Position numbers and translations under genes: made by a program
Notes under the pieces: model-generated
The model's database searches: none
What the model saw: only the letters and a program-made list of their open reading frames with translations
Told to the model about the DNA's origin: nothing
Origin: Polynucleobacter asymbioticus QLW-P1DMWA-1
Lineage (GTDB): Bacteria > Pseudomonadota > Gammaproteobacteria > Burkholderiales > Burkholderiaceae
Assembly: GCF_000016345.1 (NCBI RefSeq)
Contig: NC_009379.1
Location: 1,674,001 to 1,738,000, forward strand
DNA: 64,000 nucleotides
Direction: 5' to 3'
Shown here: piece by piece, positions 1-64,000 of the stretch
Layout: each line of letters opens with the position of its first letter
Position numbering within the stretch: the first letter of the stretch is position 1

Positions 1-142
1 CCCACCAAGTTAATTTCCCACTGCCTTGCAGCCTTGCCGGATTCAGAGCTTCATCTATATAAGTTAACTCGCGCGCAGATGCTGAGCCTGACAACAAGCA
101 AGCTATTACGCACAAGCGAATGAGTAGGGATTGAGCTGTCAT
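1..142 (-). CDS. Chalcone isomerase-like secreted protein, N-terminal part
   Basis: The gene runs off the left edge; only the first 47 codons are visible. The start is ATG at 142-140. The protein opens with a signal peptide (hydrophobic stretch RLCVIACLLSG, then SASA before RELTY), so it is probably exported. The following ARLQGSGKLTWWG resembles the beginning of the chalcone isomerase-like domain (PF16036 type), in which G-G-L-W-G residues precede a KVYDA-like segment. It starts 8 nt after the stop of the DCC-family gene, so both are likely one transcript. The family is uncharacterised in bacteria and commonly found with photolyase clusters. The family call rests on a short stretch. Confidence 0.55.
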   Translation of the reverse strand, partial: MTAQSLLIRLCVIACLLSGSASARELTYIDEALNPARLQGSGKLTWW

Positions 143-150
143 ATGACGCT

Positions 151-552
151 CTACTTAGCTCTCGCTTTAACCAAACGCAAGACCCCTGGCCCAAGCACTC
201 GAGAAATTGCATGACGATTTTTGGCAAAGACTTGATATCCGAATTGAAGAAAGGGTTGCAAATCTTTTCTAGAAAATAGCCAGGCTAAAGCAGGAAGGTT
301 GGCGCGTCGATAGGCCTCAGGAAATACTGCCGCCCCTTGAATTAAGACTCCATCAGAATATTGACCATACATAGCAGCTAAAGCCTGTTCACATGAAACT
401 CCCACAACTGTAGGATCGAAACGATCTGAGTTGATATCAACAAAGTTGAGTAGGCCAGCTTGGTTGCGTCCTGTGAGAAACAAAATTTCTGCCTGGCACA
501 AAGGGCATGCGCCATCGTAATACAGGGTCAGTTTTTGTAAATCATGGGTCAT
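151..552 (-). CDS. DCC-family (DUF393) thiol-disulfide oxidoreductase-like protein
   Basis: A 133-residue protein of the DCC/DUF393 family, named after the conserved Asp-Cys-Cys pattern. Here it reads YYDGACPLCQAE near residues 11-22, a CxxC pair on a thioredoxin-like first strand. Biochemical function of the family is unknown; a redox role is inferred from the CxxC motif. The ORF can be extended to a GTG at 609, but ATG at 552 is preferred: it places the domain at the usual N-terminal position, and it lies 3 nt after a conserved element shared, at the same distance, with the TIGR03643 gene at 3303. It is divergent from the SDR gene and followed by the chalcone-isomerase-like gene. Confidence 0.85.
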   Translation of the reverse strand: MTHDLQKLTLYYDGACPLCQAEILFLTGRNQAGLLNFVDINSDRFDPTVVGVSCEQALAAMYGQYSDGVLIQGAAVFPEAYRRANLPALAWLFSRKDLQPFLQFGYQVFAKNRHAISRVLGPGVLRLVKARAK

Positions 553-584
553 CAAGCAAGTGTAAGACTTATTCACTAAACTGG
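553..584 (-). promoter_or_regulatory. Conserved promoter/operator element, copy A (photolyase cluster)
   Basis: This 32-bp stretch ends directly at the start codon of the DCC gene. It matches 25 of 32 positions with 3304-3335, which ends directly at the start codon of the TIGR03643 gene. The shared core on the minus strand is GTTTA-N3-AATAAGTCTTA-N-ACTTGC. It has dyad character (AGTG...CACT here; AGTTTA-N12-TAAACT in copy B). It could be a promoter for near-leaderless transcripts or an operator for a shared regulator; the sequence alone does not decide. Confidence 0.55.
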
Positions 585-613
585 CTGACAGGTCATTAAA
601 TGAATTCACTCAC

Positions 614-1309
614 TTGAAAATACTTCCCAAACCCTTTCGCGCTTTAGTGATCGGCTCTTCTGGCACGATTGGATTGGCCTTTATGGAGTTACTTAAAAAT
701 AACCCCTCCTGCTCAGGGGTTGTAGGGGTTCATCGTCATTCCGAGCATCCGCTGGATTATCAGAATCCTGAATCTATTAAAAGTTGTGCTGAGGCTCTAG
801 CTAGCCAAGGACCATTTCAACTCATCATTAATACGATTGGTGTGCTACACAGCGGTGAGTGGATGCCAGAAAAGAAATTGGATGATCTGGGTTTTGAGCC
901 CTTGATGGAGCTCCTCAAAATTAATGCCATTGGGCCAGCTCTCACGATTCGTTATTTCTCCAAACTATTAGATCCTCAACACAGCATTATGGTCACGCTA
1001 TCCGCCAAGGTTGGCAGCATTGAAGACAATCGATTGGGTGGCTGGTATAGCTACCGAACCTCTAAAGCCGCACTCAATATGCTGATTAAAACCGCTTCAA
1101 TAGAGCTCGCTCGCACTAAGTCAAAGGTCGCCCTCATTGCCATGCATCCAGGCACTGTCAATTCCAGGCTATCTAAACCATTTCGTGGAGAGCAGATTGG
1201 GCGACCAGCGCAAGATGCAGTAGCCGATATGTTTAACGTGATTGAAAATCTTCAACAGGGTGATTCAGGAAGCTTTCTTTCTTATGCTGGTGAAAAATTA
1301 CCCTGGTAA
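614..1309 (+). CDS. SDR family NAD(P)-dependent oxidoreductase (C-factor/CsgA-like)
   Basis: A 231-residue short-chain dehydrogenase. The Rossmann cofactor motif appears as VIGSSGTIG (residues 12-20), a variant of TGxxxGxG. NTIGVL stands where NAG is usual, and the catalytic Tyr/Lys pair is in YRTSK near residue 146. Length is typical of the small, CsgA/C-factor-like SDRs that accompany cryptochrome/photolyase genes in proteobacteria. The substrate is unknown. The start is TTG at 614; no in-frame ATG exists nearby, and the Rossmann strand follows directly. Its 5' end lies close to the divergent DCC gene, so the two share a 61-bp regulatory region. Confidence 0.85.
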   Translation: MKILPKPFRALVIGSSGTIGLAFMELLKNNPSCSGVVGVHRHSEHPLDYQNPESIKSCAEALASQGPFQLIINTIGVLHSGEWMPEKKLDDLGFEPLMELLKINAIGPALTIRYFSKLLDPQHSIMVTLSAKVGSIEDNRLGGWYSYRTSKAALNMLIKTASIELARTKSKVALIAMHPGTVNSRLSKPFRGEQIGRPAQDAVADMFNVIENLQQGDSGSFLSYAGEKLPW

Positions 1310-1331
1310 ATAGCAAGGCAATTAGTTATTG

Positions 1332-1493
1332 CTAAGCCTGGGTCTTAGGTGCCTTTTTACGGCAGGCATCGGAACAGTATTTAACGGATTCCCAGTTTTT
1401 GGCCCACGACTTTCTCCAAGGCATTTCCTTTTTGCAGACCACACAAGTCTTGCTAGGAAGAAAACTCTTGTTTCCCTTAAAGGTCACACCCAT
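1332..1493 (-). CDS. DUF2256 small zinc-finger-like protein
   Basis: A 53-codon gene found by direct reading. Translation begins MGVTFKGNKS and contains CVVCKKEMPWRKSWAKNW then YCSDACRKK, i.e. CxxC...CxxxC. This is the characteristic DUF2256 pattern: a four-cysteine, presumably metal-binding, unit with a Trp-rich middle. The start ATG lies 8 nt after the stop of the photolyase gene, so it is almost certainly the last gene of the TIGR03643-photolyase operon. DUF2256 proteins are known neighbours of cryptochrome/photolyase genes; their role is not established. Confidence 0.9.
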   Translation of the reverse strand: MGVTFKGNKSFLPSKTCVVCKKEMPWRKSWAKNWESVKYCSDACRKKAPKTQA

Positions 1494-1501
1494 CAGCACC
1501 C

Positions 1502-3037
1502 CTATAGATCGTCTAAGTGAGTAAGGATCTGATCAGCATGCGCCACAATGTGCCCCTGATCTTCATCACTGATTCTTTTGAGGTTGGCCGTCATTAAGCG
1601 TGTACGTGGGCTAGATTCAAACTGAGTTCGATGCTTAATGAGAAAGTTCCAATACAAAGTCGTAATAGGACAAGCATTTTCACCATAGCGGACATCTGGC
1701 TTGTACTGACAAGAACCGCAGTAATTACTCATCCGCTTGATGTAGGCACCGCTAGCGATGTAAGGCTTACTAGTGAAGCGACCGCCATTTGCAAACAAAG
1801 CCATACCCGCCGTATTGGGTAACTCCACCCATTCAATTGCATCTACATAAATTGCTAAATACCAATCGCAGACTGCGGACGGCAGGATTTCAGCTAAGAG
1901 AGCAAAATTGCCTGTCACCATCAGGCGTTGAATGTGATGCGCATAACCGTATTCCAGAGTTTGGCCTATCGCATCTTTCATACAAGCCATCTTGGTTTTG
2001 CCATCCCAATACCATTTAGGCAGAGCCCTCTCATGTCCGTAATAGTTATCTTGTGCCATTCCCGGCATATCTAGGTAGTACATCCCCCGGACAAACTCTC
2101 TCCATCCCAGAATTTGACGAATGAAACCTTCAACCGTTGATAAATCTAGAGCGTATTTTTTCCAAGCTGTGAGGACGGCAGCAATGACCTCTCGAGGATT
2201 GAGCAGTTTGAGATTGAGCGAGCTCGATAGAATTGAATGCCAGCCATAAGGAGTATCAGTCCACATGGCATCTTGATACACGCCAAAGTTGCGTAAACGA
2301 TATTCCACAAAATAATTTAACGCCTCTAATGCTTGCTCACGATTTACCGGCCAACGAAATGCCTCTAATGATCCCGGGTGTTTTGGGTAGGTCCTCTTAA
2401 CGAATGCAATCACCTCTTGCGTAATCTCATCTGGCTCAAACAAGACTGGCTCATCAACCATGCCGGGACCTTTTTTAGGGTAGGGCTTACGGTTATCTTG
2501 GTCGAAGTTCCATTGACCACCCTCTGGGTTACCCTCAGCATCAACCAATATATTGTGTCTCTTGCGCATTAAGCGGTAAAAGTACTCCAGCCTCAATTCT
2601 TTCTTGCCGGCAGTCCAATCTATAAACTCTTGATGTGTACAAAAGAAGTGGTCATCTTCACACATCTCCAGTGAAATCGATAACTCGCTTGCTAATTTTT
2701 CTATCTGCTGCTTGAGGCGCCACTCACCAGGCTCAATACAAATCAAGCGCCCAATATTGTCTTGCTGTAACTTTTCTTTTAATGCATCAACAATAGATAA
2801 GGGTGTATTTTCGATATAAGTGATCGGGTACTTAAGCGCCCTCAAAGACCGTGCAAAGTGACGCATTGCCGAAAAAAATAAGGCAATCTTGGCTTGGTGT
2901 GACCAAACGTACTGCGCCTCATCTATCGACTCCACCATGAACACTTCATCTGTTTCAAAGTTTAATTTTTTAAGTGCAGCACCATTTAGGTCAAGTTGGT
3001 CGCCAAGAACTAAGACCAGCCTTTTAGGGGATTTCAT
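1502..3037 (-). CDS. Iron-sulfur cryptochrome/photolyase (PhrB-type, probable (6-4) photolyase)
   Basis: A 511-residue member of the FeS-BCP/CryPro branch of the photolyase superfamily. It begins with LVLVLGDQLD, the antenna domain start typical of this group. The C-terminal FAD domain includes GWREFVRGMYYLDMPG and the NTAGMALFANGG segment. Four cysteines at 352, 440, 443 and 456 match the spacing of the [4Fe-4S] ligands known from Agrobacterium PhrB, a (6-4) photolyase that also carries a ribolumazine antenna. Likely role: blue-light-driven repair of UV lesions in DNA. Its start overlaps the TIGR03643 stop by 4 nt (ATGA), giving translational coupling, and DUF2256 follows. (6-4) specificity is inferred from the family. 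Confidence 0.93.
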   Translation of the reverse strand: MKSPKRLVLVLGDQLDLNGAALKKLNFETDEVFMVESIDEAQYVWSHQAKIALFFSAMRHFARSLRALKYPITYIENTPLSIVDALKEKLQQDNIGRLICIEPGEWRLKQQIEKLASELSISLEMCEDDHFFCTHQEFIDWTAGKKELRLEYFYRLMRKRHNILVDAEGNPEGGQWNFDQDNRKPYPKKGPGMVDEPVLFEPDEITQEVIAFVKRTYPKHPGSLEAFRWPVNREQALEALNYFVEYRLRNFGVYQDAMWTDTPYGWHSILSSSLNLKLLNPREVIAAVLTAWKKYALDLSTVEGFIRQILGWREFVRGMYYLDMPGMAQDNYYGHERALPKWYWDGKTKMACMKDAIGQTLEYGYAHHIQRLMVTGNFALLAEILPSAVCDWYLAIYVDAIEWVELPNTAGMALFANGGRFTSKPYIASGAYIKRMSNYCGSCQYKPDVRYGENACPITTLYWNFLIKHRTQFESSPRTRLMTANLKRISDEDQGHIVAHADQILTHLDDL

Positions 3038-3303
3038 TTATTTTTATATTGGGTTGGGCAGTAAGCGCGATCTACTAACTTACTGCGTAAGGCTACATGC
3101 TTAGTTGCTCTTCCAGTAACCCGCTTACGCCAGAGTTCAAATGAACCTCTCTTGAGCTCATGGCGCATTAATTGAATCACTTGAGGCTCAGATAATCCAA
3201 AAGACTTCTCTATCGCATCAAATGGGGTGCGATCCTCCCAGGCCATTTCTATTAAGCGCGAGATATCTGAAGCAGAGAGTGTTTTGGGTGAGAATTTTGG
3301 CAC
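3034..3303 (-). CDS. TIGR03643 family protein
   Basis: An 89-residue protein matching the TIGR03643 family: a helical N-terminus (ISRLIEMAWEDRTPFDAIE) followed by a helix-turn-helix-like region (FGLSEPQVIQLMRHELKRGSF) and a basic tail with RVTGRATKH. The predicted helix-turn-helix and basic tail suggest nucleic acid binding, but no function is known. The start is GTG at 3303, chosen because a conserved 32-bp element ends there and no in-frame ATG is available. The stop overlaps the photolyase start (ATGA). It is first in the operon TIGR03643-photolyase-DUF2256. Confidence 0.88.
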   Translation of the reverse strand: MPKFSPKTLSASDISRLIEMAWEDRTPFDAIEKSFGLSEPQVIQLMRHELKRGSFELWRKRVTGRATKHVALRSKLVDRAYCPTQYKNK

Positions 3304-3335
3304 AGTGCAAGTTTAAGACTTATTGAATAAACTCG
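3304..3335 (-). promoter_or_regulatory. Conserved promoter/operator element, copy B (photolyase cluster)
   Basis: This is the second copy of the element at 553-584. Here the dyad is perfect: AGTTTA-N12-TAAACT on the plus strand. It abuts the GTG start of the TIGR03643 gene exactly as copy A abuts the ATG of the DCC gene, so transcription may start very close to the start codon. No Shine-Dalgarno sequence is visible between element and start in either copy. An alternative view is a repressor operator. Confidence 0.55.
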
Positions 3336-3398
3336 CATAAGACCTCCATTTTCAAATTACATTCAGTAAAGATTACCCACTTAAGCACCTAGCCCTCC

Positions 3399-3746
3399 AT
3401 GATAGGAAAAATTAGACAAAAGCTCATCTCTCGAGAGCCTATCTTGAGCCAGAAATCATTGGTATTAATCTGTCCTATTTGCGATCGCCTGATTCCAGAA
3501 TCCCAAAAGGATGCTCATCATCTGGTACCCAAATCAAAGGGCGGGAAAATAACTGAATATCTCCACCGTATCTGTCATTGTCAGATTCATGCTCTCTTTA
3601 CTGAAACTGAGTTAGCTGTGCAATTGAATACTGCAGCAGCCCTTCAGGAACACCCAGAAATGCAGCGATTTATTCAGTGGATTAAAACAAAGCCAAATGA
3701 CTTTTATGAAAAGTCGAGAAAGAGTGCTCGCTTAAAAGAAAGTTAA
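3399..3746 (+). CDS. HNH endonuclease family protein
   Basis: A 115-residue protein with an HNH-like fold. Residues 24-31 (LICPICDR) carry the first CxxC pair, followed by DAHHLVPKSKGG (the His-His catalytic/metal motif) and LHRICHCQIH (second Cys pair and terminal His). Small HNH proteins of this kind are widespread in betaproteobacteria and usually stand alone. A nuclease activity is expected from the motif, but the biological role is unknown. The ATG at 3399 opens the frame; no strong Shine-Dalgarno sequence is seen. It converges with scpB, separated by the terminator at 3771. Confidence 0.8.
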   Translation: MIGKIRQKLISREPILSQKSLVLICPICDRLIPESQKDAHHLVPKSKGGKITEYLHRICHCQIHALFTETELAVQLNTAAALQEHPEMQRFIQWIKTKPNDFYEKSRKSARLKES

Positions 3747-3770
3747 GTGCAAAGCTAGGCCTTAAAAGAA

Positions 3771-3798
3771 AAACCCTCACCATTACTGATGAGGGCTT
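3771..3798. terminator. Bidirectional terminator hairpin, TGATGAGGG type
   Basis: CCCTCA (3774-3779) pairs with TGAGGG (3790-3795), flanked by A-rich and T-containing sides. It lies between the convergent HNH gene and scpB. The same hairpin family recurs at 21681, 47537 and 51315, always between convergent genes. Confidence 0.8.
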
Positions 3799-3844
3799 AC
3801 TTATCTGGATATTGATGATCCTATATCCTGTTGAGTACTATAGA

Positions 3845-4660
3845 TTACTTACCTGTAAATACAGCTGGGCGTTTTTGTAGGAAGGCTTGAATTCCTTCTG
3901 TGTAATCTTTACTGTCATATACCGTACGACGCATCTCTTGGAGCTGTTCAAAAATTTGTGCAGCAATAGGCTGATAGTCAGTGAGAATGCGCAATTGCTC
4001 TTTTGCCACTGAAATAGCCAATGGCGCCTTTTTGGTAATTTTTGTAGCGAAATCCGTAGTAAATGCTTCTAGTTCCGCACTCGGGACTAGATGATTCACA
4101 ATCCCCCACTTGTACGCATCATTACCCTTGATAGGGGCTGCAGTGAAGAACAACTCCTTCACAAGATTAATCGGAAGACGTCCAAGGAAATGCATTAAAC
4201 CTGTAGTGTTATATGGCAAACCGAGATTTGCAGGCGTGATTGCAAAGCTGCAAGTTTCATCCGCAATAATCATGTCGCAACTCGCCACCAAATCAAAGGC
4301 ACCGCCCCATACTGATCCATGAACCATGGCAATAACTGGAGCAGGAAAAGCGCGCACAGCTCTCAAGGCTCGCTCGAGAGGATCTGAATACCCCAATGGA
4401 TCTTGATTGGCCTGAGGTAACTCTTTAATGTCGTGACCAGCAGACCAAACAGTCGCACCCTCAAAAGCGCGCAAAATCACCACTCGAACCTCTTTAGTTT
4501 TAAAGTCGTCTAAAGCAGCTATGACTTGATCCAATAGAACTTCACTAAGTGCATTCCGGCGTGTGGAGTTATTGAGGGTAATCGTGCCAATGCTATTGGC
4601 AATAGACGCCAACACTAATGCGTCGGAACTTGGTGCCGCCGCGGTAATTGGTGCACTCAT
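3845..4660 (-). CDS. scpB: Methylmalonyl-CoA decarboxylase (crotonase family)
   Basis: A 271-residue crotonase-fold enzyme. It resembles E. coli ScpB (YgfG), which decarboxylates methylmalonyl-CoA to propionyl-CoA. Shared landmarks include the SAGHDIKELP segment forming the first oxyanion-hole strand, the HGSVWGGAFDL loop (second oxyanion hole and catalytic region), and the TPANLGLPYN motif. It keeps the C-terminal VYDSKDYTEGIQAFLQKR signature. The first ~15 residues are an Ala/Ser-rich extension beyond the E. coli protein. The start overlaps the CoA transferase stop by 4 nt, so the two are translationally coupled. No methylmalonyl-CoA mutase gene is nearby, unlike in the E. coli sbm operon. 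Confidence 0.85.
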   Translation of the reverse strand: MSAPITAAAPSSDALVLASIANSIGTITLNNSTRRNALSEVLLDQVIAALDDFKTKEVRVVILRAFEGATVWSAGHDIKELPQANQDPLGYSDPLERALRAVRAFPAPVIAMVHGSVWGGAFDLVASCDMIIADETCSFAITPANLGLPYNTTGLMHFLGRLPINLVKELFFTAAPIKGNDAYKWGIVNHLVPSAELEAFTTDFATKITKKAPLAISVAKEQLRILTDYQPIAAQIFEQLQEMRRTVYDSKDYTEGIQAFLQKRPAVFTGK

Positions 4661-5817
4661 TTACCTACTCCAACGAATTCAGCCAAGATAGCCGCACGAT
4701 TGGCATCCAACTCGGGAGAAGGCCTTAAGGTCACCTCATCTACTGCACCCACTACCTTCACAGGATTACCAGCAGTTTTTACTTTTCCAATGACGGGATC
4801 ATCTACTTCAATCACCATATTTCGTGCGGCAACTTGTGGATCTGCAATGACATGAGGGACATCGTTAATTGGACCACAAGGAACGCCGACCGTATTTAAC
4901 GCAACCAACCACTCAGCTACTGTCTTCGCAGCAAGTGTGGTTTCCATTTCTTTTTGTAAGACATCAATATTTTCATGACGCAATTCATTAGTCTTAAAGC
5001 GCGCATCCGTTAATAAATCTGGACGAGCCAATGCTTGAGTCATCAAATCAAATAAATGATCATTACCAGCAGCGATCACGATGCTGGCATCTTTTGCAGC
5101 GAAGGTTTGGAATGGCGCAATGGAAGGATGGCGAGTGCCTAATGGGCCTGGGATCTCGCCAGTCTTGTCATAAGCGGGAATAGCATCCTCCAAAATGGCA
5201 ACCTGACAGTCAAGCATGGCGATATCAATTTTTGAGCCTACTTTAGTTACTGTGCGATTGTATAAAGCAGCATTTAAGCCAATGGTTAAATACAATCCTG
5301 CAGTGATATCTCCAATAGAAATACCTACGCGAGCAGGAGGTTGATTCGGATAGCCAGTCATACTCAACACGCCGCCCATACCCTGCACCACCATGTCATA
5401 CGCAGCACGTTTGGAGTAAGGGCCGCTGTCACCAAAACCAGATGCAGCGCCATAAATTAATTTTGGATACTTAGCATGCAAGGTACCCCAACCATAACCT
5501 AGCTTTTCCATCGTTCCTGGTCGATAGTTTTCAACCAAGATATCGGCCTTCTCAAGCAACTTCTCAAAAATAGCGCGATCTTCAGGATTTTTTAAATTCA
5601 ACGCAATACTTTCTTTATTGCAATTGATCGATGCGAAGTACAGTGATTTGCCGTTATGAAATGGTCCAAATGCACGAGAGTCGTCACCTGTTCCCGGAAT
5701 TTCTACCTTAATCACGCGAGCACCTAAATTAGCTAGGGTCATGGTAGAAAAAGGACCGGCTAGTACTCTAGATAAATCAATAACAGTAACGCCGGAAAGC
5801 AAAGAAGAATTAGACAT
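4657..5817 (-). CDS. Family III CoA transferase (CaiB/BaiF family)
   Basis: A 386-residue class III CoA transferase. The N-terminal GVTVIDLSRVLAGPF and GARVIKVE segments form the family's CoA-binding Rossmann start, and NLKNPEDR follows. Asp141 in AAYDMVVQG is positioned as the nucleophilic aspartate of formyl-CoA transferase. The acceptor acid is not deducible from sequence. Coupling to scpB by ATGA overlap suggests it moves CoA between a dicarboxylate such as (methyl)malonate or succinate and the decarboxylase product; this is inference. It is probably the first gene of a two-gene operon, with 130 nt separating it from the ThrE-type gene upstream. Confidence 0.88.
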   Translation of the reverse strand: MSNSSLLSGVTVIDLSRVLAGPFSTMTLANLGARVIKVEIPGTGDDSRAFGPFHNGKSLYFASINCNKESIALNLKNPEDRAIFEKLLEKADILVENYRPGTMEKLGYGWGTLHAKYPKLIYGAASGFGDSGPYSKRAAYDMVVQGMGGVLSMTGYPNQPPARVGISIGDITAGLYLTIGLNAALYNRTVTKVGSKIDIAMLDCQVAILEDAIPAYDKTGEIPGPLGTRHPSIAPFQTFAAKDASIVIAAGNDHLFDLMTQALARPDLLTDARFKTNELRHENIDVLQKEMETTLAAKTVAEWLVALNTVGVPCGPINDVPHVIADPQVAARNMVIEVDDPVIGKVKTAGNPVKVVGAVDEVTLRPSPELDANRAAILAEFVGVGK

Positions 5818-5906
5818 GTTTAAGTTTCACAAAAAGAACTACATTCAGAATTAAATACTATTCTATTGCATTTAATCACAGATTAATAGGGCATGCCTGA
5901 GACTCG

Positions 5907-5927
5907 GCCCCATTAAAAACAAGGGGC
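5907..5927 (-). terminator. Weak terminator-like hairpin after the ThrE-type gene
   Basis: GCCCC (5907-5911) can pair with GGGGC (5923-5927) around an A/T-rich loop. On the minus strand it follows the ThrE-type gene stop by about 20 nt, but the run of U after the stem is poor. It may be only a partial terminator. Confidence 0.35.
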
Positions 5928-5946
5928 TTACGAGATGTAATGAGGG

Positions 5947-7212
5947 CTAAGAATTAGGCCTTTTGTCCCAAAAGTGGTCAACACACAATTTTGGGAATAT
6001 CACACCAATAGAAATTGCTATCACGATGACTATGGCCGTAATACCTTGATTGAGGGCCAACAGACTCTCTTGAGCTGAAGCATTGACACCCATTTGATAA
6101 AAATTAAATAAGTAATCAGCCATTCTAAAAAGATAAGATCCTGGAATCATTGCGACTACCGAAGAAAATGCTAAGGCTGCAAATGGGAGCTGGGTCTTAG
6201 ACGCCAGCAAAGCAGCCATCAATCCAGCAACCAAGCTGGCAATAAAGACACCCATGACAACTGAGTAACCATCAACGAAGGCGAGGTAGTAACGAGGTAA
6301 AAAAGCAACTGCTCCGATAAAAACGGGAATGATGATATCTCGCCAAGACATAGAGAAGAAGCTGCCATAGGCGGCCACTGCACCACAGACTGCGAGTAAG
6401 TAATATGGCAACGGCAAGTCACTGGTGATTGCGTATTGAGTTAAGGACTGGTTATGAGAAACCAGTGAGCTCACTAAACCTATACAGATCACCAATAAAA
6501 TCGTAATGGCATAAGTCAAGCGTGATTGACCGATCCCCACATTACCACGAGCAATATCAAAAATACCATTGAGCAAATGCGGTCCCGGAACCAAAATCAT
6601 GCAGGGACAAAGAAAGAGGAAGACGTTTGCTGGAGAAAATTGGTAAGCATGCGCTAGTGAACCAAATACCCCAGTAAAAACGGAGGCCACTAAGACTTGC
6701 GAGTAGAGATTAGAAGATACTTTTGCCGTTAATCTTCTCAGTAGCGCACCAATACCAGCACTGAGCATGACCAGCAATAATAGTTTGGGATCTGCCACAC
6801 CAAAGATCACACCCAGAGAAGCAGCGCCGATAGCAGACATTGCAATAAAGCGAATTAAAGAACATGGGGGGCTTTGATCAACCTCTTTAATTCCCTGGAT
6901 TGCCTGTTCCAAGGTTAAGGTGCCCGCAATAAATTGGTTAATGACGAGCGTCGCCAACTTCACCTTATTCATTTGCACGCCAGAGGGTTGAATATTTAAC
7001 ATGAGTGTTCGACTGGGCTTGGTAGCATTATTTCCGTCAAGCTCAATAAAAATTCCACCCCATAAGGGAATGACTTCTGACTCATAGCCCAACTTACGAG
7101 CAATCAACTGCAAATCATGTACTAATTTTTTAGTAGATTGGCCATTCGTAAAGAGTATTTCAGCGCATGATCGAATCAACTGAAATTCTAGGGGCTCTAC
7201 TATTGTTTGCAC
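5947..7212 (-). CDS. ThrE-type threonine/serine exporter family protein
   Basis: A 421-residue inner-membrane protein. The N-terminal ~120 residues form the soluble ThrE domain (ILFTNGQSTKKLVHDLQLIARKLG... with the TNG segment of the family). About ten hydrophobic segments follow, corresponding to the ThrE and ThrE_2 membrane halves in one chain. The Corynebacterium homologue exports threonine and serine by proton-motive force. Actual substrate here is inferred. The start is GTG at 7212; no in-frame ATG is available before the conserved N-terminus. It follows the small bd-oxidase subunit by 25 nt, so it may be read through from cydAB. Confidence 0.85.
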   Translation of the reverse strand: MQTIVEPLEFQLIRSCAEILFTNGQSTKKLVHDLQLIARKLGYESEVIPLWGGIFIELDGNNATKPSRTLMLNIQPSGVQMNKVKLATLVINQFIAGTLTLEQAIQGIKEVDQSPPCSLIRFIAMSAIGAASLGVIFGVADPKLLLLVMLSAGIGALLRRLTAKVSSNLYSQVLVASVFTGVFGSLAHAYQFSPANVFLFLCPCMILVPGPHLLNGIFDIARGNVGIGQSRLTYAITILLVICIGLVSSLVSHNQSLTQYAITSDLPLPYYLLAVCGAVAAYGSFFSMSWRDIIIPVFIGAVAFLPRYYLAFVDGYSVVMGVFIASLVAGLMAALLASKTQLPFAALAFSSVVAMIPGSYLFRMADYLFNFYQMGVNASAQESLLALNQGITAIVIVIAISIGVIFPKLCVDHFWDKRPNS

Positions 7213-7237
7213 TAGCTATACCTATGTTTAATCAAAT

Positions 7238-7369
7238 TCAGTTTTTGAGTATTGAACGAAGCAATAGGGAAACACTCCCCAGTACAAGAACGCTAAGCGT
7301 CCAAATAATACAAAGCCAAGTCACTTGCTTTAAAAGAGTAGGCCTTCCTCTTTTAAGCTTGCTCATCAT
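7238..7369 (-). CDS. DUF2474 small membrane subunit of the bd-type oxidase
   Basis: A 43-codon gene found by direct reading. It has a basic N-terminus (SKLKRGRP), one transmembrane helix (VTWLCIIWTLSVLVLGSVSLLLR), and nothing else. This matches DUF2474, the single-helix proteins encoded just after CIO-type cydAB, which probably act like CydX/CydS in assembly or stability of the oxidase. The start ATG overlaps the cydB stop (ATGA; 7366-7369), so it is translationally coupled. A second ATG directly follows, giving a 42-codon alternative. A longer upstream extension in this frame runs inside cydB and is not credible. Confidence 0.88.
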   Translation of the reverse strand: MMSKLKRGRPTLLKQVTWLCIIWTLSVLVLGSVSLLLRSILKN

Positions 7370-8352
7370 GCTTTCTCTTCCTTCAAGAACACCCAGTGTG
7401 CGTATGTAGTGTAGATCAAAATAATGGGAACCAAAATCAATGTTCCTGGAAGCAAAAATTTCTGGCTCGAGAGCGGAGCTGCAGCCTCCCACAAGGTAAT
7501 CGTATCAGGAACAACGTATGGAAAAATACTAATTAACAGGCCAATATAAGACAGAAGAAAGATGCTGATGGTAGCCACAAAAGGTACCCAAGTATTTCTT
7601 CTATTGACCGCCCGAAAGAGAATGAAAATTGCTGCTGCCAATAATAAGGGAACAGGAAGTACATAAATTGCTTGTGGCCAAGCAAACCACCTACTTAAAT
7701 AATCTTGTTTAAGGAATGGCGTCCAAAGACTCACTACCCCAACCATTAACACCATCAGAGAGCCCAATACCTTAATCAGTGAGAAAGCTTTATTTTGCAA
7801 TTCTCCATCTGTCTTCAATACAAGCCAAGTAGCTCCCAGCAGACTATAACCAAGCGCTAAGGCAATCCCAGTCATCACCGAGAAAGGTGTCAACCAATCT
7901 AATGGTCCACCCGCATACGCGTGATCAACTACCTGAATACCTTGCACAAGTGCACCTAAGATCATTCCCTGAAAACAGGCTGCCAAGAATGAGCCTACAA
8001 AAAATAAACTGTCCCAAATCATGGCGCTTTGTTTGTTCTGCCAACGAAATTCAGATACAACCCCACGAATCACTAGTGAGAGCAACATGCCAATCAGCGG
8101 AAGGTAGAGCGCCGGAAAAATAATGGAGTATGCCAAGGGAAAGACGGCAAAAAGACCGCCACCGCCCAAGACTAACCAGGTTTCATTAGCATCCCACAGT
8201 CTGACTGAACTAAGCATCTGAGCCCGCTCCTGGTCCGAGCGCATGAGTGGAATCAATATACCTACACCTAAGTCATAACCATCAAAAATAATGTAGGCCA
8301 AAACAACAAAGGCGAGCAATCCACCCCAAATTAAAGTGATATCAAGATTCAT
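7366..8352 (-). CDS. cydB: Cytochrome bd-type quinol oxidase subunit II
   Basis: A 328-residue integral membrane protein with about eight or nine helices. The start MNLDITLIWGGLLAFVVLAYIIFDGYDLG and the SVRLWDANETWLVLGGGGLFAVFPLAY block are hallmark CydB sequences. Length (about 330) fits the short CIO/CioB branch rather than E. coli CydB (379). It forms the oxidase with CydA, oxidising quinol and reducing oxygen to water at high affinity. The 11-nt overlap with cydA and the 4-nt overlap with DUF2474 indicate a coupled operon cydA-cydB-DUF2474. Confidence 0.95.
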   Translation of the reverse strand: MNLDITLIWGGLLAFVVLAYIIFDGYDLGVGILIPLMRSDQERAQMLSSVRLWDANETWLVLGGGGLFAVFPLAYSIIFPALYLPLIGMLLSLVIRGVVSEFRWQNKQSAMIWDSLFFVGSFLAACFQGMILGALVQGIQVVDHAYAGGPLDWLTPFSVMTGIALALGYSLLGATWLVLKTDGELQNKAFSLIKVLGSLMVLMVGVVSLWTPFLKQDYLSRWFAWPQAIYVLPVPLLLAAAIFILFRAVNRRNTWVPFVATISIFLLSYIGLLISIFPYVVPDTITLWEAAAPLSSQKFLLPGTLILVPIILIYTTYAHWVFLKEEKA

Positions 8353-9796
8353 GTGAATCTCCCTTGCCTACATTTTGCAAATACGATCCATACACTGCAT
8401 TTTTTGATTGGGTAACTGGAGTCGAGGCAAGCTCACTACCAGCTGGACCTTGATTCATTAATCTTAAGATGTAATACACCCCAATGCCAAAGAGTACAAA
8501 ATACACCGTAATGAATGCCACTAGCGTTGTACCAACGGTTGCAGCATTTAAGAGTGAATGTGATTGAGTGGTATGCAACAAGTTATAAACGGTATAAGGC
8601 TGTCTCCCAACTTCAGTAACAACCCAGCCAGATAACACGGCAATAAAACCTGCGGGACCCATGACTAATGCGTACTTTAAAAACCAGGTTTTTTCGTAAA
8701 GTGTTTTTTTATGTCGCAGCCACAAGCTCCACATTCCTAAAATAAACATCATTACACCGAGCCCGACCATGATTCGAAAAGCAAAGAATGGCAATGCCAT
8801 TGGAGGAGTTTCATCCCTAGGCCAGGTATCCATACCTAAGATTTCACCATCTAGTGAATGAGTCAAAATAATGCTGCCTAAGTAAGGAATCTCTAAGGCG
8901 TAATCCATTTTTCTATTTTTGTCATCCGGAATGCCAAATATCATCAGTCCGGCAGGCTTTGCATCTTCGTAATGCCCTTCAATTGCTGCAATTTTCTTAG
9001 GTTGATATTTAAATGTATTAAGACCATGCTGATCACCCGCCTCCATTTGCATCGGAACAAGGATGGCAAGAATCCACAAGGCCATAGAAAACATCAGGCA
9101 GACTGCTTGACGTGAGCCTTGGGTAAATGTTCCAGCAGCAGACCCAACAGCGGATTTATTTAACCTCAATAAATGTAAAGCCCCAACAGAAGCAATAACT
9201 AAGGCTGTAGATATATAGGCCGCAAAGACCATGTGCACTAACCGATACACAAAAGACGGATTGAAAATGATTTTGATCCAGTCCTCGGGAACAAATTGAC
9301 CAGCCGCATTGATTGAGTAACCTGCTGGCGTTTGCATCCAGCTATTGACCGAAAGAATCCAAAACGCCGAAATAAATGTACCAATTGCCACCATTAAGGT
9401 TGCAAAGAAATGAATCTTAGGGCCAACGCGCTCTCTACCAAAAAGCATTACCCCTAAAAATCCAGCCTCTAAAAAGAAGGCTGTCATCACTTCATATCCC
9501 ATTAGAGGGCCAATGATAGGTCCAGCCTTAAATGAAAACACACTCCAGTTGGTGCCAAATTCATAACTCATGACCAAGCCTGAAACCACCCCCATCACAA
9601 AGGCAACTGCGAATATCTTGATCCAGTAATTAAAAAGATCTAGGTAGACATTCTTTTGGGAATAGAGGTGCAGCCCATTCAAAAGTGCGAGATAGCTTGC
9701 TAGTCCGATTGAAAATGCAGGAAAAATAATATGGAATCCCACGGTAAATGCAAATTGCATGCGTGCAAGCATGACTGCATCAAAAAATTCCATCAT
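8342..9796 (-). CDS. cydA: Cytochrome bd-type quinol oxidase subunit I
   Basis: A 484-residue protein. His22 in AFTVGFHIIFPAFSIG matches the axial ligand of heme b595. The MGYEVMTAFFLEAGFLGVMLFG helix carries the conserved Glu pair of the heme/proton path, and VGRQPYTVYNLLHT is the GRQP motif of subunit I. The chain is shorter than E. coli CydA and appears to lack the long Q-loop insertion, so it fits the CIO-type branch, which tends to resist cyanide. It acts in the inner membrane as the quinol-oxidising subunit. The Mqo gene upstream (31-nt gap) would feed electrons into the same quinol pool. Confidence 0.95.
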   Translation of the reverse strand: MMEFFDAVMLARMQFAFTVGFHIIFPAFSIGLASYLALLNGLHLYSQKNVYLDLFNYWIKIFAVAFVMGVVSGLVMSYEFGTNWSVFSFKAGPIIGPLMGYEVMTAFFLEAGFLGVMLFGRERVGPKIHFFATLMVAIGTFISAFWILSVNSWMQTPAGYSINAAGQFVPEDWIKIIFNPSFVYRLVHMVFAAYISTALVIASVGALHLLRLNKSAVGSAAGTFTQGSRQAVCLMFSMALWILAILVPMQMEAGDQHGLNTFKYQPKKIAAIEGHYEDAKPAGLMIFGIPDDKNRKMDYALEIPYLGSIILTHSLDGEILGMDTWPRDETPPMALPFFAFRIMVGLGVMMFILGMWSLWLRHKKTLYEKTWFLKYALVMGPAGFIAVLSGWVVTEVGRQPYTVYNLLHTTQSHSLLNAATVGTTLVAFITVYFVLFGIGVYYILRLMNQGPAGSELASTPVTQSKNAVYGSYLQNVGKGDSHES

Positions 9797-9827
9797 TTAT
9801 TTTCTTTATTAAAATTCACTCGTCGCC

Positions 9828-11330
9828 TTAAGGAATGTAATGCAGGCCTAATATCGGGGCAGTTTCTGCTCGGACTTTATTGCAAAGCGCAGCGTTCGTA
9901 ATTAAAGAATCACCATACGATTCAATGATGCTTTGCATCTTCTGCTTCCAGTCGCTTGGCAATAACCCAGTAGGTTCCATCCTATTAATCACATTAATCA
10001 TGATGAAGACTGCTGTTGATGCACCCGGTGATGCGCCAAGTAAAGCCACAATGGATGAATCAGCAGACTCAACGATTTCAGTGCCGAACTCCAAAATGCC
10101 AATCTTTGCTTTATCTTTTTTGATAATTTGTACGCGTTGACCAGCTACCTCGAGATACCAATTTTTTGGATTGACGTTTGGATAAAACTCTCTGAGCACA
10201 TCAAAGTGCTCCTTCTTAGTTAGCAGGACTTGCTGAACTAGATATTTAACCAATCCAAAATTTGTCAGCCCTACAGCGATCAATGGCAGGATGTTTCCAG
10301 GGCGAATAGACTTTATTAAGTCAAAGTAGGAGCCAGTTTTAAGAAACTTGGTCGAGAAACCAGCATAGGGGCCAAAAAGCACTGAGCGCTTGCCATCGAT
10401 AATGCGTGTGTCCATATGCGGAACAGACATTGGTGGCGAGCCCACAGCCGCCATTCCATACACCTTAGCTTCGTGCTGGCTCACAATTTCCTGATCATCG
10501 CAGCGCAACCAAATTCCACTGACTGGGAATCCTGCATAGCCATCAGACTCAGGAATACCCGATTCTTGTAACAATGTTAACGTTGCACCGCCAGCACCTA
10601 GGAAGACAAACTTGGCTTTCACATAACGCGTATTACCAGTTTTTTGATTAACTATAGTCAGACACCAACGACCATCTGCCTCACGCTTTAAATGCGTAAC
10701 CTTCTCCAAGAATGAAGCCTTGAATCCGCTTAAAGATTTTAAGTAGTTCATTAAATTTTTAGTCAATGAGCCATAGCTAACATCGGCACCTGTAATGATT
10801 CGAGTAGCAGCAATCTTTTCTTTTGGGTCTCTACCCTGAATGACCAATGGCACCCATTGTGCAATCTGCTTAGGATCCTCTGAATACTCCATGCCATGAA
10901 AGCAGTGATGAGCACTCATTGCTGCATGGCGCTTCTTCAGAAAGCTGACATGCTCGTCACCCTGAACAAAACTCATATGTGGCACTGGATTAATAAAGGA
11001 GGATGGATCTTTGATCGCGCCCTTCTTAACTAGGTAAGACCAAAATTGTCTAGAGAGATCAAATTCAACATTCACCTCCAACGCTTTAGAGATATTAACT
11101 GTGCCATCTGGCTCTAAGGGCGTGTAATTTAGTTCACAGTTAGCAGCATGTCCTGTACCTGCATTATTCCAGCTACCAGAGCTTTCAAGTGCCTCACTGG
11201 CCAAGGTCTCTACCAATTCAATGGATAGATTTGGATTAATCTCTTTTAGAAATACGCCCAGAGTGGTGCTCATAATGCCAGCACCTACTAATGCGCAATC
11301 CACTTCGGTCATATTATTCTGATTACTCAA
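9828..11330 (-). CDS. mqo: Malate:quinone oxidoreductase
   Basis: A 500-residue FAD-dependent membrane-associated enzyme oxidising L-malate to oxaloacetate and reducing quinone. The FAD-binding motif CALVGAGIMSTTLG sits near residue 13. Family signatures include SSGSWNNAGTGHAANCELNYTP split over residues 50-75, the FLGAGGATLTLLQ strand, FPVSGIW, and the C-terminal ALLGASPGASTAVFIM motif. Length agrees with proteobacterial Mqo (490-550). It lies between fumC plus a cupin gene upstream and cydAB downstream, all on the minus strand with 15-40-nt gaps. Together they could channel fumarate through malate to oxaloacetate and oxygen. Confidence 0.96.
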   Translation of the reverse strand: MSNQNNMTEVDCALVGAGIMSTTLGVFLKEINPNLSIELVETLASEALESSGSWNNAGTGHAANCELNYTPLEPDGTVNISKALEVNVEFDLSRQFWSYLVKKGAIKDPSSFINPVPHMSFVQGDEHVSFLKKRHAAMSAHHCFHGMEYSEDPKQIAQWVPLVIQGRDPKEKIAATRIITGADVSYGSLTKNLMNYLKSLSGFKASFLEKVTHLKREADGRWCLTIVNQKTGNTRYVKAKFVFLGAGGATLTLLQESGIPESDGYAGFPVSGIWLRCDDQEIVSQHEAKVYGMAAVGSPPMSVPHMDTRIIDGKRSVLFGPYAGFSTKFLKTGSYFDLIKSIRPGNILPLIAVGLTNFGLVKYLVQQVLLTKKEHFDVLREFYPNVNPKNWYLEVAGQRVQIIKKDKAKIGILEFGTEIVESADSSIVALLGASPGASTAVFIMINVINRMEPTGLLPSDWKQKMQSIIESYGDSLITNAALCNKVRAETAPILGLHYIP

Positions 11331-11345
11331 GTGGTGCCTCTTTAT

Positions 11346-11726
11346 TTAATTTTTGATGAAGGCAAGATCGCCATCAGTTTCTAAAATGACATACGCGCGT
11401 CGCCAAGGATCGTCGCCAATCAATTTCCAAGAATGTCCCGGGCCAGTAACATCTTCAGCCAATAAAATATCGCCCGGCGTGATAACAACGTGCTCATCCA
11501 CCTTATTCCAAAAATCTAGGGTGCCACGTAAAGTAATCACGAATTGTTTCGCTGGCGCATTGTGCCATTGCAAAGACTCTCCCGCTTTTGTCTCAGCAAA
11601 CGAAATACTCTTGGTTGAAAATTTGTCTGAAAGAAAATTGACTGTACCGCCATCTTTAAGAGCAATACGACCTTCTTCAAAACGTGAGATGCCTTCCGCA
11701 TCAGTCCACAAGCGAATACAACGCAT
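11346..11726 (-). CDS. Cupin-domain protein
   Basis: A 126-residue single-domain cupin. The first motif region reads SLQWHNAPAKQFVITLRGTLDFW, with the turn-Gly and hydrophobic pattern of cupin strands. The second reads ITPGDILLAEDVTGPGHSWKLIGD, with the PGD and GHSW landmarks. One His is in WHNAP and one in GPGHSW; a full three-His metal site is not evident. Function is unknown. Start ATG at 11726 has a good Shine-Dalgarno sequence (AAGGAGAT, about 6 nt spacing). It is sandwiched between fumC (39 nt) and mqo (15 nt), so co-transcription is likely, and a sensing or auxiliary role in C4-acid metabolism is only a guess. Confidence 0.78.
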   Translation of the reverse strand: MRCIRLWTDAEGISRFEEGRIALKDGGTVNFLSDKFSTKSISFAETKAGESLQWHNAPAKQFVITLRGTLDFWNKVDEHVVITPGDILLAEDVTGPGHSWKLIGDDPWRRAYVILETDGDLAFIKN

Positions 11727-11765
11727 TGTTTATCTCCTTTGATTCAATAAATACTGTTTTAACAA

Positions 11766-13223
11766 TTAGCTTTTGACGTCAGCCGAGCCCGGATGAGTCA
11801 TATTGATAGGAATAACTACCTTATCGTATAAGTCTTCTGTTACACCATTGGCCAGGGCCGCTTGTTTGAGTGACAAGCCTTTATCGATCGCGTAATGAGC
11901 AATGAGTGAGGCCTGGTCATATCCAATGATTGGGGAGAGCGCAGTAACCATCATGACTGAATTTTCAATATTTTTTTTGAGTTGTGCTTCATTCAATTCC
12001 GCACCCTCAATCATGAATTCTCTTAAATGATCACACATATCCGCCATGATTAAGGCAGAGTGTAGATAGTTATTGATGATGACAGGACGGAATGCATTGA
12101 GCTCAAAATTACCTTCAGCACCAGCCATTTGAACGGCAACGTCAGATCCCATAATCTGAATACAGACCATCAGCATCGCCTCAGCTTGGGTTGGATTCAC
12201 TTTGCCCGGCATGATAGATGAGCCCGGTTCATTTGATGGGAAATTAATTTCCATCAACCCGGTTCTTGGGCCGGAACCTAACCAACGAAGGTCATTAGCA
12301 ATCTTAAATAAGCTGACTGCCGCTGATTTAAGTGCAGCATGGGCTCTGACCATGCGATCCAGAGTGCCCTGTGCAGTAAATTTATTAGGGGCAGTTTGAA
12401 TGTTGTACCCAGTCAACTTACTAAGTACCTTGGCAACATCCTCACCAAAACCAACGGGTGCATTCAAGCCAGTGCCTACAGCAGTTCCGCCCATCGCCAC
12501 AGCGAGCAATCCATCAACCGCTTGCTTAATATCAGCAATCGCATCATCGAGTGCGCCAACATAACCAGACCATTCTTGGCCGACTGTTAGTGGCGTTGCA
12601 TCTTCTAAATGGGTGCGCCCAATCTTGACTACTTGATCCCATTGCTTTGCTTTTTTATCAATCGCATCACGCAATCCCTTAAGCGCAGGAAGGGTCTTAT
12701 CAACAGTCATCTTGTATGCGGCAATATGCATCGCAGTTGGGAAGGTATCGTTACTTGACTGGCCCATGTTTACATGATCGTTCGGATGAATCGGGGCTTG
12801 AGAACCCAATTTGCCACCAACCAATTGAATGCAGCGATTAGAAATCACTTCATTCACATTCATGTTCGATTGCGTACCTGACCCGGTTTGCCATACATAT
12901 AACGGGAACTCACTATTTAAAGATCCGCTAATTACTTCATCGCTCACCTTTTGAATCAGATCGCCCTTCCACTTTGGCAGTCTTCCGGCCTCAGTATTTA
13001 CGATGGCGGCTGCTTTTTTGACATAACCATAGGCCTGATAAACCTCTTTAGGCATCAAGTCATTACCGATATTAAAGTGATGTAAGCTGCGCTCGGTTTG
13101 GGCGCCCCAATAGCGATTTGCTGGAGCATCTACATTACCCAGGCTATCGAATTCTTGCCGTACGCCAGTAGCGCTTAAACCAATAGGTAAATCGAGGATT
13201 TTTGGGATGACTTCATCATTCAT
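11766..13223 (-). CDS. fumC: Class II fumarate hydratase
   Basis: A 485-residue fumarase C, converting fumarate to L-malate without an iron-sulfur cluster. The superfamily signature GSSIMPGKVNPTQ is present near residue 335. Other landmarks are GSGTQSNMNVNEVI, the active-site segment GRTHLEDATPLTVGQE, and NMGQSSNDTFPTAMH. The N-terminus carries about 20 extra residues before the usual RQEFDSLG start, so a later start is possible, although the ATG at 13223 is well placed. It leads the run fumC-cupin-mqo-cydA-cydB. The 247-nt gap upstream contains a nested dyad that may be regulatory. Confidence 0.96.
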   Translation of the reverse strand: MNDEVIPKILDLPIGLSATGVRQEFDSLGNVDAPANRYWGAQTERSLHHFNIGNDLMPKEVYQAYGYVKKAAAIVNTEAGRLPKWKGDLIQKVSDEVISGSLNSEFPLYVWQTGSGTQSNMNVNEVISNRCIQLVGGKLGSQAPIHPNDHVNMGQSSNDTFPTAMHIAAYKMTVDKTLPALKGLRDAIDKKAKQWDQVVKIGRTHLEDATPLTVGQEWSGYVGALDDAIADIKQAVDGLLAVAMGGTAVGTGLNAPVGFGEDVAKVLSKLTGYNIQTAPNKFTAQGTLDRMVRAHAALKSAAVSLFKIANDLRWLGSGPRTGLMEINFPSNEPGSSIMPGKVNPTQAEAMLMVCIQIMGSDVAVQMAGAEGNFELNAFRPVIINNYLHSALIMADMCDHLREFMIEGAELNEAQLKKNIENSVMMVTALSPIIGYDQASLIAHYAIDKGLSLKQAALANGVTEDLYDKVVIPINMTHPGSADVKS

Positions 13224-13314
13224 AATTATTTCCGCTAGTTATATATAGTGCGTGTCTCGTAAGTCCTTGCCCTGCAAGTGGTACAGCAAAGGACATTAAT
13301 CCCCATAATATACG

Positions 13315-13351
13315 GGTTAAAAATACATAAGTTATGTGAATCCCATTAACC
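13315..13351. promoter_or_regulatory. Nested dyad upstream of fumC
   Basis: A palindrome ACATAA-G-TTATGT (13325-13337) lies inside an outer pair GGTTAA (13315-13320) and TTAACC (13346-13351). It is about 100 nt upstream of the fumC start in a gap without genes. Two nested symmetric sites suggest a dimeric regulator or promoter region. The regulator is unknown, and chance occurrence in AT-rich DNA cannot be excluded. Confidence 0.3.
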
Positions 13352-13470
13352 ACTGCAGCATCAAAATGGTGCAATTATTAGCCCTTGGCCATTTAACCTT
13401 ATGCTCTAACTTATTTAATTCGAGGTAATCATCATGATGAATTTACCCAGGTAAAGCTTAGTTTGCATGA

Positions 13471-14163
13471 TTATTTACTGCAATTCCAAACCGTGAATGC
13501 AGCTTCAGGGCTCTTAGGGGTTACCACCACAATATATTGGTCCTTAGACTCTCTAGCGACCAATATCCCATAATCAGGTAAACCCTGAGAAACGGCAATC
13601 TTTTGAGATGTACTCCATACCCGATCTAAGTTTTGAATGTATGCGTGAGGATAATTTACAAAGTCTGATCGTGCATTTTTTTTCAAAGTAAGAATATGCA
13701 CATGGAGTTGATTCTGAGTTCTCTCTGACTTTGGATTTACTACTAATGCAAGTGAGTCTGATTCAATACGCTCTAAACCTATACCCCAAGCGAATTGCCA
13801 TATCCCCTCCTCTCGATTTACATCCTCAACACCTGTAATTATGTCTCTTGGTATGGCTAGCCCATGTACGAAATCAGAGGGGCATCCGCACATCTTAATG
13901 TCTCTTATGGCTGCATATTTCTGATTGAGGGTCCAAACTTCATTCGTGCTTTTGCATTCATTAATATTGCTACATCCCCCATCTGCTCTCGGCAACATGC
14001 AATTAGCACAGTAATTAGCCTTTGATGGATCAACACACTGAGTAACAATATGTAACAGAATGTCACCTTTTGCAACATTAAGTGGAGCAGCCTGAGAAGG
14101 TCCGCCAAAGACAAGTGCTAAAAAGAATAAGGCTTTAGCCCACACTTTTTTGCCATTCAGCAT
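13471..14163 (-). CDS. CDP-diacylglycerol diphosphatase-like periplasmic protein
   Basis: A 230-residue protein with a signal peptide (AKALFFLALVFGGPSQAAP). The mature part resembles E. coli Cdh, which hydrolyses CDP-diacylglycerol to phosphatidate and CMP. HGLAIPRDIITGVED corresponds to the LMPTYRINGTE region. The SERTQNQLHVHIL stretch matches the Cdh histidine motif, a HIT-like HxH with a following hydrophobic residue. A cysteine-rich insert (residues 45-70 and 92-96) is unusual. The ATG at 14163 is chosen over an adjacent TTG because it overlaps the TGA of the preceding gene (TGATG). An active Cdh is inferred from these motifs only. Confidence 0.72.
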   Translation of the reverse strand: MLNGKKVWAKALFFLALVFGGPSQAAPLNVAKGDILLHIVTQCVDPSKANYCANCMLPRADGGCSNINECKSTNEVWTLNQKYAAIRDIKMCGCPSDFVHGLAIPRDIITGVEDVNREEGIWQFAWGIGLERIESDSLALVVNPKSERTQNQLHVHILTLKKNARSDFVNYPHAYIQNLDRVWSTSQKIAVSQGLPDYGILVARESKDQYIVVVTPKSPEAAFTVWNCSK

Positions 14164-14405
14164 CAATTCTGCTCCACCATCCTCAAGTCAATTAATAGTT
14201 CTGACTCAGCATCAGCCAATTCTGCAAACTCTACCGCATTCATTTGATCATCAAAAGAGAGCTGCGCAAAGCGATCTGCGGCAACATAATTATTCTCTCG
14301 ATAATTATCTAAGGCCAATAACTGGTTCCAGGCGGCCTTTTGAAAATATTCTGCGGCCATTCTTCTTAAAGATATGATTTTTTCATTTGTATCTTGATCT
14401 AGCAT
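14163..14405 (-). CDS. Small helical protein, unknown function
   Basis: An 80-residue, mostly helical, acidic protein of no family I recognise (IISLRRMAAEYFQKAAWNQL, then QMNAVEFAELADAESELLIDLRMVEQ). No signal peptide, membrane segment or cysteine is present. It is supported as a real gene by an excellent Shine-Dalgarno sequence (AAGGAGGT, about 5 nt before ATG) and by a stop codon overlapping the next start (TGATG). Translation coupling to the Cdh-like gene suggests a shared process, possibly at the envelope, but no function can be assigned. Confidence 0.7.
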   Translation of the reverse strand: MLDQDTNEKIISLRRMAAEYFQKAAWNQLLALDNYRENNYVAADRFAQLSFDDQMNAVEFAELADAESELLIDLRMVEQN

Positions 14406-14547
14406 TTTGACCTCCTTGAATTTAGCCAGTATTGATTTTCAACTTGATCATCCACTCTTCAAGTTACATCTTCATGACCTCTAAATTATCGGAAGCTTAT
14501 TGCTCACCCTAATTTTTTCAAAGTATTCCGGCGAGGGGAATTAGGGT

Positions 14548-15558
14548 TTAAATAATTTTTTTGTACTTGAGGCCTGCATAGACAAGGCCACCACAAGCAG
14601 CCATGAGCATCATCACCCCATAAAAAGAGCCTTTAAGTCCAGGCAAATCTTCCATATTCATTCCCATAATTCCCGTTAGTAGAGTCATTGGGAGAAATAT
14701 GACAGTCATGATGGACAAAACTTGTAAGTTACGGGCATTAAATTCTGCTACGTGCGCAGCCTGCTCATCCTGCAATACCTTCGCCCTGTCATAGAGATTA
14801 GAAATATCTTGAACTAAAAAGGATAGTAGATCTAAATCATCACTCAGTCTCGTTTTATCTTGAGCCGAGAACCAATAAGGCAAGTGTTTTTGTAATCGAT
14901 GAAGCGCAACTAACTCAGGCGCAAACTGACGTCGTAAGCGACTGCAATGAATGCGAATTCGACCTAAATTTTCATGTTCTGGAATTTCACGGCCCTTTAA
15001 TAATAATTCCTCTAAATCGTCCATCTTTTCAGATAGGCGTATTAGCAAAGTCCTTAGGTATTCAGCTCGTAAATCGATCAATTCATGAAATAACTCGATT
15101 GCAGAGTGTGGGTGTAATTGCCCATCTCTAAGGTCGGCCCTTAATTTATCCGTGGTGTTGAGTGGCTTATTTCTTAGCGAGATCATCAATCTCGGAGTCA
15201 GGATGGCCCATAAGGTGCCTAATGTTGCCTCACCCTCTTTGACACCAAATTCTTGGTGAAAATCATTCATCACCATTAATAAACAATCGTCTAACTTTTC
15301 AATTCTTTCCAAACGACTTCGGGTCACCCCCTCATGAATCATCTCTACAACACGCTCAGGGATCAGGGGTGTTTTATCAAGCCAGCGTTGAACTTGGGAA
15401 TGGGCTAAATTGAGGTGCAACCAGATAGATTGCTGGGAATCATCTAATTTTTCCGTAATCTGATCCAAGGGAATTTCATAGTTCTCGCCCGAACTGGTCA
15501 TTGCCCAAGCAAAAACTACGCCATCAATCGGAAAAGAATTCAGTGTTAGATCGCTCAT
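14548..15558 (-). CDS. CorA-family metal ion transporter, ZntB-like
   Basis: A 336-residue 2-TM-GxN family transporter. A long cytoplasmic N-terminal domain rich in helices (residues 1-270) is followed by two transmembrane segments near the C-terminus (VLSIMTVIFLPMTLLTGIMG and GVMMLMAACGGLVYAGL). The GMN signature is in GIMGMNMEDLPGL. The periplasmic loop after GMN is ED-rich but lacks the MPEL sequence typical of CorA magnesium channels, which favours the ZntB/zinc branch. Ion specificity remains inferred. It appears monocistronic, divergent from the beta-barrel gene at 15617 with about 58 nt between them. Confidence 0.85.
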   Translation of the reverse strand: MSDLTLNSFPIDGVVFAWAMTSSGENYEIPLDQITEKLDDSQQSIWLHLNLAHSQVQRWLDKTPLIPERVVEMIHEGVTRSRLERIEKLDDCLLMVMNDFHQEFGVKEGEATLGTLWAILTPRLMISLRNKPLNTTDKLRADLRDGQLHPHSAIELFHELIDLRAEYLRTLLIRLSEKMDDLEELLLKGREIPEHENLGRIRIHCSRLRRQFAPELVALHRLQKHLPYWFSAQDKTRLSDDLDLLSFLVQDISNLYDRAKVLQDEQAAHVAEFNARNLQVLSIMTVIFLPMTLLTGIMGMNMEDLPGLKGSFYGVMMLMAACGGLVYAGLKYKKII

Positions 15559-15616
15559 AGGTGGGTATTGTAAGGGCAGACATCAGACTGTCATAAGAGC
15601 AATTTAAGGTAATGGC

Positions 15617-16480
15617 TTGAAATCCCCTATCGCCCTCCAATTGTTTAAATACATACTGCTTCTGCTTTTTCTTATTTCAACATCTGCAGTTGCCTTTGAA
15701 CCATTAAATACAGATGATGCGGGTACTGTAGAGGCAGGCAGAAATCAAATAGAGCAATATTTTTTCTCTATTAATCGGCATGGCAATACAAGCGCCACTC
15801 CAACTGATATTGTTACTCCGGGTGAGGAATACTCTGGACAGGATAGCGCTAAAGCATTTCCATTTACGTATACCAGGGGTCTTACCAAAACCCTAGAGGC
15901 TTCTATTGCTACAACTTACTACACCCAGCCCACCGGAAATTACACTAGATTTTCAAACTCAATGATTGGACTTAAATGGCGTTTTTTAGAAGATCAAGAA
16001 AATCATTACGCTCTAGCCGTTAAACCCACTCTCATTTTTCCAGCTAGTCAGCAGCAGCAAGTTAATGGACTAGGATCTGCAGCCTTGAATTATGGAGTCA
16101 ACTTCATAGCCTCTCGTTATTGGGAGTCACTTGAAGTGCATGTGAATCTGTCTTATATGCATTCACCCTACAACACCAATTATGCAGTTGGACAAAGTAT
16201 GGATCTTAATCGCACCAATATACTATTGATGTCTTTTGCGCCTGTCTTAACACTCTGGCCTGGGGTGAAGGTCGCTCTAGACATTGGCGCTACTACCAAC
16301 CCACCAATACCCGAGCAATATTTAAATACTTACGGGCTTGTTGCACTCATTCTTTCTCCGACTGAAGATATAGATATTGGCCTTTCAGCTATGAGGAGTG
16401 CCGCTAATTATGGGACGGTTTTATCTGCTAATGACACCAATGCGACACGCACGGAAATCGGTGTGACTTGGCGTTTTTAA
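15617..16480 (+). CDS. Outer-membrane beta-barrel, MetA-pathway/transporter-like
   Basis: A 287-residue secreted protein: signal peptide FKYILLLLFLISTSAVAFEP, then FEPLNTDDAGTVEAGRNQIEQYF, a start typical of the 'MetA-pathway of phenol degradation' (PF13557-like) outer-membrane proteins. Many alternating amphipathic strands follow, and the chain ends in GVTWRF with a C-terminal Phe, the usual barrel-assembly signal. Substrate is unknown. The start is TTG at 15617, preceded by AAGG at a suitable distance; the overlapping ATG at 15612 leads at once to a stop in another frame. A strong terminator hairpin follows at 16535. Confidence 0.78.
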   Translation: MKSPIALQLFKYILLLLFLISTSAVAFEPLNTDDAGTVEAGRNQIEQYFFSINRHGNTSATPTDIVTPGEEYSGQDSAKAFPFTYTRGLTKTLEASIATTYYTQPTGNYTRFSNSMIGLKWRFLEDQENHYALAVKPTLIFPASQQQQVNGLGSAALNYGVNFIASRYWESLEVHVNLSYMHSPYNTNYAVGQSMDLNRTNILLMSFAPVLTLWPGVKVALDIGATTNPPIPEQYLNTYGLVALILSPTEDIDIGLSAMRSAANYGTVLSANDTNATRTEIGVTWRF

Positions 16481-16533
16481 TGGCAAGTAACTGCTGACAT
16501 ATTAATAACTTTGTTAGGTAGATATTTATTCAC

Positions 16534-16588
16534 GCAAGTCTTTGGCGGGAATTAACTAAGCTCCTTCCAAAGACTTGGCAATTTTTAG
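16534..16588 (+). terminator. Terminator after the beta-barrel gene
   Basis: CAAGTCTTTGG (16535-16545) and CCAAAGACTTG (16567-16577) form a perfect 11-bp stem, followed by CAATTTTTAG. It lies about 55 nt after the barrel stop. A second short perfect dyad, CCAAGCA-AA-TGCTTGG (16596-16611), follows. Confidence 0.75.
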
Positions 16589-16755
16589 TCTAACTTCCAA
16601 GCAAATGCTTGGTGTAACGCTTTGCATAAGCAATTCTTGCTTCGTACCATGTCTGCCAAACAATTAATAAGTATTTTTGAATGCTTTTCATAACTAGCCC
16701 TGTGATTAAGGGTGGATTAGGACTTAGAACTTTTTGAGATCTAAGCAATGGTTGC

Positions 16756-16816
16756 CTATGAAGGCATACTTAGCAGACTCACAACCAGTAAAGAGCTGCC
16801 GGGAACCCCTTCATAG
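16756..16816. other. Inverted repeat, possible structured RNA
   Basis: CTATGAAGG (16756-16764) is exactly complementary to CCTTCATAG (16808-16816), closing a 43-nt interior. A second overlapping pairing, TGGTTG with CAACCA, can compete with it. The stretch 16481-16875 contains no gene that I can support, only this hairpin and the terminator above. There is no U-tract directly after the stem, so a simple terminator is unlikely. No known RNA family is recognised. Confidence 0.3.
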
Positions 16817-16875
16817 ACATCACTTACTTTGCGCTTAAATAGTTACAACAATAAGTCAAATTTTAAATAATAGAA

Positions 16876-17063
16876 TTAATTTGATGTACCAGTCGTGTAG
16901 TCGTATACAGGCTTAGAGTTCATTTTGCTATCTTTAAACGCGACACTATTAATCGTATCGAGTTCTTGAGTTACTTTTCATTTGCCTCGCCAAGAACATC
17001 GCGTATTTGAAGCTTAGCTACCTGTGTTAAACCCGAATCATTCCGTTGATTTGTTTTCAGCAT
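16876..17063 (-). pseudogene. Possible frameshifted gene remnant downstream of the channel-like gene
   Basis: Two minus-strand frames read as protein-like sequence. One starts at ATG 17063 and gives ...SGLTQVAKLQIRDVLGEANEK then stop; the next frame continues as VTQELDTINSVAFKDSK and NSKPVYDYTTGTSN then stop at 16876. Inserting one A into the AAAA run near 16979 would join them. The pattern (GLT...RDVLGEAN...VYDY) recalls the C-terminal part of SmpA/BamE-like small lipoproteins, but this is a weak resemblance and no signal sequence is present. It overlaps the 3' end of the channel-like gene. It may be noise. Confidence 0.28.
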
Positions 17064-17517
17064 CCAGGAACTTATTTAACGAATTCAGCATGCTAATAAT
17101 CGAGGATGATGCCCATGCAAATGAAAAGAGTCCTGAAAATGCCATAAAAGCCGGAGTCAGATGCCATCCACCAGGCATTGAACTGGGGAAATCACCCAAA
17201 GTTGTATAGCTACTTGCACTCAGACGAATTGAAGTAAACCAATCAGGGGTAACTCCAACCAATAATATGGCTGCAGCCCAAATCACAATGGAAGCTAATT
17301 GAGTAAGTGCAAGTAACTGCGTACAGAGAATAAAGAAAAAGGTTGCTCGAATCATAGAGGGATTAGGACGCTGTCCAACATTCGCCCTAAAGAATCTAAT
17401 AGTCCACCCGTACGCAAAGCCATCGAATCCCAATACTATGCCAATCATAAAAATGCCGAACGCAGTTTGAGGAATTGCATTCTGAAAAACAAAATCAATG
17501 GCTGAGATGGATGACAT
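17038..17517 (-). CDS. Small membrane protein, ion-channel-like (2-TM)
   Basis: A 159-residue protein with four hydrophobic segments (about residues 15-35, 57-75, 78-93, 122-142). The segment SASSYTTLGDFPSSMPGGWHLTPAFMAFSGLFSFAW, read in two parts around residue 105-135, resembles the pore helix, filter and last helix of bacterial two-TM ion channels. However, TTLGDF stands in place of the potassium filter TxGYGD, so potassium selectivity is doubtful. It could be a membrane protein that has lost channel function. It stands alone between the hairpin region and the nitrilase gene. Confidence 0.6.
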   Translation of the reverse strand: MSSISAIDFVFQNAIPQTAFGIFMIGIVLGFDGFAYGWTIRFFRANVGQRPNPSMIRATFFFILCTQLLALTQLASIVIWAAAILLVGVTPDWFTSIRLSASSYTTLGDFPSSMPGGWHLTPAFMAFSGLFSFAWASSSIISMLNSLNKFLDAENKSTE

Positions 17518-17669
17518 ATATGTATGTGAAGTAAATTTACTTGGTGATGAATGTAAGTTAAAGAGCTAATTCAGATAAGAAACATTCTAATATATATGTC
17601 TAGAAAGCCAGAATGCAGACCCGCCCTCATCTGCAAAAATTACTTCTGAGGAAACGAGGCCAATAAAAA

Positions 17670-17707
17670 CAAAAAGGAGTCTAGAAAATAATCCTAGACC
17701 TCTTTTG
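17670..17707. terminator. Terminator-like hairpin in the 17518-17781 gap
   Basis: AAAAAGGAGTCTAG pairs imperfectly with CTAGACCTCTTTTG, giving a long stem with A and T tracts on its outer sides, so it could act in both orientations. It lies between the nitrilase gene stop and the channel-like gene on the minus strand. Confidence 0.5.
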
Positions 17708-17747
17708 CAAATCTACTTATTCACTGAGACACACTTCAAGATAAATA

Positions 17748-17768
17748 GGCCTCGCAATTAGCAAGGCC
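17748..17768 (-). terminator. Terminator hairpin after the nitrilase gene
   Basis: GGCCT-C-GC (17748-17755) pairs with GC-A-AGGCC (17761-17768) with one mismatch, around a 5-nt loop. On the minus strand it follows the nitrilase stop by about 13 nt and is trailed by TATTTATCTT. Confidence 0.55.
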
Positions 17769-17781
17769 CATCATCACCAAT

Positions 17782-19650
17782 CTATTTGTAGATACCTTTG
17801 CAAACAATAGGGCTTGATGAGTTCTGCTGCCATTCCTTAAGGCAATCATTATCTTTGCTTAGAGTTAAAGGGAGTGCCGCTGACCAGATTCTTTCCACAA
17901 CCTTCTGCTGTTGATTGGTCCAAAGATTCAGATTTTGGTTGGTTGCAAAAACAACCTGATGAGCAACTTCTTTATCTTTAGGCGCAATATTTGGTGGGTA
18001 GAAACCCTCTTCAGGAACCAGCGAGTACAGGGCACTTTGCCCAATATCACCATGAGCGCCATTGACATAGTTGGCAACCAGGGTAAATGCTTGAGAATGC
18101 TGCGCCATTGAGAACCAAATGAACATACCTTTATTAGATTCTTCTGCTATTAAGCCCTTAGGAATCTTGACATCCCCGCCATACTCTTTTTGGTTATAGG
18201 CTACTGGGACGAGCAGTAAATTGGCGCGCTTTAACATGTACATATCAGTGACTTCTGGAATACGCACCTCGTCATTGAGCACTACAGCAATGCGTCCGAT
18301 CGAAGAATTGAAAACAGGCAATTCATTACCGGCAGTTGCCCATGTCTTTTCAATGTCATTGAGATGCGATTTTCTATAAAGACCAATTTGTTTACCCGTG
18401 TAATCAAAGAGGATAGCGGTTTCATAATATTTTCCGTCAGTGATTTCAGGCATACTAAATAGTAGGTTCACCTGAAATTTCTTTGCCAAGCTTGATGCGA
18501 TGTTATAACTCTTGCCATTCAAAGGCTCCGCAAACTTGCTAACATTTTCTTTGGTGATTTTTTCATTACCGATGAATGAGTTAAATGGTAAAACGGCTAG
18601 ATTGATACCTTGACCTAAAATTTTCTCGTTAATCAGCCTTTCAACTACTTTAGAGTTCTCTTCTACAGCGCCTGTTTTTGGCTCATACTGAACCAATACC
18701 GCTGAAACCTGTGCAGATATATTATTCACATTGCCGTCATGTGTTGGTCTATAAAAGTTGTAGTCCGCGTAGAGTTCGGGGCGACGATTTTTTAACCAAA
18801 AATCACGCTGAGGATTGGGTTTGCTTGTATTAATTGTGGCGTATACGACTTTAGGCTGCTGAGGATCTGTGAAGTTTGTAACTGATGCGGACACCAGTAC
18901 ATTTCCCTGCGCATCCCAAACAGAGGAACCCCCAGGGCCTATTAAATCTTTGCCTCCCACTGTATCGACTCCACTAGAGTCAGCAGCAACCACGTTAATC
19001 CCAATCCAACCTGGCAATGTAGCCATTGAGCCTATAGTGGTGTGGTTATCAGCTCCAGGGCTATATAAAGATGCAGTTGGATAGGCGATGATGTCTGCAT
19101 TTCTAAGGGCTGGTAATAACAATGACTGCAATTGGCTGTCGTCATAACAAACTAGTAATGCAATTTTTCCAATCGGTGTATTAAAAACTGGAAACCCAAT
19201 ATTGCCAGGGGCTCTGAAAAGGTTATCGTCACCAACAGCTAACTGGTGTTTACGGTAATTTCCAGAAAAACCATTTGGACCCACTATCGCGGCGGAGTTG
19301 TAAGCTACTCCAGTTTTAGGATCCAACTCAATATAGCCCCAAGCAATATAGGTATTGTATTTTTGGGCAACTTGACCAAAAGCTGCAGTAGCCTTCCCCG
19401 GAAAAGTATCTACGTTTGGGCCAGCCTGCTCTAGAGTCATATAAAGAAAGCCGGTGCTAGCCATTTCAGGAAAAACAATGAGCTTGGCTCCATTTTTGGC
19501 CGCATCTGCTGATATGTCAGCCATCTTAGGAATGTTATAGGCCATATCCTTCGAGTGGAAAGAAACGGATGCCACTTTAATTTCCGCAGCAAAAGCTGTT
19601 GAAAGATTTAAAGCCACTAATGCGAAGCAGAAATAAAGTATCTTTTTCAT
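17782..19650 (-). CDS. Secreted tandem carbon-nitrogen hydrolase (second domain degenerate)
   Basis: A 622-residue protein with a signal peptide (LYFCFALVALNLSTAFAAE). Two nitrilase-superfamily domains follow. Domain 1 (about 23-290) keeps the catalytic triad: Glu62 in VFPEMAS, Lys134 in YRKHQL, Cys168 in LVCYDDS. Domain 2 (about 312-590) aligns in layout but replaces Glu with Phe356 (VLPFNS) and Cys with Asn459 (VVLNDEV), keeping only Lys427 (YRKSHL). Domain 2 is therefore unlikely to be catalytic. The substrate is unknown; periplasmic amide or nitrile hydrolysis is inferred. Most bacterial nitrilases have one domain of about 270-350 residues, so this is double length. It appears monocistronic. 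Confidence 0.85.
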   Translation of the reverse strand: MKKILYFCFALVALNLSTAFAAEIKVASVSFHSKDMAYNIPKMADISADAAKNGAKLIVFPEMASTGFLYMTLEQAGPNVDTFPGKATAAFGQVAQKYNTYIAWGYIELDPKTGVAYNSAAIVGPNGFSGNYRKHQLAVGDDNLFRAPGNIGFPVFNTPIGKIALLVCYDDSQLQSLLLPALRNADIIAYPTASLYSPGADNHTTIGSMATLPGWIGINVVAADSSGVDTVGGKDLIGPGGSSVWDAQGNVLVSASVTNFTDPQQPKVVYATINTSKPNPQRDFWLKNRRPELYADYNFYRPTHDGNVNNISAQVSAVLVQYEPKTGAVEENSKVVERLINEKILGQGINLAVLPFNSFIGNEKITKENVSKFAEPLNGKSYNIASSLAKKFQVNLLFSMPEITDGKYYETAILFDYTGKQIGLYRKSHLNDIEKTWATAGNELPVFNSSIGRIAVVLNDEVRIPEVTDMYMLKRANLLLVPVAYNQKEYGGDVKIPKGLIAEESNKGMFIWFSMAQHSQAFTLVANYVNGAHGDIGQSALYSLVPEEGFYPPNIAPKDKEVAHQVVFATNQNLNLWTNQQQKVVERIWSAALPLTLSKDNDCLKEWQQNSSSPIVCKGIYK

Positions 19651-19859
19651 TTGATGAAGCCCATCTCAATAAAGGTTAACAAACAATATAGACTGGTTTT
19701 ACCGCTTGCGATGCTGAAAATAATTGCAGATCAAGCTACTCAGTAATTAAATTAATTACAAAACGCATAACATTATAAGAAATAAATTAGCGAGATAAAT
19801 ACTCTTTTAACCTCTAGCGCTGGGCTCTCTCTTATTTTAATAGCCGCAGTATGAATTCA

Positions 19860-20288
19860 TCATCCTAGATGGGGGCGTATAGAGGCAATTAAAGCCATCT
19901 GCTGCTCGTGTCTTATAAACTGGCCAAGTTCAACTCGTAAATTAGATTGGATGATGTGGAATGTTTTGGAGCCGGCAATCGGCGGCTCGATTTTTGCCCA
20001 TCGTGAATTGAATTCATATATGGTTTCTTTGTATCCAATAAATTTCTTAACAATTAACCGTGTGCCATCAATTTCAATGGTTTCACAATCAAGCGCGTGC
20101 CTGCAGTAAATTAAAAAACCAAGCGTTACCGCGCTTAACTCTATTGCTGTAAAAATCGGGATCACCCAAACGCCAGCCAAAAAGAAACCTGTAGCTACCA
20201 CTAAAGAAAGACAGACTAATGCGATATAAAACTGTAGAAGCTGCTTTGGAGTCAAAGCGCAGTTTCTTCGCATTTGCCAACGTTTCAT
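19860..20288 (-). CDS. DUF2244 domain membrane protein
   Basis: A 142-residue protein with the DUF2244 pattern: RRNCALTPKQLLQFYIALV at the N-terminus, two adjacent transmembrane segments (about 20-37 and 40-60), then a cytoplasmic beta-rich tail (IEIDGTRLIVKKF...VELGQFIRHEQQ). In many betaproteobacteria such a gene accompanies the aa3 oxidase operon, but here it stands alone with no cox genes nearby. Function is unknown. The start ATG at 20288 directly precedes the conserved N-terminus; Shine-Dalgarno is weak. Confidence 0.8.
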   Translation of the reverse strand: MKRWQMRRNCALTPKQLLQFYIALVCLSLVVATGFFLAGVWVIPIFTAIELSAVTLGFLIYCRHALDCETIEIDGTRLIVKKFIGYKETIYEFNSRWAKIEPPIAGSKTFHIIQSNLRVELGQFIRHEQQMALIASIRPHLG

Positions 20289-20399
20289 ATTTAAGAGGAC
20301 TGCATGAGAATGATTGGGAACTTCATAATGATCTCGCCCCCATCAATATAAGGATAAGGGTGAGGATTTTCTTAAAACAGATTAACAATGACTCTGAAA

Positions 20400-20933
20400 T
20401 TACTTAATCACTCCACAGGCAATTCTTGGGCCAGAGTTACCTGCAGGCTGGGTTTTGTAATCGTCCGGATCTTTATGTACAACAACTGCGCGGCCGACAA
20501 TTCCATTGGATCCTGTGTTCACTGCAAAACCATGTAACTTGGCTGCATATACTGCGTTACCATTTGCATCCGATTTAATGTTGGGCATATCTCCAGCATG
20601 ATTCATGCCGCTATCAGGTACGCCATGCATTTTTGTTTCTGGATTGAAATGTCCACCTGCGCTCGTAGCATCAGGCGCAGAGCAGTCTCCCTTTTCGTGA
20701 ACGTGAATTCCTTGCTCAGAATTAGGCTTGAGGCCAGAGAACTTTCCATTAATCAAAACATCATTCTCTTGCCATACAAAATTAACCTCGCCCTTTGCCT
20801 GAGATCCTGACTTTGACTCTAGGCTTGCACTTGCTTTTTGACCGGTGCCTTGCTCCATAGATTGGCAAGCAAGTAATGAAAGTACTCCCACAGCGGTTAA
20901 TGCGATCAATAACTGTTTTTGATTCATGCCCAT
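20400..20933 (-). CDS. sodC: Periplasmic Cu/Zn superoxide dismutase, lipoprotein
   Basis: A 177-residue Cu/Zn superoxide dismutase, converting superoxide to peroxide and oxygen in the periplasm. The N-terminus has a lipoprotein signal with lipobox LLAC (Cys23), so it should be membrane-anchored. Metal-site segments are present: GIHVHEKGDCSAPD (copper His pair and the disulfide Cys), SAGGHFNPE (bridging His), MNHAGDMPNI (zinc ligands with Asp), and AVVVHKDPDDY (copper His), ending RIACGVIK with the partner Cys. A Shine-Dalgarno AAGGAG precedes the ATG. Monocistronic, with its 5' side facing the phosphatase gene. Confidence 0.92.
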   Translation of the reverse strand: MGMNQKQLLIALTAVGVLSLLACQSMEQGTGQKASASLESKSGSQAKGEVNFVWQENDVLINGKFSGLKPNSEQGIHVHEKGDCSAPDATSAGGHFNPETKMHGVPDSGMNHAGDMPNIKSDANGNAVYAAKLHGFAVNTGSNGIVGRAVVVHKDPDDYKTQPAGNSGPRIACGVIK

Positions 20934-21078
20934 AGCTAACTCCTTGAGTTTGGATTTGGTATTGCAACGAGTTCAGTTTGACACAATTTAATCAGCTCTG
21001 TTTACCCAAGATTCAATCGAGAATGTGTGCTGCAAGAAAGCTTAATCTTGAATACACTCATGCAAATATCTAAAAACC

Positions 21079-21660
21079 ATGAAACTCATTAGGATAATCA
21101 CCCCTCTAGTAGTAGGTGCTTTAATTGGCCTACTTTCCCCCTCTGCGAATGCAAGCCTCACTAGCGACTTAACTGATGGGCAGCATGTTTTACTCATGCG
21201 TCATGCTGATGCACCAGGATACGGCGATCCTAAAGGTTATCAGCTAGACAAGTGCTCAACCCAAAGAAATTTGGGGGAGCTTGGCAAGAGGCAGTCAGTT
21301 TTGATAGGCGAGTGGTTAAGTGGTCAGGGCATTACTTCAGCAAAGGTGATGAGTAGTCCCTGGTGTCGCTGTCTTGATACAGCAAAACTACTTAATAAGG
21401 GAACGGCCACCATTTCACCCGCTCTCGGGTCTTTCTTTGACGATATGAGTCTAGAAAAACAACAAACGCAGGATTTAGAAAAACTCATTCAATCTCAGCT
21501 CAATAGCAACCCAAAAGTACCGCTGATTCTAGTCACTCATCATGTCAACATTCAAGCCTATACCGGAAAAGTAGTCGATGTTGGTGATATGGTTTTAGTG
21601 AAGGTCGACAAGAATGGAAAATATCTCTCACATCAACTCTATCCCAGTCCAAAGTCTTAA
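21079..21660 (+). CDS. Secreted histidine phosphatase family protein
   Basis: A 193-residue histidine phosphatase superfamily member with a signal peptide (VVGALIGLLSPSANAS). LLMRHADAPG holds the phosphoacceptor His in the RH(G/A) motif; the second His is in LVTHHVNIQAY. GELGKRQSVLIGEWL and VMSSPWCRCLDTAKLL match the branch-2 SixA/PGM-like proteins found in the periplasm of proteobacteria. Substrate is unknown. It uses ATG at 21079 with little Shine-Dalgarno support, and ends close to a convergent-type terminator. Confidence 0.82.
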   Translation: MKLIRIITPLVVGALIGLLSPSANASLTSDLTDGQHVLLMRHADAPGYGDPKGYQLDKCSTQRNLGELGKRQSVLIGEWLSGQGITSAKVMSSPWCRCLDTAKLLNKGTATISPALGSFFDDMSLEKQQTQDLEKLIQSQLNSNPKVPLILVTHHVNIQAYTGKVVDVGDMVLVKVDKNGKYLSHQLYPSPKS

Positions 21661-21680
21661 TTAAGGCAATCCAAAAGACA

Positions 21681-21708
21681 AAACCCCCATCACTTCTGAT
21701 GAGGGTTT
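21681..21708. terminator. Bidirectional terminator hairpin, TGATGAGGG type
   Basis: AAACCC-C-CATCA (21681-21692) pairs with TGATG-A-GGGTTT (21697-21708), one mismatch. It lies between the convergent phosphatase gene and the gene ending at 21811. Confidence 0.82.
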
Positions 21709-21810
21709 CTTCGGACTTACTTCCTGAGTCAATGCTACATACTTATTAAACTTTATAAGTGCAGTTTAGATTTATGTAGATTTAAATTGCAGCAGCTAAA
21801 CGTAAATACA

Positions 21811-22410
21811 TTACTTTGCTGGAGCAGCAGTTACTTGGATTGCTACAGCCTCGGTATAAGTAGCGTCAACCTGATCACCTACTTTGATCTTTTGTAACAC
21901 AGCTGGATCCTTCACTTTGAGCTCTACTGTGCGATTAGGGCCTTTTAAAGTCACCATCTGGGTCTTTTGATCAACTTTGGTTACATTGGCAGTCAGCGTA
22001 ACTGTTCTTTCCATTGCACCAGCTGGTTTGCTACCAGGGGCGGCACGTACGGATTCTTCTGCAACAATAGGTTGACCTAATTTGCCGCCATTAACAGACT
22101 TGTGCAAATCTAAGGCCAATGCCTGTACATAAGTCAGGGTTACCAAATCCCCTGCTTTAATTTGATCAAAATTTCTGACTTGTGGCCCTAGAGATAATGA
22201 AACTTCTTTGCCTTGCTCACCAACAACAACTACGCTACGGTTTTGTTTATCGATTGACTTCACCTTGCCTTGAATTTGAATACCATCTGCAGCTGCAACT
22301 TCATTAGGTCCCTTAGCTACTACCGCCCCAACTTGAGGTGCGTTTTGAGCGATTGCTAAATATGGCAATGAAAGAATGGTTGCTGCGATAGGAATAATGA
22401 ACTTTTTCAT
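21811..22410 (-). CDS. Secreted protein with duplicated beta domain, unknown function
   Basis: A 199-residue protein with signal peptide (IPIAATILSLPYLAIAQ). The mature chain is an internal duplication: residues 45-100 (GKVKSIDKQNRSVVVVGEQG...IKAGDLVTLTYVQALAL) and 136-192 (ANVTKVDQKTQMVTLKGPNR...IKVGDQVDATYTEAVAI). Each half has the layout of a small OB-like or DUF5666-like beta domain. The linker includes VRAAPGSKPAGAMERT. Function is unknown. A Shine-Dalgarno AGGAG precedes the ATG. It is monocistronic between two terminators. Confidence 0.75.
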   Translation of the reverse strand: MKKFIIPIAATILSLPYLAIAQNAPQVGAVVAKGPNEVAAADGIQIQGKVKSIDKQNRSVVVVGEQGKEVSLSLGPQVRNFDQIKAGDLVTLTYVQALALDLHKSVNGGKLGQPIVAEESVRAAPGSKPAGAMERTVTLTANVTKVDQKTQMVTLKGPNRTVELKVKDPAVLQKIKVGDQVDATYTEAVAIQVTAAPAK

Positions 22411-22531
22411 AATGCTCCTTAGTGTTTCTTTAGTTATTTATAAAAAACTACATTAATTACTATATATCTATTAAAGTCAGCAGGGAAGATTCTATCTAAG
22501 TAATTGATTTCATTGACGATAGAGAAGCATT

Positions 22532-22559
22532 CAAAAAAATACCACCCGAAGGTGGTATT
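22532..22559 (-). terminator. Terminator of the acid-sugar operon (CCACC-CGAA-GGTGG hairpin)
   Basis: AATACCACC (22538-22546) and GGTGGTATT (22551-22559) form a 9-bp stem with a CGAA tetraloop. The A-run 22533-22539 becomes a U-tract on the minus strand. It follows the methylglyoxal synthase-like gene stop by 27 nt. The same hairpin core recurs at 37265 and 63903. Confidence 0.85.
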
Positions 22560-22585
22560 AAGTCAGGGGACAGCAACTTTTAGCC

Positions 22586-23476
22586 TTATGCCCTCTGGGA
22601 TAGAAGGCTTAACCAACGATCTGCGCTCTTATTATCGCTATTGCAAGATGCAAAGTCAGTTACAACACGTGCCGCTCTTTCGAGAAGCTGAATATCTGCT
22701 TCATGTTGCCTTGCAACGTGGGGGTCTTCTAAAAATAGAATTCGCCCACACTTTCTATCTAGAACTAATTCTGCAATCTGGGCATCACCGCCCATGGGAC
22801 CACTTAAACACGGAGTTACCCAACCTTCTCCATCTTTGCTACCCTTAATTTGCTTAGCCAGTTCATTAAGTAATCCACCAGTCGTGCCAGTGGCATAGCG
22901 CACCTTGAAACGGTCGAGTAAATCAAAATGCTTTTCAGCTAACCTCAACATTTCTGGCTTCATTGCATCATGTGCAATTAATGCTATTCCTTGATTCTCA
23001 TAAGCAAAATATGGATCTAGATCTTTTGTCTTTTTCCCAGTCAAATTCATAGACTCAAGCTCTATCCACTCCCTTGCCCCAGCTAAAGTAGATAAAAATG
23101 GTTTGCCGTGAATGACACACTGACGCTTTAATGCAACTGCTTCAGGAAAAGCAGATGAAGGGTCGACAGGATCCATCAGGTAAATAATTGCATTCAACGC
23201 TTTATTGGGATCTGGGTCTACCACCCTTGATACTAGGCGCATCAAGCCACCATCATGACCATAAGGAAGGCGTTCGATATCAGCGTAATCAGGCAATAAA
23301 TCATAAATCTTCATCGCATCCATCGTTCTACCAACTACCGAGAAATGGGGTTTCAGAGTTTCGGTGATTGATGCCTTTGAACCGTTCAAGAGTTGAATCA
23401 GGGTGGCATCTTCAGAGTCTTGATGCGCCCTATTTGCAACTAGGCCGATTCGATAGTTTGGAACTTCATTAACCAT
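22586..23476 (-). CDS. Double-domain methylglyoxal synthase-like protein
   Basis: A 296-residue protein of two MgsA-like domains; ordinary MgsA is about 150 residues. The C-terminal domain (about 163-275) keeps E. coli catalytic landmarks: IALIAHD with His169 and Lys173, YATGTTG (Thr196/Thr198), LSGPMGGD with Asp231, Asp251 in LEDP, and His258/Asp261 in QHEAD. It should therefore form methylglyoxal and phosphate from dihydroxyacetone phosphate. The N-terminal domain (about 9-140) repeats the layout (IGLVANR, VVGRTMDA, YGHDGG, YLMDPVDP) but has lost the equivalent His and Thr residues; it may be structural or bind a ligand. Last gene of the otn operon, 17 nt after the DJ-1/PfpI gene. Assignment is from remembered motifs. 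Confidence 0.8.
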   Translation of the reverse strand: MVNEVPNYRIGLVANRAHQDSEDATLIQLLNGSKASITETLKPHFSVVGRTMDAMKIYDLLPDYADIERLPYGHDGGLMRLVSRVVDPDPNKALNAIIYLMDPVDPSSAFPEAVALKRQCVIHGKPFLSTLAGAREWIELESMNLTGKKTKDLDPYFAYENQGIALIAHDAMKPEMLRLAEKHFDLLDRFKVRYATGTTGGLLNELAKQIKGSKDGEGWVTPCLSGPMGGDAQIAELVLDRKCGRILFLEDPHVARQHEADIQLLERAARVVTDFASCNSDNKSADRWLSLLSQRA

Positions 23477-23493
23477 TACTGCGTATCACCCTA

Positions 23494-24072
23494 TTAAGTA
23501 ATTTTGGTTCCAAGCAACACTAAGAACTGTGCCAACCACTTTGGATGTGCCGGCCATGCAGGAGCAGTAACAAAATGTCCGTCGGTAATCGCATCATCAA
23601 CATTAATGTTGGCGTACTCCGCACCTGCTAACGTGACTTCAGCAGCGCAGGCAGGATAGGCGGAAATCTTTTTACCCTTAATCACATCGGCGGCAGTTAA
23701 TAACTGAGCGCCATGACAAATTGCCGCAATGGGCTTCTTAGCTTTATCAAATTCTTGAATTACCTCTAGAACCTTAGGTGTCATGCGAAGATATTCTGGC
23801 GCTCTACCGCCCGCAATCATCAGTGCATCATAGTTGGCAACTTTGACATCATCAAATGCAGCATTGAGTGTAAATAAGTGGCCTGGCTTTTCAGTGTAAG
23901 TTTGATCACCTTCAAAATCATGAATAGCCGTTTTTATGGTATCCCCAGCTTTTTTCCCAGGGCAAACTGCATGAACGGTATGCCCAACCATTTGCATTGC
24001 CTGAAAAGGCACCATTGTTTCGTAGTCTTCAGCAAAATCACCAGTTAAAAACAAAATCTTCTTGGAATTCAT
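23494..24072 (-). CDS. DJ-1/PfpI family protein (possible glyoxalase III/deglycase)
   Basis: A 192-residue DJ-1/PfpI superfamily protein. The nucleophile elbow is AAICHGAQLL (Cys near residue 119) with the following His; the acidic partner is in GDFAEDYE near residue 15. This combination supports enzymatic activity: members include glyoxalase III (methylglyoxal to lactate), deglycases and peptidases. It sits 29 nt after otnI and 17 nt before the methylglyoxal synthase-like gene in the same transcript. This suggests that it removes methylglyoxal or another reactive 2-oxoaldehyde, an inference from context. Confidence 0.85.
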   Translation of the reverse strand: MNSKKILFLTGDFAEDYETMVPFQAMQMVGHTVHAVCPGKKAGDTIKTAIHDFEGDQTYTEKPGHLFTLNAAFDDVKVANYDALMIAGGRAPEYLRMTPKVLEVIQEFDKAKKPIAAICHGAQLLTAADVIKGKKISAYPACAAEVTLAGAEYANINVDDAITDGHFVTAPAWPAHPKWLAQFLVLLGTKIT

Positions 24073-24101
24073 TTAATCCTCTTGTATGCAAACCTATTAA
24101 A

Positions 24102-24878
24102 TTACTTTGCTGCTTTAAACCAAGCCAAACCATCCTCAGTTTTTCCCTTAGGCCGATATTCACAACCTATCCAACCCTGATAACCCATCTCATCGAGCAT
24201 CTTAAAAATGAATGGGAAATTCACTTCACCATCATCCGGCTCATTTCTATTGGGAACACTGGCAATTTGAGTATGTCCAATATCGTTAAAGAACTTTTTA
24301 AATGTCATTGCCAAATCACCCTCCATAATTTGAGCATGATAAAAGTCCATCTGCACCTTCACGTTGGGTTCCCCACACTCTGCGCGAAGTTCGTGTGCTT
24401 GAGCCTGGGTATTGAGGAAGTACCCAGGCATATCGCGTGTATTGATTGGCTCAAGCAATAGATTGAGCTTGTGCTTAGCCAGTTCTTTGGCAGCAAATTT
24501 CATATTTGCGAGATAAGTCTTGCGATATAGAGCCAAATCAGAGCTTGAAGGTATTAAGCCAGCCATCATATGCACTTGAGGGGTGCCTAGAGCCAAGGCA
24601 TATTCAATTGCTTTTGTAACACCAGCTCGGAACTCATCTTCGCGACCAGGCAAAGCAGCAATGCCACGTTCCCCCGCAGCCCAATCTCCTGGAGGAAGAT
24701 TAAAAAGAATGTTCTTTAGATTATTTTCTTTTAACCACTGAGCAACCTCAGTAGGTGCATAGTCGTAGGGAAATAAAAACTCAACGGCTTCAAATCCTGC
24801 TTTTGCAGCAGCGGTAAAACGAGCTGGAAATTCATGCTCATTAAACATCATGGTCAAATTCGCAGCAAACTTTGGCAT
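24102..24878 (-). CDS. otnI: 2-oxo-tetronate isomerase (hydroxypyruvate isomerase family)
   Basis: A 258-residue TIM-barrel isomerase. FAANLTMMFNE at the N-terminus, NLPPGDWAAGERGIAA, LLLEPINTRDMPGYFLN and the final IGCEYRP are hallmarks of the Hyi/OtnI family. In acid-sugar pathways OtnI interconverts 2-oxo- and 3-oxo-tetronate; Glu and His residues in LEPIN, QMDFYHAQ and GCEY likely bind metal and substrate. The placement between otnC and the DJ-1 gene favours OtnI over hydroxypyruvate isomerase of glyoxylate metabolism. The start ATG is at 24878. Confidence 0.87.
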   Translation of the reverse strand: MPKFAANLTMMFNEHEFPARFTAAAKAGFEAVEFLFPYDYAPTEVAQWLKENNLKNILFNLPPGDWAAGERGIAALPGREDEFRAGVTKAIEYALALGTPQVHMMAGLIPSSSDLALYRKTYLANMKFAAKELAKHKLNLLLEPINTRDMPGYFLNTQAQAHELRAECGEPNVKVQMDFYHAQIMEGDLAMTFKKFFNDIGHTQIASVPNRNEPDDGEVNFPFIFKMLDEMGYQGWIGCEYRPKGKTEDGLAWFKAAK

Positions 24879-24892
24879 AGTAATACCTTTAT

Positions 24893-25570
24893 TTAAATAT
24901 CGAGGTTGAAAGTTTTCTTAAGATCTTGAATCTGCGCCTCATCTAACGGGCGTGTTTCAACACCTTTCAGGAGTAAAAATAATTTGGCTGTTTCTTCGAG
25001 CTCTTCAGCTGCATTAACCGCAGCTTCTAGAGAATTGGCAGAAACTACTGGGCCATGATTGGCTAGCAATACAGAAGAATTCTTCGCCGCTAACTTTTCA
25101 ATCACCGCAGCTAAGTCAGGATCACCGGGGCGGTGATATGGGGCCAATGGTAAACGCCCCACCTTCATCACAAAATAAGGGGTAAGCGGAGGAATACAGC
25201 TATCGTGATTGAGGCCACACATACAAGAAACGGCGGCAGAATAGGTGGAATGCAAATGCACAATACCTTTTGCCCCGCCTCTAGTGCTGTACATAGCTCT
25301 ATGTAAAAACGCTTCTTTAGAGGGCGGCAAACCACTGACAGTATTGCCATCCCAATCTAATTTTGTCAGGGTGGCTGGATCCAATCTTCCTAAAGAAGCA
25401 TTAGTTGGGGTTAATAACCAACCATCATCCAAGCGCACACTCAAATTACCGCTACTGCCAGCCGTAAGCCCTCTATCAAAAATTGACTTTCCAAACTCAA
25501 CAATTTGTTCGCGGTGTTTGGATTCTTCTGACTTGCTATTAATAGAAAACGTCATTGGATGTAATCCCAT
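24893..25570 (-). CDS. otnC: 3-oxo-tetronate 4-phosphate decarboxylase
   Basis: A 225-residue class II aldolase/adducin family protein. SGNLSVRL is the phosphate-binding loop, IVHLHSTYSAAVSC supplies the zinc His-x-His pair, and LLANHGPVV the third zinc His. In the otn pathway this enzyme decarboxylates 3-oxo-tetronate 4-phosphate to dihydroxyacetone phosphate. It overlaps the end of otnK by 19 nt, and otnI follows after 14 nt, so stoichiometric expression with the kinase is likely. An internal ATG at 25555 would shorten the overlap and cannot be excluded. Confidence 0.88.
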   Translation of the reverse strand: MGLHPMTFSINSKSEESKHREQIVEFGKSIFDRGLTAGSSGNLSVRLDDGWLLTPTNASLGRLDPATLTKLDWDGNTVSGLPPSKEAFLHRAMYSTRGGAKGIVHLHSTYSAAVSCMCGLNHDSCIPPLTPYFVMKVGRLPLAPYHRPGDPDLAAVIEKLAAKNSSVLLANHGPVVSANSLEAAVNAAEELEETAKLFLLLKGVETRPLDEAQIQDLKKTFNLDI

Positions 25571-26829
25571 GCTTCGTTAAAGAATTGAGGGCTACCAAAG
25601 TTACCCGATTTCAAGGCGAGCACTAAGGGGTCATGATTTACTTCAGTAAAAATGGCTTTAGTCCAAGGTACACCAGGGGCTATTTCAGGGCCTATTCTTA
25701 AACCAGAAATACCCAAGGCCTTGACGACTGCGCCGGAGGTTTCACCGCCAGCAACGATGAGCTGACCAACACCTAGCTTGATAAGGCCTTTAGCAATTTG
25801 CGCCAGAGCATGTTCCACCATCTCCCCAGCCTTCTCTATACCTACTTTATCTTGAATACTTTTGACAGTCTCGGGACTGGAGGTAGCGTAGATCAATACA
25901 GGGCCCTTCACAATTTTTTGAGCAACCCACTCGAGCGCCTCAGTAACGACATCCCTACCATCGACTAAGGCAAGTGGATCAACAAAATACGCTGGGGATT
26001 TCTCCTTCATTGCCCTGACTTGCTCTTGAGTGGCAACAGAGCAGCTTCCTGCAATGACGGCCTTTAAGCCGCGAACCGTCCCAAGCTTACTGGCATCACC
26101 AATAATCTTGAGGAGCCCTTTTTTTCTAAAGTTCTCCGGCAATCCCAAGGCGATCCCTGAACCCCCTGTGACTAATGGTAGGTCGGCACAAGCGGCTCCA
26201 ATACTATATAAATCAATATCAGATAAGGCATCCACTATAGAGAACTGATTGCCGTCCTTTCGCAAATCAGCAAAGCGCTTTTGAATTACTCCTGCACCAC
26301 CCTTGACCACTGAGTAGTCGGTTAAGCCAACCTTCGATTGAACCTGTTGTTGCAACACACGAACTAAATTTGAATCCGTCATCGGTGTCAGAGGATGATT
26401 GCGCATGCCAGATTCACTAAGCAGATCATCCCCAACAAATAAATGTCCTTTGTAAATACTGCGCTTATTTGCAGGAAACGCGGGGCATGCAATAGTGAAC
26501 TTCGTATCAAGTGCCTTCATTAAGGCCTCGGCCACCGGACCTATATTTCCTTTTGGGGTGGAATCAAATGTTGAGCAGTATTTAAAGAAGAATTGCTGAC
26601 ATCCTTGACTCTTTAGCCACTCTAAAGCACGCAGTGATTCCTCAATAGCCTCAGGCGCTGGGTTTGTTCTAGATTTCAATGCAATGACTACTGCATCAAC
26701 ATCGTGAGGCGCCGGTTCCGTTGGTACCCCAATCAATTGGATGGTTTTCATCCCAGACTTCACTAGCATGCCAGCTAGGTCTGTACCACCTGTGAAATCA
26801 TCTGCAATGCAACCCAATAAAACAGCCAT
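25552..26829 (-). CDS. otnK: 3-oxo-tetronate kinase (DUF1537 four-carbon acid sugar kinase)
   Basis: A 425-residue two-domain DUF1537 kinase. The substrate domain begins with LLGCIADDFTGGTDLA (DDFTG motif). FFKYCSTFDSTPKGNIGPVAEAL contains the conserved KxxST. The C-terminal ATP-binding domain has IVAGGETSGAVVKALG, the GGxT nucleotide motif. OtnK phosphorylates 3-oxo-tetronate from threonate or erythronate. The SGLRIGPEIAPGVPW stretch is typical. It lies 27 nt after ltnD. Complete otn content around it makes the OtnK assignment firmer than the DUF alone. Confidence 0.9.
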   Translation of the reverse strand: MAVLLGCIADDFTGGTDLAGMLVKSGMKTIQLIGVPTEPAPHDVDAVVIALKSRTNPAPEAIEESLRALEWLKSQGCQQFFFKYCSTFDSTPKGNIGPVAEALMKALDTKFTIACPAFPANKRSIYKGHLFVGDDLLSESGMRNHPLTPMTDSNLVRVLQQQVQSKVGLTDYSVVKGGAGVIQKRFADLRKDGNQFSIVDALSDIDLYSIGAACADLPLVTGGSGIALGLPENFRKKGLLKIIGDASKLGTVRGLKAVIAGSCSVATQEQVRAMKEKSPAYFVDPLALVDGRDVVTEALEWVAQKIVKGPVLIYATSSPETVKSIQDKVGIEKAGEMVEHALAQIAKGLIKLGVGQLIVAGGETSGAVVKALGISGLRIGPEIAPGVPWTKAIFTEVNHDPLVLALKSGNFGSPQFFNEAWDYIQ

Positions 26830-26856
26830 ATCCCAATATCTTTTCTTCTAATTAAT

Positions 26857-27756
26857 TTATTTTTTTCCCGGAAGTTCAATTCCAGGGAAAATTTTAATCA
26901 CTGCAGAGTCATCTTCTCTACCAAAACCAGCCGTAGATGCTTGCATGAACATTTGGTGTGCGGTGGAGCTCAAGGGCAGCGGAAATTTGCTGGCTCTTGC
27001 GGTATCGAGAACTAAACCTAGATCTTTAACAAAAATATCCACAGCCGAAAGCGGTGTGTAGTCTGCAGCTAAAACGTGAGCCATCCGATTCTCAAACATC
27101 CAGCTATTACCAGCGCTATTAGTAATGACTTCATATAAAGACGCAGCATCGACACCTTCACGCAACCCTAAAGCCATAGCTTCAGCAGCGGCTGCAATAT
27201 GTACACCTGCCAATAGTTGATTAATGATCTTTACCTTGCTGCCAGCTCCAGCGCTATCGCCCAGACGATACACTTTAGCCGCCATCGCATCTAATGCGCC
27301 ACCTACTTTGGCATATGCCTGCGGAGTGCCGGCGCTCATAATAGTCATCTCGCCAGACGCAGCCTTAGCAGCTCCTCCTGAGATGGGAGAATCTAAGTAC
27401 AGGATCCCCATATCATTTAAACGCTTCTCCAATCCAACGGACCAATTAGGATCCACTGTAGAGCACATCACAAAAACAGAGCCCTTCTTCATCGCATTGG
27501 CTGCGCCATTTTTACCAAACAGCACTTCTTCTGTTTGCGCAGCATTGACTACAACGCTGACTAAAATCTCGCAATGTTCGGCTACCTCTGCCGGCGACGA
27601 GCAAGCAACGCCGCCATCCTCAACAAATGTATCAGCAGCTTCTTTACGAACATCGGCTACATAAACGTTATAACCAGAACGGCGCAATGATCCAGCCATT
27701 CCTTTACCCATAGCGCCAAGACCCACAACACCAACAGCTATTCCTTGGGAACTCAT
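26857..27756 (-). CDS. ltnD: L-threonate dehydrogenase
   Basis: A 299-residue beta-hydroxyacid dehydrogenase. The NAD motif is VGLGAMGKGMA near residue 11, the substrate loop DSPISGGAAKAASGEMTIM carries the family's second signature, and the catalytic Lys is in VKIINQLLAG. LtnD oxidises L-threonate to 2-oxo-tetronate using NAD. Family members include 3-hydroxyisobutyrate and tartronate semialdehyde dehydrogenases, but placement next to otnK, otnC and otnI supports threonate. It follows the MFS transporter after 66 nt. Confidence 0.88.
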   Translation of the reverse strand: MSSQGIAVGVVGLGAMGKGMAGSLRRSGYNVYVADVRKEAADTFVEDGGVACSSPAEVAEHCEILVSVVVNAAQTEEVLFGKNGAANAMKKGSVFVMCSTVDPNWSVGLEKRLNDMGILYLDSPISGGAAKAASGEMTIMSAGTPQAYAKVGGALDAMAAKVYRLGDSAGAGSKVKIINQLLAGVHIAAAAEAMALGLREGVDAASLYEVITNSAGNSWMFENRMAHVLAADYTPLSAVDIFVKDLGLVLDTARASKFPLPLSSTAHQMFMQASTAGFGREDDSAVIKIFPGIELPGKK

Positions 27757-27822
27757 TTTCTGACCTTTTAAATAAAAAGTGCCACCGCCGTGATGGCAGA
27801 TGGCACTAAATCTAGTGATTGC

Positions 27823-29124
27823 TTATTTATTAACTAACTTCGCCGGGAATTTCAATACTGCAAATGACCCAATTACCAGCACGCCAGAAATTACGTAAAG
27901 ACCGATATTGGAAGAGCCTGTCGCATCCTTAATAGCACCAATTAAGAATGGTGCTGCGAAGCCCGAGAGATTTCCAACAGAATTAATTGCGGCAATACCT
28001 GCAGCAGCTGAAGCACCGGCCAAGAAAGAGGTAGGCAATGCCCAGAACAATGGAGTAGCAGAGAGCACTCCAGCTGCTGCCAAAGTTAAGAAGGCAACTG
28101 CAATCTCGGTATTTGTTGTGCCCGCAAGCGCACTACCAGTAAGACCGATCACGCCCATATACATAGGAACAACTAAATGCCAGCGGCGTTCACGGGTTTT
28201 ATCGGATCTGCGACCAAAGAAGATCATGGAGATCACTGCCGCTCCGTATGGGATTGCAGTAAACAAACCAATATTTAAGACGCCTTTAATTCCTGCGGTT
28301 TTGATCAAAGTTGGGAGGAAGAAAGTTAATCCATACTGACCCATCACGATACAGAAATACACCACGATACCAAGCCAGAGGCGGCCATCTTTAAGGATTG
28401 CACCAAAGGAGCCGTGATCTACTTTTTCACGTTGATCAGCCACAATATTGGCCGCAAGCATGGCCTTCTCTTCGTTATTCAACCATTTAGCATGTTTAAT
28501 GCCATCATCTAAATAGCAGAAAACTACTACAGCCAAAATGACTGCTGGAATGGCTTCAAGCACAAACATCCATTGCCAACCTGTAAGGCCGTTAACACCA
28601 GCTACAGACTCCATAATCCAACCAGATAAGGGTCCGCCAATCAAACCTGCTAACGGAATAGCAGCCATGAAGATTGAAACAATCTTTGAACGGCGTGCCG
28701 ATGGAAACCAATATGTGAGATACAAAATGATGCCCGGGAAAAATCCAGCTTCAGCTAAGCCCAATAAAAAACGCATTACATAAAAGCTGGTGGGAGTACT
28801 TACAAACATACAAGCACCTGAAATTGCCGCCCAGGTAACCATGATTCGAGCAATCCACACTCGTGCGCCCACTCTATGCAAGATGATGTTACTGGGAACT
28901 TCAAAGATAAAGTAGCCGAAGAAGAATACGCCAGCACCGAAGCCATATACAGCTTCGCTAAACCCTAAGTCAGTCAGCATTTGTAATTTTGCAAAGCCCA
29001 CGTTGACTCGATCTAAGTAAGCAACGATGTAACAGATCATCAGCAGCGGCATGATGCGCCATGCGACTTTCTTATAAGTTAAATCCTCAAAAGCACTCGG
29101 GGTGCCCATGCTTGTAGCAGTCAT
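27823..29124 (-). CDS. MFS transporter (ACS family), probable acid-sugar importer
   Basis: A 433-residue twelve-helix major facilitator of the anion:cation symporter family (galactonate/tartrate/hexuronate type). YIVAYLDRVNVGFAKLQM is the first-helix hallmark (DRxN), VGARVWIARIMVTWA the loop 2-3 region, and LGLAEAGFFPG the helix-4 region with the conserved Glu. It is the first gene of the otn operon and is adjacent to the operator repeats at 29178, so it probably brings threonate/erythronate into the cell. The substrate is inferred from context only. Confidence 0.88.
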   Translation of the reverse strand: MTATSMGTPSAFEDLTYKKVAWRIMPLLMICYIVAYLDRVNVGFAKLQMLTDLGFSEAVYGFGAGVFFFGYFIFEVPSNIILHRVGARVWIARIMVTWAAISGACMFVSTPTSFYVMRFLLGLAEAGFFPGIILYLTYWFPSARRSKIVSIFMAAIPLAGLIGGPLSGWIMESVAGVNGLTGWQWMFVLEAIPAVILAVVVFCYLDDGIKHAKWLNNEEKAMLAANIVADQREKVDHGSFGAILKDGRLWLGIVVYFCIVMGQYGLTFFLPTLIKTAGIKGVLNIGLFTAIPYGAAVISMIFFGRRSDKTRERRWHLVVPMYMGVIGLTGSALAGTTNTEIAVAFLTLAAAGVLSATPLFWALPTSFLAGASAAAGIAAINSVGNLSGFAAPFLIGAIKDATGSSNIGLYVISGVLVIGSFAVLKFPAKLVNK

Positions 29125-29177
29125 TACCGTCTCCCTCTAAAGCTAAATTGGATTAGCATTTAATTTTTTTAATAAAA

Positions 29178-29198
29178 TATACAACTTTTATACAACTT
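29178..29198. promoter_or_regulatory. Direct repeat of TATACAACTT, probable GntR operator
   Basis: Two exact copies of TATACAACTT (29178-29187 and 29189-29198) lie 54 nt before the MFS gene. An exact reverse complement occurs at 29265-29274 before the divergent regulator gene. Three copies in a 200-bp intergenic region point to an operator set, most simply for the FadR-type regulator itself. Confidence 0.6.
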
Positions 29199-29264
29199 AC
29201 TAATAGCCATGCTAATCACAAAAAATATAGGAGTCAATGATTTAGATCTAGCTTTTACCCTAAT

Positions 29265-29277
29265 AAGTTGTATACTT
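29265..29277. promoter_or_regulatory. Inverted operator copy AAGTTGTATACTT
   Basis: AAGT-TGTAT-ACTT contains the symmetric core GTATAC and the reverse complement of the 10-mer at 29178. A looser copy, TAGACAACT, follows at 29292-29300, just before the gntR start. It probably serves autoregulation. Confidence 0.5.
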
Positions 29278-29316
29278 TTTATGATTTTTAGTAGACAACT
29301 ATCCATTTAAACGCTC

Positions 29317-30117
29317 ATGAGTCAATTTCTAAAACTGGCAGATGTAGAGAATAAGAAGACCCACTTCTCTGCGGGAAATCTTGGGACGCGGATTGCAAAC
29401 ACCCTACTAAATCAATTTCATGCGGATAACTTAAATCCCAATACCCGCCTTCCCTCTGAGTCAGTGATTGCTAAGCATTTCAAAGTCAGCAGAACAGTAG
29501 TACGAGAGGCGATTGCAATACTGAAGAAAGATGAGATTTTGCAATCACGTAAAGGTAGCGGCACCTTTATTGGCGAAAAATTCAAGCCTAATCCTGAGTT
29601 GGTAAATGAAGTCGCAGAACAATCGGTTCATGCTCTGCAAAATATTATTGAAGTCAGGCGCGGTGTTGAATCTGAAATTGCCGCGTTGGCAGCAATTCGC
29701 CGCACACCAGGACAACTTTCAGATATTGAAGAAGCATTAAGAAAAATTAAAAAGGTGACTGACGCTGGCCAAAATGGTGTCGAAGAAGATGTCCGTTTTC
29801 ATATGCTGATAGCGCAAGCTACCGGAAATCCTTATTGGCTGAAGTTTGTAGACACTTTTTCCTATTCGCTCAGAGCAGCAACTAGTGTTACTCGAGCAAA
29901 TGAAGACCGAAGGTTAGATTTTGCACAACAAGTACAAGAAGAACATGAAGCGATTGTTGCTGCCATTGCCTCGGGCGATGCCGATCAAGCACGTCTAGCT
30001 GCCAGTATCCACATGATTAACGCAGCGGAGAGGCTGAAGCTGGCCGACAGAAGCTTCTGGAAAGAGGAGGGTAGCGCCTTAGCCAGAGATATCGTGGGTA
30101 ACACCCCACACGATTAA
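29317..30117 (+). CDS. FadR/GntR-family transcriptional regulator of the acid-sugar operon
   Basis: A 266-residue GntR regulator of the FadR subfamily. The winged helix-turn-helix spans about residues 25-90 (LPSESVIAKHFKVSRTVVREAIAILKKD, then SRKGSGTF as the wing). The C-terminal FCD domain follows, with EVRRGVESEIAALAA, a metal-binding EDVRFHMLIAQATGN segment, and a last His pattern in EEHEAIVAAI. It is divergent from the MFS-ltnD-otn operon and convergent with denD, with stop codons overlapping. It most likely senses a pathway acid or phosphate ester. Effector is not deducible. Confidence 0.9.
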   Translation: MSQFLKLADVENKKTHFSAGNLGTRIANTLLNQFHADNLNPNTRLPSESVIAKHFKVSRTVVREAIAILKKDEILQSRKGSGTFIGEKFKPNPELVNEVAEQSVHALQNIIEVRRGVESEIAALAAIRRTPGQLSDIEEALRKIKKVTDAGQNGVEEDVRFHMLIAQATGNPYWLKFVDTFSYSLRAATSVTRANEDRRLDFAQQVQEEHEAIVAAIASGDADQARLAASIHMINAAERLKLADRSFWKEEGSALARDIVGNTPHD

Positions 30118-31094
30118 CTCTTACCTTTAAGCTCATCCTCAATATAGGCCTCAACAATACTTTGAAAATTGGGGTCAGACTTTAAACCCAATGCTTGAGC
30201 TCTGCTGGCATCCCAGGATGCAGGCCAACTTCTTACGATCGCCTCTACCTTTGGATCTGGCTCAATGGAAATGAGAGAAACAGTCTCTTCACTAGCCACT
30301 TTGTGTAGTGCTTCAATCATTTCACCAACACTTACTGAAACACCAGGAAGATTGATTGACTTATTCAAGCCCAATTTGCTTGAATCTAAGTCATGGCCAG
30401 TAATCAAAGATTCAATGGCATAAAGGGGTGATAACAACCAGATACGCAAGTCAGGTGAAACTGGGCAAATGGAAGGTTGACCATTTAAAGGCTCGCGAAT
30501 GATTCCGCTAGCAAACGAAGATGCTGCTTTATTAGCAACTCCAGGGCGAACACTAATAGTGGGTAAACGTAATACCCTGCCGTCTACAAAACCCTTGCGA
30601 GTGAAGTCATTAAGTAAAAGCTCACAGATTGCCTTTTGAGTGCCATACGATGATTGAGGGTTTAAGGCTGTTGTATCCAAAACCATCTCTGGAAGAGCTC
30701 CACCGTATACAGCTACCGAACTAGTAAAGATAATTTTGGGTTTATGCCCCGCTTTGCGGCAAGCCTCTAGCAATAGTCGTGCAGCATCCAGATTAATTCG
30801 CATTCCTAAGTCAAAGTCAGCCTCTGCTTGGCCGCTAACGATAGCGGCTAAGTGAAAGATAGATTTAATCTCTGGGGTAATCAATCCCTGAATGAGCTTA
30901 GGATCCGCAATATCTCCAGCGATCACCTTAACTCGTGAATCGCCAAAATCATTGGCCTTAACAACATCAACCAGTATGAGTTGCTCAATTTTTTGCTCGG
31001 CCCCATCCGAGTCTTTTAAAGACCCACGACTTAATAACTGATTAGCAAGTTTTTGCCCTAAAAATCCAGCTCCACCAGTAACTAATACTTTCAT
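30114..31094 (-). CDS. denD: D-erythronate dehydrogenase
   Basis: A 326-residue NAD-dependent epimerase/dehydratase-type protein. The nucleotide motif VTGGAGFLGQKLA begins near residue 5; ILVDVVKAND, HLAAIVSGQAEADFDLGMRIN and the YGTQK active site follow. The DenD group oxidises D-erythronate to 2-oxo-tetronate, feeding the same pathway as LtnD. It is not in the same transcript: it faces the regulator, and the TAA stops of both genes share the TTAA sequence at 30114-30117. Its own promoter region (31095-31233) shows no copy of the TATACAACTT repeat. The function is inferred from family and context. Confidence 0.85.
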   Translation of the reverse strand: MKVLVTGGAGFLGQKLANQLLSRGSLKDSDGAEQKIEQLILVDVVKANDFGDSRVKVIAGDIADPKLIQGLITPEIKSIFHLAAIVSGQAEADFDLGMRINLDAARLLLEACRKAGHKPKIIFTSSVAVYGGALPEMVLDTTALNPQSSYGTQKAICELLLNDFTRKGFVDGRVLRLPTISVRPGVANKAASSFASGIIREPLNGQPSICPVSPDLRIWLLSPLYAIESLITGHDLDSSKLGLNKSINLPGVSVSVGEMIEALHKVASEETVSLISIEPDPKVEAIVRSWPASWDASRAQALGLKSDPNFQSIVEAYIEDELKGKS

Positions 31095-31233
31095 TTTATT
31101 GTCTCTTATTTGTTATCGAATGTAATAAATGTAATGTAGCAGAGGATTGATTATTGATTCGAAAAGTTCATGGCAAGTAATCCTTTAGTAAACTTCAGGA
31201 AACCATCCTATAGAAAAATATTGAGACTGTGCT

Positions 31234-32130
31234 TTGAATAAAGAAACTAAAGGAATTTGGCTAGGTCTAGTCGGAGTTGTCATTTTCAGCATGACGCTGC
31301 CCGCTACCAAAATAGCCGTTCCAGATTTTAGTGCGATTCCCCTCTCTTTTTACCGAGCAGCCATTGCTGGTGTAGCTGCCTTAATTTATATAGCGGCAAA
31401 AAAGATTGCTCTTCCCCAAAAGAGTGATCTTCCAACACTGGGAATCATTTCCATCCTTATTTCTTTTGTCTTTCCAATCTCCATCGCGATTGCGATGCAA
31501 GATCTGCCTTCTTCACATGGTGGGATTGTTCTAGGAATATCACCTTTATTGACTGCTCTATTCGCCACCTTGCGTTTTGGCGAAAGACCATCACGCGGCT
31601 TTTGGATTACCGCCATTCTTGGTAGTGCTTTAGTTCTCGCCTTCTCAATTAAAGAAAGTGGGGGAGCCTTACAGTTAAGTGATCTAGCCTTGTTACTTGC
31701 TGCAGTCTCTGCTTCTTACGGTTATGCAGAAGCTGGTAACCTTTCCCAAAAGATGGGGGGCATAGCTGTGATCTCATGGGTAGCAATTATTTCCCTCATA
31801 CCCAGTCTTCCAATTGCGATTTATTACGCAATGCATTCGAGTGTTACTGCAATACCAATCATGAATGCTTCATTACCAGCATGGCTAGCATTGCTCTTTG
31901 TAAGCATCTTTTCAGCCTACATCGGTAATATATTTTGGTACACCGGATTATCTATGGGCGGAATATCACATGTCGGACAGGTGCAATTGCTTCAGCCCTT
32001 TTGCACCCTAGCCCTATCGAGCGTTTTGGTATTCGAACCCCTTACCATCAGCAATATCTTCTTTGCTAGCGCCGTGCTTGTAGTGGTTGCCATTGGCAAA
32101 AGAATGCCAGTCGCCAAGGTCAAAACTTAA
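31234..32130 (+). CDS. DMT-family (EamA) transporter
   Basis: A 298-residue inner-membrane protein with ten predicted helices in two EamA repeats (about residues 7-140 and 148-290). ALPATKIAV-like and FYRAAIAGVAAL segments are typical for helices 1-2, and IGNIFWYTGLSMGGISHVGQVQLLQPF for helices 8-9. Drug/metabolite transporters usually export amino acids or metabolites; the substrate is unknown here. The start is TTG at 31234; the first ATG (31290) would remove half of the first helix. It stands alone next to denD. Confidence 0.83.
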   Translation: MNKETKGIWLGLVGVVIFSMTLPATKIAVPDFSAIPLSFYRAAIAGVAALIYIAAKKIALPQKSDLPTLGIISILISFVFPISIAIAMQDLPSSHGGIVLGISPLLTALFATLRFGERPSRGFWITAILGSALVLAFSIKESGGALQLSDLALLLAAVSASYGYAEAGNLSQKMGGIAVISWVAIISLIPSLPIAIYYAMHSSVTAIPIMNASLPAWLALLFVSIFSAYIGNIFWYTGLSMGGISHVGQVQLLQPFCTLALSSVLVFEPLTISNIFFASAVLVVVAIGKRMPVAKVKT

Positions 32131-32377
32131 TTAAGTTTTATAGCCCTCAAGCCGAATTAATCTATCGACTTCTTTTCTACGTCTAAAAAGGGATTTAAGG
32201 AGTCATTTGCTGCTGCAGTATGAGCAAAATTGCCTCTGGCACTAGACTTTTTATCTACAACCACTACCTACCCAATGTTCTCACTCAATTTTTTGGCTAT
32301 TACTCGTGCGGCAGTTATCTCAAATCCACCAATAGCAAAAACAACCACCATAATGACCGTTTTCTTGTGAGGAAATA

Positions 32378-33181
32378 TTACCAAGGGAGTACCGGTAATA
32401 CAGGTTTTAAACCTGCCTTTTGAATAGTAGGCACTGCTTTAGGCGATGCCAAGAATGCAATTAAATCTCTTGATGCCTTGATGTTTGCATCATTGCTAGT
32501 TATACCTGCCGAAAATAAAACAGTTTGCTGGACTTCAGGGGGTATCTCGCCAATGAAATCAATACCTGGTATTGGAATTAGCTCGCTTACCTGTTGAAAC
32601 CCTAGTTCAGCGTCTCCTCTAGCAACCACCGTGCCTACTCGTTCGCTATATATCTTTTTTGCAGTCTTACTCATTTGCTCTGCAATTCCTAATTTTGGAA
32701 ATAGCTCTGTAGATAAATAAGTACCGCTAGCACTTGCGGAATATGCAACAGATTTTGCATTTAATAAAGCTTGCTTCAGGGCTGGAACACTGCTGATGTC
32801 AGGCTTTGGCGCGCCAGTCTTCACGGCGGCGCCAATAACAGAGGCGACTAAATCCACGCGGGTCCCCTGCTGGACTGAGCCACTCTGTATAAATCCATCC
32901 AATGCAGGAGATGCGAGTATCAATACATCAAATTTTTCACCCCTAGACAATCTTGATGGTATGGAATCGGGAGCAGTCCCCATGGACGATCCATAAGAAA
33001 TAATCACCTTATTGGGAGACTGTTTTTCATATTCTGGCACTAAAGCCTTAAGGGCTTCCGCAAATGCACCAGAAGTGATCACCTGAATATCAGCCGCCAG
33101 GACTGATGCGGAAAAAAGAAGGCTAGCTGTGAAAGCCAATAAAGCATTCTTAATTAATCTAATTAGCATTGATTCTCGCAT
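32378..33181 (-). CDS. Periplasmic substrate-binding protein, ModA-like
   Basis: A 267-residue exported protein with a clear signal peptide (KNALLAFTASLLFSASVLAAD). The mature part begins IQVITSGAFAEALKALVPEYEKQSP and contains VIISYGSSMGTAPDSIPSRLSRGEKFDVLILASP, characteristic of the ModA/AlgQ-like type II binding proteins with SGA and GSS ligand loops. No permease or ATPase partner gene is next to it, so it is orphan. Molybdate binding is possible but uncertain. The start ATG at 33181 is preferred; another ATG lies four codons later. The 247 nt before 32378 contain no supported gene. Confidence 0.8.
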   Translation of the reverse strand: MRESMLIRLIKNALLAFTASLLFSASVLAADIQVITSGAFAEALKALVPEYEKQSPNKVIISYGSSMGTAPDSIPSRLSRGEKFDVLILASPALDGFIQSGSVQQGTRVDLVASVIGAAVKTGAPKPDISSVPALKQALLNAKSVAYSASASGTYLSTELFPKLGIAEQMSKTAKKIYSERVGTVVARGDAELGFQQVSELIPIPGIDFIGEIPPEVQQTVLFSAGITSNDANIKASRDLIAFLASPKAVPTIQKAGLKPVLPVLPW

Positions 33182-33238
33182 TACATAAAAAGTAGCTGAC
33201 GCATATAAAAGCGGCTTGTTTATAAATTATATGATTTC

Positions 33239-33910
33239 CTACTGGATATGAAGCCAGCCAAAACTTAATAAAGGAAGCATATCTTTGGCAAAATCTGCTA
33301 CTTCGTTCACTAAGCCTTTTGAGCAAATAATAGATCGGGGCAACTGCTTTCTAACAATCCACCCCTTTAGCTTAATGGCCGATTCAATTTCTTTGGGCAC
33401 ATCAACAAACCCTCTCGGTATACGGGCTAATGTATGGGAATAATCCAATTCATAGCCTTTTCGCTTAAGCGATTTCTCAATTAATAGCCAAGCCTTCGGG
33501 TTATCTAATATTCCCTGCCTCAGCTTTTTAAGAATATGGGTTTCAGGCTGCAAATAACCTGCAGCGCACCTACTGCCTAATGGGTCTAAACGAAAATATA
33601 AAACACCAGGAGAGTGTTTGTCGCCAGTTCGGGTAAATAATCCGCTGGCATGCATGTTGTAAGGGTGCTTTGCTTTAGAGAAACGAGCGTCTCGATTAAT
33701 TCTAAAAAGCGATTTTTTAGGGTCGCCCCACAAGGGGATGTCTTTATTCGATAACGTGTTTGATAACGCCTCAGTGAAGCGCTTCATCGGCTCACGCACA
33801 AACTCTTCATATTCAGAGCGATGCTCTGCAAACCAAACTCTGTTTTGGTTATCTGTTAAATCCTCCAGGAATTGAAAAGCCTTCGGACTAAACCCGTTAA
33901 AGTCACTCAT
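33239..33910 (-). CDS. DUF2461/TIGR02453 family protein
   Basis: A 223-residue protein of the TIGR02453 family. The N-terminus FSPKAFQFLEDLTDNQNRVWFAEHR is the defining motif (FxxxxxxFLxxLxxNNxxxWF), followed by LFRINRDARFSKAKHPYN and KHSPGVLYFRLDP. The C-terminal half includes LARIPRGFVDVPKE. Function is unknown; the family is widespread and soluble. It seems to be monocistronic and divergent from the DsbA-family gene at 34032. Confidence 0.9.
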   Translation of the reverse strand: MSDFNGFSPKAFQFLEDLTDNQNRVWFAEHRSEYEEFVREPMKRFTEALSNTLSNKDIPLWGDPKKSLFRINRDARFSKAKHPYNMHASGLFTRTGDKHSPGVLYFRLDPLGSRCAAGYLQPETHILKKLRQGILDNPKAWLLIEKSLKRKGYELDYSHTLARIPRGFVDVPKEIESAIKLKGWIVRKQLPRSIICSKGLVNEVADFAKDMLPLLSFGWLHIQ

Positions 33911-34031
33911 TGAAGTAGATACCTTACCTGTTTAATAAGCTGCATTTGGACCAAAATTGGGTCTTTTTACTGCGGCAAGTTTGTTTACCAATCATTTCAC
34001 CATTCAAAATGGCTTCTGTAGAATAAAGCTT

Positions 34032-34688
34032 ATGAAACCAACCATCAAAATAGATTATGTATCAGATGTAGCCTGCCCATGGTGCGCCGTAGGCTTAGGA
34101 AATCTCAATCAGGCCATGGCTCAGTTAAGCGACAAGATTAATTTTGAAGTCCACTTTCGCCCCTTTGAACTCAACCCAAAGATGCCCCATGGCGGTCAAG
34201 ATGCCATCGAGCACCTCACTGAAAAATACGGCTTAACTGCAGAACAGGTCAAAGTAAACCAAGCCAATATTCGCACTAAAGCATTAGAAGCTGGATTTGC
34301 ATTTCATCCAGATGGTCGTAAACGGGTGTACAACACCTTTGATGCTCACCGCCTCCTATATTGGGCCGGTAAAGAATACGATCTACAAAAACAAGCTGCC
34401 CTAAAAAAGGAATTACTGAATACTTACTTTTGTCTTGCAGTTAGCTTAGATGATCCGGAGAATGTATTAGATGCAGTGATGCGTGCAGGATTAGATAAAG
34501 ATAGAGCTCAAGAAGTACTCAAGGGCAATGAGTACTCAAAAGAAGTGCGGGATGAAGAGGCAACATATACCAGTGCGGGAATCAGCTCAGTTCCCTCGAT
34601 TATTATTGATGATCAATACCTATTACAAGGAGCCCAGCCTCCTGAGGCTTTCGTTAATGCGTTTGAGCAAATTAATAAAACAATCTAG
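34032..34688 (+). CDS. DsbA-family oxidoreductase (FrnE-like)
   Basis: A 218-residue cytosolic thioredoxin-fold protein of the FrnE/2-hydroxychromene-2-carboxylate isomerase group. The start IDYVSDVACPWCAVG contains the Cys15-Pro-Trp-Cys18 active-site pair, followed by the helical insert and the cis-Pro segment ISSVPSIIIDDQYLLQGAQ. ATG at 34032 is preferred over the ORF beginning 25 codons earlier, because FrnE proteins start right before this strand and the earlier residues look unrelated. A dithiol-disulfide role is expected; the partner is unknown. It is followed after 14 nt by the iron-type alcohol dehydrogenase gene. Confidence 0.87.
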   Translation: MKPTIKIDYVSDVACPWCAVGLGNLNQAMAQLSDKINFEVHFRPFELNPKMPHGGQDAIEHLTEKYGLTAEQVKVNQANIRTKALEAGFAFHPDGRKRVYNTFDAHRLLYWAGKEYDLQKQAALKKELLNTYFCLAVSLDDPENVLDAVMRAGLDKDRAQEVLKGNEYSKEVRDEEATYTSAGISSVPSIIIDDQYLLQGAQPPEAFVNAFEQINKTI

Positions 34689-34702
34689 CAAAGGTCACAA
34701 TC

Positions 34703-35851
34703 ATGCAATTTGACTTTCATTCAACGCGCTCAATTCTCGTAGAAAGAGGTGGCGCTAATAATCTGGCCAAGAGAATTGCTGAGAGAGGTGGAAAATCTGC
34801 ACTGATCGTCACTGATCCAGGTGTCTTATCTGCTGGCTTACTCGATAAAGCCATGCCTCAGTTTAAGGAGATTGGTTTACCTGTACAGATTTTTTCTGAT
34901 GTTCAGGCTGACCCCCCTGTCTCAGTGATTGATGCTGCAGTGAAGGCTGCTCAAGCCTCTAAAGCTGACTACATTGTGGGCTTTGGCGGCGGTAGCTCAA
35001 TGGATGTAGCCAAATTAGTTGCCCTATTAGCACCAGGTAAAGAAAAATTAGCAGATGTCTATGGTGTAGGTATGGCTAAAGGGCCACGCTTACCTTTGAT
35101 CTTGGTCCCCACAACAGCAGGTACTGGATCTGAAGTGACCACTATTTCTATAGTTACTGTTAGCGAGAGCGAGAAGAAGGGGGTAGTTTCCCCTCAATTA
35201 CTCCCTGATGTTGCATTGCTTGATGCTGAGTTAACTTTGGGTCTTCCAGCCCATGTAACAGCAGCTACTGGAATCGATGCAATGGTTCACGCAATTGAAG
35301 CATTTACAACTAAGCGATTAAAAAATCCCGTTTCAGATTGTTTGGCCAAAGAAGCACTGCGTTTGTTAGCTGGAAATCTGCATAAGGCTGTGAAGACTGG
35401 GAATGACATTGATGCGCGTGAAAATATGTTGTTGGGTGCCTGTCTTGCAGGGATGGCATTTACTAATGCACCAGTAGCCGGTGTACACGCATTGGCTTAT
35501 CCAATTGGCGCCAGATTCCATGTTCCCCATGGACTCTCCAATTCTTTAATGCTGGGACCTGTGATGCGCTTTAATTTAGATGCTGCACACACTATGTATG
35601 CTGAACTAGGTCAAATTATCAAACCTGGTTTACAGGGCTCGACCATTGAGCAAGCCACTCAATTGGCAAGCTATCTTGGTGGCCTAGCTGGTGATCTAGG
35701 TTTGCCACAACGATTGGTTGAGGTCGGCATCACTGCAGAAGATATAGACCAGTTGGCTGCAGATGCCATGCTTCAGGCACGTTTACTACAAAATAGCCCA
35801 CGCGAAATCACATTGAATGACGCTGCAGATCTTTATAAAGAGGCTTTATGA
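34703..35851 (+). CDS. Iron-containing alcohol dehydrogenase
   Basis: A 382-residue group III alcohol dehydrogenase. The NAD-binding GFGGGSSMDVAKLVA loop is near residue 95; PTTAGTGSEVT is the second signature. The metal site is formed by DAMVHAIEAF (Asp/His) and GVHALAYPIGARFHVPHG (two His). Such enzymes reduce aldehydes or oxidise alcohols; the substrate is unknown. It follows a DsbA-family gene and overlaps the acyl-CoA thioesterase start by 4 nt, suggesting a three-gene operon. Context (thioesterase plus dehydrogenase) would fit processing of an acyl or aldehyde intermediate, without proof. Confidence 0.9.
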   Translation: MQFDFHSTRSILVERGGANNLAKRIAERGGKSALIVTDPGVLSAGLLDKAMPQFKEIGLPVQIFSDVQADPPVSVIDAAVKAAQASKADYIVGFGGGSSMDVAKLVALLAPGKEKLADVYGVGMAKGPRLPLILVPTTAGTGSEVTTISIVTVSESEKKGVVSPQLLPDVALLDAELTLGLPAHVTAATGIDAMVHAIEAFTTKRLKNPVSDCLAKEALRLLAGNLHKAVKTGNDIDARENMLLGACLAGMAFTNAPVAGVHALAYPIGARFHVPHGLSNSLMLGPVMRFNLDAAHTMYAELGQIIKPGLQGSTIEQATQLASYLGGLAGDLGLPQRLVEVGITAEDIDQLAADAMLQARLLQNSPREITLNDAADLYKEAL

Positions 35852-36294
35852 GCAACAAAAGACCCTCCCCTCCAGTACGAGCTGATTTTGTAGCGTTTGA
35901 AGAAGTTCATTCTAGATGGATGGATAACGATGCTTATGGACATATCAATAACGTTACTTACTACTCTTTTTTTGATACAGCCGTAAATCGCTATCTCATT
36001 GAACGAAATGTTTTAGATATAGCAAAAAGTGAAACTATTGGGTTGGTTATTGAAACCCAATGCCAATATTTTTCCTCTATTGTTTATCCCGATATGATTC
36101 ATGTTGGACTCAAAGTTGCACACCTCGGTAATAGTAGCGTGAAATATGAGGTTGCCATTTTTAGGAATGCTGAGGATGTTGCTTCAGCGATGGGGCATTT
36201 TGTTCATGTTTACGTAGACCGAATAACAAATAAACCAACCCCAATTCCACAAGATGTTCGCGACGTCTTGCAGCAGCTTGTCAAAGTAAATTAA
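35848..36294 (+). CDS. Acyl-CoA thioesterase, 4HBT hot-dog fold
   Basis: A 148-residue hot-dog-fold thioesterase. SRWMDNDAYGHINNVTYYSFFDTAVNRYL carries the 4HBT active site: Asp in DNDAYGH and the following NN motif. The rest (TQCQYFSSIVYPDMIHVGLKVAHLG) matches YbgC/4HBT proteins. It hydrolyses an unknown acyl-CoA to free acid and CoA in the cytosol. Its ATG overlaps the dehydrogenase stop (ATGA), so it is translationally coupled to that gene. Confidence 0.9.
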   Translation: MSNKRPSPPVRADFVAFEEVHSRWMDNDAYGHINNVTYYSFFDTAVNRYLIERNVLDIAKSETIGLVIETQCQYFSSIVYPDMIHVGLKVAHLGNSSVKYEVAIFRNAEDVASAMGHFVHVYVDRITNKPTPIPQDVRDVLQQLVKVN

Positions 36295-36347
36295 TGAATC
36301 AGTCCTCACTCACAGAATTGAGGTGGGGATTGGAGATAGCCTCCTTA

Positions 36348-37166
36348 TTAGCCTAACACTCTGTCTTTGATGGTTTTATGGATTGTTCCATTAGCTCTCA
36401 CTAACTCATCAAAGATGGTGTAGTGATTAAAACCATTCAACAACTGAAATTTACCTGGTTGTAAGTGTTGCTTTCGATACTCATAAAATTGGGTAGTTTG
36501 TCCTTGCATATGCGGCAACTCAGCACTACCGACAAATAAGTCAATCACTTTTCCAAAATGATTCGTTTTTAGAATTGGTGAGTTCTCCAGAGAAGCTTCA
36601 AGATTCAAATGCAACTGATCGTTTACATAGCAGTGTCGAATTGGTTCTAAGTCATAGACTCCGCTGATACAAATTCCATCTTTGACATTGGGCTCATTTA
36701 AAACTGAAGCAACCAAGTGAGCCCCTGCAGACCATCCAAGAAGATAAAAACCTGGAAACGATCCTCTTTCGTCCCGAACCTTAACTTCAATTGCACTTAA
36801 CCCGGTACGTATATCCGCAATAATTTGCTCCATTGTTGCATCAGGCGCCAATCTATAACCTAGCATTGCAACACTAAAGCCTAAATCTATTAAAGGTGGA
36901 ACTATGAATGTGAAATCATCTTTAGAGCGGAACTGCCAAAAACCGCCATGTATATAAACCATGATGGGAGAATGATCTCCAGCAGAAAAGTAATCATATG
37001 ACTGCCTTGGATGTGGACCATACCTAATGTCTAGCTCACCTTTTGTGCTCTCTCGCACCTGATCGCTAGCTTGCATCCAACCCTCAACTATCTGGGCGCT
37101 ATTCGCAACAGCCAATGAATTGTTATACGCCCTATCAAGCTCATCTTTTGTAAGGTTTTTCCACAT
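36348..37166 (-). CDS. Alpha/beta hydrolase (kynurenine formamidase-like)
   Basis: A 272-residue alpha/beta hydrolase. The oxyanion motif is VYIHGGFWQFRSK (HGGFW), the nucleophile elbow is LLGWSAGAHL (GxSxG), and the C-terminal catalytic His is in GFNHYTIFDEL. HGGFW with GWSAGAHL is typical of the kynurenine formamidase/esterase branch, which acts on N-formylkynurenine or similar small esters. No tryptophan-degradation genes are near, so kynurenine formamidase is only a candidate function. The start ATG at 37166; no signal peptide. Confidence 0.83.
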   Translation of the reverse strand: MWKNLTKDELDRAYNNSLAVANSAQIVEGWMQASDQVRESTKGELDIRYGPHPRQSYDYFSAGDHSPIMVYIHGGFWQFRSKDDFTFIVPPLIDLGFSVAMLGYRLAPDATMEQIIADIRTGLSAIEVKVRDERGSFPGFYLLGWSAGAHLVASVLNEPNVKDGICISGVYDLEPIRHCYVNDQLHLNLEASLENSPILKTNHFGKVIDLFVGSAELPHMQGQTTQFYEYRKQHLQPGKFQLLNGFNHYTIFDELVRANGTIHKTIKDRVLG

Positions 37167-37264
37167 TGTTTACACCTGGCATTTCAGTTAAATTAAGAAG
37201 CATTCTTCATCATAAGTGGAGAAATCAAATGACTCAAGATCAATTTGCTGAAGAAAATGAGTAT

Positions 37265-37288
37265 GAAAAAACCACCCGAAGGTGGTTA
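37265..37288 (-). terminator. Terminator after the nitroreductase gene (CCACC-CGAA-GGTGG hairpin)
   Basis: AACCACC (37270-37276) and GGTGGTT (37281-37287) pair around CGAA; the plus-strand A-run 37266-37270 gives a U-tract on the minus strand. The hairpin ends 4 nt from the nitroreductase stop. Confidence 0.8.
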
Positions 37289-37291
37289 TAT

Positions 37292-37894
37292 TTAGAAGTG
37301 ATTTTCAATCACCATCTCTGATTTGGGGATAAATCCCGGCTTGGGCCATGCAGGTTTGATCCCTTTTCCAATCACCAACATTGCAGCAATAGCATAGTCT
37401 TTTGGCAGATGGATAAGTTCGGCCACCTTGTCAAAATCAAAACCAACCATAGGGCAAGAATCATAGCCCATCGCCTTGGCTGAAAGCATCATCGTTTGCA
37501 ACATGATTCCAGCGGAACGCATTGCTTCATCTCTTTGTAACTGCTCTTTTCCAGAGTAAAAAGGATGAATCCAGGGAACTAAAATATCCTGAGCTTCTTT
37601 AGGTGCATTAATCCAATATCTAGCGGGATCTTTTTCCCATGCCTTGATATCAACCGTCACTACAAATAATAATGATCCATCCGTTACTTGAGCTTGATCA
37701 TGAGCAGCTTCACGCAACTTAGCTCTGAGTGCCTTATCAGTCACATTAACTAAACGCCAGTGCTGAATATTAAAAGACGATGGTGCTTGCATCGCGAGCT
37801 CGAGCAACTGCTCAGTCTCTTGCTGGGTAAATTGATGGGTAGGGTCAAAGTGCTTAATAGCCCTTCGCTCACGAATAGCGTCAAATGTGTTCAT
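37292..37894 (-). CDS. Nitroreductase-family FMN oxidoreductase
   Basis: A 200-residue nitroreductase-type flavoprotein. FDAIRERRAIKHFDP is the N-terminal FMN phosphate-binding motif, APSSFNIQHWRLV the second FMN segment, and AMGYDSCPMVGFDFDKV the C-terminal FMN-binding region. Members use NAD(P)H to reduce nitro groups, quinones or enals; the physiological substrate here is unknown. It appears monocistronic and ends with a strong hairpin. Confidence 0.88.
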   Translation of the reverse strand: MNTFDAIRERRAIKHFDPTHQFTQQETEQLLELAMQAPSSFNIQHWRLVNVTDKALRAKLREAAHDQAQVTDGSLLFVVTVDIKAWEKDPARYWINAPKEAQDILVPWIHPFYSGKEQLQRDEAMRSAGIMLQTMMLSAKAMGYDSCPMVGFDFDKVAELIHLPKDYAIAAMLVIGKGIKPAWPKPGFIPKSEMVIENHF

Positions 37895-38016
37895 TTTTTC
37901 CTTGGTGATATTTCAAACTAAAGACAAAGAATATAGAAATTCCTTATAAGCTGCAGAAAGCAGCTCCAACGGTAGCTAGTCTTAGCAAATAAGCAAATAT
38001 GTGCTGTGATTTACAT

Positions 38017-39474
38017 TTATTGAGCTGAGAAATGAATCACTTGTTGCTTATAGGCGCCTGATAAGGCTTTTTTAACTATCTTGTAAATATCCAGATCAAA
38101 CTCAGCATCACCAGATTCAGCCAGCTCATACAGCTCATCTTGATTAATGGCGGTACCTAGATAACACCATTTATCAATCACAATCATCTCGCCACCCTCT
38201 TTAATTGCGATCGGTCCAGAATAAGGCCATACCTGTATTTTAAAGAGCTCTAATACCGTCTTTAATTGCAAATTATGCAAAGTAATTGGGGTAAGGTTAA
38301 GACACGCACCACCACATTGCTTTACCTGATAACCAAAGCATGATTTACCCTCGACCCTCTTCTCTAGGCCAAGCAATGCCTCGCAAAGATGATGCTTTTT
38401 AGCTATTGCCTTTAAATAAGAGTGCGCCTCTCGTTTGCTATAAAACAAGCCATATAAATTCTCTTGCAAACCGGGAGCTAGTTGATGGTGGGTCACTAGT
38501 TGCGGCAAAAGAACTCCCGACTCATCTTCAACTAAGCTCCAACCACAAAGATCTTTAGACCTTCGTAGCTTAATGTTCATACTAGGCATACGTTCTTTAA
38601 TCAACCTAGACTCAAGAATGAGGGCACCAAGCTCGCCACTGGTTTCGATCCAATCAATATCTCGAATTTGCAGAGAGAGCTTCATTTCTTTACGCTGTGT
38701 TAATGCGCCTTGAAAATGCCCCATGACCCTATTACGCAAAGAAATACTCTTGCCGATATAGAGTGGCGTCTTGTTATCGCCGTAAAAGATATAACAACCA
38801 GGAGTATCTGGGATGGAGTCTATTAAGTCTCTATCTATATTCGGCGGTAGACTAGGATTACCAATCAGTTGATTGATCACCTCATTGAGCTTTTCTGCCC
38901 CAAACTTGGCTTCACAAACACGCCAAAACTGCAGCAGTAAATCTGCATCGCCCAGCGCACGATGGCGGGCGCTAACCTGAAGACCATGGGCGTTAATGAT
39001 GGTATCTAGATTATGGCGAGGCTGCTCTGGAAATAGCAATCTAGAAAGCTTTACCGTACATAACACTTTCGGCTTGAAATCGATGCCGACCCTTTTAAAA
39101 GAGGCCTTGATAAACCCGTAATCAAATCGAGCATTGTGAGCAACGAATATTTTTCCCTCAAGCTCTTGTTTTAACTCTTTCGCAACCTGATCAAAGCTTG
39201 GTTGACCTTCCACCATTTGTGGAGAGATGCCGGTAAGTCTTTGGATATTTTGCGGAATAAAGGTTTGGGGATTAATTAACCGTTCCCACACCTGAATTCC
39301 ATCGTTAGCTAGTGTTTTGATGCCAATTTCTGTAATGCGATCCCGATCAAAATGAGACCCAGTAGTTTCTATGTCTACAAAAGCTAAATCCGGGTACGAG
39401 ACCTCATTAATATCCACGTCAAATGACTTTGCAACCTTAGTTTGCCGGTGAGTTTCTGTTGAGATAGTCAGCAA
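38017..39474 (-). CDS. DnaQ-like exonuclease fused to a UvrC-type GIY-YIG domain
   Basis: A 485-residue two-domain nuclease. N-terminal DEDDh exonuclease (about 28-210): Asp34/Glu36 in AFVDIETTG, HNARFDYGF, and HRALGDADLLL with the final His/Asp. The C-terminal half begins with a GIY-YIG nuclease (GCYIFYGDNKTPLYIGKSISLRNRVMGHF, about 235-265) and a UvrC/Cho-like region containing CFGYQVKQCGGAC. Proteins of this architecture occur in several bacteria and resemble Cho/UvrC plus DNA polymerase III epsilon, so a repair role is plausible. Its start lies 38 nt inside the Rrf2-type gene, and the ORF has no other ATG near its N-terminus, so the overlap appears real. Confidence 0.83.
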   Translation of the reverse strand: MLTISTETHRQTKVAKSFDVDINEVSYPDLAFVDIETTGSHFDRDRITEIGIKTLANDGIQVWERLINPQTFIPQNIQRLTGISPQMVEGQPSFDQVAKELKQELEGKIFVAHNARFDYGFIKASFKRVGIDFKPKVLCTVKLSRLLFPEQPRHNLDTIINAHGLQVSARHRALGDADLLLQFWRVCEAKFGAEKLNEVINQLIGNPSLPPNIDRDLIDSIPDTPGCYIFYGDNKTPLYIGKSISLRNRVMGHFQGALTQRKEMKLSLQIRDIDWIETSGELGALILESRLIKERMPSMNIKLRRSKDLCGWSLVEDESGVLLPQLVTHHQLAPGLQENLYGLFYSKREAHSYLKAIAKKHHLCEALLGLEKRVEGKSCFGYQVKQCGGACLNLTPITLHNLQLKTVLELFKIQVWPYSGPIAIKEGGEMIVIDKWCYLGTAINQDELYELAESGDAEFDLDIYKIVKKALSGAYKQQVIHFSAQ

Positions 39475-40024
39475 AGCTAAAAATAGAGTTAGGTCCGCGA
39501 GGAACTTCTTCTACCTTTTTGAAAGAACTCTTCACCACTTTTTGAACCTCTCCTTTGGGTCTTTTTTCTTCCTTAACCTTCACTTCAGACTCAGCAGGAA
39601 AATAAGATTTTCTTTCTGGCGCTGTTTGCACTTCACTAAAGCGCGGTATGTAATCTTTAATCGCTGAGGCCAAGGTAACATTCGAAATGCAGTTCATCAT
39701 GTAAGCCTCTAGTGACTGATAGAGATCTTTTGCAATATCAGACACCTCTACTTTTCTTTTTTTGATTTTATTCATTGCCAAAACAATGTCTTTAATCGTA
39801 ATGATGCGAGGGTCTTTTGAAAGTTGATAGCCGCCAGTACGTCCTTTGATGCCAATAACGAGTCCTGATTCACGTAGAGGTCGCAGCAACAGCTCAATGC
39901 GACTAATTGACATATTGAGCCTTTGGGCTATTTCGGGAACCGTTACTAATTGACCCTTGTTAGAGTGACTTGCGATATCAACTAGGGTGTTCAGCGCTAC
40001 TTTGACTGCTTTTGTGACTTCCAT
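39437..40024 (-). CDS. Rrf2-family transcriptional regulator without iron-sulfur cysteines
   Basis: A 195-residue Rrf2-type protein. The winged helix-turn-helix is clear (LVTVPEIAQRLNMSISRIELLLRPLRESGLVIGIKGRTGGYQLS). IscR-like proteins bind a cluster through three cysteines in the second half, but only Cys112 is present here, so a redox cluster is unlikely. The C-terminal ~60 residues are a Lys/Glu-rich, probably disordered tail. It is co-transcribed with, and overlaps by 38 nt, the DnaQ/GIY-YIG gene. The regulon is unknown. Confidence 0.82.
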   Translation of the reverse strand: MEVTKAVKVALNTLVDIASHSNKGQLVTVPEIAQRLNMSISRIELLLRPLRESGLVIGIKGRTGGYQLSKDPRIITIKDIVLAMNKIKKRKVEVSDIAKDLYQSLEAYMMNCISNVTLASAIKDYIPRFSEVQTAPERKSYFPAESEVKVKEEKRPKGEVQKVVKSSFKKVEEVPRGPNSIFSFADYLNRNSPAN

Positions 40025-40059
40025 GGTGTATTTGGCATAAAAGTTAGATTGAGGCTAGT

Positions 40060-40605
40060 ATGAAACTGATTCAAACTTTGTGCTGCAGCGCATTAATTAA
40101 CCCTTTTTACCCTATGGTTGAAGTTCCCAAAAGCCAATACACCTTCTCCTGCCGCCTACTACGCTTGCTTGCTTACTTGGTATCTGGCGCGATGATTGCA
40201 CAGGCTCTTAGCTGCTTCATTCCCTATCTTTTAATGGAGGATGCTCAAGCCGCAGGGATGATTGCACATCTTTTGATTCAGCATCTCTCGTATTACTTTT
40301 TGGGATGTGCTTTTGTCATTTTGAGCCTCTCCAATATCTTGATTAAGAGAGGTATAGCTCAGCTGAAAGGGGTGCGCTTACCGTCACTAGTGTTGATGGT
40401 TTGCGTTGTAGTTACAAGCTATTTGCTAATCCCGCGCATGGATTACTTAAGAGAAACCGCACTACAAGATGGTATGCCCGTAATGCTCTCGCCTTTTGCA
40501 AACTACTTTGTCACGTTAAACAGCATTACATATCTATTGGTCTGCGGTCAGATTATCACTAGCGTCTTAATTGCATGGCGCCTAAGTGATATCAAATCAC
40601 CTTAG
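40060..40605 (+). CDS. Membrane protein of unknown function
   Basis: A 181-residue protein with four hydrophobic segments (about 33-58, 70-91, 105-125, 150-172). It has a cysteine-containing N-terminus (TLCCSALINPF) and no domain that I recognise. It is divergent from the Rrf2-type gene with 35 nt between starts, so the two may share a regulatory region. The reading frame is uninterrupted and has the base pattern of neighbours. No function is proposed. Confidence 0.65.
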   Translation: MKLIQTLCCSALINPFYPMVEVPKSQYTFSCRLLRLLAYLVSGAMIAQALSCFIPYLLMEDAQAAGMIAHLLIQHLSYYFLGCAFVILSLSNILIKRGIAQLKGVRLPSLVLMVCVVVTSYLLIPRMDYLRETALQDGMPVMLSPFANYFVTLNSITYLLVCGQIITSVLIAWRLSDIKSP

Positions 40606-40613
40606 GCAAGCAG

Positions 40614-40763
40614 TTATTTAATTTTGTTGCGCTCTTGAGCTTTGGCCAGCTGGTCAGCAGTTCGTTGTTGAAAATCGACCATACTGTGATAACCCATTTG
40701 ATAGCAAGGACAATGCTTGCCTAGAATCAAGCGAGCAAGCTTGATGCGCAGTTTTTGAATCAT
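40614..40763 (-). CDS. Small CPC-motif protein, unknown
   Basis: A 49-codon gene below normal size cutoffs. The translation MIQKLRIKLARLILGKHCPCYQMGY... has a basic amphipathic start, then His-Cys-Pro-Cys, and ends in a charged helix (QQRTADQLAKAQERNKIK). The ATG has a good Shine-Dalgarno sequence (AGGAG, about 7 nt spacing). It is convergent with the 40060 gene, and its stop lies 9 nt from that gene's end. The CPC motif suggests metal or redox chemistry, but this is speculation. Confidence 0.62.
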   Translation of the reverse strand: MIQKLRIKLARLILGKHCPCYQMGYHSMVDFQQRTADQLAKAQERNKIK

Positions 40764-40894
40764 ATGAATCTCCTAGTTTTGAGCTTTAAATGTAAACGTA
40801 AATCGGGTTTAGTGCTGGCTCCAAAAAAACAGTGAGGTTATTAGGGCCCCATTGAGCGAAAGCAAAGAAGAGATAAATCCATTACATTCATTAA

Positions 40895-41539
40895 ATGACT
40901 AATTCCACCTCTACCATTCGAAAAATCCCTTTATTTCCACTGGGTACCGTACTCTTTCCAGATGGCGTGATTGCGCTGAAGATTTTTGAAGCCCGCTATC
41001 TCGACATGATTAAGCAATGCTTGCGAGAAAAGACAGAGTTTGGCGTGGTGAGCATCATCAAAAACTCTGACGCCAATGAAGAAGATGTGTCTCTTTCCTT
41101 TTCCAAAATTGGCACACTGGCTCAAATTGAAGATTTCGACCCTATCCAGCCCGCTCTTTACATGACCAAATCATTTGGCACACAGCGCTTCAAGCTCATA
41201 AATAGCAAACAAGAACCTAATGGACTTTGGATGGGTGAAGTTGAACTTTTAGAAAATGATCCACTTACTCCAATCCCCGAAGAGCATCAAAAAGTTGCTA
41301 CGCTATTAGATGAAATCATCTCAGTCATTCAAAGCGAGGATCTATTAGGAGAGGCGCCTTTTAAGAAACCATTTAAGGTCGATGATTGTGGCTGGGTTTC
41401 CAACCGTCTTGCCGAACTACTGCCACTCTCGCTAGCGCAAAAGAATCACTTGCTGGCTCAAACCAATCCCAGGATCAGGCTCGATCTCATTACTGAAATT
41501 ATTGAAGATGACGATTTAAGAAATGTCATGATGCATTAA
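40895..41539 (+). CDS. LON peptidase substrate-binding domain protein
   Basis: A 214-residue protein consisting only of the Lon N-terminal (LAN/PUA-like) domain: IPLFPLGTVLFPDGVIALKIFEARYLDMI is the canonical opening, and EFGVVSI plus GTLAQIEDF follow. No AAA or protease domain is present. Such stand-alone LON domain proteins are common in betaproteobacteria; the role is unknown, possibly protein interaction. It is followed after 4 nt by the DUF2236 gene and then DUF4149, apparently an operon. Confidence 0.9.
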   Translation: MTNSTSTIRKIPLFPLGTVLFPDGVIALKIFEARYLDMIKQCLREKTEFGVVSIIKNSDANEEDVSLSFSKIGTLAQIEDFDPIQPALYMTKSFGTQRFKLINSKQEPNGLWMGEVELLENDPLTPIPEEHQKVATLLDEIISVIQSEDLLGEAPFKKPFKVDDCGWVSNRLAELLPLSLAQKNHLLAQTNPRIRLDLITEIIEDDDLRNVMMH

Positions 41540-41543
41540 TACT

Positions 41544-42404
41544 ATGCTAGATGAGTTCATTCGTAAAACGATTCGAGAGATGGTGGGTGGTAGTGGACCC
41601 CCAATAGCATTCCTAACACCAAAAGGTGATCGAGGGCTATTTGGCCCTGAATCAATTGCCTGGAAAGTGCATGCAGACTTTATCTCCATGATGATTGGTG
41701 GCATTAGCTCATTAATCTTACAAGCCCTGCATCCACAGGCTTTAGCTGGTGTTTGGGATCACTCCTCTTTCAGGGAGGACCTGAAAGGGCGGCTTGGAAG
41801 AACCGCATTTTTTATTGCAGCAACTACCTACGGCCCTACTGAGATGGCAAACAATGTGATCGAAAAGGTCAATCACATTCACGCTAAAATTACCGGCTTA
41901 GATGAATTTGGTAACCCCTATTCTGCTACAGATCCACATTTGCTGGCCTGGGTACATCTTACAGAAACGCGTAGCTTCATGAACTCTTTTGAAGACTACC
42001 GCAAGGAAATCATTAGCCCCGAAGAAAAAGATCAATATTTTTTAGAAATGAAATCTTTGGGCGAGAGAATGGGGGCTAAAGACCTTCCTAGCACTTATGC
42101 CAATACCGAGAGTGCTATTACGGCATATATTCCAGAGCTTTATTTTGGAAAGCGTGCATCGAGCATTATTGATTTGCTTGAGAACTTTCCGGGAAACCTG
42201 ATGGCTAAGCCGTTTATCAAACTCATTAGTCGCGCAGGCTTTCTCAACCTTCCTGACTGGGTATATCCCATGATTGGCAAAACTGTTCCAAGTTATTTAG
42301 AACGCTTAGCAGTCAAAAAGAGCATACATTTAATTGCTATGCCCGTTCGCGAAGCCCTTAAAGATGGTGTGGCTGCCCACTCGTTTCGTAGAATCTACGG
42401 ATAA
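41544..42404 (+). CDS. Oxygenase MpaB-like protein (DUF2236)
   Basis: A 286-residue DUF2236 protein. WKVHADFISMMIGGISSLILQALHPQALAGV is the defining N-terminal motif with the HP pair. HIHAKITGLDEFGNPYSATDPHLLAWVHLTETRSF supplies further conserved His residues and the DPxLLxWVH signature. Members include latex oxygenase-related LcpA/LcpK and fungal MpaB, thought to bind heme, but most are uncharacterised. It follows the LON-domain gene after 4 nt; translational coupling is likely. Confidence 0.88.
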   Translation: MLDEFIRKTIREMVGGSGPPIAFLTPKGDRGLFGPESIAWKVHADFISMMIGGISSLILQALHPQALAGVWDHSSFREDLKGRLGRTAFFIAATTYGPTEMANNVIEKVNHIHAKITGLDEFGNPYSATDPHLLAWVHLTETRSFMNSFEDYRKEIISPEEKDQYFLEMKSLGERMGAKDLPSTYANTESAITAYIPELYFGKRASSIIDLLENFPGNLMAKPFIKLISRAGFLNLPDWVYPMIGKTVPSYLERLAVKKSIHLIAMPVREALKDGVAAHSFRRIYG

Positions 42405-42421
42405 TTTTTTAGAAAGAAATC

Positions 42422-42799
42422 ATGATTACAAATTATCTTTTATCTGGCATGGTCGGCATCATGCTCTTTTTTACCGTTGTTGTAGCCCCCACTGTTTTTA
42501 AGGTACTACCAGTGGAATGGTCTAGCAAATACGTTAGAAACTTTTTCCCAAAATACTATGCCACCTTAGGATTAATCACATTGATCTGTGTATTTACAGA
42601 GACAGATTCAACCAGCAAGTTGTTACTTGCTGTCTGCGCAGTCCTTTTTGCTTTTACCTTCTTTTACCTGACCGGAAAAATTAATAACGCTAAGGATAGC
42701 GGTAACAACCGATTGTTTCACTGGCTTCACGGATCCAGCGTAGTAATTAACCTCTTTCAGTTAATTACTTTTATCTATCTTTTGATCAAAGCACCCTAA
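42422..42799 (+). CDS. DUF4149 membrane protein
   Basis: A 125-residue protein with four hydrophobic helices. The FFTVVVAPTVFKVLP segment and NFFPKYYATLG pattern (F..VVAPT.F..LP, FP.YY) are diagnostic for DUF4149 (TMEM205-like). Function is unknown. It lies 17 nt after the DUF2236 gene and ends an operon of LON-domain, DUF2236 and DUF4149 genes. The convergent minus-strand gene stop is 23 nt further. Confidence 0.83.
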   Translation: MITNYLLSGMVGIMLFFTVVVAPTVFKVLPVEWSSKYVRNFFPKYYATLGLITLICVFTETDSTSKLLLAVCAVLFAFTFFYLTGKINNAKDSGNNRLFHWLHGSSVVINLFQLITFIYLLIKAP

Positions 42800-42822
42800 A
42801 AAGGCAAGTCTTCCTTAACCTA

Positions 42823-42999
42823 CTAGTCGGGTTTAGGCTTGTTTAGATCTTGCTCTGGCTTCTGTTGCGTGGTTGATTGCATTTTCAGGGTAGGAGCTAC
42901 CATCTTTTCACCATTCCAGACCTGCCCGCACCAGCATTCACCCGCATCACTAATAATGCAAACACCAGATCCACAGCAGCGCTTATCAGGGGCTTTCAT
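42823..42999 (-). CDS. Small cysteine-rich protein
   Basis: A 58-codon gene. The translation starts MKAPDKRCCGSGVCII and continues GECWCGQVWNGEKM, with five cysteines in about 25 residues (CC-x4-C-x8-C-x-C). The tail is Gln/Lys/Pro-rich. The ATG at 42999 overlaps the TGA of the MAPEG gene (ATGA), the best argument for its start; a longer ORF beginning at 43050 would lie inside MAPEG. It may bind metal or an iron-sulfur cluster, which the sequence does not prove. Confidence 0.68.
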   Translation of the reverse strand: MKAPDKRCCGSGVCIISDAGECWCGQVWNGEKMVAPTLKMQSTTQQKPEQDLNKPKPD

Positions 43000-43400
43000 A
43001 TTGAAACCTTTGTGAACTGAGTAAATATTCCGTATGCAGCTCCCGTCCATAGCCCGGCTATCACCAGGAGGGAAATTAAGAAGCCAAGTCCGCGTTTAGC
43101 GGGATTGAGTTGATAGGAAATGGCATACCAAACTCTAGCGATCAGCCAAATCACACCAGAGTCACCCGCCCCTTTGTCTCCAATGAAGATGGCATAGAGC
43201 CATAAAGCTGGCAAAAATAGGAGGACGTTTTCAATCGTATTGAGTTGAATACGATAGGCGCGCTCAAACATTTCATTGCCACTGGTGGCCGGGGCCTGAA
43301 CTTTGTATTTACCGCGCGCTCTTCCGACATTAAATAACAGCCCCATCATTAATAGGACCGTCATCAAAGTGATGAAGGATGCATAGATATATTGGTTCAT
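42996..43400 (-). CDS. MAPEG family membrane protein
   Basis: A 134-residue protein with four hydrophobic helices. NEMFERAYRIQLNTIENVLLFLPALWLYAIFIGD is the MAPEG signature (ERxxRxQxNxxEN...), and RVWYAISYQLNPAKRGLGF the second conserved region. Members include glutathione S-transferases and eicosanoid enzymes; bacterial function is mostly unknown. It is coupled to the cysteine-rich gene by a 4-nt overlap. Confidence 0.88.
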   Translation of the reverse strand: MNQYIYASFITLMTVLLMMGLLFNVGRARGKYKVQAPATSGNEMFERAYRIQLNTIENVLLFLPALWLYAIFIGDKGAGDSGVIWLIARVWYAISYQLNPAKRGLGFLISLLVIAGLWTGAAYGIFTQFTKVSI

Positions 43401-43483
43401 GAGGGCCTGAATTCATAAAAGTGGATTTGAGGCTATTCTAGGGTTTTTATTCATTTAGTGCTTGCAGCTACCCCCATCCTTCG

Positions 43484-44113
43484 ATGAATCAAAGCTCCTT
43501 ATTTAGCATCGACTCAGATCTTTGCGCTACAAATCTACTACCTAAAGAGGGGCTCGTTAACTACTATCCAGAATTTCTAGGTGAAGTAGAAAGCCTTAAC
43601 CTACTGAATCAACTGCAAAAGTCTCTGCAATGGGAGGCGGATCAACTCATCATATTTGGGAGATTAATCAGCACCCGCCGCAAGGTGGCTTGGATTGGTG
43701 ACCCAAAATGTACTTACACCTACTCGGGAGTAAAAAAACAACCTCAATCCTGGACGCCAGAATTACTGATTATTAAAAGGCAACTAGAGGAACTGCCCCA
43801 GGCAGAATTTAATTCATGCTTACTTAATTTCTACCACGATGGGGCCGATGGCATGGGGTGGCATAGTGATGATGAAAAAGAGTTAGATGCGCAATCCCCT
43901 ATTGCTTCGCTGAGCCTTGGCTCTGCACGTAAATTTTCTTTTAAGCACAAAAAAGATAAATCAACCACCTCCCTCTTTCTAGAAAATGGTAGCGCTCTCA
44001 TCATGCACGCACCTACTCAACAATTTTGGCAGCATGCGCTTCTCAAAACCAAAACCATTCATACGCCTCGTATCAATTTAACCTTTAGACGAATATCCAT
44101 CAGCAATGCATAA
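43484..44113 (+). CDS. Alpha-ketoglutarate-dependent dioxygenase AlkB-type
   Basis: A 209-residue Fe(II)/2-oxoglutarate dioxygenase of the AlkB family, repairing N-alkylated bases in DNA or RNA by oxidative demethylation. The iron ligands are His127 and Asp129 (GWHSDD) and His184 (FWQHALL). The 2-oxoglutarate Arg residues fall in RINLTFR near 196-202. RKVAWIGDPKCTYTYSG is the nucleotide-recognition lid typical of the YbiH/AlkB2-like branch rather than E. coli AlkB. Its stop overlaps the next ORF start by 8 nt. Confidence 0.9.
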   Translation: MNQSSLFSIDSDLCATNLLPKEGLVNYYPEFLGEVESLNLLNQLQKSLQWEADQLIIFGRLISTRRKVAWIGDPKCTYTYSGVKKQPQSWTPELLIIKRQLEELPQAEFNSCLLNFYHDGADGMGWHSDDEKELDAQSPIASLSLGSARKFSFKHKKDKSTTSLFLENGSALIMHAPTQQFWQHALLKTKTIHTPRINLTFRRISISNA

Positions 44114-45107
44114 GAACCAGCCAAAAGAGACCACTATTGCCATCATTGGTGCCGGCATTGCTGGTCTAAGCTGTGCCACTCGATTAAAAGCGCTCGGCTT
44201 TCAAGTCCAACTCTATGAAAAGAGCCTCGGAGTTAGCGGGCGTATGAGCACGCGCAATAATGATCACTGGTCTGGCGATCATGGGGCTCAGTATTTCACA
44301 GCAAGAGACCCCCTATTCATCAATCAGGTCAAGGAATGGATTAATGCTGAAGTAGCCGCCATCTGGAATCCCCGCTTAAAGGTATTTAAAGCGAATCAAT
44401 GGCAAGACAGTACCGCCACTGAAAATCGCTACGTGGGAATTCCTGCAATGAATTCTCCAGGCAAACATTTAGCTAAGGCACTGCCGATTGAATTCAATCA
44501 AACAATTGATCGTGTTGCTTATGCTCAAAATAAATGGCAGCTTCACAGCCTAGAGTCAGGTGACATTCACCAGCAATTTGATTGGCTTGTTGTAGCTCTG
44601 CCTGCACCACAAGCACTTGCTCTTACCAAATCAATAGATAAATCCATTGAAAAATTTACTATTGATGCGAATATGCAGGGTTGTTGGACAGTGATGGCAA
44701 GCTTTACAGATAATTTAAATCTCCCGTTTGATGCTGCCTTTATCAATAATGAGAGTATTAGCTGGATTTCTCGAAATAACTCTAAGCCGAAACGAATTGG
44801 TCTAGAAACTTGGGTAATTCACTGCAACCCAACTTGGAGTCAGGAATGGATAGAGCTAGATAAAGATGAGGCAGCGAAGCGCATCCTAGATTGCGCCACG
44901 AAGCTTGGCTTAGATTGCCGCACAGCTAAAATTTCTATTCATCGCTGGCGCTATGCAAGCGGGCATACCAACCCGATTCCAGTATTTAGACTTCATGAGG
45001 ACCTCAAGCTAGGCTTTTGCGGTGATTGGCTTAATGGGGGCAGGGTTGAGGGTGCCTGGCTCAGTGGCTATCAATTAGCCTGCCAAATTGAAAAAGTTCA
45101 AAAGTAA
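44106..45107 (+). CDS. FAD-dependent oxidoreductase, renalase-like
   Basis: A 333-residue FAD-binding protein. The dinucleotide motif is AIIGAGIAGLSCATRLKALG near residue 11, followed by YEKSLGVSGRMSTR. This GRMSTR pattern marks the bacterial renalase/NAD(P)-FAD amine oxidase-like branch. LKLGFCGDWLNGGRVEGAWLSG near the C-terminus completes the FAD site. Bacterial renalases oxidise misreduced dihydro-NAD(P) isomers; that role is inferred. The start ATG at 44106 overlaps the AlkB-type gene by 8 nt, and the FolB-like gene follows after 18 nt. Confidence 0.83.
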   Translation: MHKNQPKETTIAIIGAGIAGLSCATRLKALGFQVQLYEKSLGVSGRMSTRNNDHWSGDHGAQYFTARDPLFINQVKEWINAEVAAIWNPRLKVFKANQWQDSTATENRYVGIPAMNSPGKHLAKALPIEFNQTIDRVAYAQNKWQLHSLESGDIHQQFDWLVVALPAPQALALTKSIDKSIEKFTIDANMQGCWTVMASFTDNLNLPFDAAFINNESISWISRNNSKPKRIGLETWVIHCNPTWSQEWIELDKDEAAKRILDCATKLGLDCRTAKISIHRWRYASGHTNPIPVFRLHEDLKLGFCGDWLNGGRVEGAWLSGYQLACQIEKVQK

Positions 45108-45125
45108 ACCAAATTTCTAGAACAT

Positions 45126-45530
45126 ATGATGAAAACAAATGCCTGTATCGAATTAAAGGATCTCAAACTCCAGACTCAAATTGGAACTTATGGGCCTGGA
45201 GCCATCATCCCTAAACAACATCTTTTAGATTTAATACTGTGGATTGACTCGGCGCTCGTCTTAATTTCGGCAGACGTCATGGAGAATGTATTTGACTATG
45301 ATCCCTTGGTAGTTGAAATCAACAGGCTAGCAGGCGATGGTCATTATGAAACCCAAGAAAGATTGATTACTCGCATAGTTCAAGCTTGTGCAAAATATCC
45401 CGAAATCAGCTCTCTTGAAGTTAACCTCAGGAAGTTACCTGTTAGCGCAGGATCTGGCTCGCTTGGCATTCGGCTATCGGTAGATCAAACCATCTTGAAT
45501 GACCTGAGAACCCTTAAACCCTCAACGTAA
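45126..45530 (+). CDS. FolB-like (dihydroneopterin aldolase family) protein
   Basis: A 134-residue tunnelling-fold protein. IELKDLKLQTQIGTYG, VFDYDPLVVEINRLAGD and ETQERLITRIVQACA follow the FolB layout, including Tyr in FDYDP and Lys in VNLRKLP corresponding to catalytic Tyr54 and Lys100 of E. coli FolB. The residue equivalent to Glu22 is Gly (GTYGPGAIIPKQ), so ordinary dihydroneopterin aldolase activity is doubtful. It may be a specialised pterin-related paralogue. It is probably co-transcribed with the AlkB-type and renalase-like genes. Confidence 0.72.
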   Translation: MMKTNACIELKDLKLQTQIGTYGPGAIIPKQHLLDLILWIDSALVLISADVMENVFDYDPLVVEINRLAGDGHYETQERLITRIVQACAKYPEISSLEVNLRKLPVSAGSGSLGIRLSVDQTILNDLRTLKPST

Positions 45531-45677
45531 GTATGCTCTGATAAGACTTATAACTTCGTCATAAAGCTCAAGAATTTTTTTAAAGAATTTCATTGCGAAA
45601 TAGGTTTTAAGAAAGTGTTTATAGGAATTGATGTCTTCAAAGATTAATTCTAATTATTAGGCTATTCTCTTGCTTGT

Positions 45678-45752
45678 GGCGGAATGGCAGAGAGGTTATG
45701 CGTGAGATTGCAAATCTTACTACCCTAGTTCGATTCTAGGCTTCCGCCTCCA
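45678..45752 (+). tRNA. tRNA-Cys (GCA)
   Basis: Acceptor GGCGGAA (45678-45684) pairs with TTCCGCC (45742-45748), followed by discriminator T and encoded CCA (45750-45752). The anticodon arm is TGAGA-TTGCAAA-TCTTA with anticodon GCA. The T-arm is CCTAG-TTCGATT-CTAGG. Discriminator U73 fits cysteine tRNA identity. Confidence 0.95.
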
Positions 45753-45826
45753 AATTTAGCTTTATTTAAGAGGCTCCTAAAGACGGATAACTCCCTGTGG
45801 CTCAATTTCCAATATGATTGACCCAT

Positions 45827-46768
45827 ATGATCAATATCCTTTCGATTTCCCATCTTTATAAAACCTATCAATCTGGCTTTGAAGCTCTAAAAGATATCAA
45901 TTTAGAGATATCTAAAGGTGAAATCTTTGCTCTACTTGGCCAGAATGGTGCAGGAAAAACCACTCTCATCAGCATCATTTGCGGGATTGTTAGTCCCACA
46001 AGTGGTCAGGTATTGGTGGATGGCAAGGACGTCATCCACAATTACCGCGAAGCTAGGGAGTTAATTGGCCTAGTGCCTCAAGAGCTTGCAACGGACTCTT
46101 TTGAGACTGTATGGAACACCGTGACCTTTAGTCGAGGCCTTTATGGGAAATCCCCTAACCCAGCCTTCATTGAGAAAATTCTGAAGGATCTATCTTTATG
46201 GGATAAGCGCGATAATAAAATTATGACCCTCTCTGGTGGTATGAAGCGGAGAGTCATGATTGCCAAAGCCCTCTCTCACGAACCCAGCATCCTCTTTTTG
46301 GATGAGCCTACTGCTGGGGTTGATGTCAGCCTCAGAAGGGACATGTGGAACTTGGTCAAAGTTCTTAAAGACAATGGAACCACCGTCATTCTGACAACCC
46401 ACTACATTGAAGAAGCTGAGGAAATGGCAGATCGCATTGGCATCATTCGTAGTGGCGAACTGATTATGGTGGACAACAAACTAGCCTTGATGAATAAATT
46501 AGGCAAAAAAGAATTAACACTAGAACTACAAAATCTATTAAAGAGCCTTCCTAAGGAGCTTGAGATGACCGGGTTAAGTCTTTCAGAAGACGGATATGAG
46601 CTCACTTACCGGTTTGATTCCAAAGATGAAGATATCAATATTGCACAACTGCTGCAAAAAGTGGCTAGCTTAGGAATTGTTTTTAAAGACTTACATACAA
46701 AGCAAAGTTCTCTTGAAGAAATCTTTGTCAATCTCGTAAATTCAGGGGCCACTACCCATGAAGCTTAA
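45827..46768 (+). CDS. ABC-2 type exporter ATP-binding protein
   Basis: A 313-residue ABC ATPase. Walker A is [11 protein letters not shown], the Q-loop VPQELA, signature LSGGMKRR, Walker [13 protein letters not shown] and H-loop TTHY. The extension after about residue 210 is the C-terminal domain common in ABC-2 drug/polysaccharide-type exporters, resembling YadG. ATG at 45827 is preferred over the TTG three codons earlier. It is followed by its permease, overlapping by 11 nt. Substrate unknown. Confidence 0.9.
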
Positions 46769-47525
46769 TTACTATGGTATTCGCGCCATCTATAACTTTG
46801 AAATGGCCCGTACTCGCCGCACCCTAATGCAGAGCATTGTTGCCCCTGTTATTTCCACTTCCTTGTACTTTATTGTGTTTGGTTCTGCCATTGGGTCTCG
46901 TATCACGGAAATGGATGGCATTTCTTATGGCGCATTTATTGTGCCAGGCCTCATCATGCTCTCGCTTTTGACTCAAAGCATTTCTAATGCTTCCTTTGGA
47001 ATCTATTTCCCTAAATTTAGTGGAACTATTTATGAAATACTTTCTGCGCCAATATCGCCCCTAGAAATCGTGATAGGCTATGTTGGCGCTGCTGCAAGCA
47101 AATCAATCATCTTGGGTCTTATCATTCTGTTGACATCGGCTTTTTTTGTCCCGCTTCATGTCGAGCATCCTATATGGATGTTGTTTTATTTAATAATCAC
47201 CTCAATTACTTTTAGCATGATCGGTTTTATTATTGGTGTTTGGGCTGATGGCTTTGAAAAACTCCAAGTCGTACCGTTACTCATCATTACACCCCTAACC
47301 TTCCTGGGTGGTAGCTTTTATTCAATTTCTGTCCTGCCATCTTTCTGGCAAAAAGTAGCTTTACTCAACCCAGTTGTCTATTTGATCAGCGGCTTTCGTT
47401 GGAGCTTTTATGGGATAGAGGATGTATCCCTTTTGGTGAGCCTTGGGATGACGGTTGCCTTTTTAGCCATATCAGTTGCGGTAGTCATTTGGATATTTAA
47501 AACAGGCTACCGTCTTAAAAAGTAA
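46758..47525 (+). CDS. ABC-2 type exporter permease
   Basis: A 255-residue inner-membrane permease with six hydrophobic segments. [34 protein letters not shown] and [15 protein letters not shown] are typical for the YadH/ABC-2 family, with [21 protein letters not shown] before the last helices. It pairs with the ATPase gene just upstream (11-nt overlap) to form an exporter for an unknown substrate. A bidirectional terminator follows directly after its stop. Confidence 0.92.
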
Positions 47526-47536
47526 TCCTCAAAATA

Positions 47537-47566
47537 TAAACCCTCATCATTGCTGATGAGGGTTTA
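47537..47566. terminator. Bidirectional terminator hairpin, TGATGAGGG type
   Basis: TAAACCCTCATCA (47537-47549) pairs perfectly with TGATGAGGGTTTA (47554-47566) around TTGC. It lies between the convergent ABC permease gene and DUF427. This is the longest and cleanest copy of the family. Confidence 0.92.
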
Positions 47567-47588
47567 TTCATAGTCGCCTTATGAAGAG

Positions 47589-47870
47589 TTAGTCAGTTAC
47601 CTGTACACCCTTCCAAAAAGCAACGTATCCAGCAATGTTATTTGCAGCCGATTTAGGCTCAGGGTAATACCAAGCAGCGTCTTTGTTGGATTGGCCATTT
47701 ACCTCTACATCATAGTAATTCGCAGTGCCCTTCCAGGAACAAACAGTGTGTTTTTCTGACTTCTTAAAAAACTGCGTATTCAAGCTATTGGACGGAAAGT
47801 AATGATTACCCTCCACCACAATAGTGTCGTTTGAATTAGCCAACACTTCATCATTCCAAATAGCCTTCAT
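47589..47870 (-). CDS. DUF427 domain protein
   Basis: A 93-residue DUF427 protein (MKAIWNDEVLANSNDTIVVEGNHYFP..., WKGTANYYDVEVNG, AAWYYPEPK, VAFWKGVQV). The WKG, YYDV and AAWYY segments are family landmarks. Function is unknown, although the fold resembles beta-barrel small-molecule binding proteins. The start at 47870 is fixed by a strong Shine-Dalgarno sequence (AGGAGG, about 6 nt before ATG); the longer ORF to 47903 has no such site. Confidence 0.9.
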   Translation of the reverse strand: MKAIWNDEVLANSNDTIVVEGNHYFPSNSLNTQFFKKSEKHTVCSWKGTANYYDVEVNGQSNKDAAWYYPEPKSAANNIAGYVAFWKGVQVTD

Positions 47871-47965
47871 AAGCCCTCCTAGTAAGGATTTAGCATAAAG
47901 CAAATCTCCTGTTTATGCTGTATAAAGACTGACAACCTTAGAGCCTATACTGTAATAAAACATAC

Positions 47966-48913
47966 ATGCAAACACTCAGCACCCTAGAAGTTACGGTTAC
48001 AACTAAAAAAGGCTTTGCTCACGAGATCGAAGTAGGCCTGCTAGCTCAATCAGCCTCTATTTCTCCAAAGTTTTTATATGATCCCTTAGGGTCACATCTT
48101 TTTACAGCTATTACCTTGCTGCCCGAATACTACCCAACCAATACCGAAAAGAATATTTTTTCCCAACATCAAGCAGAAATTACTAATGCAATAGGAGTCG
48201 GTGGCACCCTCATTGATTTGGGTGCTGGAAATTGCCAGAAGGCAGAATCCTTTTTTAACTCGCTAAAGCCCTTAAGCTATCTTGCGATCGACTTTTCAGC
48301 TGAATATCTCGAAGAAGCAGTAAAGAAACTTGAGGGGAAATACCCGCACATTCTCATGCAATGTATTGGTATGGATTTTTCCAAACAACTCTTGATTCCG
48401 AGCGCTATTGCTACAAGTAAGCGAATCTTTTTTTATCCTGGCTCTAGTATCGGAAACTTCCTTAGACCAGAAGCACTTCACCTCCTGAGCCAAATCAAAA
48501 GCCAAGGTAATGCTGGTGGATTACTCATTGGCGTTGACTTAATGAAGGAAGACTCTGTTCTGATGGCCGCATATGATGACCCCCTGAAGGTCACTGCAGC
48601 GTTCAATCTCAATATCCTGAGATCCATTAACTTGCACCTGAACTCTGATTTTAGGGTTGAGCAATTTCGCCATCGAGTGAAGATTAATCATGCAGAAAAT
48701 AGGGTTGAGCTTTATTTAGAAGCCCTTGAAGACCTCACTGTTACATGGCCCGGAAATTCTAGAGAATTCAAAAAGGGTGAATTAATTCATACTGAAAACT
48801 CTCACAAGTACACTATTGAATCTATTCAGCAATTATTAAATGACGCAGGTTTTGAAAAAACCCAAATCTGGACTGATCCAAAAAACTATTTTGCCGTAAT
48901 CTATGCACAATAA
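47966..48913 (+). CDS. egtD: L-histidine N-alpha-methyltransferase
   Basis: A 315-residue methyltransferase of the EgtD family, converting histidine to hercynine with three SAM. PKFLYDPLGSHLFTAITLLPEYYPTNTE is the characteristic substrate-domain start (PKxxYD..G..LF..I..LPEYY.TR.E). LIDLGAGNCQKAESF is the SAM motif, FFYPGSSIGNF and LLIGVDLMKE further hallmarks. It starts the ergothioneine-type cluster and overlaps egtB by 11 nt. Confidence 0.93.
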   Translation: MQTLSTLEVTVTTKKGFAHEIEVGLLAQSASISPKFLYDPLGSHLFTAITLLPEYYPTNTEKNIFSQHQAEITNAIGVGGTLIDLGAGNCQKAESFFNSLKPLSYLAIDFSAEYLEEAVKKLEGKYPHILMQCIGMDFSKQLLIPSAIATSKRIFFYPGSSIGNFLRPEALHLLSQIKSQGNAGGLLIGVDLMKEDSVLMAAYDDPLKVTAAFNLNILRSINLHLNSDFRVEQFRHRVKINHAENRVELYLEALEDLTVTWPGNSREFKKGELIHTENSHKYTIESIQQLLNDAGFEKTQIWTDPKNYFAVIYAQ

Positions 48914-50141
48914 AGTCTTTCCTCAATCGCTTTCAGCAAATGAAGTACTAGAGCAATTTCATCGCTCCAGAAAATACTCAACAGACCTCATAGTTGGGCT
49001 GAGCGCTGAAGACTGTCAAGCCCAATCGATGGAGGATGCTAGCCCTGCTAAATGGCATTTGGCACATGTCACTTGGTTTTATGAGGTCATGGTACTCAAG
49101 GCTTTTGAAGACAACTTTTCTTTCTGGAATCCGGAGTTTGCCGTTTTATTTAATAGCTATTACAACGGTATTGGGGATAAGCACCCACGCAGTAAAAGAG
49201 GCCTCTTAACGCGACCTTCTCTAGCGGAAGTCCTAGAGTGGCGCAAGAATATTGAAGATCGCGTTTGCAAACTCATCAAAGCAAAAAATTCCCCAGAATT
49301 ACTTTGGTTAATTCAGGTTGGCATTAACCACGAACAGCAACACCAAGAATTGCTATTAACCGATCTACATCATCTATTCTCCAATAACTCGCTTTTCCCG
49401 GTTTATTCCTCTCTGGTCAAGAATATATCGACTGCTGTAGCACCCTTTCAATGGGTAGAAGGTATGAGTGGGCTGGTAGAGACAGGCTATGAAGGCGAAC
49501 AATTTCATTTTGATAATGAAGGGCCTAAACATCAAGCCTTTAATCAAATTCACTCAATCGGCAATCGATTGGTTAGTAATGCAGAGTGGCTTCAATTTAT
49601 TGAAGATGGTGGCTACCAAAATTTCCAATGGTGGCTAGATGCAGGTTGGGCATGGCTTCAGTCAGAACAGATCTCTGCTCCGCTGTATTGGAACAAAGAA
49701 GGTCAAGATCAGCTATTACGATTTTCACTTAATGGCAATCTACCACTTGATCTTTATGCGCCTGTATCAAACATCAGCTATTTTGAAGCAGATGCTTTTG
49801 CACGCTGGGCTAGCCAGAACCTAAGCGGGTTTGCTGGTGCCCGCCTTCCCACTGAATTTGAATGGGAGGCTTTTGCGAGATTAAATCCTGAGTCAAGCAA
49901 TGATCTTTTTGGCAAAGTCTGGCAATGGACTAGTAGTAACTACAATCCTTACCCCGGGTATCAGCCATGGGGCGGAATTGCAGGCGAGTACAACGGTAAA
50001 TTTATGGTCAATCAAATGGTTCTCAGAGGTAGCTCTGAGTACACGCCTTCTGATCACTCCAGAATCAGTTATCGAAATTTTTTCCCAACCCATGCTCGTT
50101 GGCAAATGACGGGCTTAAGGCTTGCTAAAGATGGTCTTTGA
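48903..50141 (+). CDS. egtB: Ergothioneine biosynthesis sulfoxide synthase
   Basis: A 412-residue non-heme iron enzyme that forms the C-S bond between hercynine and a thiol. The N-terminal DinB-like domain carries the iron His set: His55 (KWHLAHVTW) and His143/His147 (INHEQQHQE). The C-terminal formylglycine-generating-like domain has FAGARLPTEFEWEAFAR and VLRGSSEYTP. No egtA or egtC gene is near, so free cysteine may be the thiol donor, as known for some other EgtB clades; this is inference. It overlaps egtD by 11 nt and the C-S lyase gene by about 11 nt. Confidence 0.93.
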   Translation: MHNKVFPQSLSANEVLEQFHRSRKYSTDLIVGLSAEDCQAQSMEDASPAKWHLAHVTWFYEVMVLKAFEDNFSFWNPEFAVLFNSYYNGIGDKHPRSKRGLLTRPSLAEVLEWRKNIEDRVCKLIKAKNSPELLWLIQVGINHEQQHQELLLTDLHHLFSNNSLFPVYSSLVKNISTAVAPFQWVEGMSGLVETGYEGEQFHFDNEGPKHQAFNQIHSIGNRLVSNAEWLQFIEDGGYQNFQWWLDAGWAWLQSEQISAPLYWNKEGQDQLLRFSLNGNLPLDLYAPVSNISYFEADAFARWASQNLSGFAGARLPTEFEWEAFARLNPESSNDLFGKVWQWTSSNYNPYPGYQPWGGIAGEYNGKFMVNQMVLRGSSEYTPSDHSRISYRNFFPTHARWQMTGLRLAKDGL

Positions 50142-51267
50142 TTTTGATGCGCCCACCAATCGTCTAAATACTGATTCCATTCGCTGGGATACTTTTGACC
50201 AGGACAAAGTACTGCCGCTATGGGTCGCAGACATGGACTTTCAATCACCACCCTGCGTAATCAATGCCTTAAGCAAACGTATTCAAGAGGGAATCTATGG
50301 GTATACACATGGTCCCAGCCATTTCAATCAAGTCATTGCTCAATACTTATTAGATCAATATGAGTGGAAAGTAGAGCCTGACTGGATTGTCATTCTCCCT
50401 AGCGTGGTATCCGGGCTTTACACCGCCGTCCAGCAATTAACTAAGACCGATGAAGCGGTGCTTATTCCTAATCCCGTATACCATCATCTGCGACTTGCCT
50501 GCACGAGCTCTGGTAGGCAGTTTCAAGAAATGCGACTGGAACTAAAGGATGGGCGCTGGATATTACCAAGTAATGAATTAACAAGCCTGGTTACCAATAA
50601 AACTAAATTAGCCTTATTTTGCAACCCACAAAATCCAGGCTCTACCGTATTTACTCGAGAAGAGTTACAAACATTTGGTAACTTTTGCCTTAAGAATGAT
50701 TTATGGATTTGCTCCGATGAAATCCATGCGGGCCTTGTGCTAGATGAGAGCAAAAAACATATCCCCCTAGCTAGTATTAGCAAAGAAATTTCTGAGAAGA
50801 CAATTACTTTAATGTCTTTAAATAAGACGTTTAACTTTCCAGGCATTGGTCTTGCATGGGCTGTTGCTGAAAATCCGCTCCTGCGCAAGGCAATTCAAGT
50901 TGGCCTTCATCAAACAATTGCAGCGCCATCTCTATTGGCCTATACCGCAACTATGGCAGCAATAGAAGAAGGTGATCCCTGGCGACAGGAGTTAATTCAA
51001 TACCTTAGGGGTAATCGAGATTTAATTCATGAAAAAATCAATGCAATTAAAGGATTAAGTATCGGAAAAATGGAGGGCAGTTACCTTGCTTGGATTGACT
51101 GTACGCAGCTTGGCCACCAGAACCCATATCAAGCATTATTGGATGCAGGCCTAGCCACTTCACCGGGGAATCAATTTAACCGCGATCAATTTGTGAGGCT
51201 CAATTTTGGAACACAAAGAAAACGAGTTAATCAGGCCTTAGACATTTTCCAAAAAGCATTTACTTAA
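50131..51267 (+). CDS. PatB/MalY-type PLP C-S lyase, candidate EgtE
   Basis: A 378-residue fold-type I PLP enzyme. WDTFDQDKVLPLWVADMDFQSPPCV is the PatB/MalY opening, FCNPQNPGSTVF the substrate carboxylate motif, WICSDEIHAGL the Asp of the cofactor nitrogen, and SLNKTFNFPG the PLP Lys (near residue 232). Such enzymes cleave C-S bonds (cystathionine beta-lyase-like). Location directly after egtB with an 11-nt overlap makes it a strong candidate for EgtE, the lyase that releases ergothioneine from the sulfoxide. ATG at 50131 is preferred over an in-frame TTG at 50122. A terminator follows. Confidence 0.86.
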   Translation: MVFDFDAPTNRLNTDSIRWDTFDQDKVLPLWVADMDFQSPPCVINALSKRIQEGIYGYTHGPSHFNQVIAQYLLDQYEWKVEPDWIVILPSVVSGLYTAVQQLTKTDEAVLIPNPVYHHLRLACTSSGRQFQEMRLELKDGRWILPSNELTSLVTNKTKLALFCNPQNPGSTVFTREELQTFGNFCLKNDLWICSDEIHAGLVLDESKKHIPLASISKEISEKTITLMSLNKTFNFPGIGLAWAVAENPLLRKAIQVGLHQTIAAPSLLAYTATMAAIEEGDPWRQELIQYLRGNRDLIHEKINAIKGLSIGKMEGSYLAWIDCTQLGHQNPYQALLDAGLATSPGNQFNRDQFVRLNFGTQRKRVNQALDIFQKAFT

Positions 51268-51314
51268 TTGGGCTCCAAGGAACAAGCATTAATTAAATGT
51301 ATTCCTGAAAGAAA

Positions 51315-51349
51315 AAACCCTCACCATTACTGATGAGGGTTTAATTTTT
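51315..51349. terminator. Bidirectional terminator hairpin, TGATGAGGG type
   Basis: AAACCCTCA (51315-51323) pairs with TGAGGGTTT (51334-51342); AATTTTT follows. It lies between the convergent C-S lyase gene and the MFS gene ending at 51400. Confidence 0.88.
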
Positions 51350-51399
51350 AGTGAACTCACTAGAAGTTCAACCTAGGCCCAGGATGCCCTACTATTCGT

Positions 51400-52677
51400 T
51401 CAAACCTTAGCTTTAACTATTCCTTTGTAGATCAAAGCAGTGGCAATTAAACCCATGCCGCCAGCCATCGCCATCCAATAACCAGGTGATGCCTTGTCAC
51501 CCGTTGTCTCAATCAACCAGGTGGAAACCAATGGTGTGAAGCCACCGAAAAGAGCTGTGGCCAAGCTATAAGCCAATGAGAATCCCGTAGTACGAATTTG
51601 AATTGGAATAATTTCAGTAAGGGCAACAATGGTTGCTCCGTTATAGCTGCCATACAAAAATGATAGCCAAAGTTCAACAGCCAACATATGTTCGTAGCTT
51701 GGATTTTCTACTAACCAATTTAAAGTCGGGTAAGCGGTAAATAAAGCAAGTCCAGAAAATAAAGCCATAATCGGCCATCGCCCAATTCTGTCAGACAAGG
51801 CGCCCATCACTGGCAACCAAATAAAGTTGGATAAACCAACGAATAAAGTAATGAGCAGACTGTCAACGATAGAGAGCTTCATCACACTCTTGCCAAATGT
51901 AGGCGTATAAACAGTGATTAAATAGAAGGATACTGTTGTCATCACAATCAACATCATTCCAGACACCACTAATTGCCAGTTGATGGTAAGTGCCCTCATA
52001 ATTTCTTGAAAAGTAGGGTGATGTTTTTTAGCAAGAAACTCCTCTGTTTCTTGTAATGAGCGACGAATCTGAAAAACGATAGGGATGATCATGCAACCAA
52101 TGAAAAATGGAATACGCCATCCCCAATCAGCAATCACTTCTTTACTCATTGATTCATTGAGGATGTAACCTAAAGCAGCTGAAAAGATAATAGCCACTTG
52201 TTGGCTGGCAGATTGCCAACTGACATAAAAGCCCTTATGTCCAGGCGTTGCCATCTCTGATAGATAAACAGATACACCGCCCAGCTCTACCCCGGCCGAG
52301 AAACCTTGAAGCAAGCGCCCCACTAAAACCAATAAAGGGGCTAGCAAGCCAATCGTCGCGTAGCTTGGAATAAAAGCAACCATTGCAGTTCCTGTAGCCA
52401 TAATGCCCAGCGTGAGCACAAGGCCCTTGCGGCGACCAATGCGGTCAATATAACCACCTAGCAAAATGGCGCCTAATGGGCGCATTAAAAATCCAGCGCC
52501 AAATGTTGCAAAAGTCAGCATTAAAGATGCGTACTCACTATCGGACGGAAAAAATGCCTTGGAGATATATGTGGCATAAAAGCCAAATAAAAAGAAGTCA
52601 TACATCTCAATAAAGTTTCCGCTGGTAACGCGGATTACTGTTGAGAACTTAGATTGGGGCTTAGCTGTAGCGGTCAT
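51400..52677 (-). CDS. MHS-family MFS transporter, citrate/tricarballylate-type
   Basis: A 425-residue twelve-helix metabolite:H+ symporter. [23 protein letters not shown] is the MHS opening; [24 protein letters not shown] is the loop 2-3 signature (GxxxDRxGRR). The [12 protein letters not shown] variant is common in CitA/TcuC-like citrate or tricarballylate carriers; the actual substrate is not certain. It is monocistronic, convergent with the C-S lyase gene. Confidence 0.86.
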
Positions 52678-52883
52678 TTCGGCCTTTGCTTTATATAAAT
52701 GATGTGCCTATAGAAAATATACTGATATTTAAGCCACTTCGGGAAACTACCAAGCCATCAATCTAAAAGCAGCGCTTTGTTCCACCAGTAGATGCGCATT
52801 TATATACGGGTTGCCTTGCAGGATGCATAGCAGTTACATAAACACTTCGTGGCTTAAATAGAAAAACGACCTCTAAATCGCTC

Positions 52884-52907
52884 TAAGTCTATGATTACAT
52901 AGACTTA
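52884..52907. promoter_or_regulatory. Perfect 10-bp palindrome upstream of speG
   Basis: TAAGTCTATG (52884-52893) and CATAGACTTA (52898-52907) are exact complements separated by ATTA. It lies 100 nt before the speG start, in a 329-nt region (52678-53006) that otherwise holds no gene. No U-tract follows, so a protein-binding operator is more likely than a terminator. Confidence 0.5.
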
Positions 52908-53006
52908 AATAGAATTCAATCCAAACACCAAAGATCATTATTCATCACAATCCATATTTGACGTCTGCTTTTGGCTCGTTATCATGTCTATCAAAGGAAA
53001 ATACAA

Positions 53007-53534
53007 ATGACTGCAAATGCTGCCTTAAGATTGCGCCCCCTAGAGCGGGAAGATTTACGTTTTGTTCATGAACTTGATAACAATGAATCCGTTATGCACT
53101 ATTGGTTCGAAGAGCCTTACGAGGCTTATGTTGAGCTGAGCGATTTATATGAAAAACACATACATGATCAGAGTGAACGTCGTTTTGTAGTAGTTCATGG
53201 AGATAAGTCTGTAGGCCTTGTTGAATTGGTTGAAATTAACCACATCCATCGTCGCGCTGAATTTCAGCTGATCATCAGCCCAGAATACCAAGGCAAAGGT
53301 TTTGCAACAAAAGCTGTGGTATTGGCAATGGACTATGCCTTCAAAATATTAAATCTTCATAAGCTTTCGCTCGTTGTAGATTCTGAAAATGAACGGGCAA
53401 TTAATGTCTATAGAAAACTTGGCTTTAAAGAAGAAGGTCTTTTAAGACAAGAGTATTTTGCCGATGGTATGTATCGCGATGCCTATTGCATGGCGATTTT
53501 CCAGAATGAGTTTGTATCCAAATCATCTAATTGA
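53007..53534 (+). CDS. speG: Spermidine N1-acetyltransferase
   Basis: A 175-residue GNAT acetyltransferase very close to E. coli Spe[41 protein letters not shown] and [17 protein letters not shown] are nearly as in the enterobacterial protein. The PEYQGKGFA motif binds acetyl-CoA; the last part keeps [18 protein letters not shown] residues. It inactivates excess spermidine/spermine in the cytosol. ATG at 53007 is chosen for its Shine-Dalgarno (AAGGA) and match to the SpeG start; 12 upstream codons are likely untranslated. It is probably monocistronic. Confidence 0.93.
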
Positions 53535-53570
53535 GGTCCACAACTTGCTTACATAGCTGCAGGCAAAGAA

Positions 53571-53604
53571 AAACGACTTAGGAATTTCTCCCTAAGTCGT
53601 TGAT
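53571..53604. terminator. Bidirectional terminator, ACGACTTAGG type
   Basis: ACGACTTAGG pairs with CCTAAGTCGT around a short loop; both flanks are A/T rich. It separates convergent speG and kgtP. The same 34 bases occur again at 63456-63489. Confidence 0.85.
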
Positions 53605-53672
53605 ATTACCGGTTGGGCCGTCAGGATATTACCTTAAAGGTCGCAATCGCATCCAACCGAGATCTATATCTA

Positions 53673-54953
53673 TCAATGGTCATTGAGCAAGTAAGGCGCA
53701 TTTCTTGGTAGCCGGAAGCTAACCAAAAAAGCTAGCCCCAACATTCCAGTGACATACCAGTAAAACATTGATTCATATCCCTCTGCTTTAAAACTTAGAG
53801 CTACAAATTCAGCAGTGCCTCCAAAGATTGCATTAGCAATGGCATAAGACAAGCCGACACCTAAAGCCCTGACCTCCGGAGGGAACATCTCCGCCTTAAC
53901 TATTCCGGCAATTGACGTATAGAAACTGACGATCCCCAATGCAAAGGTGATAACCAAAAAAGCTATCCAGGCGTCAGAAACTCCTTGGAGAACGACCATA
54001 ATTGGAATCGTAAAAAGTACGCCTAAGCCGCCAAAGAGCAGCATATTATTTCTTCGACCTATACGATCTGACAGGGCCCCAAATAGAGGCTGCATCAACA
54101 TATAAACCAATAAACATCCAGTCATGACAGCGCTAGCAGTCTTTATAGACATATGCACTGAATTCACTAAATACTTTTGCATATAGGTTGTGAATGTGTA
54201 AAAACTTAAGGAGCCCCCTGCCGTATAGCCTAAGACAGTAAAAAATGCCTTTTTATGATCTCGAAATAAAGCCTTGATACTGCCGGCGTCCTTGTTTAAT
54301 TCTGATAGGTTAGATGCTGTCTCTGAGAGAGTTTTTCGCAATAAGAGCGCGATCACTGCCGCAAATGCCCCGATAACAAATGGAATTCTCCACCCCCATT
54401 CTTTTAGCTGGCTTTCGTCTAAAAATTGTTGCAGAATTAAAATTACTAAAACAGCCAACAACTGACCGCCAATCAGGGTGACATATTGAAAGGATGAATA
54501 AAAACCTCTTTGCCCCTTCATTGCAATTTCACTCATATAGGTCGCTGTGGTTCCGTACTCCCCGCCCACAGAAAGACCCTGAAACAGCCTTGCTAATAAT
54601 AGTAAGGCTGGGGCCCAAATACCAATAATGTCATAACCAGGTAAACACGCAATCGTCAAAGAGCCAGCGCACATCATCATCACAGAAATTACCAAAGACT
54701 TTTTTCTGCCATGACGGTCGGCAATACGCCCAAAAATCCACCCCCCGATAGGTCGCATCAAAAAACCTGCTGCAAACACGCCAGCCGTATTGAGTAGCTG
54801 TACAGTAGGGTTGGCCGTAGGAAAAAATATATGGGCAAAATATATTGCGCAAAAAGCATATATATAAAAATCAAACCACTCGACAAGGTTACCGGAAGAT
54901 GCTGCAAATATTGCGAATATTCTTTTACGTTTTTCTTCTAATGTATATGTCAT
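53673..54953 (-). CDS. kgtP: Alpha-ketoglutarate permease (MHS family)
   Basis: A 426-residue MFS symporter highly similar to E. coli Kgt[49 protein letters not shown] and [19 protein letters not shown] match that protein closely. KgtP imports 2-oxoglutarate with protons across the inner membrane. Twelve helices are present, with the IGRR loop repeated in the second half. It is monocistronic. The nearest upstream gene, kdpE, ends 170 nt away, so it has its own promoter region. Confidence 0.92.
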
Positions 54954-55123
54954 AAGACCTTCTAATTTATTTTTAAATTAATATTAAGGATAATAATAAA
55001 TATTAGCCAAATTAAAAGATATTTTTTATAAAAAAGAATTAAATCAAAAAAATCTCTAAAAAGTAACGCTCGTTTTATCAATGACAACTAACGACCCAAA
55101 GAGACACTTCAACTTAAGTCATG

Positions 55124-55816
55124 CTAGAAAAGAAACCTATACCCCACTCCAGTTTCAGTAATCACATGTTTTGGCTGCGCGGGATCATCTTCAATTTTTT
55201 TGCGAAGCGTTCCCATGTAAATCCTTACGTAATGATGATTCTCAACATCATTAGGCCCCCATACACCGAGCAATAGCTGCCTATGAGTTAATACGATATT
55301 TGGGTGCGTTATTAAAAATGACAATAGCCGGTACTCAATTGGGGTTAAATGTAAAAGCTCATCATCCCGCTTAACAACCCTAGTCGTCAAATCAACATTG
55401 ATATTCCCAAACTTGAAAACCGTCTCACCCTTATTTGACGCCATAGAACGCCTACGTAACTGCGCCCGGACTCTTGCCACTAACTCCCCGGGGCTAAAGG
55501 GTTTTGATAGGTAGTCATCCGCACCAATATTAAGTGCCTCGATTTTGTCATCCTCATGGGTTCTTGCAGAAACCACAATAATTGGTACATCCGACCAAGT
55601 CCTAATATCTCGAATGAAATCAATGCCCGTGCCATCAGGTAGACCTAAATCCACTAACACTACATCCGGCTGACGTGAGCCTGCCTCTATTAACCCACGA
55701 GAAACTGTGGCTGCCTCAAATACCTGAAATTTTTCTGCTTCTAATGCCATTCTGATAAGCCTACGAATATTTGGCTCATCTTCAATAACGATTGCGACGG
55801 GTATAGGCTGTGACAT
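55124..55816 (-). CDS. kdpE: Response regulator KdpE
   Basis: A 230-residue OmpR-family regulator. The receiver domain has Glu-Asp in VIEDEPNIRR, phosphoacceptor Asp in VLVDLGLPDG, and Lys in YLSKPFSPGEL. The C-terminal winged helix (LLHLTPIEYRLLSFLITHPN, RIYMGTLRKKIE, TETGVGYRF) binds DNA. It activates kdp under low potassium or turgor. It lies 19 nt after kdpD and ends the operon. Confidence 0.94.
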   Translation of the reverse strand: MSQPIPVAIVIEDEPNIRRLIRMALEAEKFQVFEAATVSRGLIEAGSRQPDVVLVDLGLPDGTGIDFIRDIRTWSDVPIIVVSARTHEDDKIEALNIGADDYLSKPFSPGELVARVRAQLRRRSMASNKGETVFKFGNINVDLTTRVVKRDDELLHLTPIEYRLLSFLITHPNIVLTHRQLLLGVWGPNDVENHHYVRIYMGTLRKKIEDDPAQPKHVITETGVGYRFLF

Positions 55817-55835
55817 TTAGCTACTGTATCAATTT

Positions 55836-58529
55836 CTACTGATCTTCGATATCAATCTTAGGGGGATTACCCCGAGGTAAGCTGAAGGTAAACCGTGCGC
55901 CACCACCAGCCATTGTCTTTCCGGTGATCTTGCCACCATGGGCTTCAATGATTGCTCTGCAAATAGTGAGCCCCAGACCAACACCAGAAATTGCACCCTC
56001 TTTATTGCCTCGCTCAAATTTTCTAAAAATATCTTCCTCTTTTCCCTTGGGAAGGCCTGGTCCGTCATCTTGAACCCAAATCTCGACAGACTGTGGCGAA
56101 GAGACTGAAGCACCTATAGATACGCTACTGTTTTTAGGGGTGTATTTATAAGCATTCTCTAGAAGATTAATAAAGACACGCTCAATCAGCACTGCATCAA
56201 AATTTAATAGCGGCAAATCCGGAGGTAACGTTACTGTGATATGCCTACCTTCACTCGCCGACTCAACAGACTTGATGGCGGCGCCAATCGCCTCTTCAAT
56301 CAGAAACCATTGTTTATTTAATTGAACTGCACCAGACTGAAGTCGGGCCATATCTAATAAATTACTTACTTGTGAGCTCATTTTTAAAGCTTTTTCACGC
56401 AAAAGGACTGCTATCTCTTTTTGCTCAGAAGTAAGGGGTGCATCCAACATCTCTAACGCATCAGTCAACCCAACCAACGCCGTGAGTGGAGTTCGCAAAT
56501 CGTGTGAAATAGCCGACAAGAGTGAGTTTCTCAGGCGCTCAGATTCAATTTGCACTGTTGAGCTTTGAGCCACTGATACATAATGTATACGCTCTAATGA
56601 GATTGCCAGTAAGCGAGCAAATGTATCAAGTAATCTGCGTTGCTCGGGAGATTTGAGACGCGTAGAACTTGGGGCATCAATCACCAGAATGCCGCGTGTG
56701 CGCATTGGTGCTCGCAAAGGTATATATAGCAAAGGCGCACCCGGCAATGAATCAGTCCCATTACCCGCTTCTTTCGATTTATCGAAAGCCCATTGGGCGA
56801 TGGATAAGTCTGCTTGAAGATTGGATTTTTTATTAATAATGATTTCTGATAGCTGATTATCATCATCAGCCAATAACAAGATTGATTTAGCCTTGAATTC
56901 AATCTCAACAAAATGCTGGCTAATTTCGGCTACTTGTTCTGGCATTAAGGCGCCCGATAAATCTCTAGACATCTCATAAAGAGACTTTACTCTTTGTTCG
57001 CGCCTATTGGCGACCTTAGCTTGATAGGTAAGACCCGTAGTTAATTTGGCAGTAATTAATCCAACAACTAACATCACGGCAAACGTGAATACATATTGCG
57101 CATCAGAAACTGAAAATGAAAAACGCGGTGGCACAAAAAAGAAGTCGAACACTAGTACATTGACTGCCGAGGCCATGAAAGATGGGCCCAAGCCATACTT
57201 TACGGAAACTAAAACGACTGCCAGCAAAAATAGCATGGCAATATTCGGCAACTCTACTATCGAATTCAAGGGAGTCGCCACGACTCCAGCAATACCGCAA
57301 ATTAGTAAACTCAAAGCATAGGATTGCCAAGGCGCCTTTAATTGCCACATCCAAGATTCAATGTCAAAGCTATCGCGTGCAATGCTAGTTGAATTTGTAC
57401 CTTGAGCAATTTTGAGAATGTCTAAATCAGGTGCCCGCCTTGAGATTGACTCTGAAAATGCTCTTCTCCAAATTTGCCATCTACTAAGGGCACCAGTACC
57501 CACGATAACTCTAGAAAGGTTGTGCTCTCTTGCGTAACTAATAATGGATTCAACTGCATCATTTCCACCAACAGTCACTACTTTTGCCCCCATTTCCTCT
57601 GCCATAGAGATGGTTTTCAGAATTCGTTCCCTAGACTTTTGAGAGAGGTTTTGTAATTTGGGAGTTTCAACATAAATTGCATGCCATGGAATCTGAAGTT
57701 GTGCGGCAACTCTTGCAGCACTTCTAATGACATTCTCTGCCTCATCTCCAGGGCCGATACAAGCCAATATAGACTCACGTGTTTTCCAAACATTGGATAC
57801 AGAGTTATCTTTTCGATATTTAATAATCTCGCCATCTAGACGATCAGCCGAGCGACGTAGCGCTAATTCTCGTAGCGCAATTAGATTTCCTTTACGGAAA
57901 AAGTTTTGAGTTGCTCTTTCGGCTTGCTGTGGAAGGTAAACCTTGCCATCCTTCAGCCTTTGCAATAACTCATCAGGGGGAAGATCAACTAAAACCACTT
58001 CATCTGCAGAGTCGAATATATGATCTGGCACTGTTTCCCAAACCCTAACCCCCGTAATTCCACCAACAATATCGTTCAGAGTTTCAATATGTTGCACATT
58101 GATTGTGGAGTAGACATCGATACCTGCCGCCAAGAGCTCTTCAACATCCTGCCAGCGCTTCGGATGCCTCGAGCCAGCTGCATTTGAATGAGCAAGCTCA
58201 TCCATGAGGATTAAATCAGGCTTTTCAATCAGAGCTTGGTCAAGATTAAATTCCTTGAGTTTCTTGCCCCTATAGTCAATCTCTTTTAGTGGCAAAACCT
58301 CTATGCCATCAAGCATTGCTATAGTGTCTTTTCGACCGTGTGTCTCTACGACACCAGCAATCACTCGCTTATTTTTACTTTGCTCATGAGCGGCAGATAG
58401 CATCGCATATGTTTTACCTACGCCAGCATTCGCTCCAAAGAAAATCTTTAATTTGCCGCGACCAGACTGAATCTCTTGGCTCTGTATTTGAGCAAGCAAT
58501 TGATCGGGATCTGGTCGTGACTCAGGCAT
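55836..58529 (-). CDS. kdpD: Osmosensitive potassium sensor histidine kinase KdpD
   Basis: An 897-residue sensor. The N-terminal KdpD domain holds Walker A-like FFGANAGVGKTYAML and Walker B-like LILMDELAHSN; a USP-type domain follows, then four transmembrane segments in the middle (LLICGIAGVVATPL, MLFLLAVVLVSVKYG and neighbours). The phosphoacceptor is in AISHDLRTPL, with N-box LLENAYKY and G boxes DDGPGLP, GVGLGL. It senses potassium limitation and phosphorylates KdpE. It is 5 nt after kdpC. Confidence 0.95.
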   Translation of the reverse strand: MPESRPDPDQLLAQIQSQEIQSGRGKLKIFFGANAGVGKTYAMLSAAHEQSKNKRVIAGVVETHGRKDTIAMLDGIEVLPLKEIDYRGKKLKEFNLDQALIEKPDLILMDELAHSNAAGSRHPKRWQDVEELLAAGIDVYSTINVQHIETLNDIVGGITGVRVWETVPDHIFDSADEVVLVDLPPDELLQRLKDGKVYLPQQAERATQNFFRKGNLIALRELALRRSADRLDGEIIKYRKDNSVSNVWKTRESILACIGPGDEAENVIRSAARVAAQLQIPWHAIYVETPKLQNLSQKSRERILKTISMAEEMGAKVVTVGGNDAVESIISYAREHNLSRVIVGTGALSRWQIWRRAFSESISRRAPDLDILKIAQGTNSTSIARDSFDIESWMWQLKAPWQSYALSLLICGIAGVVATPLNSIVELPNIAMLFLLAVVLVSVKYGLGPSFMASAVNVLVFDFFFVPPRFSFSVSDAQYVFTFAVMLVVGLITAKLTTGLTYQAKVANRREQRVKSLYEMSRDLSGALMPEQVAEISQHFVEIEFKAKSILLLADDDNQLSEIIINKKSNLQADLSIAQWAFDKSKEAGNGTDSLPGAPLLYIPLRAPMRTRGILVIDAPSSTRLKSPEQRRLLDTFARLLAISLERIHYVSVAQSSTVQIESERLRNSLLSAISHDLRTPLTALVGLTDALEMLDAPLTSEQKEIAVLLREKALKMSSQVSNLLDMARLQSGAVQLNKQWFLIEEAIGAAIKSVESASEGRHITVTLPPDLPLLNFDAVLIERVFINLLENAYKYTPKNSSVSIGASVSSPQSVEIWVQDDGPGLPKGKEEDIFRKFERGNKEGAISGVGLGLTICRAIIEAHGGKITGKTMAGGGARFTFSLPRGNPPKIDIEDQ

Positions 58530-58534
58530 TCAGT

Positions 58535-59104
58535 TTAATTTCCATCTAAAGCTAGATTAAGCTTTAATACATTAACACGAGGCTCCCCAAAAATTCCCCA
58601 TTGGCGATCTTGTGTATTTGCTGCTATCAGCTGATTGACATTATCAAGACTCATTTTGCGCGCCTTCGCTACACGTGATGCTTGGTATTGCGCAGCCTGC
58701 GGACTGATTTCAGGGTCTAAGCCGCTAGCTGACGCCGTTACCAAGTCCATTGGTATTGGCAATTGATTAGTAGAATCGGCATTCTGCAATGCCTCAATCC
58801 GTCCTTTAACGGCATCCACCAAGGCTGGATTTAATGGGCCTTGATTTGATCCTCCGGATGCAGTGCCATTGTAGGGCTGAGGCCCGGTTGCAGAAGGTCT
58901 ACCCCAAAAGTACTTAGCATCAGTAAAGTTTTGCCCAATCAACTCTGAACCAATGGCTTGGTCGCCTTGATAAACAATGCTTCCTGACGCCTTGCTTGGG
59001 AAAAACGTCTTCGCTAATCCTGTGACGAACACTGGATATAAAACACCAGTAATCACAGTTAACAAAACAAATAATCCTAAACAACTTCTCATGATGGATT
59101 TCAT
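58535..59104 (-). CDS. kdpC: Potassium-transporting ATPase subunit C
   Basis: A 189-residue subunit with one N-terminal membrane helix (CLGLFVLLTVITGVLYPVFVTG). GSELIGQNFTDAKYFWGRPSATG and DLVTASASGLDPEISPQAA are standard KdpC motifs, the second near the nucleotide-binding contact. It stabilises the KdpFABC complex and aids ATP binding. It lies 30 nt after kdpB and 5 nt before kdpD. Confidence 0.95.
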   Translation of the reverse strand: MKSIMRSCLGLFVLLTVITGVLYPVFVTGLAKTFFPSKASGSIVYQGDQAIGSELIGQNFTDAKYFWGRPSATGPQPYNGTASGGSNQGPLNPALVDAVKGRIEALQNADSTNQLPIPMDLVTASASGLDPEISPQAAQYQASRVAKARKMSLDNVNQLIAANTQDRQWGIFGEPRVNVLKLNLALDGN

Positions 59105-59134
59105 TTTCTATCCTTTGTATATGTCGTCTGGCGA

Positions 59135-61210
59135 TCAAATGACTGAAATAATTAAATCAATGATCTTGATGCCAATAAATGGAGCGATAAGACCGCCTAA
59201 ACCATAGATCGTCATATTTCTGCGCAAGAGTGCAGCTGCGCCTAAAGGCTTATATGTAACGCCTTTTAGTGCCAATGGAATCAAGAAAATAATGATTAAG
59301 GCGTTAAAGATCACCGCAGACAAAATAGCCGATGACGGGCTTGAGAGATGCATCACATTTAATGCCTCAAGCTGCGGATATGTTGCCACAAAAGCAGCTG
59401 GAATGATGGCAAAGTATTTAGCTACGTCATTAGCAATACTAAATGTCGTTAATGATCCCCTGGTCATCAGCATTTGCTTACCAGTCTCAACCACTTCAAT
59501 TAACTTTGTTGGGTTGGAATCCAAGTCGACCATGTTGCCCGCTTCTTTAGCAGCTTGAGTACCAGAGTTCATCGCCACAGCTACGTCTGCTTGTGCTAGC
59601 GCTGGAGCATCATTTGTTCCGTCTCCAGTCATCGCCACTAAACGGCCTTCTGATTGATGTTTGCGAATCAAAGCAAGCTTGTCTTCTGGTGTTGCCTCGG
59701 CTAGGAAATCATCCACCCCCGCTTCAGCAGCAATTGCAGCAGCAGTCAATTTATTGTCACCAGTAATCATGATGGTGCGAATACCCATCTGACGCAGTTC
59801 ATTAAAGCGCTCCTTGATTCCGCCTTTGACAATATCCTTTAGCTCAACTACACCCATTACACGCGTACCTTGAGATACAACCAAAGGGGTGCTGCCGCGC
59901 CGAGATACGTCATCAACCGCTTTCAGAACTTCCTGCGGAAAGTGGCCTCCAAGAGATTCAATATGCTTTTGAATCGCACTAGCAGCCCCCTTACGGATTT
60001 GCTCTCCATTCATATCCACGCCACTCATACGAGTTTGAGCGGTAAATGGCACAAACTGCGCACCAATCGAGTTAATTTCCCGCTCCCGGATATTAAATTT
60101 TTGCTTGGCGAGCACAACAATACTTCTACCCTCAGGCGTTTCATCTGCCAACGATGCTAATTGAGCGATATCGGCAAGTTCTGCTTCGGTTACTCCAGAT
60201 GCAGCCACAAAATTTGATGCTTGGCGATTTCCCAAGGTGATAGTGCCTGTTTTATCTAGCAAGAGCACATCGACGTCACCTGCAGCTTCCACAGCACGGC
60301 CAGAGGTTGCAATGACATTGGCGGCCATCATACGGCTCATTCCAGCTACTCCAATTGCAGACAACAAGCCCGCGATAGTTGTAGGAATCAAACAAACCAG
60401 TAGCGCGATGAGTACTGTTATCTGAATTGGTGATCCGCTACCACTTGCAGCAACGCTAAACATAGAAAACGGTAGCAAAGTTGCAACCACCACCAAGAAA
60501 ACAATCGTTAGCGCCACCAATAAAATTGTTAAGGCGATTTCATTTGGCGTCTTTTGGCGTTTCGCATTCTCCACCATGGAGATCATTCGATCAATGAAGG
60601 TCTCACCTGGATTAACGGTTACACGAACCACAATCCAGTCCGACAAAACACGAGTGCCACCCGTTACGGAGGAAAAATCTCCCCCTGACTCTCGAATGAC
60701 TGGTGCTGATTCCCCTGTAATAGCAGACTCATCAACAGAAGCAACCCCGGCAATCACTTCACCATCTGCAGCAATCACATCATTTGCCTCGGCAATAAAA
60801 ATATCACCTTTACGTAACTGTGTTGCAGAGACAAGCTCTGATGCTGGACGGTTATCCCAATTTTCAGGAATATTGGCCGCTTTAACCTTCTTAGCCCAGG
60901 TCTCTTTCTTTAAGCCCCTCAGAGATGCTGCTTGAGCCTTACTACGACCCTCCGCTAATGCCTCAGCAAAATTTGCAAAGAGCACTGTGAACCAAAGCCA
61001 AAGCATGACTCCTAGGATAAAACTAGAAGAGGCCTCACCTTCACCATATAAAGACTGAATCCACAACAATGTAGTCAGGATGCTGCCGATATAGACAACA
61101 AACATCACTGGGTTTCGCCATTGAATTGAGGGGCTTAGCTTTCTAAAGCTATCCACAATGGCTGGTTTAACTAACTCGGCATCAAACATGCCTAATTTTC
61201 TTTTAGTCAT
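59135..61210 (-). CDS. kdpB: Potassium-transporting P-type ATPase subunit B
   Basis: A 691-residue P-type ATPase, the energy-coupling subunit of KdpFABC. The phosphorylated Asp319 is in [12 protein letters not shown]; the actuator motif TGES is at residues 165-168; [24 protein letters not shown] is the hinge motif. Membrane helices include the [12 protein letters not shown] pair. The chain has the usual KdpB length. It lies 18 nt after kdpA. Confidence 0.96.
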
Positions 61211-61228
61211 TTTTATCTCCGAGATTAA

Positions 61229-63019
61229 TTAATGAATCACTGGGAGCATTAACTGCTCAACAATGGGACCAAGAGCAAGGGCTGGCACGTAATTCAAGGC
61301 TCCAACCAAGATCACTGTACCGGCCAACAGGACAATAAAGAGTGGTCCGTGCGTTGGCATGGTTCCCTCATTTACCGCTATCTTCTTTTTGGCTGCAAAT
61401 GCACCAGCCAATGCGAGAACCGGAACAATGACTCCAAAACGACCAAACCACATCGCAATTGCTAGCATGCTGTTATAGAAAGGTGTATTTGCTGAGAGTC
61501 CTGCAAAAGCACTTCCATTGTTATTAGCTGCCGAGGTAAAGGCATACAAAATCTCAGAAAAACCATGCGCGCCAGGATTAGCAATACCTGCAACTCCATC
61601 AACACTCATCACTGCAATTGCGGTTCCCACCAACGCCAAAATAGGAGTTACCAAGATTGCAATTGCAACCATCTTCATTTCGTAGGATTCAATCTTTTTA
61701 CCAAGGTATTCGGGCGTACGACCGATCATTAACCCAGCGATAAATACAGCAAGAATCGCAAAGACAAGCATTCCATATAGACCCGTTCCTACACCACCAA
61801 ACACAACCTCACCAAGCATCATGTTCCAAAGTGGAACAAAGCCGCCCATTGGCATAAAGGAGTCATGCATTGAATTGACTGCACCGCATGAAGCGAGCGT
61901 GGTGATACTTGCAAAAATACTAGAATCATCAATTCCAAAGCGAGTTTCCTTGCCTTCCATATTTCCCATGGCCCCGTCTACGCCCAGATTAGTAAGGACT
62001 GGATTAGCTTGAGACTCGAAATGAACGGCTGCAAAGGTTACTGTTAAGAAAATCAAGATCATCGTCACCAGTACTACCCAACCTTGTCGCTTATCCCTAA
62101 CCATGCGACCAAAGGTAAAACATAATGCAGCTGGAATCAAAAAGATAGAAAGAATCTGAATGAAATTAGATAAGGGCGTTGGGTTTTCGTATGGATGTGC
62201 AGAATTCGCATTAAAGAAACCCCCACCATTGGTGCCCAACATCTTAATTGCTTCTTGGGAGGCCACTGGGCCCATTGGCAAAGTTTGCTGATCTGTTGAG
62301 GCTGGCCCAGTTAAAACTGCACCCTTTTCATCCTTTAGTGGCTGACCATCGGCATCAAGCTTAGGCGCATCAAACTTAGCAACCTCAACTGTTTTGACAT
62401 CTTTGTATGCATCAAAGTTCTGAATGGAGCCCTGACCAACTAGAAAGATTGCGTATACAACCGAAATAGGGACCAGCACGTATAAGGTAATACGGGTTAA
62501 ATCCACCCAAAGATTGCCAATGGTCTTAATACTGTTTCTAGCAAAGCCACGAATAAGCGCAATCACAACAACGATGCCGCTTGCAGCAGAAAGGAAGTTT
62601 TGTGTTGTAAGTCCCAACATTTGCGTGAGATAGCTCATTGTTCCCTCACCTACGTAGGCCTGCCAATTGGTATTCGTGGCAAAACTAATTGCAGTATTGA
62701 AGGAGGAGTCTGGAGAAACGCTTACTAAACCCTGAGGGTTTAGCGGAAGAATGCCCTGAAATAACTGTAAACCAAAGACAAATAAAACCCCAAGGATGTT
62801 AAAGGCAATTAATCCAATTGCATAGCTTAACCAGCTCATTTCAATAGCTGGATCAATGCCGCATACTTTGTAAATAAAATTTTCTATGAATCTAAATGGT
62901 TTTTTGGAAGTAATCGATTGACCGCTCATCACGGCATCAATGAAACCTCCTAGGGGATAAGCTAATAGTAGCAAGACCCCAACATAAAGAACGATTGTCA
63001 AAATGGCATGGGTACTCAT
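61229..63019 (-). CDS. kdpA: Potassium-transporting ATPase subunit A
   Basis: A 596-residue channel-like subunit with four potassium-filter-like repeats. GTNGGGFFNANSAHPYENPTPL, ASCGAVNSMHDSF and SAANNNGSAFAG are three of the filter segments, and SFATNTNWQAY another. It gives high-affinity potassium uptake. The start ATG at 63019 overlaps the kdpF stop by 4 nt (ATGA). Confidence 0.96.
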   Translation of the reverse strand: MSTHAILTIVLYVGVLLLLAYPLGGFIDAVMSGQSITSKKPFRFIENFIYKVCGIDPAIEMSWLSYAIGLIAFNILGVLFVFGLQLFQGILPLNPQGLVSVSPDSSFNTAISFATNTNWQAYVGEGTMSYLTQMLGLTTQNFLSAASGIVVVIALIRGFARNSIKTIGNLWVDLTRITLYVLVPISVVYAIFLVGQGSIQNFDAYKDVKTVEVAKFDAPKLDADGQPLKDEKGAVLTGPASTDQQTLPMGPVASQEAIKMLGTNGGGFFNANSAHPYENPTPLSNFIQILSIFLIPAALCFTFGRMVRDKRQGWVVLVTMILIFLTVTFAAVHFESQANPVLTNLGVDGAMGNMEGKETRFGIDDSSIFASITTLASCGAVNSMHDSFMPMGGFVPLWNMMLGEVVFGGVGTGLYGMLVFAILAVFIAGLMIGRTPEYLGKKIESYEMKMVAIAILVTPILALVGTAIAVMSVDGVAGIANPGAHGFSEILYAFTSAANNNGSAFAGLSANTPFYNSMLAIAMWFGRFGVIVPVLALAGAFAAKKKIAVNEGTMPTHGPLFIVLLAGTVILVGALNYVPALALGPIVEQLMLPVIH

Positions 63020-63108
63020 GAGAAGTCCTCTGGATTTAATAGTGCAGCAACTAGGTAAATTAAAAGTAATACAGCAGCTACGCCACTAATAATCTGAATA
63101 AAGTTCAT
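63016..63108 (-). CDS. kdpF: Potassium-transporting ATPase subunit F
   Basis: A 30-codon gene: MNFIQIISGVAAVLLLIYLVAALLNPEDFS. One membrane helix followed by LxxPExF-like residues fits KdpF, the small lipid-like stabiliser of the KdpFABC complex. Both ends overlap neighbours by 4 nt (with the micro-gene upstream and kdpA downstream), a tightly coupled arrangement. Confidence 0.9.
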   Translation of the reverse strand: MNFIQIISGVAAVLLLIYLVAALLNPEDFS

Positions 63109-63197
63109 TTTTCACCCCTTAGTCGTGCACAGCCCTTAGCTAGACCAATGGTCAACGCAAGGAATATAAAAATGCAGCCGAGAAACAGTAAGCTCAT
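63105..63197 (-). CDS. Small kdp-leading membrane protein, unknown
   Basis: A 30-codon gene: one helix (LLFLGCIFIFLALTIGLA) followed by a basic tail KGCARLRGEK. It is preceded by an AGGTGG Shine-Dalgarno sequence 4 nt before ATG, and its stop overlaps the kdpF start (ATGA). Small single-helix ORFs of this kind ahead of kdpF are known in some proteobacteria but lack a name. Role is unknown; a regulatory or assembly peptide of the Kdp complex is possible. Confidence 0.75.
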   Translation of the reverse strand: MSLLFLGCIFIFLALTIGLAKGCARLRGEK

Positions 63198-63240
63198 ATC
63201 CACCTCAATCGAATTAGATGGATTCATCTTATAAAGAAGT

Positions 63241-63259
63241 GTGTAAAAAAGTTATAAAG
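63241..63259 (-). promoter_or_regulatory. KdpE-box-like site upstream of the kdp operon
   Basis: On the minus strand the sequence reads CTTTATAACTTTTTTACAC, close to the E. coli KdpE target core TTTATACTTTTTTTACAC as I remember it. It ends 44 nt before the first kdp ATG. Downstream, TTTATAAGAT (63227-63236) may be a -10 region. This supports autoregulation by KdpDE encoded in the same operon. Confidence 0.55.
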
Positions 63260-63455
63260 ATTTGAGTGGATTTGTATAAAAATCCTGAAAATAATGCCTT
63301 AAGGTGTCATCTGGGATATGGCTGCTTATGGCCGAAAGCAGTCATTGAGCACTTAAAAACCACGAGTAACAAGTAGTTGATTGCTCCAAGCTAGAGCCAT
63401 ATATCTATTGGGGTTTAGTGGTGATATTTGCTACACACAGACTACACGGAAAGAT

Positions 63456-63489
63456 AAACGACTTAGGAATTTCTCCCTAAGTCGTTGAT
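63456..63489. terminator. Terminator, ACGACTTAGG type, second copy
   Basis: Identical over 34 bases to 53571-53604. On the minus strand it sits directly downstream of the CCA end of the tRNA remnant, so it probably is the native terminator of that tRNA. Confidence 0.75.
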
Positions 63490-63494
63490 TTCAT

Positions 63495-63539
63495 TGGTGG
63501 GCCCACCAGGACTTGAACCTGGGACCAAAGGATTATGAG
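63495..63539 (-). other. 3' half of a CAU-anticodon tRNA (probable att site)
   Basis: On the minus strand this reads CTCATAATCC (anticodon loop with CAT), then TTTGGTC, an intact T-arm CCAGG-TTCAAGT-CCTGG, acceptor strand TGGGCCC, discriminator A and CCA (63495-63497). The D-arm and 5' acceptor strand are missing: sequence right of 63539 is unrelated. Such 3' tRNA fragments are typical of attR sites of tyrosine-recombinase elements. It could belong to tRNA-Met or tRNA-Ile2, both with CAU. Confidence 0.8.
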
Positions 63540-63902
63540 AAGAATAACTCTTATTATGGCTATATAGAATATAGCTTAGACGTTAATTTAGCAAAGTGTA
63601 GAAGAGAATGTAGAAGCAGTTTGTGAAATTATTAGATTAATATTTAATAGTTTTAAAGCTGCACTTAAACAGCATCTCTTTCATTGTGTTGCTTTAAATT
63701 TTCAGCAATTCATTTAAACGATTTGCACCCATCACATATTTGAATTCGCGTTCGTTAGAGTTGTCTGCGCTTGAATTCCAAAATACATAGCAATACGTTT
63801 AAAACGATTTACCGCCTGCTATGAGCTGCTTCTTGCTGGCTTTAGACATACTGCTCTAATAAAGAGCTTTGACTGCTGCCGACCCAAAGCAGCCATAAAA
63901 AG
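63540..63902. other. Gene-free stretch right of the tRNA remnant
   Basis: No intact ORF is supported here. A short palindrome-like GCTATAT-AGA-ATATAGC lies near 63559-63575. On the minus strand a short ATG frame begins MSKASKKQLIAGG near 63849 and stops soon; scattered protein-like pieces follow in other frames, possibly decayed coding DNA. It fits the margin of an integrated element. Confidence 0.35.
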
Positions 63903-63925
63903 AAAAACCACCCGAAGGTGGTTTG
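63903..63925 (-). terminator. Terminator hairpin (CCACC-CGAA-GGTGG type)
   Basis: AAACCACC (63905-63912) and GGTGGTTT (63917-63924) pair around CGAA; the A-run 63903-63907 gives a U-tract on the minus strand. It should end a minus-strand unit entering from the right. Confidence 0.8.
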
Positions 63926-63952
63926 AACTTTTGAATGATGGACTTATTATTT

Positions 63953-64000
63953 TTAACTTGAAAACAGTGGTTGCACAAAAGCAAACCAACCCCCGGTTAA
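63953..64000 (-). CDS. C-terminal end of an unidentified minus-strand gene
   Basis: The frame LTGGWFAFVQPLFSS followed by TAA (63953-63955) is open to the window edge, and a terminator hairpin follows 28 nt later. Fifteen residues are too few for a family call. The hydrophobic, Trp/Phe-rich tail could be a membrane or barrel protein end. Confidence 0.35.
   Translation of the reverse strand, partial: LTGGWFAFVQPLFSS

Follow-up and report, generated by a model that had tools for sequence, protein, structure and literature searches.

The window analysed here, a stretch of 64,000 nucleotides from Polynucleobacter asymbioticus QLW-P1DMWA-1, harbours an acid-sugar operon whose last two genes encode a DJ-1/PfpI protein and a protein resembling methylglyoxal synthase (MGS). 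An earlier note on this DNA claimed seven open reading frames on the minus strand, and all of them were found where it had placed them. Its gene identities hold up as well; ltnD, otnK, otnC and otnI pass the cut-offs of NCBIfam equivalog models (scores below as bits/cut-off, window coordinates).

22538..22559, minus strand: final terminator-like hairpin, −16 kcal/mol, z −2.5, matched by 2 of 200 shuffles
22586..23476, minus strand: MGS-like protein, 296 aa, NF003559 104.4/84; N-terminal half about residues 1–155, synthase domain about 161–280
23494..24072, minus strand: DJ-1/PfpI protein of the DJ-1d group, 192 aa, Glu18/Cys119/His120, TIGR01382 192.4/139.05
24102..24878, minus strand: otnI, 2-oxo-tetronate isomerase, 407.2/325
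24893..25570 (likely start 25555), minus strand: otnC, 316/250
25552..26829, minus strand: otnK, 3-oxo-tetronate kinase, 633.2/350
26857..27756, minus strand: ltnD, L-threonate dehydrogenase, 470.7/350
27780..27798, minus strand: internal terminator-like hairpin with T-run in the MFS-ltnD gap, −21 kcal/mol, z −5.1, matched by 0 of 200 shuffles
27823..29124, minus strand: MFS transporter, nearest model D-galactonate transporter (348.2, under the cut-off of 395)
29174..29278, no strand: candidate regulator sites, with TATACAACTT as a direct repeat (29178 and 29189)
29317..30117, plus strand: GntR/FCD regulator, divergent
30114..31094, minus strand: denD, D-erythronate dehydrogenase, 503.3/325

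The genes are separated by 66 nt (MFS-ltnD), 27 nt (ltnD-otnK), 14 nt (otnC-otnI), 29 nt (otnI-DJ-1) and 17 nt (DJ-1-MGS), in agreement with the gaps of 14–66 nt described before. The otnK/otnC overlap, listed as 19 nt, is probably 4 nt (ATGA), because an otnC ATG, read by eye, lies at 25555. Similarly, the operon does end in a strong hairpin but this is not the only one, since the hairpin between the MFS gene and ltnD is stronger. A hairpin with T-run is also present at this position in a relative (G033), with a different stem sequence and −26.7 kcal/mol, the shuffles having been run on the window hairpins only. Upstream of the MFS gene the candidate regulator region contains inverted arms (29174–29187 and 29265–29278), and binding of a regulator there is possible.

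The full enzyme set for L-threonate and D-erythronate (LtnD, DenD, OtnI, OtnK and OtnC) lies in the window, all five above their equivalog cut-offs. By these curated models the operon is assigned to a known pathway, the degradation of both acids to dihydroxyacetone phosphate (DHAP), of which the L-threonate steps are outlined in PMC12540250, citing Zhang et al. 2016. OtnI also scores 341.8 on the hydroxypyruvate isomerase model, close to its cut-off of 353.45.

The 296-residue protein is about twice as long as MgsA. The designation MGS-like is justified for its C-terminal half and not for the N-terminal one, as only residues 161–280 match methylglyoxal synthase. Over these residues the protein passes the equivalog model NF003559, and they match PDB 1wo8 (E 7e-16). 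In an alignment to 1b93, His169, Asp170, Asp231, Asp251, His258 and Asp261 correspond to His19, Asp20, Asp71, Asp91, His98 and Asp101 of E. coli MgsA, its catalytic-site residues; the six equivalents do not vary in any of the 34 aligned sequences. Against a synthase function stand the second equivalog model, TIGR00160, which is failed with 86 bits/146.9, and the Pfam MGS domain PF02142, on which the C-terminal half reaches 14.6 bits, under the gathering score of 24.1. The whole protein matches no Pfam family at E 0.001. A degenerate second synthase domain in the N-terminal half is unsupported, because four column-shuffled controls (top 20.8) outscored the real profile comparison of N- and C-terminal halves (18.2). 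One guess is that the N-terminal half has a role in regulation or assembly of the synthase, which itself would convert DHAP to methylglyoxal and free phosphate.

The function of the DJ-1 family is disputed. In the PDB the window protein is most similar to 3uk7 (E 4e-134), followed by 4ofw, DJ-1 homolog D (E 2.1e-133); both are DJ-1d of Arabidopsis. It belongs to the DJ-1d group with the catalytic Glu, Cys and His at residues 18, 119 and 120, and passes TIGR01382; the NCBIfam model for DJ-1 family glyoxalase III, TIGR01383, is failed (41.4/131.25). Glyoxalase III activity of AtDJ-1D and the catalytic triad of such enzymes are reported in PMC5452422. The DJ-1d-type protein would convert methylglyoxal to lactate in a single, glutathione-independent step. 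On the opposite side, the PfpI protein of Pseudomonas aeruginosa acts as a methylglyoxalase but slowly (kcat 103 per min, PMC11987610), which is counted against a metabolic route of this kind, as is the lack of a lactate dehydrogenase among the nine cluster proteins scanned with Pfam and NCBIfam models. Taken as a pair, the last two operon genes probably turn DHAP, supplied by the threonate/erythronate enzymes, into methylglyoxal and then into lactate.

A DJ-1 gene immediately upstream of the synthase gene on the same strand was found at ten distinct loci (the window, L002, L006, L007, L010, L014, L019, L024, L119 and L151). In a set of 80 synthase loci, 71 of them with at least 3 kb on each side (L036 has only 164 bases upstream), the pair occurs seven times, and six of these seven have no otn gene in the surrounding stretch. 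The sequence examined around the synthase at the other 73 loci showed neither a DJ-1 gene nor an otn gene, an observation against the shunt; many synthase genes have unrelated neighbours. Within the genus the pair is present in 2 of 121 genomes and otnK in 16, which is likewise counted against it. The pair is not confined to the company of acid-sugar genes, and the idea of a dedicated overflow branch of the acid-sugar pathway is unsupported. The earlier note had named a conserved different role of the pair outside otn clusters as a refutation, and this applies in part: the pair does live outside them, but its context in Janthinobacterium is again DHAP-producing.

There, the gene order glpD-glpK-glpF-DJ1-MGS-FADox occurs in 4 of 40 genomes, whereas the same site carries glpDKF-DJ1 in G826 and glpDKF only in G816. 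The two-domain synthase was found in 5 of the 40 genomes, all among the seven with a cluster-type glpF (Fisher p 3e-5 without regard to kinship); the contig with the pair in G832 is not the one with glpF, which is counted against the shunt. The last gene of the order, examined at L014, encodes a protein with FAD_binding_4, FAD-oxidase_C, Fer4 and CCG domains that matches glycolate oxidase, LctD and D-lactate dehydrogenase in the PDB. It reaches no NCBIfam cut-off, lactate dehydrogenase models included (best GlcD, 164.6/567.9), again a point against. This FAD/Fe-S dehydrogenase could oxidise lactate to pyruvate, so that the Janthinobacterium set could run from glycerol via DHAP, methylglyoxal and lactate to pyruvate. 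The pairing in the glycerol cluster lends independent support to the proposed route and points to a portable bypass of lower glycolysis.

In a tree of DJ-1 proteins (47 rows, nine paired) the pairing label takes two changes, compared with a shuffled mean of 8.4. Well-supported branches force at least two changes, none of 200 bootstrap trees has one, and L119 clusters with two unpaired rows; a single clade of paired rows is not rejected (p 0.284). The label takes five changes in the synthase tree (91 rows, nine paired; shuffled mean 8.7), in which many branches are poorly resolved. L151, the fifth pair of Janthinobacterium type, is outside both trees. Paired rows cluster, yet the trees do not demonstrate one transfer, and a single origin of pairing was not adopted. 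A recent arrival was dismissed on composition, the GC contents of DJ-1 (43.7 %) and synthase (43.5 %) being equal to those of the neighbours. Plasmid carriage was discarded too: 60 of 72,556 plasmid records match and just one with a query coverage of 80 % or more, an Acidovorax protein (49.8 %) annotated as methylglyoxal synthase.

Two relatives separate the pair from the acid-sugar genes, and both are counted against the shunt. In G033 the otn operon is present but the pair is missing. In G094 an in-frame fusion joins the start of denD to the end of otnC; otnI, DJ-1 and synthase follow, all open, and otnK, otnC, ltnD and denD are absent beside these three; the acid-sugar genes appear to have been lost through a single in-frame deletion. 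Between the window and G094, dN/dS is 0.048 for DJ-1 (dS 1.4) and 0.038 for the synthase (dS 2.3). Both proteins are under purifying selection across a long divergence, and the linkage of the pair is old because of these values.

The retained trio in G094 raises the possibility that otnI, DJ-1 and synthase form a unit independent of the acid-sugar genes, in which OtnI would isomerise another small keto acid while DJ-1 and the synthase-like protein use related three-carbon aldehydes. OtnI is conserved between G094 and G033 (dN/dS 0.04), although their divergence may be older than the deletion, and no otnK match exists anywhere in the G094 genome, although this assembly is fragmented and 91 % complete. 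The near miss of OtnI on the hydroxypyruvate isomerase model would fit; its score above the 2-oxo-tetronate isomerase cut-off does not, and no otnI turned up next to the pair at the loci of other genera. We regard this unit as improbable. A chance neighbourhood, with the pair landed at the operon end and read through without functional link, agrees with its rarity in the genus and with the unrelated neighbours elsewhere. However, the common strand, the short gaps of 29 and 17 nt, a linkage maintained between species at dS above 1.3 and the parallel with glycerol genes make mere chance a poor candidate.

A safety function needs the same genes as the shunt: the synthase would work as a general valve, releasing phosphate and preventing an accumulation of DHAP, and its product would be detoxified by DJ-1. 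The operon position would then serve only co-expression at high DHAP, with little carbon reaching pyruvate. Such a valve fits the synthases without DJ-1, the DJ-1 gene behind glpF without synthase in G826, the slow PfpI of P. aeruginosa and the missing lactate dehydrogenase in the scanned cluster. However, the dehydrogenase with D-2-hydroxyacid oxidase domains accompanies the synthase in four Janthinobacterium genomes and is absent with it in two at that site, a joint pattern that fits a route to pyruvate. We consider the safety function rather unlikely.

We favour, with a probability of roughly 0.58, a methylglyoxal shunt that works without glutathione and was recruited to the vicinity of DHAP-producing genes. 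Its chemistry, proposed already in the earlier note, is backed by the catalytic residues of the synthase, the likeness to DJ-1d and the glp pairing. Gene content, these residues, the repeated pairing, the glycerol parallel and purifying selection were seen directly; we infer enzyme activities, flux and co-transcription. The pair would be a portable cassette set beside DHAP-making genes, in the window downstream of the threonate genes. Slightly short of even odds is the stronger version, in which the DJ-1d-type glyoxalase and the two-domain synthase are a portable cassette, independent of glutathione, on DHAP-making operons, fed by threonate/erythronate in one lineage and by glycerol in Janthinobacterium, and provide a deliberate methylglyoxal route to lactate and pyruvate in place of lower glycolysis for these substrates. 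The usual view of methylglyoxal is that of a toxic accident or emergency outlet. If the shunt is true, a DHAP-making operon with a synthase and a glyoxalase of its own would be a natural substrate-coupled detour past the reactions from GAPDH through pyruvate kinase, with phosphate returned at once. It would also give a DJ-1 family enzyme a physiological role and a direct genetic test of it.

That a methylglyoxal route can stand in for glycolysis is reported for E. coli without tpi on glycerol (PMC10521649). There the bypass is carried by the glutathione route and not by HchA, which is dispensable, while GloA and Dld are essential; this is counted against the shunt. The proposed chemistry from DHAP via lactate to pyruvate is that of the E. 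coli bypass (MgsA, GloA/GloB, Dld), whereas here GloA/GloB would give way to a DJ-1 enzyme that works in one step and independently of glutathione, and the genes of the window and of Janthinobacterium adjoin DHAP-making genes. Compared with MgsA (1b93, 1wo8), the window protein shares the C-terminal domain with the catalytic-site equivalents but is longer by an N-terminal half of some 160 residues, carries roughly ten inserted residues ahead of SGPMGGD and scores under the TIGR00160 cut-off. The DJ-1 protein matches each half of DJ-1d (3uk7, 4ofw) over about 190 residues but is single-domain, while DJ-1d has two domains, and is encoded by a bacterial operon gene. Finally, the L-threonate/D-erythronate pathway has the same five enzymes, with the L-threonate steps as in PMC12540250, to which the window adds the DJ-1d-type gene and the two-domain synthase after otnI and the internal terminator-like hairpin after the MFS gene.

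The DJ-1 gene (192 residues) and the two-domain methylglyoxal synthase (MGS) gene (296 residues) that close the threonate/erythronate (otn) operon of the window are more plausibly a general outlet for dihydroxyacetone phosphate (DHAP), placed close to genes that produce it, than a step in the breakdown of acid sugars. An overflow branch of the acid-sugar operon had been proposed in an earlier note; two genomes of the same genus speak against this role, G094 with the pair but no threonate pathway beside it and G033 with the pathway but no pair, as do the synthase genes, most of which stand without DJ-1 at the loci examined.

All seven minus-strand open reading frames of the operon lie at the coordinates given in the earlier note. 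One neighbouring pair overlaps, and the gaps between the others measure 66, 27, 14, 29 and 17 nt. Curated models confirmed the assignments of ltnD, otnK, otnC and otnI, and also that of denD, which sits past a divergent GntR regulator. For the MFS gene the nearest model is a D-galactonate transporter, with a score under the cut-off. Possible operators in the gap between regulator and MFS gene are TATACAACTT, which occurs there twice, and an inverted repeat of 14 nt. The window as a whole has the 9-nt core in four exact copies; three fall within this gap and the fourth is at 17199, so that none lies upstream of DJ-1. The one strong hairpin claimed for the operon is present, but a second, stronger one was found between MFS and ltnD, with a counterpart in G033:

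window 27780-27798: hairpin with T-run in the MFS-ltnD gap
L082 (otn locus of G033) 10650-10730: hairpin with T-run in the MFS-ltnD gap, stem sequence differing from that of the window

Expression of the enzyme genes may thus be separate from that of the transporter, and a hairpin at this place in two species, with differing stems, may tune the one against the other. Elsewhere in the window, the gene at 34703-35851 codes for an iron-containing alcohol dehydrogenase; it comes closest to the models ErcA and lactaldehyde reductase but stays far under the cut-off of each.

The synthase domain comprises residues 161-280. The counterparts of the E. coli active-site residues are all there and do not vary in any of 34 aligned relatives, these rows being part of 81 sequences (the window and the best 80 of 468 relatives). 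The protein scores below the cut-offs of both TIGR00160 and Pfam MGS and is therefore a diverged form. A plasmid relative already carries the annotation methylglyoxal synthase. Its N half matched nothing in Pfam up to E 10 or in the PDB search; many of its positions are invariant among the aligned relatives. The DJ-1 protein aligns with both halves of DJ-1d (PDB 3uk7, E 4e-134; 4ofw, DJ-1 homolog D, E 2.1e-133) and far worse with chains of human protein DJ-1 (E about 2e-7). Substantial glyoxalase III activity of AtDJ-1D is described in PMC5452422, and conversion of methylglyoxal to lactate by P. aeruginosa PfpI in PMC11987610.

Among 121 genomes of the genus the synthase is present in two and a close DJ-1 in the same two; otnK is present in 16. 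A third genome has a weak DJ-1 match (29%). Loci were read from six of the 15 further genomes with otnK. In G033 the operon lies beside the same EamA gene as in the window and ends with otnI, and a second dehydrogenase gene occupies the position of the regulator, between MFS and denD. This gene (L082 12268-13143) is of tartronate-semialdehyde-reductase type and under all curated cut-offs. At the loci of the other five genomes (L084-L088) only diverged otnK, otnC and ltnD, in two cases also a diverged denD, were found, and neither otnI nor the pair; the otnK of G062 (L088 6765-8125) is split across two reading frames. In G094 otnI, DJ-1 and synthase are all open, and between EamA and otnI the first ~43 codons of denD are joined in frame to the last ~ten of otnC:

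L002 (synthase locus of G094) 6299-6460: in-frame denD-otnC fusion

This fusion is likely the scar of one deletion of roughly 6 kb, though an assembly error might also have produced it. On the simplest reading it took out the block that corresponds, in the window, to the remainder of denD, the regulator, MFS, ltnD and otnK, together with the greater part of otnC; on a single deletion, the ancestor of G094 would have possessed operon plus pair. G094 and G033 are nearer to each other than to the window in otnI (88%; either against the window 83-84%) and EamA (81%; against the window 75%), which suggests that the pair is older and was lost in G033; its transfer is a possible alternative. Low dN/dS values between window and G094 (DJ-1 0.048, synthase 0.038) at dS 1.4 and 2.3, respectively, argue for an old linkage under purifying selection.

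Among the best 80 of 468 synthase relatives from genome contigs (71 flanked by 3 kb or more on each side; L036 nearly without upstream DNA), an otn gene adjoins the synthase at one locus, L002, and DJ-1 lies directly upstream at seven, L002 among them; the examined flanks of the other 73 contain neither. Order-wide, 14 of 300 genomes have the two-domain synthase (E 1e-20). Family f8, taken for Oxalobacteraceae, comprises 165 genomes, of which 49 have it at E 1e-30 (a single copy is interrupted by stops) and 57 have DJ-1d at E 1e-60. Both are present in 32, and by listed positions adjacent in three of these (G654, G701, G738). The family to which the window belongs has DJ-1d in 148 of 249 genomes and the synthase in one. 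Of 20 DJ-1d loci read from both families, none has adjoining glp genes and 19 have no nearby synthase match; the remaining one is in G727:

L143 (G727) 6645-6932: synthase-like fragment after DJ-1, 48%

G727 also has a complete synthase on a different contig. More distant two-domain synthases (L122-L130, 51-58%) from three other families have unrelated neighbours.

An independent parallel exists in Janthinobacterium, where L014, L019, L024 and L151/L157 (the latter one place) show the order glpD-glpK-glpF-DJ1-MGS, followed by a gene for a FAD and 4Fe-4S protein of 933-958 residues. At L014 the curated models assign GlpD, GlpK and the MIP channel with scores above their cut-offs, and no coding-strand terminator-like site was found between glpD and the last gene. 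The FAD/4Fe-4S protein shares its domains with D-2-hydroxyacid oxidases and has PDB matches among glycolate oxidase, LctD and D-lactate dehydrogenase; no curated model assigns a substrate. The same site holds glpD-glpK-glpF-DJ1 in G826 and glpD-glpK-glpF alone in G816. Five of 40 Janthinobacterium genomes have the two-domain synthase, all within the seven with this glpF; the fifth of them, G832, has the pair on one contig and glpF on another. A shorter match, the C half or little more, occurs in 38 of the 40, with stop codons inside the matched stretch in three; the one such locus opened (L153) has a 129-residue ORF with unrelated neighbours.

What the sequences show is gene content, residues, pairing, natural series and selection; enzyme activities, transcription and flux we infer as follows. 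OtnC of the threonate genes and GlpD of the glycerol genes both yield DHAP, the synthase of the same gene run would convert it to methylglyoxal and free phosphate, DJ-1d would yield lactate without glutathione, and in Janthinobacterium the FAD/Fe-S enzyme could oxidize lactate to pyruvate. The main rival to such a carbon route is a safety valve. Against the route speak the synthase genes, most of which lack DJ-1 at the loci examined, the frequent DJ-1d without synthase, the G094 pair without adjoining threonate pathway and the G033 pathway without pair, and that no lactate dehydrogenase was recognised in the nine cluster proteins. Neither gene cluster is described in the literature listings searched, from which subscription literature was mostly absent. 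That a methylglyoxal route can support growth is shown in PMC10521649 for E. coli without tpi on glycerol, which however needed GloA and Dld and not HchA.
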